This document shows, one piece after another, positions 1 through 41,298 of a DNA stretch of 41,298 nt (position 1 is its first letter; every line of letters starts with the position of its first letter). Below the pieces are notes generated by a model that had not been told where the DNA came from, did no database searches, and was given only the letters and a program-made list of their open reading frames with translations. The DNA is from a virus, in IMG/VR virus record IMGVR_UViG_3300042691_043531, positions 1 through 41,298 of that record, one strand, 5' to 3'. A program made the translations under genes and the position numbers.

Positions 1-2
1 CT

Positions 3-74
3 GACTATGTCAAACCTGGATGGGGCAAAAAGCCCATAGCCAAGATTGGCCGCCATATATTTTATGGTAGTTAG
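3..74 (+). CDS. C-terminal end of a gene that begins before the window
   Basis: The frame is open from the window edge and ends with TAG at 72-74. Only 23 residues are visible, basic and aromatic (it contains KPGWGKKPIAKIGRH), so no family can be assigned. The next gene starts 11 bases later, which suggests co-transcription. It could be a chance open frame, but the stop position just before the next gene favours a real gene end. Confidence 0.45.
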   Translation, partial: DYVKPGWGKKPIAKIGRHIFYGS

Positions 75-85
75 TAGGACATTAA

Positions 86-457
86 ATGCCACTTTTAACT
101 TCAACCCGTAAAAAGCTAGAACTTCAAAAAACCATGGAAAATTCAAAAATTGACTTTGATCGTATTAAGAATCAAGTAGCTGAGTTCTTTACTACACACT
201 TTAGTAAAATCTCAGCTGACACAATGGGATGGCTAGCCGCTATAGCATTACATGCGGCTACTATTCCTACATTACTTGCACTTCTTACTGGATTGACTGA
301 TTCTACACCTAGCGTGGATGTTATACTATTTCTTTGGTTAGGATTGGTGCTATTGTTTGGTCGTGCAATTATCCTTAAAGATTTGCTTAACATATCTACT
401 ATTGGATTGGGTTTCGTAATTCAAGCAAGTTTAATGGCATTGATCCTGTTTAAGTAA
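86..457 (+). CDS. Small integral membrane protein, unknown function
   Basis: A 123-residue protein with a charged N-terminal third (residues 1-45) followed by three hydrophobic stretches at about 47-67, 77-94 and 100-122, probably spanning the membrane. No catalytic motif is visible. The first ATG is used here; an ATG at residue 17 (MENSK) is an alternative because neither site has a strong ribosome binding site. Short membrane proteins of unknown role are common in T4-like aquatic phages. The function is not recognised. Confidence 0.6.
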   Translation: MPLLTSTRKKLELQKTMENSKIDFDRIKNQVAEFFTTHFSKISADTMGWLAAIALHAATIPTLLALLTGLTDSTPSVDVILFLWLGLVLLFGRAIILKDLLNISTIGLGFVIQASLMALILFK

Positions 458-458
458 A

Positions 459-480
459 CATAAATACTGAAAATAGGAGG
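459..480 (+). promoter_or_regulatory. Late-type promoter box and strong ribosome binding site
   Basis: CATAAATA at 459-466 matches the T4-family late promoter consensus TATAAATA at 7 of 8 positions. A full AGGAGG lies at 475-480, five bases before the GTG at 486, and fixes that GTG as the start. Confidence 0.55.
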
Positions 481-485
481 CAGTC

Positions 486-710
486 GTGAGCAAACGCCTA
501 GAATTAACAGTTGAAGATCCAGTACAGGACTACGACGAAGAAATTGGCGAAGAAGATTATGGATTTATCTTTGACGCAGATGGAAATTTAAAATTTGCGT
601 TCGTGCCAGAATTTCTGCCTGATAAGCCACCAAAAAATATTCAAAAAATTATGAAGATTTTAGGTGTCATTGATCTACAACAATTCAACGAAGACTTAAC
701 TTTGCATTAA
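486..710 (+). CDS. Small acidic protein coupled to a radical SAM gene
   Basis: A 74-residue protein starting at GTG behind a perfect AGGAGG. The N-terminal 30 residues are very acidic (DEEIGEEDYG). A more ordered C-terminal part follows, with a DADGNLKFAF strand, a proline-rich turn (LPDKPPKNIQ) and a helix. Its stop codon shares a base with the ATG of the twitch radical SAM gene (TAATG), so the two are translationally coupled. That arrangement suggests a partner or substrate of the enzyme, in the way RiPP precursors or recognition proteins sit beside radical SAM genes, but no known precursor motif is seen. It is not an established family to me. Confidence 0.7.
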   Translation: MSKRLELTVEDPVQDYDEEIGEEDYGFIFDADGNLKFAFVPEFLPDKPPKNIQKIMKILGVIDLQQFNEDLTLH

Positions 711-1873
711 TGCCCGAAGTAGATTTAGATACATATTGTTCATATGCCTTCACGGCATATGATACAAGAAACAAACACATCTGTTGTAAAATTCAGTCTG
801 ACAAAAAATATGATTCTTTTGAAGAATTATCTTCTTCTGAAGAAGTTCGTGAACTTAGAAACAAAATCCTAGCAGGTGAAAAAGATCCCAAGTGCTACGA
901 ATGCTGGAACGAAGATTCTGTAAACAAAACTTCTATGCGTAAATGGTCGCTTAGAAATAAAACTATAGAAATTATTCAAGAAGAGATTCAAAATCCTAAA
1001 CTTAAACATTATATTTTAGACACTGGCAATGCTTGCAACTTGGCTTGTAGAACGTGCGGTCCATGGGCAAGTTCGACCATAGTCAAAGAAAGAAAAGAAA
1101 AAAGTAAAAACATAAATTGGCTTGATGTTCATGTTGGATCTATTAAAAAAACTGATGTAAACTCTTTTTGTAATGAGAATTTTTCTAACCTTGAAAATAT
1201 CGATGTACTTGGTGGAGAACCTTTAAGCAATTTAGAACATTTTCAAGTATTAAGTACAATTATAGATCAAGGTCATGCAGCTGAGTGTTTAATCAATTAC
1301 TCTACAAATGGTACAATAAAAATTGGTAAACATCATTTAGATATGATGTTAAAATTTAAACAAGTTTTCATAATGTTGAGTTATGATGCAGTTGGAAAAC
1401 CAGCAGAGTATATTCGCACAGGAAGTAACTGGAATGAAGTTTCGAATAATTTAGAAAATTTTAAGAATCTCAGACAAGAAAATAACAATATAAGCCTTGA
1501 ATGTCACCCTACAATCAGTGCTTTGAATATTTTGTATATTGAAGAATTATTTGATTGGCTTGAGGAAAACAACATAGGAAAATTTTATGATTTTTGTTAT
1601 TACCCACATGAATACTCATTTCAGTTGTTTACTCCAAGGCAAAAGGAAATAATTATAAATCGCCTGGAACAATCAAAACATGACATGAGTTCCATTATAG
1701 CGCATATTAACAAATGGGATCATGATCCTACACTTGTACCACAGTTTTGGAATCAAGTGCAGTGGACCAAAGAATACTGGAAATTGGACATCAAAGATTA
1801 CTTACCTGACTTGTACAGTTTGATGTTGGTGGAGACCAATGCCCACTGCCATTCCAGTTCAAATCAATATTAA
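710..1873 (+). CDS. Radical SAM protein with N-terminal twitch-type cysteine region
   Basis: A 387-residue protein. C109-x3-C113-x2-C116 is the radical SAM [4Fe-4S] motif and GGE at 168-170 is the usual SAM-binding segment. Cysteines at 25, 26, 62 and 65 form an N-terminal twitch-like region that probably holds an auxiliary cluster. The family is the twitch-domain radical SAM group, common in marine T4-like phages, with substrates unknown. It overlaps the preceding small acidic gene by one base. Its last 83 bases overlap the end of the convergent B12-binding radical SAM gene. The C-terminal tail (VETNAHCHSSSNQY) lies inside that overlap and looks less constrained. Confidence 0.85.
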   Translation: MPEVDLDTYCSYAFTAYDTRNKHICCKIQSDKKYDSFEELSSSEEVRELRNKILAGEKDPKCYECWNEDSVNKTSMRKWSLRNKTIEIIQEEIQNPKLKHYILDTGNACNLACRTCGPWASSTIVKERKEKSKNINWLDVHVGSIKKTDVNSFCNENFSNLENIDVLGGEPLSNLEHFQVLSTIIDQGHAAECLINYSTNGTIKIGKHHLDMMLKFKQVFIMLSYDAVGKPAEYIRTGSNWNEVSNNLENFKNLRQENNNISLECHPTISALNILYIEELFDWLEENNIGKFYDFCYYPHEYSFQLFTPRQKEIIINRLEQSKHDMSSIIAHINKWDHDPTLVPQFWNQVQWTKEYWKLDIKDYLPDLYSLMLVETNAHCHSSSNQY

Positions 1874-3803
1874 AATCAATTTGTTCGCCTTCATTAGGTT
1901 GCCATGGTTGGTAAATATTTTCTGGCCCAACAAATCGAAAGCTACAATCCATGGTCCAGTTACCGTCATCATCAATACTAAATTTGTAACAAGCGGTTAG
2001 ATTATCTGCTAATCTATTGCCGTAATTGTTCATATCCCATTCAGGATCAAAATTTACAGAGATATCTAATGCTTGATGATTTCTCGATCTCCACAAAGTT
2101 CTAAATAAAGGCCAGATTTCATTTACAAGGGTTTGTGAAAATCTACATGATAATTTGGGATCTTTGATTATTTCATAATCAAATTCTTCATAGTACAAAT
2201 CTGTATTAAATTCTTTTGAAATTTTATTAATGTTATAGGTTTGTAGTAACTTACCACTTCGATCTTCGTTTGCTTTTAACCTTGGTGCGAGTTGAGTAAA
2301 AATATTAAATGCTTTCAATCTGATCAGTCTATGTAATTTTGTATTTTCGTGATCTTTACTGGCCCACTGCCAAAGGAAAAATTTCTCATGCACACCAAAT
2401 CGGTCAGGATCATCTTTAACTCTACTAGGTCCTAAAAGCATTGTTTGTCTAGAAACATTTATTAGAAATTTTTGAACTCTCCATAGTAATGTCAAAGTGT
2501 GAGCAAAATCATTTGAACGTTCTGTTACATAACCCAACATCCAATTAGTAGCAGCTCCTACATAGTTTTTATTTCCATCTGATAGATTTTGTTCAACTTC
2601 AGATACTGTAATGTTTTTACGCATATCATTCAGCACACGATTACTACCACTTTCTATACCATAGTTTAGATCAGTGCAGCCACTTGCCCTTAGATCTTTG
2701 TAATAATCAAAATCCATTCTCTCATCACAACGAGCATAACCTGTCCAACGAATCTTTAGGCCGCGTTCGACTACACCAATTGCAAACGCTCTTAGCTCAT
2801 TGATGTTTCCGTTAACTAAACTATCAATAAACCAGAAAAAATTAATACCAAAATTTTTATATTGAAATTCTACTTCATCTAACACCATTGGACTTTGTCT
2901 GCTTCTGTACTTCCAATAGTGTGTTTCTGCACAAAATGTACATTTGGCTACACATCCTCGACTGAATTCAGAACTAAAAGCGTTAGGCATCATGTACTTG
3001 TTAATGTCAAAATCACTATAATCCGGAAATGGCAAAGTATCAAGATTTAAACGTTTTGTAGTGTCGGCGTTATACTGATATTGAGTTAACTTTTCCCCAT
3101 TTTCTATTTTATCTAGTAATTCTAATAAAACTTCTTCACCTTCGCCTTTAACAACGTGATCAAATTCAGGAAATGGGTCAGGATTCCAATGTATATGACT
3201 GCCTCCGGCTATAATAATTGTGTTTGGTAGTCTTTCTTTTATTTTTTGTGCCATCCATAAAGTGGGCTTTACATTTGTATAATATAAACTAAAGCCAACA
3301 ACATCTGGCTGTAATGAAACTAATTCTTCAAGATAACTTTCTAATAATGGTTCCACTTTATCTTTCAAATGACGATCGTACATATCGTCCAGCCAAAGAT
3401 AGTCTCTAGATCCATGACCTTCAAAAGGATCATTATCTTTTCCCATCGTTTTTCGTAAATGATTCCAGGTTTCTACATTCCAATCAAATGCAGAGGTTTT
3501 ATACCCAGCTTGTCTTGTTACCGCAGTAAGTCTTGCTATATTGTATGGTGCAAAAAATACTGCCCATTTAGGCATCAAAACTAATGCAATATGAGTTTTA
3601 CGAGTAACCGTTTGGACTTTGAATGCGGATAGATTAGCTTGCGGTCTAGGGCGGGCGTACTTCAACATGGATTTTATAGTTGAAATATGTTTGTCCTCGG
3701 GAAGATAAGGATCGTTAAACTCCTCATGCAATTCTACTAATGTTTTTTTAGGATTGTCTGGTTGAGTTGAGTTTACTGAAATTGGAATGAATTTTTCGGT
3801 CAT
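1791..3803 (-). CDS. B12-binding-domain radical SAM protein
   Basis: A 670-residue protein. Residues about 70-235 form a Rossmann-like cobalamin-binding type domain, with the segments QPDVVGFS, IIIAGGSH and the VKGEGEE motif typical of this group. The radical SAM core follows, with C284-x3-C288-x2-C291 preceded by FSRG. This architecture is shared with radical SAM methyltransferases and related enzymes (HpnJ/MiaB-like layout), but a B12-contacting DxHxxG motif is not seen, so cobalamin may not bind. The substrate is unknown. It is transcribed alone on the minus strand, convergent with the twitch radical SAM gene. A TAAATA box lies six bases before its ATG, which predicts an mRNA starting at or next to the start codon. 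Confidence 0.85.
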   Translation of the reverse strand: MTEKFIPISVNSTQPDNPKKTLVELHEEFNDPYLPEDKHISTIKSMLKYARPRPQANLSAFKVQTVTRKTHIALVLMPKWAVFFAPYNIARLTAVTRQAGYKTSAFDWNVETWNHLRKTMGKDNDPFEGHGSRDYLWLDDMYDRHLKDKVEPLLESYLEELVSLQPDVVGFSLYYTNVKPTLWMAQKIKERLPNTIIIAGGSHIHWNPDPFPEFDHVVKGEGEEVLLELLDKIENGEKLTQYQYNADTTKRLNLDTLPFPDYSDFDINKYMMPNAFSSEFSRGCVAKCTFCAETHYWKYRSRQSPMVLDEVEFQYKNFGINFFWFIDSLVNGNINELRAFAIGVVERGLKIRWTGYARCDERMDFDYYKDLRASGCTDLNYGIESGSNRVLNDMRKNITVSEVEQNLSDGNKNYVGAATNWMLGYVTERSNDFAHTLTLLWRVQKFLINVSRQTMLLGPSRVKDDPDRFGVHEKFFLWQWASKDHENTKLHRLIRLKAFNIFTQLAPRLKANEDRSGKLLQTYNINKISKEFNTDLYYEEFDYEIIKDPKLSCRFSQTLVNEIWPLFRTLWRSRNHQALDISVNFDPEWDMNNYGNRLADNLTACYKFSIDDDGNWTMDCSFRFVGPENIYQPWQPNEGEQIDFNIDLNWNGSGHWSPPTSNCTSQVSNL

Positions 3804-3809
3804 ATAACC

Positions 3810-3817
3810 TATTTAAC
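3810..3817 (-). promoter_or_regulatory. Late-type promoter box next to the start codon, minus strand
   Basis: On the minus strand the sequence reads GTTAAATA, then six bases, then the ATG at 3803-3801. It matches TATAAATA at 6 of 8 positions and has the same spacing as four plus-strand boxes in this window, predicting a leaderless transcript. Confidence 0.4.
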
Positions 3818-3833
3818 GGTTTTAAAATTAAGG

Positions 3834-3863
3834 TTAGACAAATAATTATATTTCTGCTAGTAT
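3834..3863 (+). promoter_or_regulatory. Possible sigma70 promoter for the RTX/DUF4214 gene
   Basis: TTAGAC (3834-3839), an 18-base spacer and TAGTAT (3858-3863) preceded by TGC, an extended -10. The match is moderate. The expected start lies inside the inverted repeat at 3862-3879. Confidence 0.45.
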
Positions 3864-3879
3864 GTAATTATGATTACAT
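3862..3879. repeat. Perfect inverted repeat ATGTAAT/ATTACAT
   Basis: Two 7-base arms, ATGTAAT (3862-3868) and ATTACAT (3873-3879), are separated by TATG. It overlaps the -10 region and expected transcription start of the putative promoter, so it could be an operator for a dimeric repressor. An RNA hairpin at the 5' end is the alternative. Confidence 0.5.
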
Positions 3880-3896
3880 TATTTTGATCCAATGAT

Positions 3897-5723
3897 ATGA
3901 AAATCGAACCACTCAACCGTGTTGCAATAGCAAACATTGATTATCCGTTTTACATGGCAACTGATGGTCGTCCTGATCTTACTCCCGACGGTTTGCCAAC
4001 CACCGGTTTCGAAAACGTCAAAAAGACCGTGGATCGAGCCAAGAGCCTTGGTTTTGATGCAATTGCCATGAGGGTAAATGTACCAATTGATCTTTCAACT
4101 GGCGAACTAGTTCTAATGCTACCCGAGGGCTATAGAAATCGGGACAAATCATTTTCTCCTGAAATCTGGAAAATCATTGCCTATGCTGAATCTATAGGCA
4201 TGAAAAACATTATTGACTTTAGCATTGTTGATGTTCTCACCGATGTGGATTTAACAAAGTCGAGAGTGGGCGCCAATTTTGATGTTACAAAATTTTTCCA
4301 GTCAGTAAAAACTTTTGAAGTTGACGTAGCAAGGCAAGCACAAAACTACGGGGTTGAAAGCATACGAATTGGAATGATGAATTTTGGTTTTAGCGATAAC
4401 CCCAGTTACAAATCTTATTGGCAGGACCTAGTTGACTCTATTAGAAAAGTTTACTCGGGCACACTGGGTTATCAAGACTTGCTCTGGGAAAAGAACAACA
4501 TTGTGTGGGATATGGTTGATAACGCAATTGTTAGCTTTTTTCCAAATTTATCTGCTACACCAGTTTATGATGTTGAGAAGCTGGTGGATCTTTACAAGAC
4601 CACACAAAACCAAATCAATCAGCCTCATAATCATAATCCACACACTGAGTTGTTGGACTTTATTGCTCGATGGAAACACAAGAACATAATACTAAATGAC
4701 ATTTGGTTTCAACCTGGTCAACCTGGTGCAGGTAGATACATTGATATCAGTAGTTATGTTTGGAAGAAAGGTGATCTCGCTAACGAAGCCGATGAAATGC
4801 GTGTGTTTCCCGAGAATCAAATTGACTACAAATCTTTGGAGACACAGATACAGGCTTTTTTTGAGTACCTTGGAAACTACGTAGCAGACAAAGTTGTGGG
4901 TTTCGAATACTTTCAATATGCGCCATGGGCAGACGTAGCGTGGTTAAGATCTCCGAAAACTTTTAGTGATCAATCTTATCAGTCGACCATGCGGGCCAAG
5001 GGCTTCTTAAATTTGACCCCCCAAGCCGAAGAAGCCATCAGCCAATACATTTCTAGAGATTGGGGATTTAAAACCCTTCACTACGGCACGGACAAAGCCG
5101 ATCAACTGGCTGGATCTGAAGTTGATGATAAGTTTTTTGGTAGTACAGCTAACGATGTAATGGATGGTGGATCGGGCAAGGACACCGTCAAGTACACAGG
5201 CAAGCTGACTAGCTACACCGTCAGTCGCTCTGCCAATTCAGTATCGGTTGACAAGCCCAACTCCGGGCGAGATGTGTTGACCAACATAGAGCGACTGGTA
5301 TTCGACGATCGTGCCGTTGCTTTTGATGCCGACGGTACAGCTGGGCGTGGCTACCGCATATACAAAGCCGCTTTTGATCGCACGCCTGATACCGGTGGCT
5401 TGGGCTACTGGCTTGCTCAAATGGATCGGGGTATGGACATGGTTGAGGTCGCAGCTCGCTTTATCGATTCAGCCGAGTTTCGAACTCTCTACGGTCAAAA
5501 CCCGTCAAATGCCGACTTTTTGAGTAAGGTGTACAACAATGTACTTGATCGCAATCCCGATGCTGATGGGCTTGCTTGGTGGGTGAATGAGATGAAAACC
5601 AACCCATCAAAGACTTGGCAAAAGGTTTTAGCAGACTTCGCAGAGTCCACTGAGAATCAAGCTAATGTTGCGACTTTAATAGGCAACGGTATTGAGTACG
5701 ATCCATGGTCTAATGTTGTTTAA
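3897..5723 (+). CDS. TIM-barrel-like protein with RTX calcium-binding and DUF4214 regions
   Basis: A 608-residue protein. Residues about 1-385 resemble a glycoside-hydrolase-type TIM barrel: repeated strand-helix units, an early LGFDAIAMRV, IIDFSIVDVL, and aromatic-rich late strands (VVGFEYFQYAPWADVAW). Residues about 400-430 carry a short RTX-like calcium-binding stretch (DQLAGSEVDDKFFGSTAND, GGSGKD). Residues about 480-590 hold two copies of the DUF4214 unit (AFDRTPDTGGLGYW; VLDRNPDADGLAWW). RTX plus DUF4214 is typical of type I-secreted proteins and adhesins of proteobacteria, and no N-terminal signal peptide is seen, which fits. Base composition, especially after 5080, looks richer in G+C than its neighbours, suggesting acquisition from a host. 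A role on the virion or as a secreted enzyme is open. Confidence 0.7.
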   Translation: MKIEPLNRVAIANIDYPFYMATDGRPDLTPDGLPTTGFENVKKTVDRAKSLGFDAIAMRVNVPIDLSTGELVLMLPEGYRNRDKSFSPEIWKIIAYAESIGMKNIIDFSIVDVLTDVDLTKSRVGANFDVTKFFQSVKTFEVDVARQAQNYGVESIRIGMMNFGFSDNPSYKSYWQDLVDSIRKVYSGTLGYQDLLWEKNNIVWDMVDNAIVSFFPNLSATPVYDVEKLVDLYKTTQNQINQPHNHNPHTELLDFIARWKHKNIILNDIWFQPGQPGAGRYIDISSYVWKKGDLANEADEMRVFPENQIDYKSLETQIQAFFEYLGNYVADKVVGFEYFQYAPWADVAWLRSPKTFSDQSYQSTMRAKGFLNLTPQAEEAISQYISRDWGFKTLHYGTDKADQLAGSEVDDKFFGSTANDVMDGGSGKDTVKYTGKLTSYTVSRSANSVSVDKPNSGRDVLTNIERLVFDDRAVAFDADGTAGRGYRIYKAAFDRTPDTGGLGYWLAQMDRGMDMVEVAARFIDSAEFRTLYGQNPSNADFLSKVYNNVLDRNPDADGLAWWVNEMKTNPSKTWQKVLADFAESTENQANVATLIGNGIEYDPWSNVV

Positions 5724-5733
5724 ATTGCAACGG

Positions 5734-5762
5734 TTGCTCAAAAAGATCCTTTTTGCTACACT
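5734..5762 (+). promoter_or_regulatory. Sigma70-type promoter abutting the start codon
   Basis: TTGCTC (5734-5739), a 17-base spacer ending in TGC (extended -10) and TACACT (5757-5762). The ATG at 5769 is seven bases past the -10, where transcription should start, so the mRNA would be leaderless. No ribosome binding site is possible. Confidence 0.55.
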
Positions 5763-5768
5763 AAGAGC

Positions 5769-5996
5769 ATGAAAAAGGACATTACATTTTATCTCAAGTG
5801 GCTTGCAACTTTTATAACAATTATTGGAGCCATTTGCACTAGCGTTAACCTCTACCCGCTAGGCCCTGCTCTGCTTAACTTTGGCGCCCTACTGTGGCTC
5901 ATTGTTGCAATTAAATGGCGTGAGTGGAGTCTTATTACAATTAATGCAACATTGTTGCTAATCTATACAGTAGGACTTGTTATTAAATTGTTATGA
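5769..5996 (+). CDS. Small membrane protein, three transmembrane segments
   Basis: A 75-residue protein with hydrophobic segments at about 9-27, 29-48 and 53-74 and the short hydrophilic link KWREWSL. The length and the YPLGPxLLxxGxLLWL pattern resemble small membrane proteins seen in other T4-like aquatic phages (recalled, not searched). The function is unknown. The stop overlaps the ATG of the following 25-residue gene (ATGA). Transcription is predicted to begin at the ATG itself. Confidence 0.7.
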   Translation: MKKDITFYLKWLATFITIIGAICTSVNLYPLGPALLNFGALLWLIVAIKWREWSLITINATLLLIYTVGLVIKLL

Positions 5997-6070
5997 TTTG
6001 GTTTGTTGTTATTTTGTTAATAGTTTTTTGGGCTTATCTAGCCCATAACGATGACAACGATCATTGCTAA
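5993..6070 (+). CDS. 25-residue single-pass membrane peptide
   Basis: It opens with ATG overlapping the previous stop in an ATGA junction. One hydrophobic helix (residues 2-17) is followed by an acidic tail (AHNDDNDHC). The overlap and the clean hydrophobic/acidic split support a real micro-gene, probably coupled to the upstream membrane protein. Its function is unknown. Confidence 0.5.
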   Translation: MIWFVVILLIVFWAYLAHNDDNDHC

Positions 6071-6090
6071 AATAGCAACATTTATTTTGG

Positions 6091-6119
6091 TAGACTAAAA
6101 AGGTCCATTTTGCTATAAT
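6091..6119 (+). promoter_or_regulatory. Sigma70-type promoter with extended -10
   Basis: TAGACT (6091-6096), a 17-base spacer ending in TGC and a perfect TATAAT (6114-6119). The leader of about 26 bases contains AAGGAG before the ATG at 6152. It probably drives the five-gene run to the terminator at 7525. Confidence 0.75.
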
Positions 6120-6151
6120 CACTGTATAGTAATTAATAAGGAGCGTAACAA

Positions 6152-6451
6152 ATGAGAACAGCATTCCAAGGTTTGACTACCCAAGAGATTCGTGAAGTTT
6201 CCATGTACGGTTGTACCGAAGCGCAGATGCGTGAAGCAGTAGAGTCCAGTTCCACTTTCAAGTTCAGCGGTCCTGCCATGATTGTTGCAAGCATGATGAG
6301 CGATGCCCAGGAAATGGTTAATACCGAATACGGTGAAGTTGACTTTATGCGAGCAGAAGACGCTCGTCAACAGTTGAACCGTGCCAAGTGGGTTTTGTTC
6401 ACTTACATTATGGATCGCGACGGTAGTGCAGTCGCTCCTATGAAAGGGTAA
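6152..6451 (+). CDS. Hypothetical protein, first gene of a five-gene run
   Basis: A 99-residue soluble, mostly helical protein with no membrane segment or signal peptide. The start is set by AAGGAG nine bases upstream. Codons here are somewhat richer in G+C than in the late genes. No family is recognised. It is the first gene behind a strong sigma70-type promoter and is followed by four tightly packed small genes, which suggests early or constitutive expression from host polymerase. Confidence 0.7.
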   Translation: MRTAFQGLTTQEIREVSMYGCTEAQMREAVESSSTFKFSGPAMIVASMMSDAQEMVNTEYGEVDFMRAEDARQQLNRAKWVLFTYIMDRDGSAVAPMKG

Positions 6452-6455
6452 CACA

Positions 6456-6605
6456 ATGGCTGACCAAAACTTGATAGCCTTGCTTTACGAAGAACTGGTA
6501 CACTTGGATGAACAGGCTGGCTGCTTCGACGAGGAAACCAATGCAAAGATCGACCGGCAGCGTTGGACCATTTACAAACAGATTCAAGAGTTGGAGGCAG
6601 CATAA
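6456..6605 (+). CDS. 49-residue helical protein
   Basis: ATG at 6456, four bases after the previous stop; its TAA shares a base with the next ATG (TAATG). The sequence is a charged amphipathic helix pair (LLYEELVHLDEQ; RWTIYKQIQELEAA). No family is recognised. The spacing and coupling to both neighbours support a real gene. Confidence 0.6.
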   Translation: MADQNLIALLYEELVHLDEQAGCFDEETNAKIDRQRWTIYKQIQELEAA

Positions 6606-7000
6606 TGTTTGATCGTCCTGTAAATTTTGTTACCCGCACTAGCGGCGACGGATACTGGTCCATACAGATCAAAACTGTACGCATCACCCGTGTTGAATTG
6701 GCCTATGTAAATGATGAAGGTGACTTTGGCGAATTGCGAGCTTACTTCAATGTTGGTGATTGGGACATTGACAACGACGGTTTGATCTATTCGGACATGG
6801 GATGGAAGCACTCGTTCCTTACTTGTATGGAAAATCATTTTGGATTCAGTCCGGATGCTATCCTGGATTTGAGCTACAGCGAGCAAGGCATGCAAGGTGA
6901 AGACTTTGTGAGCATGGATGTAGGCCCACAGTTTATTTTAGAGTGTGGTGCATTGTATCGATTTGCAGTACACAAAGAAGCAGTCAATCAAGGAGCATGA
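6605..7000 (+). CDS. Hypothetical protein, 131 residues
   Basis: The start chosen is the ATG at 6605 because it couples to the previous stop; an in-frame TTG upstream would overlap the previous gene for no reason. The protein is rich in acidic residues and beta-strand-like segments (RVELAYVNDEGDFGELRAYF, DNDGLIYSDMGW). No membrane segment and no recognisable motif. The function is unknown. Confidence 0.65.
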   Translation: MFDRPVNFVTRTSGDGYWSIQIKTVRITRVELAYVNDEGDFGELRAYFNVGDWDIDNDGLIYSDMGWKHSFLTCMENHFGFSPDAILDLSYSEQGMQGEDFVSMDVGPQFILECGALYRFAVHKEAVNQGA

Positions 7001-7001
7001 C

Positions 7002-7214
7002 ATGGAACCCAAAGATTTTAGCAATGCATTTAACAGCGCACGCCAAGAAATTCGCTATGCTCAAGGCTTGAGTCGCAAGCGTAAGATAATCCAGCTTCAA
7101 CTTGACGCCCTACACACCATACAATTGGAAATGATTGATGAGGTGGTAGAAGTCAAAGAGCGTGAAGGCTTTCCGGAAGCTACCCAAGTTATTGACTATA
7201 TCAGGAGCCTGTAA
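7002..7214 (+). CDS. 70-residue helical protein
   Basis: The ATG at 7002 is chosen over a longer TTG frame that would overlap the previous gene. The sequence is almost entirely amphipathic helix (KIIQLQLDALHTIQLEMIDE), consistent with a coiled coil or a small adaptor. Its stop overlaps the next ATG (TAATG). Not recognised. Confidence 0.6.
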   Translation: MEPKDFSNAFNSARQEIRYAQGLSRKRKIIQLQLDALHTIQLEMIDEVVEVKEREGFPEATQVIDYIRSL

Positions 7215-7498
7215 TGGATGTAGAAAATCTGATAGACGACATCCTAGCCGATCAAGTGGAAATCGTAGATTTGAACACTGACCAAATGGAGGCCCTAATT
7301 GACTACATGCGTGAACACATAGGGTCAATTGAAAATGACGAATATCGCGAAGCACTGATGATCTTGGTCAATGCTATAGAAATCGCAGCAGAAAATAGAT
7401 TTGGTAATCAAGCAGCAGGTGACTGGACAGAAACAATTGAAGCAAGTATGGCTCGCGGCAATACTTATTTTGAATTGGAAAATAACGTTTTACAGTAG
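7214..7498 (+). CDS. Acidic hypothetical protein, last gene before a terminator
   Basis: A 94-residue, very acidic helical protein (LIDDILADQVEIVDLNTDQMEALIDYM), lacking membrane segments. It is translationally coupled to the preceding gene and ends 26 bases before a strong intrinsic terminator. The acidity could mean DNA mimicry or protein binding, but nothing specific supports this. Confidence 0.65.
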   Translation: MDVENLIDDILADQVEIVDLNTDQMEALIDYMREHIGSIENDEYREALMILVNAIEIAAENRFGNQAAGDWTETIEASMARGNTYFELENNVLQ

Positions 7499-7524
7499 TG
7501 GTGTGTTGCTCCCGTAGTATCTTG

Positions 7525-7548
7525 ACCCGCTTCGGCGGGTTTCTTTTT
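7525..7548 (+). terminator. Rho-independent terminator with UUCG loop
   Basis: Arms ACCCGC (7525-7530) and GCGGGT (7535-7540) close a TTCG loop, followed by TTCTTTTT. It ends the 6152-7498 run and separates it from the late region. Confidence 0.9.
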
Positions 7549-7556
7549 GCTAAATA
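7549..7556 (+). promoter_or_regulatory. Late-type promoter box five bases before the ATG
   Basis: GCTAAATA directly follows the terminator and ends five bases before the ATG at 7562. It keeps the core TAAATA of the T4-family late promoter. No ribosome binding site fits, so a leaderless transcript is predicted. Confidence 0.5.
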
Positions 7557-7561
7557 CGCTT

Positions 7562-7864
7562 ATGAAGATCACAGATATTATTCGCGGAGTACTTGACGTA
7601 ATTGACCGCGCAGAAGCACCTGAATCTGAGCCAGTAATTGCTGTGGCTGTAGAAATCGAACCTGAAGAACAATTAATGGACATGCAGCGTTTGGCAGGAA
7701 TATTAGATACTGAGGATGCTGAATTTGCTAACGAGCCCAATGCTATTGTTGCTCCGATGGGTGCAGCATATCCAGCTGGTGATGATGTTCATCAAAGCAA
7801 AAACCCTGCAGATATTAGAACAGACAGTATCAGTATGTTCCCAGATTGGCAAGCGAGAAAATAA
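7562..7864 (+). CDS. Small protein heading the late structural region
   Basis: A 100-residue protein starting at the ATG at 7562; an in-frame TTG five codons earlier lies inside the promoter box and is rejected. The N-terminal part is amphipathic (MKITDIIRGVLDVIDRAEAP), followed by acidic, low-complexity sequence and a C-terminal tail (DSISMFPDWQARK). It ends two bases before the ILEI-domain gene, so it probably shares its transcript. It is not recognised; a small virion or head-associated protein is possible from its position. Confidence 0.6.
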   Translation: MKITDIIRGVLDVIDRAEAPESEPVIAVAVEIEPEEQLMDMQRLAGILDTEDAEFANEPNAIVAPMGAAYPAGDDVHQSKNPADIRTDSISMFPDWQARK

Positions 7865-7866
7865 CC

Positions 7867-8511
7867 ATGTCGGCGAACGGAATAGCACAATTACCAACCA
7901 GAGAGTTGAGACAAAAAGCAAAATTAGATTTAGCGGCATCGGATAGAGCAGCAGCTGGTGATCCGAGATCTACCTACGATATAACTTTACTGCCTACACA
8001 ATTCAATGATAATGCTACCATAGATAATCCTAATAACACTGGTTTACTTTTAGGTAGACCGTGGATCAATACTGTTTCTGCTTTTACATTTTACGAAGCA
8101 ATTGGTACTACATCGGCTTTGGAAACTACACAATATGTAAGTGGTAACAAGATTTATGTTTATTCGTCATCGTTAGATGTGCCTGGTTATCAAAATTCTA
8201 GAGTAGTAGTTAATGATATAGAAGTTTTAAACATTGGTGATCGAGGGCATAATATAGTAGTTCTGGATACATACGGAAACGTAGTTAGTATAGCCAATTA
8301 CGACACATACGGGGTACCAGGAGATTTGACAGCGTTGGCTAATGCATTAAATGGTGTAACTAGCGGTAATATTGTAGTATTAACAGTTTGGGACGCTTCT
8401 GCTTTAGACGCCGGTGTGAGATCTGCTATTAATACCGGTTACGGTTCAACTAATAGTAATACTTGGACTGCCGGTAGAGTAGATCACATTTTTATTGGGG
8501 TTAAGGTTTAA
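7867..8511 (+). CDS. Virion-associated protein with ILEI/FAM3-like domain
   Basis: A 214-residue protein; the ATG at 7867 is chosen over an upstream TTG. The C-terminal half, about residues 125-214, matches the interleukin-like EMT inducer (ILEI/PANDER/FAM3) pattern: RGHNIVVLDTYGNVV, then a YDTYG step, LTALANALN, GNIVVLTVWDASA and an AINTGYGS turn. This domain is known in vertebrate FAM3 proteins and in some phage tail or head fibre proteins, where it probably binds glycans or proteins. The N-terminal half has no match I know. It lies three bases upstream of the large structural gene, so a fibre or decoration role is likely (inference). Confidence 0.65.
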   Translation: MSANGIAQLPTRELRQKAKLDLAASDRAAAGDPRSTYDITLLPTQFNDNATIDNPNNTGLLLGRPWINTVSAFTFYEAIGTTSALETTQYVSGNKIYVYSSSLDVPGYQNSRVVVNDIEVLNIGDRGHNIVVLDTYGNVVSIANYDTYGVPGDLTALANALNGVTSGNIVVLTVWDASALDAGVRSAINTGYGSTNSNTWTAGRVDHIFIGVKV

Positions 8512-8514
8512 TAG

Positions 8515-10164
8515 ATGGCCTATGTTAACCCCAGCGCCGGCCGAGGCGATCGACGCCAAAACACCACAAACTACGAACATCCACAAGAAACCAATCTACT
8601 AGATCTACATCGTGCCATGGAGTATGATCTCGCTGGCAAGCCACAGATTCGTGTGGCTGCTAAATTGAGTGCTCCTAGTATTGCCGGTCAAGTCACAGCG
8701 TTCGGTGAACCTTTGGCTATATCGCCAACCGCAGTTATTCAACTGGATGGTATCTACGGCACTACCACTGATGTTATACAAACATATAACAGCGGCACAG
8801 GTTCGTCGGCCGGGTCTGTGAATCAAATGTTTAAAGTTACAACCGGTACCACGCAAGGTGGATATGGTGTACTGCGTTCAAAACGATTCATGCGTTATAG
8901 ACCTGGTCAAGGCATTGTTTGCCGAATGACTGCGGCCTTTACAACTGGGGTACCGGGCAGTCTTCAGTTCGCCGGACTGGCCAATCAAGAAAATCGTTTG
9001 GCTTTTGGATACGATGGAACCAGGTTTGGCATTTGTCGTGGCACTGGTGGCAAAGCAACAATATTGTTGATGACTATAACCACAGCACCTAATGCCGCAC
9101 AGACTGCAACTATAACACTCAACGGGGTAGCATACACAGTGACCCTGGCCAATACCTCAGCTGATGTAGCGATTCAAACTATAGCCAATCGTGTGGGTGG
9201 ATACGGCGGCTGGCTGTTCCAGCAAACAGACGGTGCTATGTTATGGTTGGCACCCACACTGGGCCCTATGAACGGTACATTCAGTTTCACCAGTACAGGC
9301 AATGCCACTGCTACCTTTGTGGTCAAACAAGCAGGCGTTGCACAAACCAATTATTGGACCTATCAAGAAGATTGGAATGTTGACCGGTTAGACGGTAGCA
9401 ATACTATTACCACCAACCCCAGTGGTATGACCTTGGATCATACCAAATTGAATGTTTATCAAATTGCACTGCGTTGGTTGGGAGCCGGTGCAATCAGCTA
9501 CGCCGTAGAAGATCAAGCCTCAGGATCATTGATATATGTGCATAGAGAACATTATGTTAACCAGCATACTGTGCCACACATTGACAATCCCAGTTTTAAA
9601 ATTACATATGCGGCCTACAATACAACCAACACTAGCAATCTTGCTATAACAGGCGGCAGTATCTATGGCGCAGTTGAAGGCACTATATTTTTAAATGAAT
9701 TAACAAGAAGTAAAGCAACTGCAAAATCTGGACTGGCCCGAGATCTAGTACATCACTGCTTGACTATCAAAAATTCTGTTGTTACCAACGGCCTGGCCGG
9801 CGCCAACAATGGTAACTACATTATCAATGCCAAAGAAGCCATTGTAAAACAATTGAGTCTATCGATACAAGGAACAGATCCGGCCAATGTTTATTTGTTC
9901 TTTGATGCCGAGGGTCTGTCGGTTCCGCATCTTTACAATCTTATTCCATCTTGTAATGAAGTATTCAGTACAGTTACAGGCACATTCGACCTGGCTATTG
10001 ACACTCCAATATACTCGGGTATTGTGGGAATAAACGGAACTATTAATATAGATCTAAGTGCTTACCGTATTACCATTCCGCCGGGCAGTCAACTCAGCAT
10101 TGCTGTCCAAAGTACCAACAGCATATCTCGATTGGATTGTGCTCTAACTTGGTCAGAAGATTAA
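8515..10164 (+). CDS. Probable virion structural (fibre or decoration) protein
   Basis: A 549-residue protein rich in Thr, Ser, Asn, Gly and short beta strands (ATITLNGVAYTVTL), the usual composition of phage fibre and decoration proteins. The N-terminal 30 residues (YVNPSAGRGDRRQNTTNYEH) resemble virion proteins of marine T4-like phages (recalled). No membrane segment or enzyme motif is visible. It starts three bases after the ILEI gene and probably shares its late transcript. It ends 66 bases before the next late-type start. Whether it sits on head, baseplate or fibre cannot be told. Confidence 0.6.
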   Translation: MAYVNPSAGRGDRRQNTTNYEHPQETNLLDLHRAMEYDLAGKPQIRVAAKLSAPSIAGQVTAFGEPLAISPTAVIQLDGIYGTTTDVIQTYNSGTGSSAGSVNQMFKVTTGTTQGGYGVLRSKRFMRYRPGQGIVCRMTAAFTTGVPGSLQFAGLANQENRLAFGYDGTRFGICRGTGGKATILLMTITTAPNAAQTATITLNGVAYTVTLANTSADVAIQTIANRVGGYGGWLFQQTDGAMLWLAPTLGPMNGTFSFTSTGNATATFVVKQAGVAQTNYWTYQEDWNVDRLDGSNTITTNPSGMTLDHTKLNVYQIALRWLGAGAISYAVEDQASGSLIYVHREHYVNQHTVPHIDNPSFKITYAAYNTTNTSNLAITGGSIYGAVEGTIFLNELTRSKATAKSGLARDLVHHCLTIKNSVVTNGLAGANNGNYIINAKEAIVKQLSLSIQGTDPANVYLFFDAEGLSVPHLYNLIPSCNEVFSTVTGTFDLAIDTPIYSGIVGINGTINIDLSAYRITIPPGSQLSIAVQSTNSISRLDCALTWSED

Positions 10165-10216
10165 ACCAAAAACATTGACTTATCAACCTTAGTACAGTAA
10201 TATAACTCTACTATTC

Positions 10217-10224
10217 TATAAATA
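10217..10224 (+). promoter_or_regulatory. Perfect late promoter TATAAATA, six bases before the ATG
   Basis: An exact TATAAATA ends six bases before the ATG at 10231. T4-type late transcription starts about this distance downstream, so the mRNA should begin at or next to the ATG. No ribosome binding site is present. Confidence 0.65.
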
Positions 10225-10230
10225 CATTCT

Positions 10231-11871
10231 ATGTTATTCGGATCACTGATAATGTTAGTGGCCATTACCATTTCGGCAATTGCCGCTTGGTATTCGGTTG
10301 CCGGTCTTACTGCTATCTTTAGTGCAGCAGTCATCCCTGTTATTATTATGGGAGGAGCACTAGAAGCTGGCAAATTGGTTGCCACAGTTTGGCTACACAA
10401 CAACTGGCGGCGAGCCGGCTGGGCATTTAAAACCTATCTCATTCCTGCCATTGTGTTCCTTATGCTACTAACCAGTATGGGTATCTTTGGTTTCTTAAGT
10501 AAAGCACATTCGGATCAAAGTTTAGTAACTGGTGATGCAGTAAGTAAAGTGGCCATATACGATGAAAAGATTGCGACTGAAAGAGAAAACATAGCACAGG
10601 CTAAAAAGGCACTTGAGCAAATGAATGCACAAGTGGATCAAATGCTTGGACGTAGCGACACCGAACGAGGTGCTGAACGTGCGGTGAGCATTCGTAAGAA
10701 TCAAGCCAAGGAACGAGCTGCATTACAAACAGAAATTGCTAAGAGTCAAAAAATTATACAACAATTACAAGCCGAGCGAGCGCCATTGGCCGCTGAGGCT
10801 AGAAAGGTGGAGGCCGAAGTTGGACCTATCAAATATATTGCTGCTCTTATATACGGCGACAATCCCGACCAAAATATTCTTGAGCGTGCTGTACGTTGGG
10901 TTATTATACTTATTGTTATTGTTTTTGATCCGCTTGCCCTAACACTGATCCTCGCTGCCAACAAACAATTCGAATGGGCCAGAGCCGGTAAAGGTGGTTG
11001 GGTACACGAAGATGAAGCTGCACAAAATATCACACCAGAACCGCCCAATGTAGAACAACGACCATTTACTCCGGAAGAGGTGGCGGCACTTGATTCAATT
11101 GATCAACAAACAAACCCAGATCGTGAAGCTGACGAGTTTTTTGAACGAGCACATTTGGCAGCACAAGCAGCAGACATACTTGATGAACAACATCGTGCTG
11201 AACAAGCAAATAACGAGGTGGCCAAGATCGAACAACCAGAACCAGATTTAAACATACCTGTCTTGGAAAACGAAGAGATGTGGGCCAGCCGTGTAATTGA
11301 CGAACATCAAAAAGCCGAGTATGAAGCCGACGATGGTCCATTGACAGCCGAACAAATTGAGCAAGTTAAACAATCTGCAGAGGAAGAACAAACAGATTCC
11401 ATTGATACTGCGACAGCGGAATCCACAGCAGAGTCGCCACCACCTGTAGATGAATTTAACACGCCAATCCGCAGAGGCAATGATTATGCCGTTCGTTATC
11501 AAGGCAAGGTGTATAATCTAGATGCGTTTAATAAACTACATCCTAGTTTGGCCATAAGAGCAGACAACGAAACTTTGTCAAATGCAAGCCAGTGCGGGTT
11601 TGGGGATAAATTTCCCAATGACCCAATGAAGGGTGATATGTTTATCCGCACAGATTATCTACCAGAAAAACTATTTAAATGGAACGGTTCCAAGTGGATA
11701 GAAGTTGATAAAAATTCAACTGACAGTTATACATACAATCAGGCTTACATACAACACCTGATTCAAAAATTAGAAGCCGGTGAATACGAGATAGAAGATC
11801 TTAATGATGCCGAGCAGGCTCAAGTCGAACAACAAATTGAAGATATTTTAAAACATAAGAAAAATGTATAG
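10231..11871 (+). CDS. Large membrane protein with coiled coil and acidic C-terminal region
   Basis: A 546-residue protein. Hydrophobic segments lie at about 2-22, 24-45, 68-90 and 226-245. Between the third and fourth is a long coiled coil (about 105-205: EKIATERENIAQAKKALEQM and onwards). After the last segment comes a very acidic Glu/Gln/Ala-rich stretch (about 260-400) and a small folded end (about 410-546). This topology matches long membrane/coiled-coil proteins found next to structural genes in marine T4-like phages, of unknown role. Position behind a perfect late promoter suggests a late function at the host membrane, perhaps assembly or lysis control (inference). It overlaps the next gene by eight bases. 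Confidence 0.65.
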   Translation: MLFGSLIMLVAITISAIAAWYSVAGLTAIFSAAVIPVIIMGGALEAGKLVATVWLHNNWRRAGWAFKTYLIPAIVFLMLLTSMGIFGFLSKAHSDQSLVTGDAVSKVAIYDEKIATERENIAQAKKALEQMNAQVDQMLGRSDTERGAERAVSIRKNQAKERAALQTEIAKSQKIIQQLQAERAPLAAEARKVEAEVGPIKYIAALIYGDNPDQNILERAVRWVIILIVIVFDPLALTLILAANKQFEWARAGKGGWVHEDEAAQNITPEPPNVEQRPFTPEEVAALDSIDQQTNPDREADEFFERAHLAAQAADILDEQHRAEQANNEVAKIEQPEPDLNIPVLENEEMWASRVIDEHQKAEYEADDGPLTAEQIEQVKQSAEEEQTDSIDTATAESTAESPPPVDEFNTPIRRGNDYAVRYQGKVYNLDAFNKLHPSLAIRADNETLSNASQCGFGDKFPNDPMKGDMFIRTDYLPEKLFKWNGSKWIEVDKNSTDSYTYNQAYIQHLIQKLEAGEYEIEDLNDAEQAQVEQQIEDILKHKKNV

Positions 11872-12214
11872 TAATTTTATTACACCTCCGGATTTTGTAG
11901 ACGAACAAAAACACAGTATAACCATAGTTGAAGCCACTGAAAAGGAAATAGAATTACTTTACAACATTGCTAGAAGTGGTACTGAAGATTACAACATTTA
12001 TTTGTATCGTCTAGAAATGGACGACAACACTTGGCTAACTTCGGCCATTGATCGAAGCCATAGTGTAATTGTAAACTTCGATCGTTGGAAGGATTTGGAA
12101 ATTTTTAAATCACAAAACGTTTTTTATTATGGGCAAGGATTAGTTGTAAGCCCGGCACAAAAAATTAATTCATTATTAGATTATTTCTATATTTCAAAGT
12201 TTGAAAATAAATAG
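11864..12214 (+). CDS. Conserved T4-like phage protein, unknown function
   Basis: A 116-residue soluble protein. An alternating strand/helix pattern (SITIVEATEKEIELLYNIA, YNIYLYRLEMDD, SHSVIVNF, QNVFYYGQG) suggests a small Rossmann-like or receiver-like fold, without catalytic residues I recognise. It overlaps the upstream membrane protein by eight bases; pairs of this kind occur together in T4-like phages (recalled, not checked). Its stop codon lies within the late-type box for rpsU. Confidence 0.6.
   Translation: MYSNFITPPDFVDEQKHSITIVEATEKEIELLYNIARSGTEDYNIYLYRLEMDDNTWLTSAIDRSHSVIVNFDRWKDLEIFKSQNVFYYGQGLVVSPAQKINSLLDYFYISKFENK
12206..12213 (+). promoter_or_regulatory. Late promoter AATAAATA, six bases before the rpsU ATG
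   Basis: AATAAATA matches the late consensus at 7 of 8 positions, overlaps the previous stop codon, and ends six bases before the ATG at 12220. A leaderless bS21 transcript is predicted. Confidence 0.55.
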
Positions 12215-12219
12215 TTATT

Positions 12220-12456
12220 ATGAATGACAAATCATCTAAAATACTAGGAAACTTGGTTTTCGTTACAAATGATAACGTAGAAAAAGCTCTACGCAAATTC
12301 AAAAAGAAAGTACAGGAGTCTGGCCTACTACAAGAACTTCGCGAGCGTGAAACGTACGAAAAACCTACCACATCCCGCAAGAAAGCCAAGGCAGCAGCCA
12401 AACGCCGTTGGAAGAAAAAACTGGCCGACGAGCAGTTACCAAAAAAGTATTTTTAA
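12220..12456 (+). CDS. rpsU: Ribosomal protein bS21 homologue
   Basis: A 78-residue, strongly basic protein. The core FVTNDNVEKALRKFKKKVQE followed by RERETYEKPTTSRKKAKAAA is the bS21 signature; the family is usually about 70 residues. bS21 sits on the 30S platform beside the anti-Shine-Dalgarno end of 16S rRNA and influences initiation. Phage-encoded bS21 is known from pelagiphages and metagenomic phages. A phage copy could exchange into host ribosomes and bias translation toward phage mRNAs (inference). It lies just upstream of groES, at the head of the proteostasis island, and its own mRNA is predicted to be leaderless. Confidence 0.88.
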   Translation: MNDKSSKILGNLVFVTNDNVEKALRKFKKKVQESGLLQELRERETYEKPTTSRKKAKAAAKRRWKKKLADEQLPKKYF

Positions 12457-12498
12457 CCAAAATACTAGTAATATACAAATATAATTGTTAAAATAGAA

Positions 12499-12506
12499 TA
12501 TAAATA
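12499..12506 (+). promoter_or_regulatory. Perfect late promoter TATAAATA upstream of groES
   Basis: An exact TATAAATA with no convincing -35 at 16-18 bases, so it fits a T4-type late promoter better than sigma70. The expected start coincides with the base of the leader hairpin at 12511. Confidence 0.65.
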
Positions 12507-12510
12507 ATTG

Positions 12511-12567
12511 TGGACGCCACATGTGGGTCCATTTTTATTTTAACTTGCTTATTAAAGGAGAAAATTA
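12511..12567 (+). promoter_or_regulatory. Structured groES leader: 5' hairpin plus TTGCTTA box
   Basis: The hairpin has outer arms TGGAC (12511-12515) and GTCCA (12527-12531), a bulged G at 12516, then CC:GG (extendable by A:T) closing a short loop. TAACTTGCTTATTAAAGGAG follows and carries the ribosome binding site. The dnaK and hsp20 leaders have the same order of parts and the same bulged G under CC:GG. Short CTT/AAG pairing next to the binding site is possible, so temperature or factor control is conceivable (inference). Confidence 0.6.
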
Positions 12568-12855
12568 ATGAAGTTAAGTCCAATTCGCGACCGTATTTTG
12601 GTCCGCCCAATCGAAGATACTAACGTAACTAAATCAGGTATCGTCATTCCAGATAATGCTACAGAAAAACCTATTAGAGGCAAAGTGCTTGCTGTGGGTT
12701 CTGGTCGAGTGTTAGATAACGGAACTGTTCTTCCTCTAGTAGTCAAGGAAGGTGACACCGTGCTATATGGAAAGTATGCTGGCACCACAGTAAAGTTAGA
12801 TAATGATGATCATATCGTTCTTAAAGAAGACGATATCTTAGCAATTGTAGAATAA
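12568..12855 (+). CDS. groES: GroES co-chaperonin
   Basis: A 95-residue protein, full length for the family. PIRDRILVRPIE, the mobile loop region (TKSGIVIPDNATEKPIRGKV), VKEGDTVLYGKYAGT and the final VLKEDDILAIVE are all present. It forms the heptameric lid of GroEL in the cytoplasm. It is encoded 19 bases upstream of groEL, as in bacteria. Expression is probably controlled through the hairpin leader shared with dnaK and hsp20. It looks intact and closely bacterial, unlike the divergent T4 gp31-type lid. Confidence 0.96.
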   Translation: MKLSPIRDRILVRPIEDTNVTKSGIVIPDNATEKPIRGKVLAVGSGRVLDNGTVLPLVVKEGDTVLYGKYAGTTVKLDNDDHIVLKEDDILAIVE

Positions 12856-12862
12856 ATTTTAA

Positions 12863-14500
<1,638 letters not shown>

Positions 14501-14503
14501 ATC

Positions 14504-14534
14504 TTGATAAAATAGGCGTTTTGTAGTATAAATA
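14504..14534 (+). promoter_or_regulatory. dnaK promoter, sigma70-like and late-type at once
   Basis: TTGATA (14504-14509), a 17-base spacer and TATAAA (14527-14532), which also forms an exact late box TATAAATA (14527-14534). Either polymerase form could use it. The predicted start falls at the base of the leader hairpin (14538). Confidence 0.7.
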
Positions 14535-14537
14535 AGA

Positions 14538-14591
14538 GTGTAGAGCGCCATTAGGGCTCTACACTTGCTTGCTTAATAAGGAGACAAAAAT
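14538..14591 (+). promoter_or_regulatory. Structured dnaK leader: 5' hairpin plus TTGCTTA box
   Basis: Nine-base arms GTGTAGAGC (14538-14546) and GCTCTACAC (14556-14564) enclose a bulged G (14547) and CC:GG closing an ATTA loop. TTGCTTGCTTAATAAGGAG follows. The arm sequences differ from those of groES and hsp20 while the top of the hairpin and the downstream box are kept. Without a U-run directly after the stem it is not a typical terminator. Confidence 0.65.
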
Positions 14592-16478
14592 ATGAGCACA
14601 ATTATCGGTATTGACCTTGGCACCACTAATAGTTGCGTAGCTGTTGTCGAAAACGGAACCCCCAAAGTAATTGAAAATTCAGAAGGCGCACGTACAACCC
14701 CTAGTATTGTTGCCTATACCGCAGAAGAAATTCTTGTTGGAGCTTCGGCAAAACGCCAAGCTGTAACTAATCCCAGAAACACTATCTACGCTGCTAAACG
14801 ACTAATTGGTCGTAAGTTCAAAGAACAAGCAGTACAAAAAGATATTGACCTAATGCCCTATAAAATCATCGAAAGTTCAAATGGTGATGCATGGGTAAAT
14901 GCAAATGATCGTGACCTAGCACCTCCGCAGATCTCAGCTGAAGTTCTTCGTAAAATGAAAAAGACCGCTGAAGATTATCTTGGTTACGAAGTAACAAAGG
15001 CTGTAATTACTGTACCTGCATATTTTAATGACAGCCAAAGACAAGCTACCAAAGATGCTGGTGCAATTGCTGGTCTTGAAGTCCTACGTATAATCAATGA
15101 ACCAACCGCAGCAGCTTTAGCCTATGGAGTAGATAAAAATGAAAAGACGGACCGTAAAATTGCTGTGTATGATCTTGGTGGTGGTACCTTTGATATTTCT
15201 ATTATTGACATCGCTAATGTGGATGGTGATAAACAATTCGAAGTACTTAGCACCAACGGCGATACCTTTTTAGGTGGCGAAGACTTTGATCAAAGATTGA
15301 TGGATTATTTGATCACTGAATTCAAGAAAGAATCAGGTGTTGATCTCAGCAAAGACGTTATGGCACTGCAACGCCTAAAAGAAGCGGCTGAAAAAACCAA
15401 GATTGAACTTTCAAATAGTACACAAACAGATGTTAACTTGCCTTACATCACTGCTGATGCAACAGGTCCCAAACATCTGAACGTAAAAATTACTAGAGCC
15501 AAATTTGAAAGCTTGGTAGAAGATCTAATTCAAAGATCAATCGAACCTTGCCGTCAAGCAATGCGTGATGCCGGTGTTTCACCTGCAGACATCGACGAAG
15601 TTATTCTAGTCGGTGGTCAAACCCGTATGCCTAAAGTTCAAGAAGCAGTTGAGCAACTGTTCGGCCGGGCACCTCGTAGAGATGTCAATCCAGATGAAGC
15701 TGTGGCAGTAGGTGCAGCAGTTCAAGGTGCTGTATTGGGCGGCGAGCGCAAAGACGTTCTGCTACTTGATGTCACTCCACTAAGCCTAGGTATTGAAACC
15801 ATGGGTGGAGTAATGACAAAATTGATTCAAAAAAATACCACTATCCCAACCAAGAATAGTCAAGTATTCAGCACAGCCGAGGATAACCAGCCTGCAGTCA
15901 CTATCAAAGTATTTCAAGGCGAACGAGAACTTGTACAACATAACAAACTGCTAGGCGAATTCAACTTGGAAGGTATTGACCCTGCACCAAGAGGTATGCC
16001 ACAGATTGAAGTCACGCTAGATGTTGATGCCAATGGTATTCTTAAGGTAAGTGCAAAAGATAAAAAGACTGGCAAAGAAAATAAGATTACTATCAAATCT
16101 GATTCCGGTCTAAGTAAAGAACAAATTGAAGAAATGATTCGCGATGCTGAAGCCAATGCTGATGCCGATAAAAAGCAACGTGAATTAATTGAAACACGTA
16201 ACCAAGCGGATTCGGTGATCCACAAGGTTAGAACTGATCTAAAAGAAGTCGAAGGCAAACTCTCTGCAGAACAGACGACTAAAATTAACGATGCTATCGC
16301 TGAACTAGAAAAAACGTTAACAGGTACAGACAAGGAAGCAATTACGACCAAGTTGTCAGAATTGTTCGTGGCCTCGAATGCAATTAATGAAGTAAAGCAG
16401 CCGTCAACTGCACCAGAATCTGATCCGCCTAAATCCGACGACGATGTGATTGACGCTGAATTTAAAGAAACAAAGTAA
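14592..16478 (+). CDS. dnaK: DnaK (Hsp70) chaperone
   Basis: A 628-residue, full-length Hsp70. The ATPase domain has [13 protein letters not shown] near the N-terminus, [24 protein letters not shown] and the [11 protein letters not shown] segment. The linker [19 protein letters not shown] leads to the substrate-binding domain and a helical lid. The end, [11 protein letters not shown], matches the bacterial DnaK tail that binds co-chaperones. No dnaJ or grpE is seen in the window, so it presumably works with host partners. DnaK is rare in phages; the copy looks complete and bacterial in origin. Confidence 0.97.
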
Positions 16479-16488
16479 AGAATATGCG

Positions 16489-16554
16489 GAGTAGATGCCT
16501 TCGGGGTCTACTCTCATATATGTCATAACTTGCTTAATGAAAGGAGAACGTATT
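16489..16554 (+). promoter_or_regulatory. Structured hsp20 leader: UUCG hairpin plus TTGCTTA box
   Basis: Arms GAGTAGA (16489-16495) and TCTACTC (16507-16513), a T:G pair, a bulged G (16497), then CC:GG closing a TTCG loop, a very stable tetraloop. TAACTTGCTTAATGAAAGGAG follows, ending just before the ATG at 16555. The upstream sequence at 16477-16484 (AAAGAATA) is only a degenerate late box, at the same spacing as in groES and dnaK. Confidence 0.6.
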
Positions 16555-16992
16555 ATGACAACATATATAACAACTTTTGATTTACCTACACTAGCTCGTC
16601 ATGCAGTGGGCTTTGATAGACTGTTCAATGAGCTTAATCGTACTTTTGCTAACAGCAAAACTAACGACAACTATCCTCCGCATAACATTGTACAAATTGA
16701 TGAAACACATTATGCTATTCAACTGGCCGTTGCTGGTTTTGCTGAGGATGAGCTAGACATTGAATACAAAGACAATGTTCTAACAGTGAGAGGGGAAAAG
16801 AAGGAAAAAGAAGAGCTGACTTATCATTATCGTGGTATTAGCTCGCGTAACTTTACACGCAGTTTTCCTCTAGCCGATCATATGGAGGTCCGCGGAGCAA
16901 CTGTAGTAAATGGTATTTTAGCAATCAGTATCGAGCATATTATTCCCGAAGAAGCTCGGGCAAAAAAGATTGCAATTACCTTCGCTAAGTAA
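16555..16992 (+). CDS. Hsp20 small heat-shock protein (IbpA-like)
   Basis: A 145-residue protein. The ATG at 16555 is chosen because AAAGGAG lies before it; a TTG-initiated extension would run through the leader hairpin. The alpha-crystallin domain spans about 38-130 (IQLAVAGFAEDELDIEYKDN, LTVRGEKKEKEE, RNFTRSFPLADHMEV, VNGILAISIEH). A short C-terminal tail follows without a clear I-x-I motif after the domain. It holds unfolded proteins for DnaK and GroEL to refold, which fits its position after dnaK. Small heat-shock proteins are known in cyanophages and other T4-like phages. Confidence 0.93.
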   Translation: MTTYITTFDLPTLARHAVGFDRLFNELNRTFANSKTNDNYPPHNIVQIDETHYAIQLAVAGFAEDELDIEYKDNVLTVRGEKKEKEELTYHYRGISSRNFTRSFPLADHMEVRGATVVNGILAISIEHIIPEEARAKKIAITFAK

Positions 16993-16998
16993 TATAAT
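16970..16998 (+). promoter_or_regulatory. Near-consensus sigma70 promoter for clpS
   Basis: TTGCAA (16970-16975), a 17-base spacer and a perfect TATAAT (16993-16998). It lies over the end of hsp20 and should start RNA at about 17005, within the first bases of the clpS hairpin. clpS can therefore be expressed without the late system. Confidence 0.75.
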
Positions 16999-17001
16999 AA
17001 C

Positions 17002-17023
17002 GTAGGGGGAGCGATCCCCCTAC
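17002..17023 (+). promoter_or_regulatory. 5'-terminal hairpin in the clpS leader
   Basis: Perfect 8-base arms GTAGGGGG (17002-17009) and CCCCCTAC (17016-17023), with a loop that reads as GCGA (GNRA type) closed by A:T. It sits at the predicted RNA 5' end, as in the chaperone leaders, but lacks the bulged G and the TTGCTTA box. It could protect the 5' end, or end hsp20 transcription weakly (no U-run follows). Confidence 0.6.
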
Positions 17024-17039
17024 ACAAATAGGAATCAAA

Positions 17040-17351
17040 ATGAGCAAAACTGACATTGTAGTCAAACCTAAAATTCAAGTACGCACTAATATTTTACCTC
17101 CTAATTTGTTTAACGTAATTTATCTAAACGATAATGTGACTACTATGGAATTTGTAGTAGAATCATTAAAAAACATTTTTCATCACTCAGAAGAAACAGC
17201 TTTAGAGTTGACACATAAAATACATGAGGAAGGATCTAGTGTTGTTAGCACACTTCCTTATGAGATTGCCGAACAAAAAGGTGTAGAAGCAACACTACTT
17301 GCTCGCAACAATGGTTTTCCACTCAACGTTAAATTAGAACCAGCGACATAA
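17040..17351 (+). CDS. clpS: ClpS adaptor of the ClpAP protease
   Basis: A 103-residue protein, full length for ClpS. The core FNVIYLNDNVTTMEFVVESL, the helix around HSEETALELTHKIHEEG and the strand VSTLPYEIAEQKG are family hallmarks. ClpS binds proteins with destabilising N-terminal residues and hands them to ClpA. A phage copy could redirect host ClpAP, either toward host proteins or away from phage ones (inference). No clpA or clpP is in the window. It completes the chaperone/proteolysis island and abuts the next gene (TAA then ATG). Confidence 0.92.
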   Translation: MSKTDIVVKPKIQVRTNILPPNLFNVIYLNDNVTTMEFVVESLKNIFHHSEETALELTHKIHEEGSSVVSTLPYEIAEQKGVEATLLARNNGFPLNVKLEPAT

Positions 17352-17828
17352 ATGATATTCAATAAAATTCGAGAACTTAAGGACAAAGGACTTAAGATTG
17401 GAATCACCTTCTCCACTTTTGACTTATTTCACGCAGGGCATGTGGCAATGCTGGCAGAGGCTAAAAATCACTGTGATTATCTTATTGCCGGACTTCAGAC
17501 AGACCCTACGATTGACCGACCGGACACCAAGAACCCTCCGGTACAAAGTATTGTTGAAAGACAAATACAACTGGCGGCATGCCGTTACGTGGATGAAGTG
17601 GTTGTATACCAAACTGAACAAGATCTAGTAGATTTACTGCTTATTCTTCCATTGGATGTTCGTATACTTGGTGTAGAATATGCCAACAACCCCTTTACTG
17701 GAGATAATGAATGTTTTGCTAGAAATATTCAGTTAGTCTTTAACAGTCGCGATCATTCTTTTAGTTCAAGCAGTCTACGTCGTAGAGTAGCAGCGGCGGA
17801 AGCAGATCGAGCACTAAGGAGTCAATAA
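17352..17828 (+). CDS. Cytidylyltransferase-like nucleotidyltransferase (TagD-like)
   Basis: A 158-residue protein. KIGITFSTFDLFHAGHVAML carries the HxGH nucleotide-binding motif (H27-A-G-H30), and HSFSSSSLRRRV near 136-147 takes the place of the family's RTxGISTS motif. The family includes glycerol-3-phosphate and similar cytidylyltransferases (about 130 residues), which make CDP-activated alcohols for surface polymers. The substrate cannot be fixed; heptose or ethanolamine phosphate are alternatives. It directly follows clpS and overlaps the exonuclease by one base, so it is in the clpS operon. It may feed a glycan or capsid-decoration pathway. Confidence 0.82.
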   Translation: MIFNKIRELKDKGLKIGITFSTFDLFHAGHVAMLAEAKNHCDYLIAGLQTDPTIDRPDTKNPPVQSIVERQIQLAACRYVDEVVVYQTEQDLVDLLLILPLDVRILGVEYANNPFTGDNECFARNIQLVFNSRDHSFSSSSLRRRVAAAEADRALRSQ

Positions 17829-18361
17829 TGGATGTCATGCTCGACATTGAAACACTGAGCACCAGACCGTGGAGCGTAATTCTCACTCTAGGCGCAGTCA
17901 AATTTAGTCCATGGGATTCTGATGTTGATCAGGAAAAAGGTTTATATATTCGCCCTGACGTCAACGAGCAGTTGTCTATGAATAGGCATGTGCAAGATGA
18001 GACTGTTACATGGTGGGCTACTCAAACAGAAGAGGTTAGAGAAGAAGCATTAGGAGAGGAAGGTAGAACAAGCGTTAACGACATGCTAGATCAACTCAAT
18101 CGTTTCTTGGTTGGTGCGAATAACATTTGGTGTCAAGGTCCTGCTTTTGATATTGTAATTCTAGAAGACTTGTACAGACAAGTTGAACGTCCTACACCAT
18201 GGCAGTTTTGGCAAATTAGAGATAGTCGTACACTGTTCAGTGTACATGGAGATCCTAGAGATAAAAACAGACACGGTGCACACAATGCCCTAATTGATTG
18301 TTATTATCAAGCTAGGGCAGTACAGCATATATACAAGACAGTTGGGATACAAAAAAGATAA
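17828..18361 (+). CDS. dexA: DEDDh 3'-5' exonuclease, T4 DexA-like
   Basis: A 177-residue protein. D6-I-E8 in MLDIETLSTRP, D108 in WCQGPAFDIVIL, and H152/D157 in HNALIDCYYQA supply the DEDDh catalytic set. The middle motifs TWWATQ and FWQIRDSRTL match the T4 DexA pattern. T4 DexA is a 3'-5' exonuclease acting on single-stranded DNA; this copy is shorter (T4 DexA is about 227 residues). It overlaps both neighbours by one base, so it is co-transcribed with the cytidylyltransferase. Confidence 0.85.
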   Translation: MDVMLDIETLSTRPWSVILTLGAVKFSPWDSDVDQEKGLYIRPDVNEQLSMNRHVQDETVTWWATQTEEVREEALGEEGRTSVNDMLDQLNRFLVGANNIWCQGPAFDIVILEDLYRQVERPTPWQFWQIRDSRTLFSVHGDPRDKNRHGAHNALIDCYYQARAVQHIYKTVGIQKR

Positions 18362-18675
18362 TGGATATAATTTTTAACAGACAAGTTGCAGAAGAGTTAT
18401 CGCAAAAATATCTAGTTTTAGAATTGGAACCACACCTAGTAGGTGAGGATATACTAGAGACTTTTTGTGTACTTGCTCCGGAAAAAGTGGTCAATGAAGT
18501 TGCCATGCTCGATCATTGGAAAAAACTGCATGACGAGTTTGTTCAAGCAAATAAAAATAAAAATGCCAAACTTTGCTATGATTTGCGTCCATACCTTAAA
18601 GGTAAGTGGAGTGGTGAATTGGACGAATTTTATGACATAGTTTGCGGTAGATTTGATTATCAAGAAGACGTATAA
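18361..18675 (+). CDS. Hypothetical protein after the exonuclease
   Basis: A 104-residue soluble protein, mostly helical, with LVLELEPHLVGEDILETFCVLAPEKV-type amphipathic segments (residues 18-43). The ATG overlaps the stop of the exonuclease by one base (TAATG). No family is recognised. Conserved position with dexA would suggest a link to nucleic-acid metabolism, but nothing in the sequence proves this. Confidence 0.65.
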   Translation: MDIIFNRQVAEELSQKYLVLELEPHLVGEDILETFCVLAPEKVVNEVAMLDHWKKLHDEFVQANKNKNAKLCYDLRPYLKGKWSGELDEFYDIVCGRFDYQEDV

Positions 18676-18691
18676 TATTGGTATTTTATCG

Positions 18692-18704
18692 TTGCACAAT
18701 GCAA
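18692..18704. repeat. Perfect short palindrome TTGCA-CAA-TGCAA
   Basis: Five-base arms around CAA lie 13 bases before the ATG of the secreted protein at 18718, next to TATATACAAT. It might be an operator overlapping a promoter, but a -35/-10 pair with normal spacing was not found. Confidence 0.3.
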
Positions 18705-18717
18705 AGATATATACAAT

Positions 18718-19059
18718 ATGAACAAAATTTTAGCTGCCATCTTACTGGCGATTGTCGCCTTGGCAGCTACAGCCGAACCTAGGCCAAGACAAATACAGTT
18801 AATGTGTGGTAGTTTTGAAGATGTCGAAGTTACTATGGAGCGTTACGGCGAAAAGCTAATCATGGCTACTCAAGCACCAAACGAGCAAACAGTAAATCTA
18901 GTCTATGCTAATTTTGAAACACAAACTACCAGCTGGTTTGTTCATGATTTAAACACTGATGAATACTGTATGGTAGGAGTAGGAAAAAGAATTTATATAC
19001 CCGATGACAGTGTGCTCAAACAAGGTATTGGAATCGGAACAAGAATATTATACAAATAA
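18718..19059 (+). CDS. Small secreted protein with signal peptide
   Basis: A 113-residue protein. Residues 1-19 form a signal peptide (positive start, hydrophobic core LAAILLAIVALAATAEP with cleavage probably after ATA). The mature part has two cysteines (about 30 and 81) that could form a disulphide in the periplasm. No lipobox, so it is soluble. No family is recognised. It ends directly at an intrinsic terminator. Confidence 0.7.
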   Translation: MNKILAAILLAIVALAATAEPRPRQIQLMCGSFEDVEVTMERYGEKLIMATQAPNEQTVNLVYANFETQTTSWFVHDLNTDEYCMVGVGKRIYIPDDSVLKQGIGIGTRILYK

Positions 19060-19081
19060 CCTGGAAATTCCAGGTTTTTTT
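19058..19081 (+). terminator. Rho-independent terminator
   Basis: Arms ACCTGG (19059-19064) and CCAGGT (19070-19075) are followed by seven T. It overlaps the stop codon of the secreted protein and ends the clpS-to-18718 run. Confidence 0.85.
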
Positions 19082-19104
19082 GTGACTATAAAAAGGAAAA
19101 CATC

Positions 19105-19179
19105 ATGAGCTGGTTTGCCCATCGCCCTGCCCGAAACCCACCACAACCCGTACCAGTCACTCCCCCGCATAGAATGTAG
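19105..19179 (+). CDS. 24-residue proline-rich peptide
   Basis: The ATG at 19105 follows AAAAAGGAAAAC. The product is short, with proline, arginine and histidine abundant (MSWFAHRPARNPPQPV). It lies alone in the gap between a terminator and the next gene. The ribosome binding site is reasonable, but so short a frame could be chance. Confidence 0.4.
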   Translation: MSWFAHRPARNPPQPVPVTPPHRM

Positions 19180-19198
19180 TTATCTAGTAGTAAATTTT

Positions 19199-19283
19199 TT
19201 GGTTCTAATTGGTAAGTATTACTAAGTTCGATTAATATTGGTTCTTCAATAAAAATAACAATGGAAACAAAAATTGAACCAAT
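19199..19283. repeat. Direct and inverted TTGGTTC repeats in the gap before 19321
   Basis: TTGGTTCT occurs at 19199-19206 and again at 19238-19245; GAACCAAT at 19276-19283 is the perfect inverse of ATTGGTTC (19237-19244). The second pair can form an 8-base stem. A 14-codon frame (19261-19305) spans part of it. A binding site or leader structure for the gene at 19321 is possible; apart from this, the 24-codon peptide and the terminator, I see nothing in 19060-19320. Confidence 0.4.
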
Positions 19284-19320
19284 TGGCTGTAACGAGCTGT
19301 ACTAGTGATGGGTCGGAGCT

Positions 19321-20094
19321 ATGGATCCGTTAACACTATTTGCACTAGCAAATGGTGCTGTACAAGCTGTTAAAAAAGGCTGCGAATTATACAAAGAAAT
19401 AGCCGGCGCAGCAGGCGATGTTAAAGGTGTTCTCAAAGACCTAGAAGAACAGTTTAACCTACGGCACAAAGACAATCCTCCTTCGACTGCTGAACGCAAT
19501 CAGTACGCTCAAGAAAAAAATCGTATATTAGAACTAAGCAAACAGCAACCCAATGATATCTATACCACAATTGGCGAAGAGCTCGGTGTATATTTTGAAA
19601 ACTTTGCCAAGTGCAGTGCTATTTTTGAAGAGGAGGAAAAACATTCTAAAGAAGTTTATACAGGCGAAACTAGCTTAGGTAAAAGAGCTCTGCAAAGAGT
19701 TTTAATGCAAACCAGACTAGCTGCCATGGAAGCTGAATTGCGTGAATTAATGGTGTATAACTGTCCGCCTGAACTAGGTGATCTATACACTCGTGTTTAC
19801 GCTATGATGGAAAAAATGAAAAAAGAACAAGCCGCAGCTTGGGCTAAAAAAAGAAAAGAAGACAAAATTGCAGCAGAAAAAAAGCGTAGAAGAATAGAAC
19901 ATTTAAAATGTCATGCTTGGAAATATGGTATCGCTACTGTTGTAAGTTTATATCTTATCTGGTTAACATGGGCAGTAGTACAAGTGAGAATTGAAGTAGA
20001 ACCCGAATTAGGTCGTTGTCTAGTGCCCAAAGGCAATGCTGTATACGATTGGTACAACAATTTAAAGTGGATAGATTGTGAAGTTCAAAAATGA
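19321..20094 (+). CDS. Coiled-coil membrane protein conserved in T4-like phages
   Basis: A 257-residue protein. The start MDPLTLFALANGAVQAVKKGCELYKEI is a hydrophobic amphipathic helix. Residues about 90-200 are helical and end in a long, strongly basic coiled coil (EQAAAWAKKRKEDKIAAEKK). One transmembrane helix follows at about 204-222, then a short domain with two cysteines. Related proteins with the same N-terminal pattern are familiar from marine T4-like phages, of unknown role. The topology predicts cytoplasmic coil plus short periplasmic tail, or the reverse. The ATG of the next tiny gene overlaps its stop (ATGA). Confidence 0.65.
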   Translation: MDPLTLFALANGAVQAVKKGCELYKEIAGAAGDVKGVLKDLEEQFNLRHKDNPPSTAERNQYAQEKNRILELSKQQPNDIYTTIGEELGVYFENFAKCSAIFEEEEKHSKEVYTGETSLGKRALQRVLMQTRLAAMEAELRELMVYNCPPELGDLYTRVYAMMEKMKKEQAAAWAKKRKEDKIAAEKKRRRIEHLKCHAWKYGIATVVSLYLIWLTWAVVQVRIEVEPELGRCLVPKGNAVYDWYNNLKWIDCEVQK

Positions 20095-20267
20095 GTAAAT
20101 ATGACTTTACAATAAAACCGCGTGTAGATCTTGTCACACGTATGTATCAAGATCACGGATATGATTTAGACGAAATATGTCTAAGACTAAGATATCCTGT
20201 TCAAATTGTAGAAGAGATTATAAAGAAAAACAATTTGACACATGGTAGAAAATCCTGGCGTTATTAA
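20091..20267 (+). CDS. Tiny helix-turn-helix-like protein, copy 1
   Basis: A 58-residue basic protein. DLVTRMYQDHGYDLDEICLR followed by LRYPVQIVEEIIKKN has the spacing of a helix-turn-helix of the sigma-region-4 or transposase type. Its ATG overlaps the previous stop. It overlaps the next small gene by 26 bases in another frame, and the two proteins look related. DNA or RNA binding is inferred from pattern only. Confidence 0.6.
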   Translation: MSKYDFTIKPRVDLVTRMYQDHGYDLDEICLRLRYPVQIVEEIIKKNNLTHGRKSWRY

Positions 20268-20373
20268 ACTAATTTTAGAACTATATCATAGCGGATATCC
20301 TGTTGTAGCTATTGCTAAAGTATTAAATTTACCTATCATTGAAGTTGCTGATGTGATTAATGCTTATAAATAG
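20242..20373 (+). CDS. Tiny helix-turn-helix-like protein, copy 2
   Basis: A 43-residue protein with LILELYHSGYPVVAIAKVLN followed by LPIIEVADVINAY, the same LxxxYxxGYxxxxIxxxLxxPxxxVxxxI pattern as the gene just upstream. It begins inside the last 26 bases of that gene, and its stop lies in a TATAAATA box (20365-20372). It is probably an ancient tandem copy. A short DNA-binding protein is the likely role. Confidence 0.5.
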   Translation: MVENPGVIKLILELYHSGYPVVAIAKVLNLPIIEVADVINAYK

Positions 20374-20385
20374 CTTACTATTCAA

Positions 20386-20414
20386 TTGACACCAATTTTT
20401 TAAAGTAGTATAAT
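20386..20414 (+). promoter_or_regulatory. Perfect consensus sigma70 promoter
   Basis: TTGACA (20386-20391), a 17-base spacer and TATAAT (20409-20414), an exact match to the consensus. It drives the 2OG oxygenase at 20440 with a leader of about 20 bases, and probably the genes after it. A late box (20365-20372) lies just upstream. Confidence 0.85.
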
Positions 20415-20439
20415 AAAAAACATTTTTAGGTACTTATAA

Positions 20440-21093
20440 ATGACGATCGATACTAAAATAATTCCACAATTTCTATCCGACAACGAACTTGATGTTTTAG
20501 AAAAACATATTTTAAGTACAGATGATATTCATCACAATTACAATCCAGGCAGCTTCGGTGGCGAAGTTTTTTCAGGAACCTATTACATTGTAAGATATTA
20601 TGAAGAAAAGAATAAACTTGTTAAAGATATTTTACAACCAAAACTAGAACAGTATCTTAGTCCTCATTTAAAAGTACAGCAAATACATATTTTTGATTGT
20701 TGTGATCCCTATAATGTACACAGTGACATAGACAGCGGCGGACCACTATTACCAGATGCGCCAAATCATGCCTGGACATTGATTATTCCGTTATTTGATG
20801 TTGACAGTCATACTATTGTTTTTAAAGAAGGAAATAAGGTAAAACAACCTATGCATCATTTTAAAGATGTAGAACCTTATCCTGAAATGACAATTGATAT
20901 TAAAACATATAAAAAATATTTCACACATATCCCCATTGATTTTTTTAAATATTTGACAATAGAAAGTATCTTTCCGTGGAAACGCGGCGCTTTATTTGCA
21001 GCTGATAGATTTAAATTTCATACTAGCGACAATTTTATTGCCAATGGTGTTAAAAGTAAAAAAGCAATAATAGCTTGGACAAGTCTCCCCTAA
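20440..21093 (+). CDS. 2OG-Fe(II) oxygenase-like protein
   Basis: A 217-residue protein. The jelly-roll iron-binding set is visible: H94-S-D96 in PYNVHSDID and the distal H194 in RFKFHTSDNF, with WTLIIPL, TIVFKE and WKRGALFAADRF strands between. Such enzymes hydroxylate amino acids, sugars, nucleobases or small molecules. The substrate is unknown; the 2OG-binding basic residue is not clear. It is the first gene behind a perfect sigma70 promoter, at the head of a region with a carboxypeptidase and sugar- and amidino-transfer genes. Confidence 0.7.
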   Translation: MTIDTKIIPQFLSDNELDVLEKHILSTDDIHHNYNPGSFGGEVFSGTYYIVRYYEEKNKLVKDILQPKLEQYLSPHLKVQQIHIFDCCDPYNVHSDIDSGGPLLPDAPNHAWTLIIPLFDVDSHTIVFKEGNKVKQPMHHFKDVEPYPEMTIDIKTYKKYFTHIPIDFFKYLTIESIFPWKRGALFAADRFKFHTSDNFIANGVKSKKAIIAWTSLP

Positions 21094-21109
21094 TTAATAA
21101 AGCGCACAT

Positions 21110-21862
21110 ATGCAATTATTTTTGTTTTTATTTTTGTTTTTGTTTAGTAGTTTGAGCTTTTCAGCAAACATTCAAGCCAAGTCTTGGCTGATTGCCGACG
21201 AAGAGGGTAAAATTATTGAATATGAAAATATAGAAATCAGCCAACCAATTGCTAGTATTACAAAACTAATGACTGCAATGGTTGTTTTAGATAGTAACCC
21301 TAATCTCAACACACCAATCTCTAAGAAGTTCAGAGGGATGACAATCACCAAAAAACAATTAATCGATCTAGCAGTTGTAAAATCAGATAACGTAGCTGCC
21401 AAACTTTTGTGCGAAACTTACCATAAAGGATATCACGGTTGTATAAACGATATGAATTTAAAAGCTCAAATTTTGGGCATGGAAAATACTAGATTTGAGG
21501 ACAGTAGTGGATTAGACAATCGTAATGTAAGCACTCCACGCGATTTAATTAAATTATTATTGGCAGCTGAAAGATATCCAGAGATAGTAAATGCTTCTAA
21601 TCAAATATCAATAAATTTAATGAAGAAGAAAAAACGTAAACTATCAAAATTAAATTTTACGAATACTAATCCACTGGTGGCAAAATATAATGTGATAGTA
21701 AGTAAAACTGGTTATGTACGTGCGTCAGGGGGTTGCTTAGTGATGAGTGCTATTATTAACGGAAAGAAAAAATTATATATTATTCTCAATAGCAAAACCA
21801 CTAGAACACGTATACATGATATGGAATCTCTTATTCTTTTGGGAATAGAAAATAAACTTTAA
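21110..21862 (+). CDS. D-alanyl-D-alanine carboxypeptidase-like, exported (S11)
   Basis: A 250-residue protein with a very hydrophobic signal sequence (residues 1-19). The penicillin-binding motifs are in order: S49-I-T-K52 (SxxK), S92-D93-N94 (SxN) and K199-T200-G201 (KTG). It therefore belongs to the S11 family that trims the terminal D-Ala of peptidoglycan stem peptides in the periplasm. It is shorter than DacA/DacC and lacks their C-terminal membrane-anchoring domain, so it resembles the catalytic core alone. It may weaken or remodel the wall for entry, lysis or exclusion (inference). It ends four bases into the convergent gene. Confidence 0.85.
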   Translation: MQLFLFLFLFLFSSLSFSANIQAKSWLIADEEGKIIEYENIEISQPIASITKLMTAMVVLDSNPNLNTPISKKFRGMTITKKQLIDLAVVKSDNVAAKLLCETYHKGYHGCINDMNLKAQILGMENTRFEDSSGLDNRNVSTPRDLIKLLLAAERYPEIVNASNQISINLMKKKKRKLSKLNFTNTNPLVAKYNVIVSKTGYVRASGGCLVMSAIINGKKKLYIILNSKTTRTRIHDMESLILLGIENKL

Positions 21863-23118
21863 GAGATTAATATTTCTTTGATTGATTCGTAATTTATTTT
21901 GGAATGATCAATGTAGTACGCAAAGCTTGCATCTTTACCAGCATTGTACTCTATTACAATCCTTCTGAAATTGTCAACTAACTCATTAACGATTATTCTT
22001 TTAAAGTCATTAAAGAAATGATTGAAATTAAACTCTGTAATATCCATCATTTCTTTTTGAATTTGTAACAGCTCTTTATCTGAAAGTTTACAAAACTTTT
22101 CTAATTCAGTTACGATTAATTCTATTCTTTTATCTGGATCAGCTTCGGTATCATAACTTTCATCTATCCACTTATCAAATGTTTTAAAGCCGTAACTTTT
22201 AAGATATTGTAAGTTTCCAACAGCTCCTACTAAAATAAAAGGTCTTCTTGCAACTATTGGTTTGAATATTTTTTCAGTTAAGTGTAGTTTGTTTTCGTAG
22301 AATATTGTTTCAGTGACCAAATGAATAAAACCTTTTGTGTAAACATCAAGATTATCAAACGCACTAAGTTCTCCGTTTATGTCAGGTCTATCAATGGTAA
22401 AATTTAAATTTGTGTTAAGTAGGTATTTAAAAATGTTTTTTTTAGCATAATCAGAAAGTAAACTTTTTGAAAATATTTCATCTTTTATTTTACTTTGCAG
22501 ATTATCATTGTTTAATGATATGTGTCCAAAACTGTTAAGCTTTTTTTCTAACAGTTTAGAAACAAGTGTTAATCTATAGTTCCTATTTCCGCTTACAATA
22601 TTATTAAAACTAATAAAAACTTTATCAAATTTATAATTCGCAGGTAAATATTTTGTGTTTCTATACCAATCAAGTGCAATGAATCCATGTCTAAAGTAGT
22701 ACCAATTGTATAACATTCTATCCTTACAATTGCTATCAAGTTCTTCACTTTTTTCGGAATTAGCAAATACTAAAAAATGATGTCTAAATGAATCGGTGTC
22801 ATGTAAAAATGAATTCATTGTAACACCATTCCATCCGGGAATATCAAGATTTATGTTGTCTGATTGTGTACCAATTTGTTTATCAAAACTGTATTCAAAA
22901 ATATTATTAAAAGTTTCAATATAAAATGGTTCTTGGTCATGGAAAAAAATAACAGGCCTATATTTTTCTGTATCGGGCTCGGATTCTCGTAAAATACAAC
23001 AGACGTCAGATGGTTTTGGTGAATAAAAATGCGTAAAACTCATGCAATAAGCATCAAAACAAATTTTGCTTATTAATTGTTTAAAAATAACTTCATAAAA
23101 TATACTAGTGGAAAACAT
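21859..23118 (-). CDS. Glycosyltransferase-like protein (copy 1)
   Basis: A 419-residue protein. The C-terminal third (about 265-355) has LVTETIFYENKLHLTEKIFK, then a PFILVGAVGNLQYLKSYGFK segment and DESYDTEADPDKR. The E-x-TEK-I-KP pattern recalls the donor-binding region of GT10-type transferases. An N-terminal VIFFHDQEPFY is also notable. The gene at 33213-34304 shares the same C-terminal pattern. Sugar and acceptor are unknown. It is divergent from the dehydrogenase at 23119, and the two ATGs abut as CATATG. An alternative start is M26 (MSFTHFY). Confidence 0.55.
   Translation of the reverse strand: MFSTSIFYEVIFKQLISKICFDAYCMSFTHFYSPKPSDVCCILRESEPDTEKYRPVIFFHDQEPFYIETFNNIFEYSFDKQIGTQSDNINLDIPGWNGVTMNSFLHDTDSFRHHFLVFANSEKSEELDSNCKDRMLYNWYYFRHGFIALDWYRNTKYLPANYKFDKVFISFNNIVSGNRNYRLTLVSKLLEKKLNSFGHISLNNDNLQSKIKDEIFSKSLLSDYAKKNIFKYLLNTNLNFTIDRPDINGELSAFDNLDVYTKGFIHLVTETIFYENKLHLTEKIFKPIVARRPFILVGAVGNLQYLKSYGFKTFDKWIDESYDTEADPDKRIELIVTELEKFCKLSDKELLQIQKEMMDITEFNFNHFFNDFKRIIVNELVDNFRRIVIEYNAGKDASFAYYIDHSKINYESIKEILIS
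23077..23106 (+). promoter_or_regulatory. Possible promoter for the sugar dehydrogenase
   Basis: TTGTTT (23077-23082), an 18-base spacer and TATACT (23101-23106), inside the start of the divergent gene. The expected start lies about six bases before the ATG at 23119. The match is moderate. Confidence 0.4.
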
Positions 23119-24351
23119 ATGAAAGTAGGATTTATAGGTATTGGAAAATTAGGTTTGCCTTGTGCAGAGTCAATGGCATCAGCATATGATGTGACCGGAT
23201 ATGATATTTACCCAAGACAAAGCGATAAAATTAAAATTTCAGATAATTTGCGTGGTGCAGTGGTAAACAAAGATATTATCTTTGTTGCAGTACAGACACC
23301 TCATGATCCAGCTTATGATGGCTCTCAACCAATCACACATCTACCTAACAAGGATTTTGACTATACTATTGTCAAAGATGTGTTAAAACAAATAGATGCG
23401 TGGGCCAATCCTAAACAGTTGGTCGTGTTAATATCAACAGTGCTACCAGGAACGACCAGGAGAGAATTGCGTCCTTGTATCACTAATGCACGTTTTGTGT
23501 ATAATCCATATTTGATTGCCATGGGAAGTGTAGAGTGGGACATGGTAAATCCAGAAATGATAATCATTGGTACCGAAGATGGAAGTGAAACAGGTGATGC
23601 TCGTGAGTTAATAGAATTTTATCGTCCACTAATGCAAAATGATCCTAGATATGTAGTGGGAACGTGGGACGAAGCTGAAAGCATTAAAATTTTTTATAAT
23701 ACATTTATCAGCACCAAGGTTGGATTGGTTAATATGATTCAAGACGTGGCTATGAAAAACGGTAACATAAATGTTGACGTGGTCACCGAAGCTTTGGCCA
23801 ATAGCACAATCAGAATAATGAGTCCAAAGTATATGAAGGCCGGCATGGGAGATGCAGGACCTTGTCATCCAAGAGATAATATTGCACTTCGTTGGTTAGC
23901 TGAAAATTTAAATTTAGGATATGATATATTTGATACAGTTATGCATGCAAGAGAAATGCAAGCTAGAAACTTAGCAAAGTTTTTAAAACGCATACAAGTT
24001 GAAAGAAATCTTCCTATTTTTATATTAGGCAAAGCATATAAACCAGATGTAGATTTTTGTGACGGAAGTTATAGTTTGTTAATTGGGCATTACTTAGACG
24101 AATTACAAGCCAAGTTTTTTTACATTGATCCACTTACTGGCGACCAACCACCATTTGATGACGTTCCTGTAATTGCTTTTTTAGCGCATTCTAGGCAAGT
24201 CACATACGGATATACGGGTAGCCAAAAAGATCAGGAATTATACGTTAAATTAGGTGAAGGGAGTGTTGTAGTTGATCCATGGAGACAATATACAACAGAT
24301 CAAGATTATGAGGTAATATATTATGGCAACACACGAACACATACATCTTGA
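23119..24351 (+). CDS. UDP-glucose/GDP-mannose dehydrogenase family protein
   Basis: A 410-residue protein starting at the ATG at 23119; an upstream in-frame ATG would extend 14 residues before the conserved KVGFIGIG start. The NAD-binding G7-I-G9-K-L-G12 motif is followed by the family's VAVQTPHDP and ISTVLPGTT. The catalytic cysteine is C249 in GDAGPCHPRDNIAL, the form of the usual GxCFPKD motif. ILGKAYKPD is the C-terminal domain motif. It oxidises a UDP- or GDP-sugar twice at C6 to a uronic acid; the exact sugar is unknown. It overlaps the next gene by 29 bases. Confidence 0.85.
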   Translation: MKVGFIGIGKLGLPCAESMASAYDVTGYDIYPRQSDKIKISDNLRGAVVNKDIIFVAVQTPHDPAYDGSQPITHLPNKDFDYTIVKDVLKQIDAWANPKQLVVLISTVLPGTTRRELRPCITNARFVYNPYLIAMGSVEWDMVNPEMIIIGTEDGSETGDARELIEFYRPLMQNDPRYVVGTWDEAESIKIFYNTFISTKVGLVNMIQDVAMKNGNINVDVVTEALANSTIRIMSPKYMKAGMGDAGPCHPRDNIALRWLAENLNLGYDIFDTVMHAREMQARNLAKFLKRIQVERNLPIFILGKAYKPDVDFCDGSYSLLIGHYLDELQAKFFYIDPLTGDQPPFDDVPVIAFLAHSRQVTYGYTGSQKDQELYVKLGEGSVVVDPWRQYTTDQDYEVIYYGNTRTHTS

Positions 24352-24835
24352 TCCATTTTGGGATGAGGAATACAAAACTTTATATTATAAAAAAGAACAA
24401 TTCAATGATCCTGTGACCATGATAGAGTGGGAAGATGCAGGATTTAGAGGACCTTTTGGTGGATACATGTGCGATATGAGACACACACAACCAAGTTGGA
24501 ATAAAAAAATTGTCAATATCTTTATGGATATGAAATGGAACAATATAGGAACTTCTTATTACAGGATGGATCCGGGTAACATGTTACCTACACATGTTGA
24601 TACGTATAAAAGGTACATTGAATTGTTTGATCTCAAAGGGCGCGAACACACAATTAGGCGGGCAGTGATATTCCTAGAGGATTGGCAATCTGGACATTAT
24701 GCAGAATGCTGTAATACACCATATGCTAATTGGTCAAAAGGATTTACATTGATATGGGACTGGGATGCACCACACATGGCAGCAAACTTAGGAACAACAT
24801 CTAGATATACACTTCAAGTTACCGGACACATATGA
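24323..24835 (+). CDS. Asp/Asn beta-hydroxylase-like 2OG oxygenase
   Basis: A 170-residue protein. H91-V-D93 in MLPTHVDTYKRY, H151 in DAPHMAANLG and R161 in TTSRYTLQVTG form the Fe(II) and 2-oxoglutarate sites of the aspartyl/asparaginyl hydroxylase (cupin) type. It is the second oxygenase of this window, unrelated in detail to the one at 20440. It sits between a UDP-sugar dehydrogenase and an amidinotransferase, overlapping both (29 and 4 bases), so it likely acts in the same pathway or on the same product. The substrate is unknown. Confidence 0.75.
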   Translation: MATHEHIHLDPFWDEEYKTLYYKKEQFNDPVTMIEWEDAGFRGPFGGYMCDMRHTQPSWNKKIVNIFMDMKWNNIGTSYYRMDPGNMLPTHVDTYKRYIELFDLKGREHTIRRAVIFLEDWQSGHYAECCNTPYANWSKGFTLIWDWDAPHMAANLGTTSRYTLQVTGHI

Positions 24836-25749
24836 TTAGCAGCCACAATGAATGGGATCCTCTCAAAGAGGTTGTAGTAGGTCGCGCAGACTTTGCGAAT
24901 TGGCCAACAAATGATCCGGTTTTTTCTCAAGAAAGTTCTAAAACAACTTGGACAGAAACTCCGGTGCCGAGTGGTCCTGTACCAGACTGGATTATAGATG
25001 AATCCAATGAAGATTTGGACATGATTGCACTTGTGTTAGAAAGATATGGTGCAATTGTACACAGGCCAAAAGCAATTAACTACCAAGAACGTGACGGTAT
25101 GTATGGCTATTGTCCTAGAGATCGATTACTAGTCTATGGCAGCACTATAGTAGATCCAGCTATGATGTATCCCTGCAGGGATATGGAAATTGAAGCTTTA
25201 GATAGTGTAATTTATCGTGCTGATACTGTGCATAGAATGCCCAGAGATCAAGGAATGATTCTTGATGCTGCAAATGTTCTCAGACTAAATGACACAATGC
25301 TTTTTTTACATAGTGCCAGTGGTAACACCCCGGCTGCTAAATGGCTAACGCAAAAATTTCCAGATGTCAAAATTGAAGTTTGCAATTTTTATTCAGGCGT
25401 CCACATTGACAGTACCATAGTCCCGTTACGGGAAGGACTTGTACTTATAAACGCCAGTCGAGTGACCATGGAAACGCTTCCGAATGTTTTTAATAACTGG
25501 GAAGTTATATGGATAGACGATGTTGTGGCACAAGATTTTTATCAATATCCGTATGCAAGTAAATGGATTGCACTAAACATGTTTGTTGTTGATCCCTACA
25601 CCGTAATTGTTGATAAACATCAATTGAACTTAATTAATATTTTAGAAAAACATAAATTTACTGTAATTCCTTTAGAATTACGTCATAGTCGTACCTTAGG
25701 CGGCGGTTTTCACTGTGTTACACTAGATATCATTCGACAAAGTCAATAA
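24832..25749 (+). CDS. Amidinotransferase (glycine/inosamine amidinotransferase-like)
   Basis: A 305-residue protein of the amidinotransferase fold. HNEWDPLKEVVVG is the N-terminal signature. PRD (95-97), the catalytic D145 in LDAANVL, H191-I-D193 and nucleophile C295 in LGGGFHCVTLD are all in order. Enzymes of this type move the amidino group of arginine onto an amine (glycine, inosamine phosphate) or hydrolyse arginine. The acceptor here is unknown. It shares an ATGA junction with the hydroxylase-like gene. With a sugar dehydrogenase two genes upstream, guanidination of a sugar or amino acid is an attractive guess (inference). Confidence 0.85.
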   Translation: MISSHNEWDPLKEVVVGRADFANWPTNDPVFSQESSKTTWTETPVPSGPVPDWIIDESNEDLDMIALVLERYGAIVHRPKAINYQERDGMYGYCPRDRLLVYGSTIVDPAMMYPCRDMEIEALDSVIYRADTVHRMPRDQGMILDAANVLRLNDTMLFLHSASGNTPAAKWLTQKFPDVKIEVCNFYSGVHIDSTIVPLREGLVLINASRVTMETLPNVFNNWEVIWIDDVVAQDFYQYPYASKWIALNMFVVDPYTVIVDKHQLNLINILEKHKFTVIPLELRHSRTLGGGFHCVTLDIIRQSQ

Positions 25750-25752
25750 ATA
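25745..25752 (+). promoter_or_regulatory. Late-type box AATAAATA
   Basis: It matches the late consensus at 7 of 8 positions and overlaps the amidinotransferase stop. It lies 28 bases before the ATG at 25781, which has AAAAGG before it. It probably gives late expression to the fibre-like pair 25781-27770. Confidence 0.5.
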
Positions 25753-25780
25753 ACTTACTAATTATAATAAAAAGGTTATC

Positions 25781-26524
25781 ATGAACTTTGAAGTTTATAC
25801 TGAATGTATTTTTCGTTCTTTTTGCGTCCATCAAAAGCAACAAGAGATTTTAAAAAGAAAAAGTGAAATTTTAAATGAAGTTGCAACATTCCATAACTTT
25901 ACACCTAAATCTATATTATATGTAGGTTTTAATCCTGCTATTCTAGTAGAGGATGCTGAAGATATCTATGTGTGCTGTGTTAGTGATGAAATTCAAGATT
26001 ATTTAAAGTCACAAAAGATAAAATTCAACAATGTAAAGTTTAGTGAGTTATCTAGTTATAATAAATTTTTTGATGCTGTAATAATTCTCGACGAGTTTTT
26101 TACTTTTGCCAAAAGCGATAATGAACAAAAAGAAATTATTACATTGATTAGTTCAATAACAAAAGAGTATTTTATTACAACTTGTAAAGACTATAAAAAC
26201 CAAGAATTCAAAGACAGAGAATTCAGTTTACCTGCACTGATTAGAAACACAAATAAAAAAATCATTTATTTAGAATTCCATGATCATGATATCAGAGATA
26301 AAAATACATGGACTTCAGAAGTTTTTGAGATCAACGAAGGCGTATTAAATACATATGGCCCTTTTGCAAGAAAAGCATTATTTTTCAAACAACTGGCAAA
26401 ATTTAGTTCTGATGCTGGAGCAGTAGGGTTCACAGTACATAAAAATCTAATGTATAAAAGTTTAATCAAGAAAAATTACGAACATGTAATTAGTATTCGA
26501 TTTGATAATTATGGATATAAGTGA
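25781..26524 (+). CDS. Possible methyltransferase-like protein, conserved in phages
   Basis: A 247-residue protein. SILYVGFNPAILVEDAEDIYV resembles motif I of a Rossmann methyltransferase, but the glycine-rich GxGxG is replaced by GFN, so SAM binding is doubtful. FFDAVIILDEFFTFA fits the motif II/IV position. The C-terminal HKNLMYKSLIKKNYEH region is basic. It overlaps the following fibre-like gene by 14 bases. Because of that pairing, an assembly or maturation role for the fibre is possible (inference). Confidence 0.55.
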   Translation: MNFEVYTECIFRSFCVHQKQQEILKRKSEILNEVATFHNFTPKSILYVGFNPAILVEDAEDIYVCCVSDEIQDYLKSQKIKFNNVKFSELSSYNKFFDAVIILDEFFTFAKSDNEQKEIITLISSITKEYFITTCKDYKNQEFKDREFSLPALIRNTNKKIIYLEFHDHDIRDKNTWTSEVFEINEGVLNTYGPFARKALFFKQLAKFSSDAGAVGFTVHKNLMYKSLIKKNYEHVISIRFDNYGYK

Positions 26525-27770
26525 TCACTTTGGAAAAATCGTTGAAAGTTTAGTAAACGAAATAAGTTCCAATGTTAAAGCCAAAGTTGATGACATTATC
26601 AACGTTTCTGTTACAGAAAAATTATCTGCGTTCAAATTTGAAGATTTTATTCAATCAGCAGCTACGGCAGCAATGGAGAAAAAAATTGCTGAATATACCA
26701 TTGATCAAAAAAAATTAGAAAATAGAATTGTTGGCAGAATCAATGAAGTTATCAAAGAAGCAGAAACAAAAACCAATTTAGAAATCGACGAAGCAGTCAA
26801 AAATAGAGTGTCTGGCAGTAACTTCAACGAGGTTTTAACAAGCAGTTTGAGTAGAATTATCTCGGATAGAATCAGCGAATTTGTTTTCCCAGACAATAGT
26901 ATACCTGCTTCTAGTTTGAAATTTGACAATTTTAAAATCAGCGGAGATCACATCCAGGGCGGTATTATTTCGTCATTTAGTAGTGTTGGTATAGACGACA
27001 GAGCCACACAAGTGGCAGTAACTATCCTCGATGAAGTAACCGTAGTTGAAAATAATTTAGTAACCAAAGACCTCACAATCGAAGGTGCAATGACTGTTAA
27101 TGGCAAATTTGTTGTTAATGGCGAAGTTCCAAAAGAAACCAAATTCTTTAAAGATTTAGTAAGTGAATCATCAACAGCTACAGTAGAAAAAATAGATTCA
27201 AATCTTTTTGAAAATTACAGCAGAATTATTTTTGACAAAATTCGTAATGAAGGTTTAGATCTAAATAAAATTACTTTAAATAACACTGAGATTATTCATA
27301 ACAATGCATTAGGGCCTTCGGTTGTGAATAGTAACTTACAAAAACTAGGTACACTAAAAGAATTGCAAGTAAGTGGCGAAGCATTGTTGTCGGAGTCTTT
27401 GTATGTCACACGTGGTAGGATAGGTATCAATACCATTGAACCTAGTGCTTCATTGTCAATCTGGGATGACGAAATAGAAATAACTGCCAGTAAAAGGCAA
27501 AAAGATATGGGAAGTTTTGGAACACCAAGACCTCAACAGTTGACCTTATTTGCCAACAACAAGAACAATATTATTTTGGAAACAGATGGATCTGTTCAAA
27601 TAAATGATTTAAGAATTGGTCCGATGCGATTTACTTCTGCAGATCGTCCTCCTAACTATGTAAGCGAAAGAAACCATATTGTTTGGAATACCAATCCTAA
27701 TCCAGGTGGACCGTTAGGATGGGTTTGTCTTGGTGGATCAAACTGGGCAAACTTTGGTATAATTGATTAA
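26511..27770 (+). CDS. Tail-fibre-like structural protein
   Basis: A 419-residue protein; the ATG at 26511 is chosen over a TTG three codons before. Residues 1-130 are a long coiled coil with repeated helical segments. The centre (about 170-300) has short beta repeats (TVVENNLVTKDLTIEGAMTV). The C-terminal region (about 300-419) has the pattern GRIGINTIEPSASLSIWDDE then GWVCLGGSNWANFGIID, like phage fibre tips. Trimeric fibre architecture is likely. It starts inside the previous gene and ends one base into the twitch radical SAM gene. No enzymatic motif. Confidence 0.7.
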   Translation: MDISDHFGKIVESLVNEISSNVKAKVDDIINVSVTEKLSAFKFEDFIQSAATAAMEKKIAEYTIDQKKLENRIVGRINEVIKEAETKTNLEIDEAVKNRVSGSNFNEVLTSSLSRIISDRISEFVFPDNSIPASSLKFDNFKISGDHIQGGIISSFSSVGIDDRATQVAVTILDEVTVVENNLVTKDLTIEGAMTVNGKFVVNGEVPKETKFFKDLVSESSTATVEKIDSNLFENYSRIIFDKIRNEGLDLNKITLNNTEIIHNNALGPSVVNSNLQKLGTLKELQVSGEALLSESLYVTRGRIGINTIEPSASLSIWDDEIEITASKRQKDMGSFGTPRPQQLTLFANNKNNIILETDGSVQINDLRIGPMRFTSADRPPNYVSERNHIVWNTNPNPGGPLGWVCLGGSNWANFGIID

Positions 27771-29080
27771 TGTTCAACAAAACTTTTTGTTCAAGCCCAT
27801 GGTTTCACGTGAGACTAACCTACGACGGTAGTTTTGAATCATGCCGTTGGGCGAAAAATCCACAACGTACCAACAAATTTCCAAATACTACGCTTTTAGA
27901 ATACTACAATAGCAATCAACTGAAAGCAATAAGACAAGACTTATTGCAAGGTCGCTCATTAGAAATTTGTTCAAATTGTCATTACGAGGAATCATTCAAT
28001 AAAATCAATGGACGCCTTAGGCAATTGAACAAGAGTGCAATTGATGTTGACAATTTTGATCTTACATTACGTAGCAGTCCGCACTATGAAAATTTTCTTT
28101 ACAGTTACGAAAATCAAGGCTTGGCTAATTTATCCCCAGTCGACTTACAAATTGAACTAGGTAATATTTGTAATAGTGCCTGTATAATGTGTACACCAGA
28201 AGCTAGCAGTAAACTAGCGTCAGACTACGTAAAATTAAATGAAAAAAATCCTACACTTTTCGCTCGACCTAGTCAATATACAGCATGGAACAGAGATCCT
28301 AAAAATTTACAACAGTTCATTGACGAATTGGTCAGTATTCCTAACCTAAGATATATTCATTTTTTAGGTGGTGAAACACTTTATGAAGAATCCTTCTACA
28401 CTATATGTGAACATCTAATAGAAAAAAATATTGCTAAAAATATTATCATTGGTACAACTACAAATGGAACAATCTACAACACTAGAATTGAAAAATTTAT
28501 TCAAAACTTTAAACAATTTCATCTGGGCATCAGTATAGAGTCTGTAAGTGAACTAAACGATTACATTCGTTGGCCCAGTCAAATTCAAAATGTTTTAGAA
28601 AACGTTGATAGTTTTTTGCAGTTGAGAAAGTCAAATCCGGGATTATACATATCTTTACGCATTACTCCAAATATTTTTACTATATCACAAATTGATCAAC
28701 TTTTTCTTTACATGATCGAAAATCAAGTCATTGCCGAAAGTTGTAACATATTAAGTGAGCCCGAATGTTTGCGTATGGAATTACTGCCTGATGATTTAAG
28801 AGCTGTAGTTAAAGAAAAATTATCAAATTTAATAGAAAAGTATAATCTTTATAAAGAGAACGTTATTAATGTTCGTAGGTCAGATCAGATTTCTCAAGTG
28901 ACTGCTAATACAGTAGTAGATTACTATAAATTTATTTGTGATTATGAACAGCCGCACAATATCGAAAAACTTAGATATGATTTAGTAAGTTTTATCAAAA
29001 CTTTTGAATCAATTCGCAACAATTCAATTTTACATTATGTTCCATCTTATGAAAAATTTCTCAGACATTACGGATATTAA
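27770..29080 (+). CDS. Radical SAM protein with N-terminal twitch-type cysteine region
   Basis: A 436-residue protein. C134-x3-C138-x2-C141 is the radical SAM cluster motif and GGE at 200-202 the usual SAM segment. An N-terminal region with C7, C25, C67 and C70 forms the twitch-like part. It is a paralogue in layout of the enzyme at 710-1873, with different flanking genes: here it follows a fibre-like gene, sharing a TAATG junction. Modification of a fibre or of a small molecule is possible; the substrate is unknown. It overlaps the next gene by 32 bases. Confidence 0.85.
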   Translation: MFNKTFCSSPWFHVRLTYDGSFESCRWAKNPQRTNKFPNTTLLEYYNSNQLKAIRQDLLQGRSLEICSNCHYEESFNKINGRLRQLNKSAIDVDNFDLTLRSSPHYENFLYSYENQGLANLSPVDLQIELGNICNSACIMCTPEASSKLASDYVKLNEKNPTLFARPSQYTAWNRDPKNLQQFIDELVSIPNLRYIHFLGGETLYEESFYTICEHLIEKNIAKNIIIGTTTNGTIYNTRIEKFIQNFKQFHLGISIESVSELNDYIRWPSQIQNVLENVDSFLQLRKSNPGLYISLRITPNIFTISQIDQLFLYMIENQVIAESCNILSEPECLRMELLPDDLRAVVKEKLSNLIEKYNLYKENVINVRRSDQISQVTANTVVDYYKFICDYEQPHNIEKLRYDLVSFIKTFESIRNNSILHYVPSYEKFLRHYGY

Positions 29081-29396
29081 CTTAGAGCAAAAGTTAAAAA
29101 TCCAAATAGAATTTTTGGAACATAACAATCCCGTTTACTTGTTCAAATTAAACGGATTGCCAATCCAAAAAATCATGCATCTTGGACTACTTGACCATTT
29201 ACATTTTTCTTGTTTAATATCGCAAGGTGCAATTGAAATTGTAAAAATCTGTGTAAACACTAAGGAAATTTTGCCGTTATATCTCAATCGTGCCAATCCT
29301 CCAACAAATTGGATAACTCAAAATTGGCAATTTAATATAGACAAACCATTTTATCCGTGGTATCATGAAATAACCGGTCAAGGTTGGACGGCTTGA
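29049..29396 (+). CDS. Conserved phage protein after the radical SAM gene
   Basis: A 115-residue protein from the ATG at 29049, chosen over a longer frame starting deeper in the radical SAM gene. No membrane segment or cysteine motif. The end, FYPWYHEITGQGW, is rich in aromatics and resembles a domain recurring in T4-like aquatic phages (recalled). It overlaps the radical SAM gene by 32 bases, and its stop lies within the -35 region of the next promoter. The function is unknown. Confidence 0.55.
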   Translation: MKNFSDITDINLEQKLKIQIEFLEHNNPVYLFKLNGLPIQKIMHLGLLDHLHFSCLISQGAIEIVKICVNTKEILPLYLNRANPPTNWITQNWQFNIDKPFYPWYHEITGQGWTA

Positions 29397-29421
29397 CCTA
29401 ATCAAAATATACTGCTATAAT
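29393..29421 (+). promoter_or_regulatory. Near-consensus sigma70 promoter abutting an ATG
   Basis: TTGACC (29393-29398), a 17-base spacer ending in TGC and a perfect TATAAT (29416-29421). The ATG at 29427 is five bases past the -10, at the place transcription should start, so the message would be leaderless. It drives the tandem array of small genes up to 31951. Confidence 0.75.
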
Positions 29422-29426
29422 GCAGT

Positions 29427-29654
29427 ATGACTACCTTAGTTCTAGATAAAAAACATTGGTTGGATATTAGGACTCGTATCACTCAAGAATACGGGGATAC
29501 ATTCTTTTTGATCCGATCAAGGGTAGAACGAGAATTGGGTTTTACCAGTCGCAATTACAGAGAATGGTATTACGAAACCGGATGGCAAGAGGATATGAGG
29601 TTGGATTTCAAGGATCCGACTAGAGCAACTTTCTTTCAATTGAAATATCTATGA
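29427..29654 (+). CDS. Small protein with C-terminal F-x-LK motif, array member 1
   Basis: A 75-residue protein ending FKDPTRATFFQLKYL. The last 15 residues follow the pattern shared by most of the next genes: a phenylalanine strand, then N/D-rich turn, A-x-x-F-x-L-(R/K)-(W/Y). The rest is charged and helical. It opens the array behind a strong promoter and overlaps the next gene (ATGA). No function is known. Confidence 0.65.
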   Translation: MTTLVLDKKHWLDIRTRITQEYGDTFFLIRSRVERELGFTSRNYREWYYETGWQEDMRLDFKDPTRATFFQLKYL

Positions 29655-30001
29655 CTACTAATGCTTATCTAGTTTATTGGTGTGAAGAAGGCTTGGAGAG
29701 TGTGGTTCCAATTACCGAGTATGAGCACATCGATCGAGATAACACATTCCGATTGTTAAATAATCAAGATACAGTTCGTAATCCTGTAAATCAAATTATC
29801 CAAAATATGATTTTGAGAGCTCGAGTTAATGGACAGAGACATTATGAATTGTATGCGGTAGATTGTGATAGTAGCATTGATAAACAACATATTGAAAAAT
29901 TATTCGAAACTGATCCTCAGTCAGCAGCTGATTTGTTTAGACAGCGCGGCCACAAATTGTACAGTGATCGTTCCGAACGAAATCGTATTAAAATTGTATG
30001 A
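29651..30001 (+). CDS. 116-residue protein within the small-gene array
   Basis: It begins at an ATGA junction with the previous gene and ends at one with the next. YLVYWCEEGLESVVPITEYE and HYELYAVDCDSS are strand-like; the C-terminal part is helical and basic (RGHKLYSDRSERNRIKIV). It lacks the array's C-terminal motif, so it is a different family. No function recognised. Confidence 0.65.
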   Translation: MTTNAYLVYWCEEGLESVVPITEYEHIDRDNTFRLLNNQDTVRNPVNQIIQNMILRARVNGQRHYELYAVDCDSSIDKQHIEKLFETDPQSAADLFRQRGHKLYSDRSERNRIKIV

Positions 30002-30219
30002 AACTAGTATGGGTGAAAGACGAGCGCAATTCATTAATACTTTGGGCAAGAATGCAATACGACCACGGAGCGATTACCACTACCGGTATGAGATCTGAAC
30101 ATCTAGATCCTGTGCAAGATTGGTGTATGCACAATAGATGTGGACGTAGAACCAGTTTTGAAATGTTCAAGTTTCGCAACGAAGAAGAAGTAACTATGTT
30201 TTTACTTAAATGGGGATAA
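29998..30219 (+). CDS. Small protein with FLLKW ending, array member 2
   Basis: A 73-residue protein. The start KLVWVKDERNSLILWARMQY is strand-helix and the end MFKFRNEEEVTMFLLKWG is the shared C-terminal motif. The ATG overlaps the previous stop. Two cysteines at about 42 and 47 (WCMHNRC) could bind metal but are not conserved in the other members. Confidence 0.6.
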   Translation: MKLVWVKDERNSLILWARMQYDHGAITTTGMRSEHLDPVQDWCMHNRCGRRTSFEMFKFRNEEEVTMFLLKWG

Positions 30220-30220
30220 T

Positions 30221-30430
30221 ATGGAAATGATCACTGTTTGGCTATTAAGCATACAATTTTGGAATGACCCGCCTCCGGCTATGAAGTTTGTGTATACTAA
30301 AGAGTTTCCTACTCATGAAGAGTGTATAGCAGCTAGAGAGAAGTGGATAGAAACACAAAAACCTGATCGAGAAAAATTTCAAACGTTATGTTTACAAAGA
30401 AATAAAAATGTCAACACTGTGGGAAGATAA
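30221..30430 (+). CDS. Small protein with two cysteines, no array motif
   Basis: A 69-residue protein. MITVWLLSIQFW could be a weak signal or membrane anchor. C35 in HEECIAAREK and C57 in QTLCLQR could pair if it is exported. It overlaps the next array gene by 23 bases. It lacks the F-x-LRW ending. The function is unknown. Confidence 0.55.
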   Translation: MEMITVWLLSIQFWNDPPPAMKFVYTKEFPTHEECIAAREKWIETQKPDREKFQTLCLQRNKNVNTVGR

Positions 30431-30644
30431 AAAAGGTAGATTTATTGCTACCGGTCCTTTTGATGAAGAAATGCCACATTACTATATCATTATAAGTGAT
30501 TATCGTTGGTGGACTGACAATGAAACTGAGATATATACTTGGATGGATCAGTGTTTGCCCAGAGGACGTAATCATCAACAGGGAATGGTTGTGGTTATAG
30601 AAGACCAAGCAGATGCTAGTAACTTTTTACTGAGATGGCAATAG
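30408..30644 (+). CDS. Small protein with FLLRW ending, array member 3
   Basis: A 78-residue protein. The body is YYIIISDYRWWTDNETEIYT, then a basic loop, and the end VVIEDQADASNFLLRWQ fits the shared motif. It overlaps the genes on both sides (23 and 10 bases). The repeated strand-helix-strand-helix layout with the motif last suggests a small ferredoxin-like fold (inference). Confidence 0.6.
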   Translation: MSTLWEDKKGRFIATGPFDEEMPHYYIIISDYRWWTDNETEIYTWMDQCLPRGRNHQQGMVVVIEDQADASNFLLRWQ

Positions 30645-30847
30645 TAACATTATACGATATTGATGAAGATAAACTTAGTCAATGGGCTATTGAAAACTGT
30701 CCAAATTTTATCAGCTGGTTAATTATTGAAAATAGCGAAGCTCTAATGTTTATAGGCGACAATGTTGATTGGCATATTCGTTATGAATTTGAATTCGCCA
30801 ACGAACAGGAAGCACTGCTATTTCAACTTAGGTGGCAAGGACAATGA
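30635..30847 (+). CDS. Small protein with FQLRW ending, array member 4
   Basis: A 70-residue acidic protein. DKLSQWAIENCPNFISWLII is the first helix-strand and YEFEFANEQEALLFQLRWQG the shared C-terminal motif. It overlaps the previous gene by 10 bases and the next by 4 (ATGA). No function recognised. Confidence 0.6.
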   Translation: MAIVTLYDIDEDKLSQWAIENCPNFISWLIIENSEALMFIGDNVDWHIRYEFEFANEQEALLFQLRWQGQ

Positions 30848-31212
30848 ATCCTAGTCTTGAACAAGATATGCAGGACAACAAATGGTTTGTTGACAAGGTA
30901 CGAGCCACCAATTCCTATGCTCAAAATGTTTATGCAGCATTGTGTAACAATACATTTCAAAAACTTGAAGTTATATCGGTACTCAAGGATGAAGTTTGGT
31001 CGTGTACTTGGCGCTATGCCGGCGGGCTGGTAGCAAAGTTACGCCGCGAGGGCGACTACATGGATTGGTACTGCTCTGGTATGGGATTTGCCGGTGATGA
31101 AGGATACATTGAAAATGGGTATGTGCATGAATCTCACATCACCGACGAAGTAAGAGAGGATCTCAAACAGCTTGGATGGATAGCGTTAGAAAATAATTCA
31201 GACGATCTATGA
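30844..31212 (+). CDS. 122-residue protein within the array
   Basis: The ATG at 30844 makes an ATGA overlap with the previous stop and is preferred to a GTG four codons earlier. The protein has LRREGDYMDWYCSGMGFAGD in the centre and a C-terminal helix. It lacks the array motif and is longer. Composition in 31020-31080 looks richer in G+C. Unknown function. Confidence 0.6.
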   Translation: MNPSLEQDMQDNKWFVDKVRATNSYAQNVYAALCNNTFQKLEVISVLKDEVWSCTWRYAGGLVAKLRREGDYMDWYCSGMGFAGDEGYIENGYVHESHITDEVREDLKQLGWIALENNSDDL

Positions 31213-31406
31213 TGCAATACTTCAACAAAAAATATTGGCCGCATCAGTTTCGTATGCTACCAGAATTGGATGCCTGGGAACAAGCCTGCAGATTAGAAGC
31301 CTATTGTATTGATAATTTTGAACGCGGTACCTGGCGTTCAAATGGTTTGTATTTTGCCTTTCAAAATCAAACGGATGCTACACTTTTTTTATTAAGATGG
31401 GGATGA
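31209..31406 (+). CDS. Small protein with FLLRW ending, array member 5
   Basis: A 65-residue protein in an ATGA junction with the previous gene. LPELDAWEQACRLEAYCIDN is a helix; the end LYFAFQNQTDATLFLLRWG is the clearest copy of the shared motif. No function recognised. Confidence 0.6.
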   Translation: MMQYFNKKYWPHQFRMLPELDAWEQACRLEAYCIDNFERGTWRSNGLYFAFQNQTDATLFLLRWG

Positions 31407-31407
31407 T

Positions 31408-31698
31408 GTGAGTCATGAAGTCACTAGAATTAAATTTGAAAACATCCCCGGTAATTTAGATTATAAATTTATGCTAGACTGGTTAGAACGTTACATTGAG
31501 TCGGCAAACAAACATGACAAAGATACTGGCAATCCTATTCCGTATTATGCCAGTGCTACCAGCCAATTTGCTAAGTTTGCCGGACAAACCAGCCTGTGGC
31601 ATTTGGAAATAAGAGGCCCGCATCTGAAAACAATAGTAGAAATAACAGATCCAAAATTAGCAATAAAATTTGCTTTAGAGTGTACCAATGCCAAGTGA
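31408..31698 (+). CDS. Small protein with FALE ending, divergent array member 6
   Basis: A 96-residue protein starting at GTG, one base after the previous stop. The middle helix DYKFMLDWLERYIESANKHD is followed by a strand pair and VEITDPKLAIKFALECTNAK, a weaker form of the array motif. It overlaps the next gene by 11 bases. The GTG start is the only one that keeps the coupling. Confidence 0.55.
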   Translation: MSHEVTRIKFENIPGNLDYKFMLDWLERYIESANKHDKDTGNPIPYYASATSQFAKFAGQTSLWHLEIRGPHLKTIVEITDPKLAIKFALECTNAK

Positions 31699-31951
31699 AA
31701 TAAGAATACCGTATACTAAAATTGTACAACAGTCTGATCAAATTGATTCGTGGCTAGTTACTAATGCTGGTGTCGGATCGGTAAGGTATGGGGGCCGCGA
31801 AGGAGAAATTCGGCATTGGTTAAATGGCGATGATTGGTTGTATTATGTACAATACCCAATGGCCGAACAAGCACCACTTGAAGAAAGTGTAACTGTTTAC
31901 ATCTTTAAAAATGAACGCACAGCTACAGAGTTTGCACTAAGATTTGCATGA
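31688..31951 (+). CDS. Small protein with FALRF ending, array member 7
   Basis: An 87-residue protein. QSDQIDSWLVTNAGVGSVRY, then a tryptophan- and tyrosine-rich strand, and VYIFKNERTATEFALRFA as the shared C-terminal motif. It is the last gene of the array; its stop abuts the next promoter's -35. No function recognised. Confidence 0.6.
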   Translation: MPSEIRIPYTKIVQQSDQIDSWLVTNAGVGSVRYGGREGEIRHWLNGDDWLYYVQYPMAEQAPLEESVTVYIFKNERTATEFALRFA

Positions 31952-31980
31952 TTGACTAGTTATTCTAAACTTGCTATAAT
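31952..31980 (+). promoter_or_regulatory. Near-consensus sigma70 promoter close to an ATG
   Basis: TTGACT (31952-31957), a 17-base spacer ending in TGC and a perfect TATAAT (31975-31980). The ATG at 31989 is eight bases past the -10, so the message has zero to about two leader bases. It begins the 31989-uvsE operon. Confidence 0.75.
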
Positions 31981-31988
31981 ATATCACT

Positions 31989-32237
31989 ATGCATACAGAC
32001 GCTCTTGGTAAATCAATTAGTGTAGATGATTATGTGGCTTTCCCTCAGGCCAATCGGCTCATGATTGGCAAAGTTGCAAAACTAAGCAACAAGATGCTGA
32101 TTATTGAAGCTGTTGTGAAAAAACGGATCAATCGTCGCACAGGTGAATACATAGAAACATATCGCAAATACCCCAAAGATAGTGTTATAGTAGACAAGGA
32201 TGCAGGACTTACAATGTATGTTATAAGGCACTCATGA
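31989..32237 (+). CDS. Small beta-rich (KOW/SH3-like) protein
   Basis: An 82-residue basic protein. DALGKSISVDDYVAFPQANR, then KVAKLSNKMLIIEAV and YPKDSVIVDKDAGLTMYVI, is the strand pattern of small SH3/KOW-like barrels. Similar small proteins are familiar from T4-like aquatic phages. A nucleic-acid or ribosome contact is possible by analogy. It overlaps uvsE by 4 bases (ATGA). Confidence 0.55.
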   Translation: MHTDALGKSISVDDYVAFPQANRLMIGKVAKLSNKMLIIEAVVKKRINRRTGEYIETYRKYPKDSVIVDKDAGLTMYVIRHS

Positions 32238-33256
32238 TTGGACGAATAGGCTTTGCCTGCAAGTGGTTGAATGATCCTAGCGAATGCGGCGGCATGAAGG
32301 TCAATGCAAAGGATAGAGATCTTAATGGCCGTAGCACCACCATGCGTTGGCTGCGAGAACATCCCGAGGAGGCCGAACAGCGCCAGTGGGATATCATGAA
32401 TCATAACGCTACCGCGGCAGTTAAGATGGTTGAGCGTGTAGCCACGCTGCCAGCTGAACGCAGAATGGTTAGACTTGGCAGTGAAATGCTGCAAGGCTAT
32501 ACTGAACCCAATTGGATAGACTGGTGGCAGCAAGCAGATGTGCAGCAACATCTAGAACGTATCTTTGCGCCCATTGGCGAAACTGCCAGAAGATTGGATG
32601 TGCGACTAAGTTTTCATCCTGGACAATTTTGTGTTTTGGCCAGCGAAAACGATAACATTGTTGAAAGATCAATTCAGGAGTTTGAATATCATGCAGATAT
32701 GGCAAGATGGATGGGCTATGGCCGTACGTTCCAGGACTTTAAAATCAATGTACACATCTCAGGCAAACGCGGTCCGGCTGGAATCCGTAATGCGCTCCAG
32801 CGACTCAGTCCAGAAGCAAGAAACTGTATCACAATTGAAAACGACGAAATGTCATGGGGACTCGAAGCCAGTCTCGAATTGGTCAACGATTGTGCATTGG
32901 TATTAGACCTGCATCATCATTGGATCGCAAGTGGAGAATACATTGACCATAGAGATGATCGTATCAAGAGGATTCAGGATAGCTGGCGTGGTGTGCGCCC
33001 TGCTTGTCATTACAGTATTAGTAGGGAAGATGTTCTGGTGGGCCATGACTCTAATGTACGACCTGATCTTGAAACTCTTTTAGCAACGGGATACAAGAAA
33101 CAAAAATTACGAGCACACTCTGACTTTGCTTGGAATCGTGCTTGTAATGAGTGGGCGTTGCAACACGGTACCTGGGCCGATATCATGGTCGAAGCCAAAG
33201 GCAAAAACTTAGCTAGTGGTCAATTATACGAACAATATCTCGAGCAAGCTGATTAG
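32234..33256 (+). CDS. uvsE: UV damage endonuclease UvsE (UVDE)
   Basis: A 340-residue TIM-barrel enzyme. GRIGFACKWLN begins the barrel. HPGQF (128-132), the strand KINVHISGKRG, IENDE (201-205) and LDLHHHW (224-230) are family hallmarks and metal-binding positions. UVDE nicks DNA 5' of pyrimidine dimers and other lesions, starting an alternative repair route, useful for phages in sunlit waters. Full length for the family. It is co-transcribed with the small gene upstream. Its last 44 bases overlap the convergent glycosyltransferase-like gene. Confidence 0.92.
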   Translation: MIGRIGFACKWLNDPSECGGMKVNAKDRDLNGRSTTMRWLREHPEEAEQRQWDIMNHNATAAVKMVERVATLPAERRMVRLGSEMLQGYTEPNWIDWWQQADVQQHLERIFAPIGETARRLDVRLSFHPGQFCVLASENDNIVERSIQEFEYHADMARWMGYGRTFQDFKINVHISGKRGPAGIRNALQRLSPEARNCITIENDEMSWGLEASLELVNDCALVLDLHHHWIASGEYIDHRDDRIKRIQDSWRGVRPACHYSISREDVLVGHDSNVRPDLETLLATGYKKQKLRAHSDFAWNRACNEWALQHGTWADIMVEAKGKNLASGQLYEQYLEQAD

Positions 33257-34304
33257 ACATGGTATTATACCAATCATACTGTAGCATAAGTTTTTGATTG
33301 TGTATTACAATATCTTTGACTTTTTCTGCTGTAAGGATTGGGTCTTGATTGATCAAATTTTTGACTTGATTCATGGCCATTTCCCACCTAATTAAGTTGT
33401 CCGGCTCGTTATCGTAGCTTTCGTCGACAACAGAATCAAAAGTTTTAAATCCAAATGATCTTAAATTTTTAAGATAGCCTTGCCCAGCTATAGCTACAAA
33501 CAATCTTTTTCCCAAAATTGGTTTTACTATTTTTTCAGTATAAAAATTATATTGATTTTCAGCATTGGTTTCTGCAACTAAGGAATAATAGGAATCATTG
33601 TAGATACTAAAAGGAATGACTTGTGATAAATTAGTTTTTCTACCGTAATATAGAACATGATGAACTGAATGTGTATAGTTACTTTCGGGTAAAAATTCTA
33701 AACCTTCTGTTTCAAAAATATGTTCTGTTTGTCTAAGATCAATATTCCATCGTCTATAGTAGGTCATAATAACTTTAGTATCCAAGTGATTTTGATTAAT
33801 AAAGTTATAAACGTAATTTCTGTGAGCACGTTCACATCCCAGTAGAATATCAAAAAATTTAGATTTGGGCTGGTCTAACAGTTTTGATTCTAGTAGATCA
33901 GGTTGTACAATTTTGTAAAAATCAGTTGTAGTGATAAACCAGTCCATCCAATTATAAATTTTTGCGTAATGAAAATTATAATTTACAAAACCACAAATGA
34001 ATATGGATATGTTTGGTCTATCTAAACTTATCAATTGTTCCACAGTGTGATTGTGCAACTCGGAACAAAAAACAAATATTTTTTTTGAGATTGAGTAAAC
34101 TGCTTCTAGTCTTTGTAACCATGTGTTATCATGGAAAAAAGGAACATGAAATAGTGCAAAATTATTGACATGACTACTGATCAAGAATTTATCTATTTCA
34201 GAGTTATAAATTATATAATTTGTGTTATTGAGATTTAGATTGTTGACATGAAATAAACAAGTGTCGGTATCTGTGTAAATACCGACACTATTGGTCGAAG
34301 ACAT
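33213..34304 (-). CDS. Glycosyltransferase-like protein (copy 2)
   Basis: A 363-residue protein. The C-terminal third has LVAETNAENQYNFYTEKIVK, RLFVAIAGQGYLKNLRSFGFK and VDESYDNEPDN, the same pattern as the gene at 21859-23118 (TEKI-KP, GFKTFD, DESYD). The N-terminal parts differ, which suggests different acceptors. No signal peptide or transmembrane segment. It lies in a minus-strand pair with the EF-hand-like membrane gene three bases upstream. GT10-type activity is inferred from pattern only. Confidence 0.55.
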   Translation of the reverse strand: MSSTNSVGIYTDTDTCLFHVNNLNLNNTNYIIYNSEIDKFLISSHVNNFALFHVPFFHDNTWLQRLEAVYSISKKIFVFCSELHNHTVEQLISLDRPNISIFICGFVNYNFHYAKIYNWMDWFITTTDFYKIVQPDLLESKLLDQPKSKFFDILLGCERAHRNYVYNFINQNHLDTKVIMTYYRRWNIDLRQTEHIFETEGLEFLPESNYTHSVHHVLYYGRKTNLSQVIPFSIYNDSYYSLVAETNAENQYNFYTEKIVKPILGKRLFVAIAGQGYLKNLRSFGFKTFDSVVDESYDNEPDNLIRWEMAMNQVKNLINQDPILTAEKVKDIVIHNQKLMLQYDWYNTMSNQLARDIVRIIDH

Positions 34305-34307
34305 TTA

Positions 34308-34829
34308 TTATTTTTTAGATTTGGTTGATTTTTTTACTTTGGCCACTGTTTCTTTAACTTTGGTTTTGGCTTTGTTTGCCGCCTGTTTAGTTTTCTTTAC
34401 TGCTTCTTTGGCGTCGGTAATGTCAACCTTGCCGTCTTTGTTTAAATCCGCTGCTTTGGCAACTTTCTTTTTGGCTTTGGCTACAACTTCTACTGCGTCT
34501 TTGATATCAACTTTGCCGTCTTTGTTTGCATCTGCCACTGATACAACTGCTGCTTTTACTTCAGCTACTGCTGCTACAGCATCACGCATGTCAACTTTCC
34601 CGTCTTTGTTTACATCTAGTGCAGCGGTTAGAGTGGGCATAACCGGTAATGGTTCACTAACAGGCTTGTTATCGCCTTCGGGCGGTCTGCCGGTAGGAAA
34701 TGGCCATGGCTCAGGAGCCTTGGTAGCACCATCCAATGGATGTGTTCCAGATTCTTGGTGTTTGCGTTCTTTCCAGATAAAGTATCCACCTACTGCTACA
34801 ACTGCTAAAATGATTAAAAGTAATTCCAT
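34308..34829 (-). CDS. Membrane-anchored protein with three EF-hand/dockerin-like loops
   Basis: A 173-residue protein. One transmembrane helix at residues 2-18 is followed by a proline-rich linker (to about 65). Three loops of the form D-x-N-K-D-G-K-V-D-x-x-D begin at D72, D100 and D128, exactly 28 residues apart, with the ligand spacing of calcium-binding EF-hand or dockerin loops. The last 40 residues are a Lys/Ala-rich helical tail like histone H1. A strong AAGGAG precedes the ATG, and a late box lies further upstream. The three loops probably bind calcium; the partner is unknown. Confidence 0.7.
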   Translation of the reverse strand: MELLLIILAVVAVGGYFIWKERKHQESGTHPLDGATKAPEPWPFPTGRPPEGDNKPVSEPLPVMPTLTAALDVNKDGKVDMRDAVAAVAEVKAAVVSVADANKDGKVDIKDAVEVVAKAKKKVAKAADLNKDGKVDITDAKEAVKKTKQAANKAKTKVKETVAKVKKSTKSKK

Positions 34830-34850
34830 TATAATCTCCTTGAATAAACG

Positions 34851-34858
34851 TATTTATT
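34851..34858 (-). promoter_or_regulatory. Late-type box AATAAATA on the minus strand
   Basis: It matches the late consensus at 7 of 8 positions, 21 bases before the ATG at 34829, and is followed by AAGGAG. It would drive the minus-strand pair 34829-33213. Confidence 0.5.
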
Positions 34859-34904
34859 GAAATCTTTTGGACAAATTAAATCATTAAGTAGGTATAAAAT
34901 TTTG

Positions 34905-34933
34905 TTGCAACGCAATATAAATTATAGTATAAT
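34905..34933 (+). promoter_or_regulatory. Near-consensus sigma70 promoter
   Basis: TTGCAA (34905-34910), a 17-base spacer and a perfect TATAAT (34928-34933). It drives the phasin-like gene with a leader of about 22 bases holding TAGGAG. Confidence 0.8.
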
Positions 34934-34962
34934 AAAGAACATTTACTTAATAGGAGATTCAA

Positions 34963-35181
34963 ATGTTTACAGTAGACAATCTAGTTGACAATGCAGCAAA
35001 AACATCCAAGTCAGCTTTGGCACACATTCCGCATGAAGACGTGCGTAGCAGTTTCGAAACCTTGATTGACGCTCATGCAGTATTCGCTAAAACCGTTTAC
35101 AATACCAGCTTTGAACTAGCAAAAACTGTTGCAGATTCAGCAATTTCAGCGTTTCCAAAACAAACTGTTGCTAAAAAGTAA
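34963..35181 (+). CDS. Phasin-like small helical protein
   Basis: A 72-residue protein, almost all helix. VRSSFETLIDAHAVFAKTVY and FELAKTVADSAISAFPK have the amphipathic heptad pattern of phasins, which coat polyhydroxyalkanoate granules and occasionally act as chaperones. The length is short for a host phasin (about 110-190). It is preceded by a perfect -10 and TAGGAG and followed by a strong terminator, so it is transcribed alone and probably strongly. Confidence 0.5.
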   Translation: MFTVDNLVDNAAKTSKSALAHIPHEDVRSSFETLIDAHAVFAKTVYNTSFELAKTVADSAISAFPKQTVAKK

Positions 35182-35205
35182 ACAGTTGTAAAAAAACAAC
35201 AGATA

Positions 35206-35233
35206 AAAGCCCTGCTTGACAGGGCTTTATTTT
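35206..35233 (+). terminator. Rho-independent terminator
   Basis: Arms AAAGCCCTG (35206-35214) and CAGGGCTTT (35220-35228), loop CTTGA, then ATTTTT. It ends the phasin-like gene. Its loop and 3' arm contain the -35 of the next putative promoter. Confidence 0.9.
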
Positions 35234-35244
35234 TATGTTACTAT
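35216..35244 (+). promoter_or_regulatory. Possible promoter inside the terminator
   Basis: A perfect TTGACA (35216-35221) made by the terminator loop and 3' arm, a 17-base spacer and TACTAT (35239-35244), followed by TATAAATC. The -10 is only moderate. It may drive the gene at 35278. Confidence 0.45.
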
Positions 35245-35277
35245 ATAAATCCTAGTTACTTTAAAAATCTGTTTATT

Positions 35278-35565
35278 ATGAACAATTTGTTATTAAACTG
35301 TAGGCCGCATACGGTTTTTGATGCTACAATCAAAGAGCATCGTAAAGCATATTTTAACTTTTTGAAATATAGCACATGGGGCCGTAGTCCATATCAATTT
35401 ATCCTCGAACCCGGCTTTGAGGATATTCCAACATTGTGTAGACACCGACTTTGTGAGTATTATGTTAGCAAAGAGTTTACACCAGTGAAACCTACTGTAA
35501 AGTACAGTAGCCATGTTGCCAACAACAAATTAACCGTTGTAAAATTAGACTCAAAAAAAGATTGA
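35278..35565 (+). CDS. Conserved phage protein, basic
   Basis: A 95-residue basic protein. LLLNCRPHTVFDATIKEHRK, then AYFNFLKYSTWGRSPYQFIL and PTLCRHRLCEYYVSK, resembles a small family found repeatedly in T4-like aquatic phages (recalled, unverified). No known motif or membrane segment. It stands alone between two putative promoters. Confidence 0.6.
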   Translation: MNNLLLNCRPHTVFDATIKEHRKAYFNFLKYSTWGRSPYQFILEPGFEDIPTLCRHRLCEYYVSKEFTPVKPTVKYSSHVANNKLTVVKLDSKKD

Positions 35566-35591
35566 CCATAATTTTGAACTTTGTTTATAAT
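35562..35591 (+). promoter_or_regulatory. Sigma70 promoter
   Basis: TTGACC (35562-35567), an 18-base spacer and a perfect TATAAT (35586-35591). The leader of about 22 bases contains GAAGAGG before the ATG at 35620. Confidence 0.7.
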
Positions 35592-35619
35592 TAAGTTAGT
35601 TTAATTTGAAGAGGTTAGC

Positions 35620-36036
35620 ATGGGTTTAGATATGTATGCCTACGCCGCTACAAAGGCAGGCGCAAAAAATGAGTATTACGAACAACGATACGAAAAGGGT
35701 GATGAAAATTTTCAAGACCCAACAATTGAATTAGCCTATTGGCGTAAGCATCCTAATTTACATGGTTGGATGGAACAACTGTGGTTACACAAAGGTGGCG
35801 ACAACTCAGATAGCTCATGGGGAAGTAACTTCAATGGTGTCGAGTTAGAGCTGACCTGGCAAGATCTAGAGACTCTAGAGGAGGATATTAAAAATGGGCG
35901 GCTCCCATCTACTTCTGGTTTTTTCTTTGGTAGTGATAGCGATGATTATTATCGGCTTCAAGATTTAGATTTTATACGCCGAGCTCGAGCAGAGCTTTTT
36001 ACTGGACTCAAAGTTTTTTACAACTCATCTTGGTAA
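35620..36036 (+). CDS. Conserved hypothetical protein (MGLDMYAYA family)
   Basis: A 138-residue acidic protein. The start MGLDMYAYAATKAG, the ELAYWRKHPNLHGWMEQLW segment and a C-terminal region with a SGFFFGSDSDDYY loop match a family found in phages and bacteria with no assigned function. The start is fixed by the promoter and GAAGAGG. The next small gene follows after 10 bases. Confidence 0.65.
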   Translation: MGLDMYAYAATKAGAKNEYYEQRYEKGDENFQDPTIELAYWRKHPNLHGWMEQLWLHKGGDNSDSSWGSNFNGVELELTWQDLETLEEDIKNGRLPSTSGFFFGSDSDDYYRLQDLDFIRRARAELFTGLKVFYNSSW

Positions 36037-36046
36037 GGAAAAAGAA

Positions 36047-36199
36047 ATGACACAAGCACAACGATTTGCCGACGAAGCTGTTTTTATCTTGCAACTTAAC
36101 AGCCGTGATGCTATAAAATATATCCAGCGTAACGCTGGCTGCGACGTAACCAAGGCAGAAGAAATTTTCCGTAAAACTGTGACTCCTGTAAAGCAATGA
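36047..36199 (+). CDS. 50-residue helical protein
   Basis: The ATG at 36047 follows AAGGAAAAAG. The sequence is helical and amphipathic (RFADEAVFILQLNSRDAIKY), followed by a basic end. Its stop overlaps the next ATG (ATGA). Similar short proteins are common in aquatic phages. The role is unknown. Confidence 0.6.
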   Translation: MTQAQRFADEAVFILQLNSRDAIKYIQRNAGCDVTKAEEIFRKTVTPVKQ

Positions 36200-36438
36200 A
36201 AAAATTTGTAATAGTGTTTGTTTGTTTGTTAACGGGCTGTGCAACTCAGCATAGGGAATCACCGCAGGTGTTGCGCAGCCTATACATTGACTGTACCAAT
36301 AGACAAAGCTTTGAAAACTATTACATGAAACAGTTGCAAATGACTGATGTGGCCAAGGCAGAACAAAGTTTTGCTGAATCCAAATATTATGCTGCTATCA
36401 AAGATCGACTATGGACACTAAGAAGTACCTGCCCGTAA
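36196..36438 (+). CDS. Putative lipoprotein 1
   Basis: An 80-residue protein. KKFVIVFVCLLTGCATQ is a signal peptide with a lipobox LTGC, so the mature protein would be lipidated at that cysteine. The rest is helical with two further cysteines. It is coupled by ATGA to the preceding gene and overlaps the next by 28 bases. Part of an envelope-directed series. Confidence 0.7.
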   Translation: MKKFVIVFVCLLTGCATQHRESPQVLRSLYIDCTNRQSFENYYMKQLQMTDVAKAEQSFAESKYYAAIKDRLWTLRSTCP

Positions 36439-36728
36439 TGCTTGTTATGCTAGGAGCGTGTACTACTCAAGCAGGAATGAGTAGACACGATATTGATAAC
36501 ATGAAAGCAAACTGTGCCAATCAACAAGAGCAGATTGCTTTTCTACAACGTCAATATCCTGATAAAAATGAAGAACTTACCAACGGCATGATTTTGACCA
36601 GTAGCTTAGGCTTAGTCAGTTCTGTAGCAGATGGAACCTATACAGAACGCAGAGAAATGTTTGATGGCGCTTATAGCAATGCTGTAAGATTAAAAATTCA
36701 ACAGATTCGAGAACAATGCGCACGATAA
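36411..36728 (+). CDS. Putative lipoprotein 2
   Basis: A 105-residue protein. KKYLPVMLVMLGACTTQAG carries a lipobox LGAC. The mature part has a coiled-coil segment (NQQEQIAFLQRQYPDKNEEL) and a hydrophobic stretch (MILTSSLGLVSSVAD). Two pairs of cysteines fall near the ends. It overlaps neighbours on both sides (28 and 13 bases). Anchoring in the periplasmic face of a membrane is expected. Confidence 0.7.
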   Translation: MDTKKYLPVMLVMLGACTTQAGMSRHDIDNMKANCANQQEQIAFLQRQYPDKNEELTNGMILTSSLGLVSSVADGTYTERREMFDGAYSNAVRLKIQQIREQCAR

Positions 36729-37282
36729 TTATTGCACTTGCAGCGGCTTTGGCTAGTTCGGCTTCGGCAGAATGTTATATTAGATCCGAAACACTAAACA
36801 AAATCAACAAGTCTGTAACTAGAATTGCCGACATTCGAACTGAAATACGTTCTATAGAAAACAATCAGTTCAGATGTTTGGTTACTTTTAGAGCAGAAAT
36901 TAACAATGTTTGGCACACAGGTGAGGGCCAAAGCATTGGCGCTCAAGGTGATAGCATGGATCAAATATGTTCACAAGCTTTGGACACAGGCAGAAGCTAT
37001 CTATTGAATAAAATAGCCGGCAGTCGTACTACTAGTAGCCAAGAAATGATCTGCAGAGATGATCCTTTGCCCACAGTTAAGAGTGTGAAAATTGGCGATG
37101 TAGTGCAAATAAGTGAATTGGCACCGCATCCCCAAAAGCCAAACTTCTTTGAATATAAAGGAGCACAATGCAGATGGTTTGTGGAATCTGATGTAGATTT
37201 AGCAGCTCGCGATGTGTTTCAATGGCAAGGCATAGTGTGCCGTGTTAGAAAAGGTGAGTGGCAAGTGGTTGACAAATTTTAA
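36716..37282 (+). CDS. Secreted cysteine-containing protein
   Basis: A 188-residue protein. A signal peptide (RTIIIALAAALASSASA) ends before EC, with no lipobox. The mature part has about six cysteines, likely disulphide-bonded in the periplasm. RCLVTFRAEINNVWHTGEGQ and the final VCRVRKGEWQVVDKF are strand-like. It starts inside lipoprotein 2. No family recognised; a periplasmic role is inferred from the signal peptide and cysteines. Confidence 0.65.
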   Translation: MRTIIIALAAALASSASAECYIRSETLNKINKSVTRIADIRTEIRSIENNQFRCLVTFRAEINNVWHTGEGQSIGAQGDSMDQICSQALDTGRSYLLNKIAGSRTTSSQEMICRDDPLPTVKSVKIGDVVQISELAPHPQKPNFFEYKGAQCRWFVESDVDLAARDVFQWQGIVCRVRKGEWQVVDKF

Positions 37283-37295
37283 CGGAGATGTTAAC

Positions 37296-37418
37296 ATGAA
37301 AACTATAGCAGCACTTGTTTTTAGTTTGAGTTTGATAGGTTGTGGTACAGTAGGTGGTGCAGTAAGTGGTGCCGGCGGCGATCTTCAACGTGCCGGCGAA
37401 TGGATTAAATCTCGATAA
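37296..37418 (+). CDS. Entericidin-like lipoprotein
   Basis: A 40-residue protein after ACGGAG. The signal peptide ends in the lipobox LIGC, then GTVGGAVSGAGGDLQRAGEW, the pattern of the EcnA/EcnB family (C-x-T-x-x-G-x-G-x-D-x-x-x-x-G). In bacteria these small lipoproteins form a bacteriolytic toxin/antidote pair. Only one copy is visible, so an antidote partner is not apparent. A link to host lysis or envelope stress is inferred. Confidence 0.65.
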   Translation: MKTIAALVFSLSLIGCGTVGGAVSGAGGDLQRAGEWIKSR

Positions 37419-37427
37419 GGTATTATT

Positions 37428-37994
37428 ATGAACAAGCATTTACTCGTGGTTCCTGTTGTTGCACTTCTTGCAGCCTGTGGCACAACAGAAAAGTTTGAAA
37501 AACGTGCTGAAACAGAGCGTGTTCGACAAGAGAAATATGTTGAGCGTACTATTGACAAGGCACCTAAATGGATGGAAAAACTGCCCGACAGCAAAGATGC
37601 AGTATATGCCAATGGCACAGGTGTAAGCCGTGATTTTAGTATGGCAGATGAAAAAGCCAAAATGGTAGCGTACAGTAAGATTTGTATGGCAGCAGGCGGT
37701 GAAGTAGACAAGCAAAGCAAGATGTTTATGAGCGACACAGATGACGTTAGTGTAGAACGTAGCGAAATGGCTATTAGGGCTATGTGCCGCGGAGTTGACA
37801 TTTCGGGCACAGAAATCGTAGAAATCAAACGTATTTCTGAAGGTAATCGTTATCGTACATATGCACTAGTGGCATTGCCCATGGGTGAAGCTAATCAGCT
37901 GGCAACTAGAAATGATCGTAGAAAGTCAGCAGCATCAAGCAAAGAACGTGCTGATCGCGCTTTCGGTGAACTAGATGCCAACAATAAACGATAA
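37428..37994 (+). CDS. Putative lipoprotein, LPP20-like
   Basis: A 188-residue protein. KHLLVVPVVALLAACGTTEK has the lipobox LAAC. PKWMEKLPDSKDAVYANGTG, VSRDFSMADEKAKMVAYSKI and a VSVERSEMAI segment followed by RTYALVALP resemble the LPP20/FlgP lipoprotein fold. The C-terminal part is basic and helical. It follows the entericidin-like gene by nine bases and is the last before a strong terminator. Confidence 0.65.
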   Translation: MNKHLLVVPVVALLAACGTTEKFEKRAETERVRQEKYVERTIDKAPKWMEKLPDSKDAVYANGTGVSRDFSMADEKAKMVAYSKICMAAGGEVDKQSKMFMSDTDDVSVERSEMAIRAMCRGVDISGTEIVEIKRISEGNRYRTYALVALPMGEANQLATRNDRRKSAASSKERADRAFGELDANNKR

Positions 37995-38009
37995 TTTTGA
38001 TAAGCCATT

Positions 38010-38033
38010 TGCCCCGCAAGGGGCATTTTTTTT
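38010..38033 (+). terminator. Rho-independent terminator with GCAA loop
   Basis: Arms TGCCCC (38010-38015) and GGGGCA (38020-38025) close a GCAA (GNRA) loop, followed by eight T. It ends the lipoprotein series. Confidence 0.92.
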
Positions 38034-38060
38034 GACAAAAACTTCTTAAATTCAATTGCC

Positions 38061-38068
38061 AATAAATA
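38061..38068 (+). promoter_or_regulatory. Late-type box AATAAATA, four bases before the ATG
   Basis: Seven of eight matches to TATAAATA. It ends four bases before the ATG at 38073, with no ribosome binding site between, so a leaderless message is predicted. Confidence 0.55.
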
Positions 38069-38072
38069 CAAA

Positions 38073-38726
38073 ATGCGACTTTATGAACTAGAACAACAAC
38101 CTCAAGGCCGCCCAGAAATATTTTTAGATATGGACGGTGTACTGGCAGATTTCTTCTCAGAATATGCAAAACTAGCTGGAGTACCTGCAGATGTGCGAAG
38201 CGGCAGAGCAGATTACCGTAACATCCCGCAGAACCTACGTGAACCTGTAATACAGCAAATGGTGGGCACAGACTTCTTTTACAGATTGCCCAAATTTGCC
38301 AGTGCTGATAGATTGGTAGCCATGGCTGTACAAGTGTTTGGACATTACAACATTTGCTCAAGTCCGTTACGGGGCGACTATGAAAATTCAGAAGCCATGA
38401 AACGAGCTTGGATCGCCGAGAACTTGAATCCGCAGCCTGCTAAAATTTTTATTACTCCCCGCAAAGGAAAATACGCAAAACAGCCTGACGGCACGCCTAA
38501 TATACTGGTTGATGATCGTAATACCGTACTGACCGAGTGGGAACAAAGTGGCGGTATTGGTATCAAATATCAAGCAGATGAAAATGGCCTGGATACAGTG
38601 GCCCGTGGATTACGTCGAGCATTTGAAATTGTAAAAGGTAGGCGCGAGCACACCCCGCAAAACATACAGAGCAAGGACTATGGCAAGATGATTGCTGGTC
38701 CACAGGATACAAAAGATGCGAGCTAA
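38073..38726 (+). CDS. 5'(3')-deoxyribonucleotidase-like HAD phosphatase
   Basis: A 217-residue protein. IFLDMDGVLADF holds the HAD catalytic aspartates (D19, D21), and NILVDDRNTVL is the C-terminal metal-binding motif. The middle YNICSSPLRGDYENS supplies the second motif. Such enzymes dephosphorylate deoxynucleoside monophosphates and help balance dNTP pools. It begins the last operon behind a late-type box and overlaps the metalloprotease-like gene by 11 bases. The C-terminal 40 residues are polar and probably flexible. Confidence 0.8.
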   Translation: MRLYELEQQPQGRPEIFLDMDGVLADFFSEYAKLAGVPADVRSGRADYRNIPQNLREPVIQQMVGTDFFYRLPKFASADRLVAMAVQVFGHYNICSSPLRGDYENSEAMKRAWIAENLNPQPAKIFITPRKGKYAKQPDGTPNILVDDRNTVLTEWEQSGGIGIKYQADENGLDTVARGLRRAFEIVKGRREHTPQNIQSKDYGKMIAGPQDTKDAS

Positions 38727-39597
38727 AGATTTTTTAACAGAACTTTGGACGCAACCCTACCCACTGGAGTCAAGGGCAATTGGTGCTGCTGATCGGGAAT
38801 ACAATTTTACTACAGCGGATGAAAGACGAGGTAGAATAGTATTTGATAGTACGCTTGATACAGATGCGGGTGGCACACACTTGTTGTTTGTTGTTGTACA
38901 TTTTTACATAGACGATGAATTTCATGACACGGGCAAGGGCGATGCTATCAAAATATTTTCTACTGTAGCTACTGCATGTCAAGACTATCTCAAAAAATTT
39001 CGACCACCTGTTATTGTATTTGAAACCGAAAGTCGCAAAAAACGCAACTTGTATTTGAGAATGGCTCAAGCATTAGGAAATTATGAAATCTATCCTGATT
39101 GGTACAAAAATCGTGATCTAGGACAAGAAATAGATAATGCATCAGTTAATGGTATTAGAGAAGAAATGATTGTGTTGCGACTAAAAAATTATGATCCTGC
39201 CAAAACTAGAGCATATGTTGAAAGTTTAAACGAAAGCACCTACCAAGAACATGAAGCTCAACTTCGCGACTTTGTTAAATGGTGTGTGCGTAAATTAAAT
39301 ATTCAACAAGAGTTACCTCGGATTCGTTTCCAAGATGCCAAAGAAGGACCAGACCAACATAGAACCGGTTACTATGATGATAATGATGACATCATGTGGG
39401 TATATACTGGCAACAGAAACTTGATTGATATCATGCGTACTGTGGCACATGAACTGGTGCATCGTAAACAACATGAAGACAACAGAGTACACGGTGATCA
39501 AAGCTATCCAGGATCACCAATAGAACAAGAAGCAGATGCAGTGGCAGGATATTTAATGAAACTATATGGTAAAAAGAATCCGGAGATTATAGAATGA
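38716..39597 (+). CDS. Zinc-metalloprotease-like protein
   Basis: A 293-residue protein; the ATG at 38716 is chosen over a TTG eight codons before. The C-terminal half has HELVH (245-249) and a downstream EQEADAVAGYL, which supplies the third ligand of a gluzincin-like site. The N-terminal half (1-160) is a different domain without a known motif; it begins MRAKDFLTEL, like several phage proteins of this region. It could be a maturation protease or peptidase. It is coupled to the nucleotidyltransferase by ATGA. Confidence 0.75.
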   Translation: MRAKDFLTELWTQPYPLESRAIGAADREYNFTTADERRGRIVFDSTLDTDAGGTHLLFVVVHFYIDDEFHDTGKGDAIKIFSTVATACQDYLKKFRPPVIVFETESRKKRNLYLRMAQALGNYEIYPDWYKNRDLGQEIDNASVNGIREEMIVLRLKNYDPAKTRAYVESLNESTYQEHEAQLRDFVKWCVRKLNIQQELPRIRFQDAKEGPDQHRTGYYDDNDDIMWVYTGNRNLIDIMRTVAHELVHRKQHEDNRVHGDQSYPGSPIEQEADAVAGYLMKLYGKKNPEIIE

Positions 39598-40292
39598 GAG
39601 CCGGAGATTTTGTAAAAGGCAATGTTGCATATAATAGACAACTAAGTCCAGTTGCCTGGTCGGGCGATGAATTACGATTGCCAGTTAAAGTAGCTTTGCT
39701 AAGAGCAGCCAAGTTCTTTACTGACTATTTGGATATTCCTGATTTTCGTGTAATTGATGTAGTGCTAACTGGTAGTATGGCAAATTATAATTACACCAAA
39801 TTCAGTGACTTCGATTTACATGTCGTGACCAGCTACAGTGAATTAGAATGTGATGATTTGGCTGAAGCATTTTATCGTGCCAAGAAATCTATTTGGAACG
39901 ACAGGCATGACATAACCATTGGTGGTCATGATGTGGAACTGTATGTGGAAGATGTAGAACAACCTCCTGTGAGTGCAGGTGTTTACAGTTTGTTACAAGA
40001 TCGTTGGTTAAAGCGTCCAGAATACAATCCTCCTAGTATAGATGATAGAGCAATAAATTTAAAAGTGTCAGATCTAGCCAAACAAATTGATGTTGCAGTA
40101 GACCGTGCCGATGATCCTGCGGATATATCCCGTATCACTGACAAATTGAGAAAGATGCGTCGTTCAGGCTTGGATACCACTGGCGAGTTTGGTGTTGAAA
40201 ATCTAACTTATAAAATATTACGTAACCTAGGTTACCTAGACAAATTAGAAACAGAATTTAACAAACAGCAGGATCGGGCTATAAGCATATGA
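39594..40292 (+). CDS. Nucleotidyltransferase-like protein
   Basis: A 232-residue protein. LTGSMANYNYTKFSDFDLHV has the pol-beta superfamily motif G60-S61 with S71-D72-x-D74, and E115 in GGHDVELYVED is a plausible third acid. The family transfers nucleotides to proteins, RNA or small molecules. It lies between the metalloprotease-like gene and the amidoligase, joined to both by four-base overlaps. The target is unknown. Confidence 0.8.
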   Translation: MRAGDFVKGNVAYNRQLSPVAWSGDELRLPVKVALLRAAKFFTDYLDIPDFRVIDVVLTGSMANYNYTKFSDFDLHVVTSYSELECDDLAEAFYRAKKSIWNDRHDITIGGHDVELYVEDVEQPPVSAGVYSLLQDRWLKRPEYNPPSIDDRAINLKVSDLAKQIDVAVDRADDPADISRITDKLRKMRRSGLDTTGEFGVENLTYKILRNLGYLDKLETEFNKQQDRAISI

Positions 40293-41298
40293 GATATCGT
40301 GAATTTGAACTAACTGAAGATGAATTGTTTGAGCTCAAAATGAGTCCAACCAATCTTGCAAAAATGGCCAAGAACATTGATGCCAGAGTGGGCATGGAAT
40401 TTGAACTTATTGTTCCTAATACAGAAGTTGAAGATGAAGAATTTGATCCTGAGCCAGATTACGGTGCAGATGAAAGTTTTCCTATGGGACCAGGTTGGCA
40501 GCGTGATGTTATAGATTTTTTCCGTGGCGGCGAGGTAAGCAACAGCACTAGGTCAATACAAAGAGCCATTGACGAACTAAATGAAAATTTTTATGAGTGG
40601 GTCGGCGAGCAAGAAGAAGAGTTTTTAGCATCCAACGAAGGTCAAGAAAGAGCCATAGAAATCGCTACCAGCAATGTAAGCAGAGACGATTTTGAAACAG
40701 ACGAAGAATATGAAACCGCAGTTCGCGAATACCTGACAGACAATGAAGACGATATTAGAGATGAATTAATAGACGAATTCCGCGATGATCTTGATAGCAA
40801 GTTTGAGGAATGGCTAGACGACAACGGTATTGGTATGATGAGTGATTTCGCCAATGAACACAGCCTAGAATGGCCATACTGGACACAACCAGATGATTTC
40901 TATGGCAGCAGCGGTCTTAGTATTAACGCTGTAGCAGATGACTTCGGCCAAGTAATAGGTCGCCCGGTTAATGCTAGTACCAGTTATCACGGTGCTTATA
41001 GACAACCTGGACACTATGTGGTAGAGCCAGACTCAAGCCTACACGGCGACGAACCCGGTGATGGCGGATTGGAGTTTGTTAGCCCTCCACTCACAGTGGC
41101 GGAAATGTTAGAGGACATAGACAAAGTGGCTGCATGGGCTGGTAGAGCAGGTGCCTATACCAACAAAAGTACTGGCTTGCACATGAATGTGAGTGTGCCC
41201 GGTCAAAAAAATCTAGACTTTGTTAAGTTGGCCATGTTCTTGGGCGACAACTATATCTTAGAACAATTTGGTCGTGCGGGTAATAGCTATTGTAAAAG
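40289..41298 (+). CDS. Amidoligase-like protein, 3' end beyond the window
   Basis: At least 336 residues; the frame is open to the window edge. It starts at ATG in a four-base overlap with the nucleotidyltransferase. VGMEFELI (about 34-41) is the start of the amidoligase (GCS-like) fold. A long acidic region (about 45-180) follows, then the core YVVEPDSSLHGDE, GLEFVSPPLTVAEML and GLHMNVSVPG. The family forms amide bonds between amino acids or peptides, often in phages next to nucleotidyltransferases and proteases. The C-terminal part is not visible, so completeness cannot be judged. Confidence 0.8.
   Translation, partial: MRYREFELTEDELFELKMSPTNLAKMAKNIDARVGMEFELIVPNTEVEDEEFDPEPDYGADESFPMGPGWQRDVIDFFRGGEVSNSTRSIQRAIDELNENFYEWVGEQEEEFLASNEGQERAIEIATSNVSRDDFETDEEYETAVREYLTDNEDDIRDELIDEFRDDLDSKFEEWLDDNGIGMMSDFANEHSLEWPYWTQPDDFYGSSGLSINAVADDFGQVIGRPVNASTSYHGAYRQPGHYVVEPDSSLHGDEPGDGGLEFVSPPLTVAEMLEDIDKVAAWAGRAGAYTNKSTGLHMNVSVPGQKNLDFVKLAMFLGDNYILEQFGRAGNSYCK

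Follow-up and report, generated by a model that had tools for sequence, protein, structure and literature searches.

A phage-specific family of small proteins forms tandem arrays in large phages and includes members with N-terminal segments of the major capsid protein

Capsid proteins are common triggers of bacterial defence systems, including CapRel and Lit (PMC9712102). The Lit protease of Escherichia coli e14 is activated by Gol, a stretch of 29 residues within the first quarter of the T4 capsid protein gp23 that is the most conserved part of gp23 and binds EF-Tu (PMC3014915). Large lineage-specific expansions of tiny proteins are likewise known from a jumbo phage, as in the zinc ribbons of Bacillus phage G with about 35 copies (PMC7824862). 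Here, we describe a family of small phage proteins that resembles the latter in its expansion but is built on an unrelated domain, occurs in many large phages instead of one, and includes members with capsid segments. In T4, Gol belongs to the complete capsid protein, whereas in these chimeras the corresponding region sits on a separate small protein, fused to a phage-only domain. Moreover, CapRel-SJ46 and other capsid-sensing defences are host systems, whereas the present proteins are phage-encoded and their binding to a sensor is hypothetical. In the non-subscription literature, the terms used brought up no account of this family or of arrays with capsid fragments. The novelty lies in a family that matches nothing known and in the architecture with capsid segments, even though the function might yet turn out to be a familiar one.

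The window, i.e. the whole stretch of 41,298 nucleotides analysed (IMG/VR virus record IMGVR_UViG_3300042691_043531), contains ten successive small ORFs at 29427-31951 that overlap or abut each other (Table 1), with the overlaps located where a preliminary description of this DNA had placed them. That description had counted seven of nine consecutive genes sharing a C-terminal motif; the array and the motif were borne out, but the count had to be corrected to six, perhaps seven, of ten. Six of the ORFs (g1, g3, g5, g6, g8, and g10) end in A/V-x-x-F-x-L-R/K-W/Y/F and agree with the conserved C-terminus of the family, F-x-F..D-A-x-x-F-x-L-K/R-W with a W-bearing helix upstream. The profile search that had been proposed recovered all six among 225 window ORFs, using an HMM of 71 members from unrelated contigs from which window sequences and their orthologues were excluded (E from 6.5e-11 for g8 to 0.0015 for g1; best reversed-protein control, E = 0.17). 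Furthermore, none of 8,891 reversed ORFs matched the family profile at E<0.1, and the motif regex found nothing among 7,817 ORFs of shuffled DNA. Membership of g9, which is missing from the relatives L018, L019, and L021 (G, L, and W numbers are our labels for other phage sequences), is doubtful. Synonymous codons vary freely at the conserved motif positions, so conservation resides in the protein, and a DNA-level repeat as the source of the motif was ruled out. Special 10-nt overlaps created by an ATG inside the K/R-W codons were also considered and rejected, as 21 of 132 members show them, but the usual -4 position of many likewise offers an in-frame ATG.

Table 1. Coordinates of the array, its promoters, and segments or replacement genes in other phages. 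Window features are given in nucleotides of the window and phrog_138 matches in positions of that family.
Feature	Location	Strand	Length (aa)	Remarks
Promoter before g1	29393..29421	+		sigma-70-type, TTGACC-N17-TATAAT, extended -10; 11/12 match
g1	29427..29654	+	75	family member, most divergent, RATFFQLKYL end; HMM E=0.0015
g2	29651..30001	+	116	array passenger without motif; kept in relatives
g3	29998..30219	+	73	family member; HMM E=3.5e-9
g4	30221..30430	+	69	outside family, without motif; weak phrog_5579 match (unknown function), E=1.7e-4
g5	30408..30644	+	78	family member; HMM E=4.2e-7
g6	30635..30847	+	70	family member; HMM E=3.5e-10
g7	30847..31212	+	121	array passenger without motif
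g8	31209..31406	+	65	family member; HMM E=6.5e-11
g9	31408..31698	+	96	possible degenerate relative (AIKFALEC); HMM E=0.29
g10	31688..31951	+	87	family member, ATEFALRFA end; HMM E=2.7e-6
Second promoter	31952..31980	+		sigma-70-type, extended -10; 11/12 match; just upstream of g11 (31989), closes array; present in L016
phrog_138 match, G002	47-102			
phrog_138 match, L081/G035	57-83			
phrog_138 match, G042	62-88			
phrog_138 match, L094/G025	177-245			
phrog_138 match, L013/G026	184-233			
phrog_138 match, Phosso 114 kb	361-412			
phrog_138 match, G004, G011, G027				weaker
DnaB-like P-loop pair, first member	G003:171852-172280 (=L087:4402-4830)			family member
DnaB-like P-loop pair, second member	G007:190150-190629			family member
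Radical-SAM replacement in L018	L018:7013-8311			
Radical-SAM replacement in L019	L019:7024-8313			

A common fold, a further expectation of the preliminary description, is supported by AlphaFold2 predictions for two members, as g8 (pLDDT 87, 43 sequences) and g5 (pLDDT 73) share a beta-alpha-beta-beta-alpha core, to which g5 adds an extra N-terminal strand. In this predicted fold (beta1-alpha1-beta2-beta3-alpha2), the motif covers beta3, an Asp helix cap, and alpha2. Truncated ferredoxin-like and DCoH-like small folds have the same order of elements and a weak Foldseek resemblance, but the structural match is not significant and the family lacks the last strand of the ferredoxin-like fold. 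A structural search of the PDB gave no match at E<=0.001, and the matches in BFVD are uncharacterised phage proteins. Since the weak BFVD matches include Bro proteins (best E about 0.7-1), the members might be small nucleic-acid-binding proteins in which a beta-hairpin plus helix resembles part of the Bro-N domain. This is extremely improbable, as these matches are below significance and span only ~40 residues, no significant PDB match exists, and no Pfam match to Bro-N was obtained.

Beyond the window, degenerate DNA patterns for D-A-x-L-F-x-L-R/K-W-G-stop together with an orthologue search with g5 yielded ~130 distinct members. Profile searches of whole phage records then gave 53 matches in a 607-kb record, 48 in the Sinorhizobium phage Phosso (469 kb), and 33, 29, 22, and so on in further records. 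Re-scoring parts of 12 large-phage records resulted in 252 distinct members, including 65 in the 607-kb record and 46 in Phosso (counts from parts of these records), with no reversed match at E<0.1. The proteins are mostly 65-130 aa long (median 89 aa), the domain ends within ~10 residues of the C-terminus in >90% of cases, and the densest arrays hold up to 22 members in 7 kb. The family profile had no match in 12 bacterial genomes, and among 29 stretches found by a pattern scan of genome contigs just one, judged spurious, coincided with the 3' end of a small ORF. Nothing in Pfam, PHROGs, NCBIfam, or the PDB sequences matched the domain above chance level, the one other signal being phrog_138 on N-terminal segments. 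Window members found nothing significant among isolated phages by tblastn, showing that profiles are needed to detect relatives. Fusions to known enzymes were sought in ten long members, none of which has a significant Pfam domain. As judged from these searches, this is a phage-specific family undescribed in the libraries searched, which have wholly missed it although large phages contain hundreds of its proteins, with as many as ~65 in a single genome.

Some members, all outside the window, begin with a piece of the T4-type major capsid protein (the Gol region, helix 163-222, or residues 333-360) and have the family domain at their C-terminal end. The PHROGs profile of the T4-type major head protein, phrog_138, matches such short array ORFs at four capsid regions (Table 1), and a comparison of 124 N-terminal regions with all 38,880 PHROGs matched two families, both of them major head proteins. 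None of the chimeras is a full-length HK97-type capsid protein, since the matches cover only 27-69 of the 444 profile positions. Four of 300 member N-termini aligned to the capsid by hhalign at probabilities of 72-97, whereas none of 300 non-member small ORFs reached a probability of 50, and the extension of the L013/G025 type aligned at E 5e-8. The N-terminal helix of the GW type, 'I..EI..kAA.EiA.aID.EvL..L', aligns to capsid residues 195-222 with a score of 34.4, whereas the runner-up among 130 core profiles scores 16.3. Column shuffling, done 100 times and compared with capsid alignment A5, on which the real helix scores 32.9, gave at most 20.8. Taken together, these profile comparisons establish a capsid origin for some member N-termini. 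Recognisable capsid segments occur in a small minority, about 5-10 of some hundreds of members.

The T4 Gol region aligns with three chimeras (G002, L081, and G042), which share IRxxMP..IA..I.GV[QS].. with gp23 residues ~94-120. We take this segment to be Gol, with presumed boundaries, because it is conserved and lies within the first quarter of gp23. The Gol part is retained in two diverged homologues, G002 and G042, and the GW-type helix is still recognisable across divergent members. Both facts speak against the idea that the capsid segments are functionless relics of illegitimate recombination in a fast-shuffling array, with the domain alone being of importance. Random capture should moreover sample many genes, yet the PHROG matches are to the capsid only. 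Gain, loss, and movement of genes in the arrays would fit such relics, as would a Gol-like stretch in Phosso (PV764938, 182289-182411, L262), which belongs to no family member and lies between two radical-SAM genes, in frame upstream of the annotated start (182439) of a hypothetical protein. We give this explanation a slim chance.

Two further observations concern the origin of N-terminal regions. A homologous pair of members carries an N-terminal segment resembling the Walker A region of a phage DnaB-type helicase (Table 1); the resemblance is weaker than in the capsid case, but indicates that the capsid is not the sole source of segments. In a common type of 97-100 aa (L090:819-1124 and its relatives L003, L038, L042, L085, and others), the stretch YYSGGDWWEEKD aligns weakly (probability 4-9%) to capsid residues 126-141, which probably reflects chance.

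The six members in the window contain no firm capsid segment, but two of them are linked to chimeras. The nearest relative of g8 outside its own lineage is the Gol chimera G002:75486-75833 (phmmer E=1.4e-8), of which G042 carries a diverged homologue. No Gol-region sequence was found in g8 itself, whose start coincides with the point just past the end of the Gol segment. The ORF orthologous to g3 in L021 is a GW-type member with an N-terminal extension resembling capsid helix 195-222; another GW-type protein is a member inserted in G030.

The capsid segments, including the Lit-triggering region, provide the first concrete clue to the role of the arrays. An attached capsid piece suggests binding of whatever normally recognises the shell protein, and with a probability of roughly 0.4 we favour the reading that the family comprises scaffold-domain binding proteins acting in phage-host or phage-phage conflict, a subset of them by capsid mimicry. 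The domain would serve as a scaffold holding a variable binding surface, as N-terminal regions and loops vary, and each product of the array, which would be made from a strong promoter, may bind a different protein of the host or of a rival phage. Carriers of a capsid segment would be competitors of the genuine capsid protein for whatever binds it, with host capsid sensors (Lit- or CapRel-like), EF-Tu, chaperones, or the assembling head of a rival as candidates. The preliminary description had suggested inhibitors or adaptors; the chimeras, which it could not know of, lend more weight to binding in the course of conflict. The rarity of capsid segments, the lack of a clear one in the six window members, and the DnaB-like pair speak against the favoured reading.

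The frequent use of the capsid protein as an immune trigger, e.g. by CapRel-SJ46 (PMC9712102), offers a rationale for mimics. In a narrower version of the favoured reading, arrays displaying pieces of the phage's own major capsid protein or other surfaces would act against the capsid-sensing immunity of bacteria, either as decoys or by competitive antagonism, forming a self-mimic library renewed by tandem duplication. This version is unlikely in our estimate, and the fact that the Gol peptide activates Lit counts against it and the favoured reading alike, because a decoy would have to bind without triggering. If mimicry were true, parts of a phage's capsid would be its weapon against immunity that senses capsids, and Phosso, as an isolated phage, makes this testable.

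Alternatively, the proteins could be capsid-assembly modulators or virion components, the capsid segment allowing them to join the growing head of their own phage or of a rival, to set its pace, or to poison it. The segments are indeed drawn from several regions of the capsid protein itself, the virion of Atu_ph07 contains many unassigned proteins (PMC6102473), and a standalone ORF of 58 aa outside the family (G025:81469-81645, L213) resembles capsid residues 167-212, several kb from the array. Most members, however, have no capsid segment, and the capsid gene is distant from the arrays (in G001, at 137 kb with arrays at 10-21 kb; in W01, at 247 kb with arrays at 114 kb), making a role in assembly quite improbable.

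Duplication and divergence of one small domain, as proposed for the window, is corroborated by the common predicted fold, by adjacent near-duplicates (e.g. 63% identity, 7 bp apart), and by a change in copy number, G030 having 11 members in the slot that holds six in the window. Close relatives differ in the stretch from the g1 promoter to g11-UvdE, where genes have disappeared, been added, or changed place; g10, for example, is relocated to a position after g1 in L023. As the best relative of 141 of 186 members is found in another genome, most duplications appear to be old. Array content turns over in this way despite purifying selection on orthologues: median dN/dS for the six members is 0.075-0.18 (gene-wide averages, with several dS values near saturation), about equal to the neighbouring UvdE (0.065) and tail-like (0.13) genes. 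The suggestion of arms-race selection is therefore unsupported at the level of orthologues, where dN/dS of about 0.1 is not raised over core genes, and the absence of positive selection there counts against a role in conflict. Under the favoured reading, duplication would create new binders, and successful ones would then be retained by purifying selection.

The array is preceded by one predicted strong promoter, as described before, with an extended -10 box. It is kept before g1 in L016, L018, L021, and L023 despite differing upstream DNA, and its core is present in nine IMG/VR stretches, with one copy in the window. An ACTGC/GCAGT palindrome is centred on the -10 box and could be an operator. 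As the -10 box ends 5 nt ahead of the g1 ATG, the transcript is probably leaderless, and we infer leaderless and probably regulated transcription of the array. At both window promoters the -10 box is followed after 5-8 nt by the start codon, so that leaderless transcripts are probable for each.

A strong sigma-70-type promoter and a compact, overlapping array would also be expected of generic host-takeover proteins, each paralogue inhibiting a different host enzyme early and the capsid segments being incidental fusions in a few. The high divergence between paralogues and their dispersed accessory positions in phage genomes are consistent with this. It leaves unexplained, however, why the N-terminal PHROG matches are all to the major head protein, and at several separate capsid regions, and we consider it somewhat unlikely.

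Upstream of the array, a tail-like gene is followed by a radical-SAM gene (27770-29080), which is swapped for a 28-31% identical one in two relatives (Table 1) and missing from this slot in L016. The members were also considered as RiPP precursors of this nearby enzyme, which was rejected because their conserved part is C-terminal and folded, and which is contradicted by the absence of the gene between the tail-like gene and g1 in L016. Elsewhere in the window, a chaperone and proteolysis block (12568-17351) comprises ORFs that read as GroES, GroEL, and DnaK, followed by Hsp20 and a ClpS adaptor (Pfam E 2e-24), and positions 3897-5723 encode a 608-aa protein with GH113-like, RTX calcium-binding, and DUF4214 domains. 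The UvdE UV-damage endonuclease encoded directly behind the array (32234-33256; Pfam E 2e-31) is well conserved in relatives.
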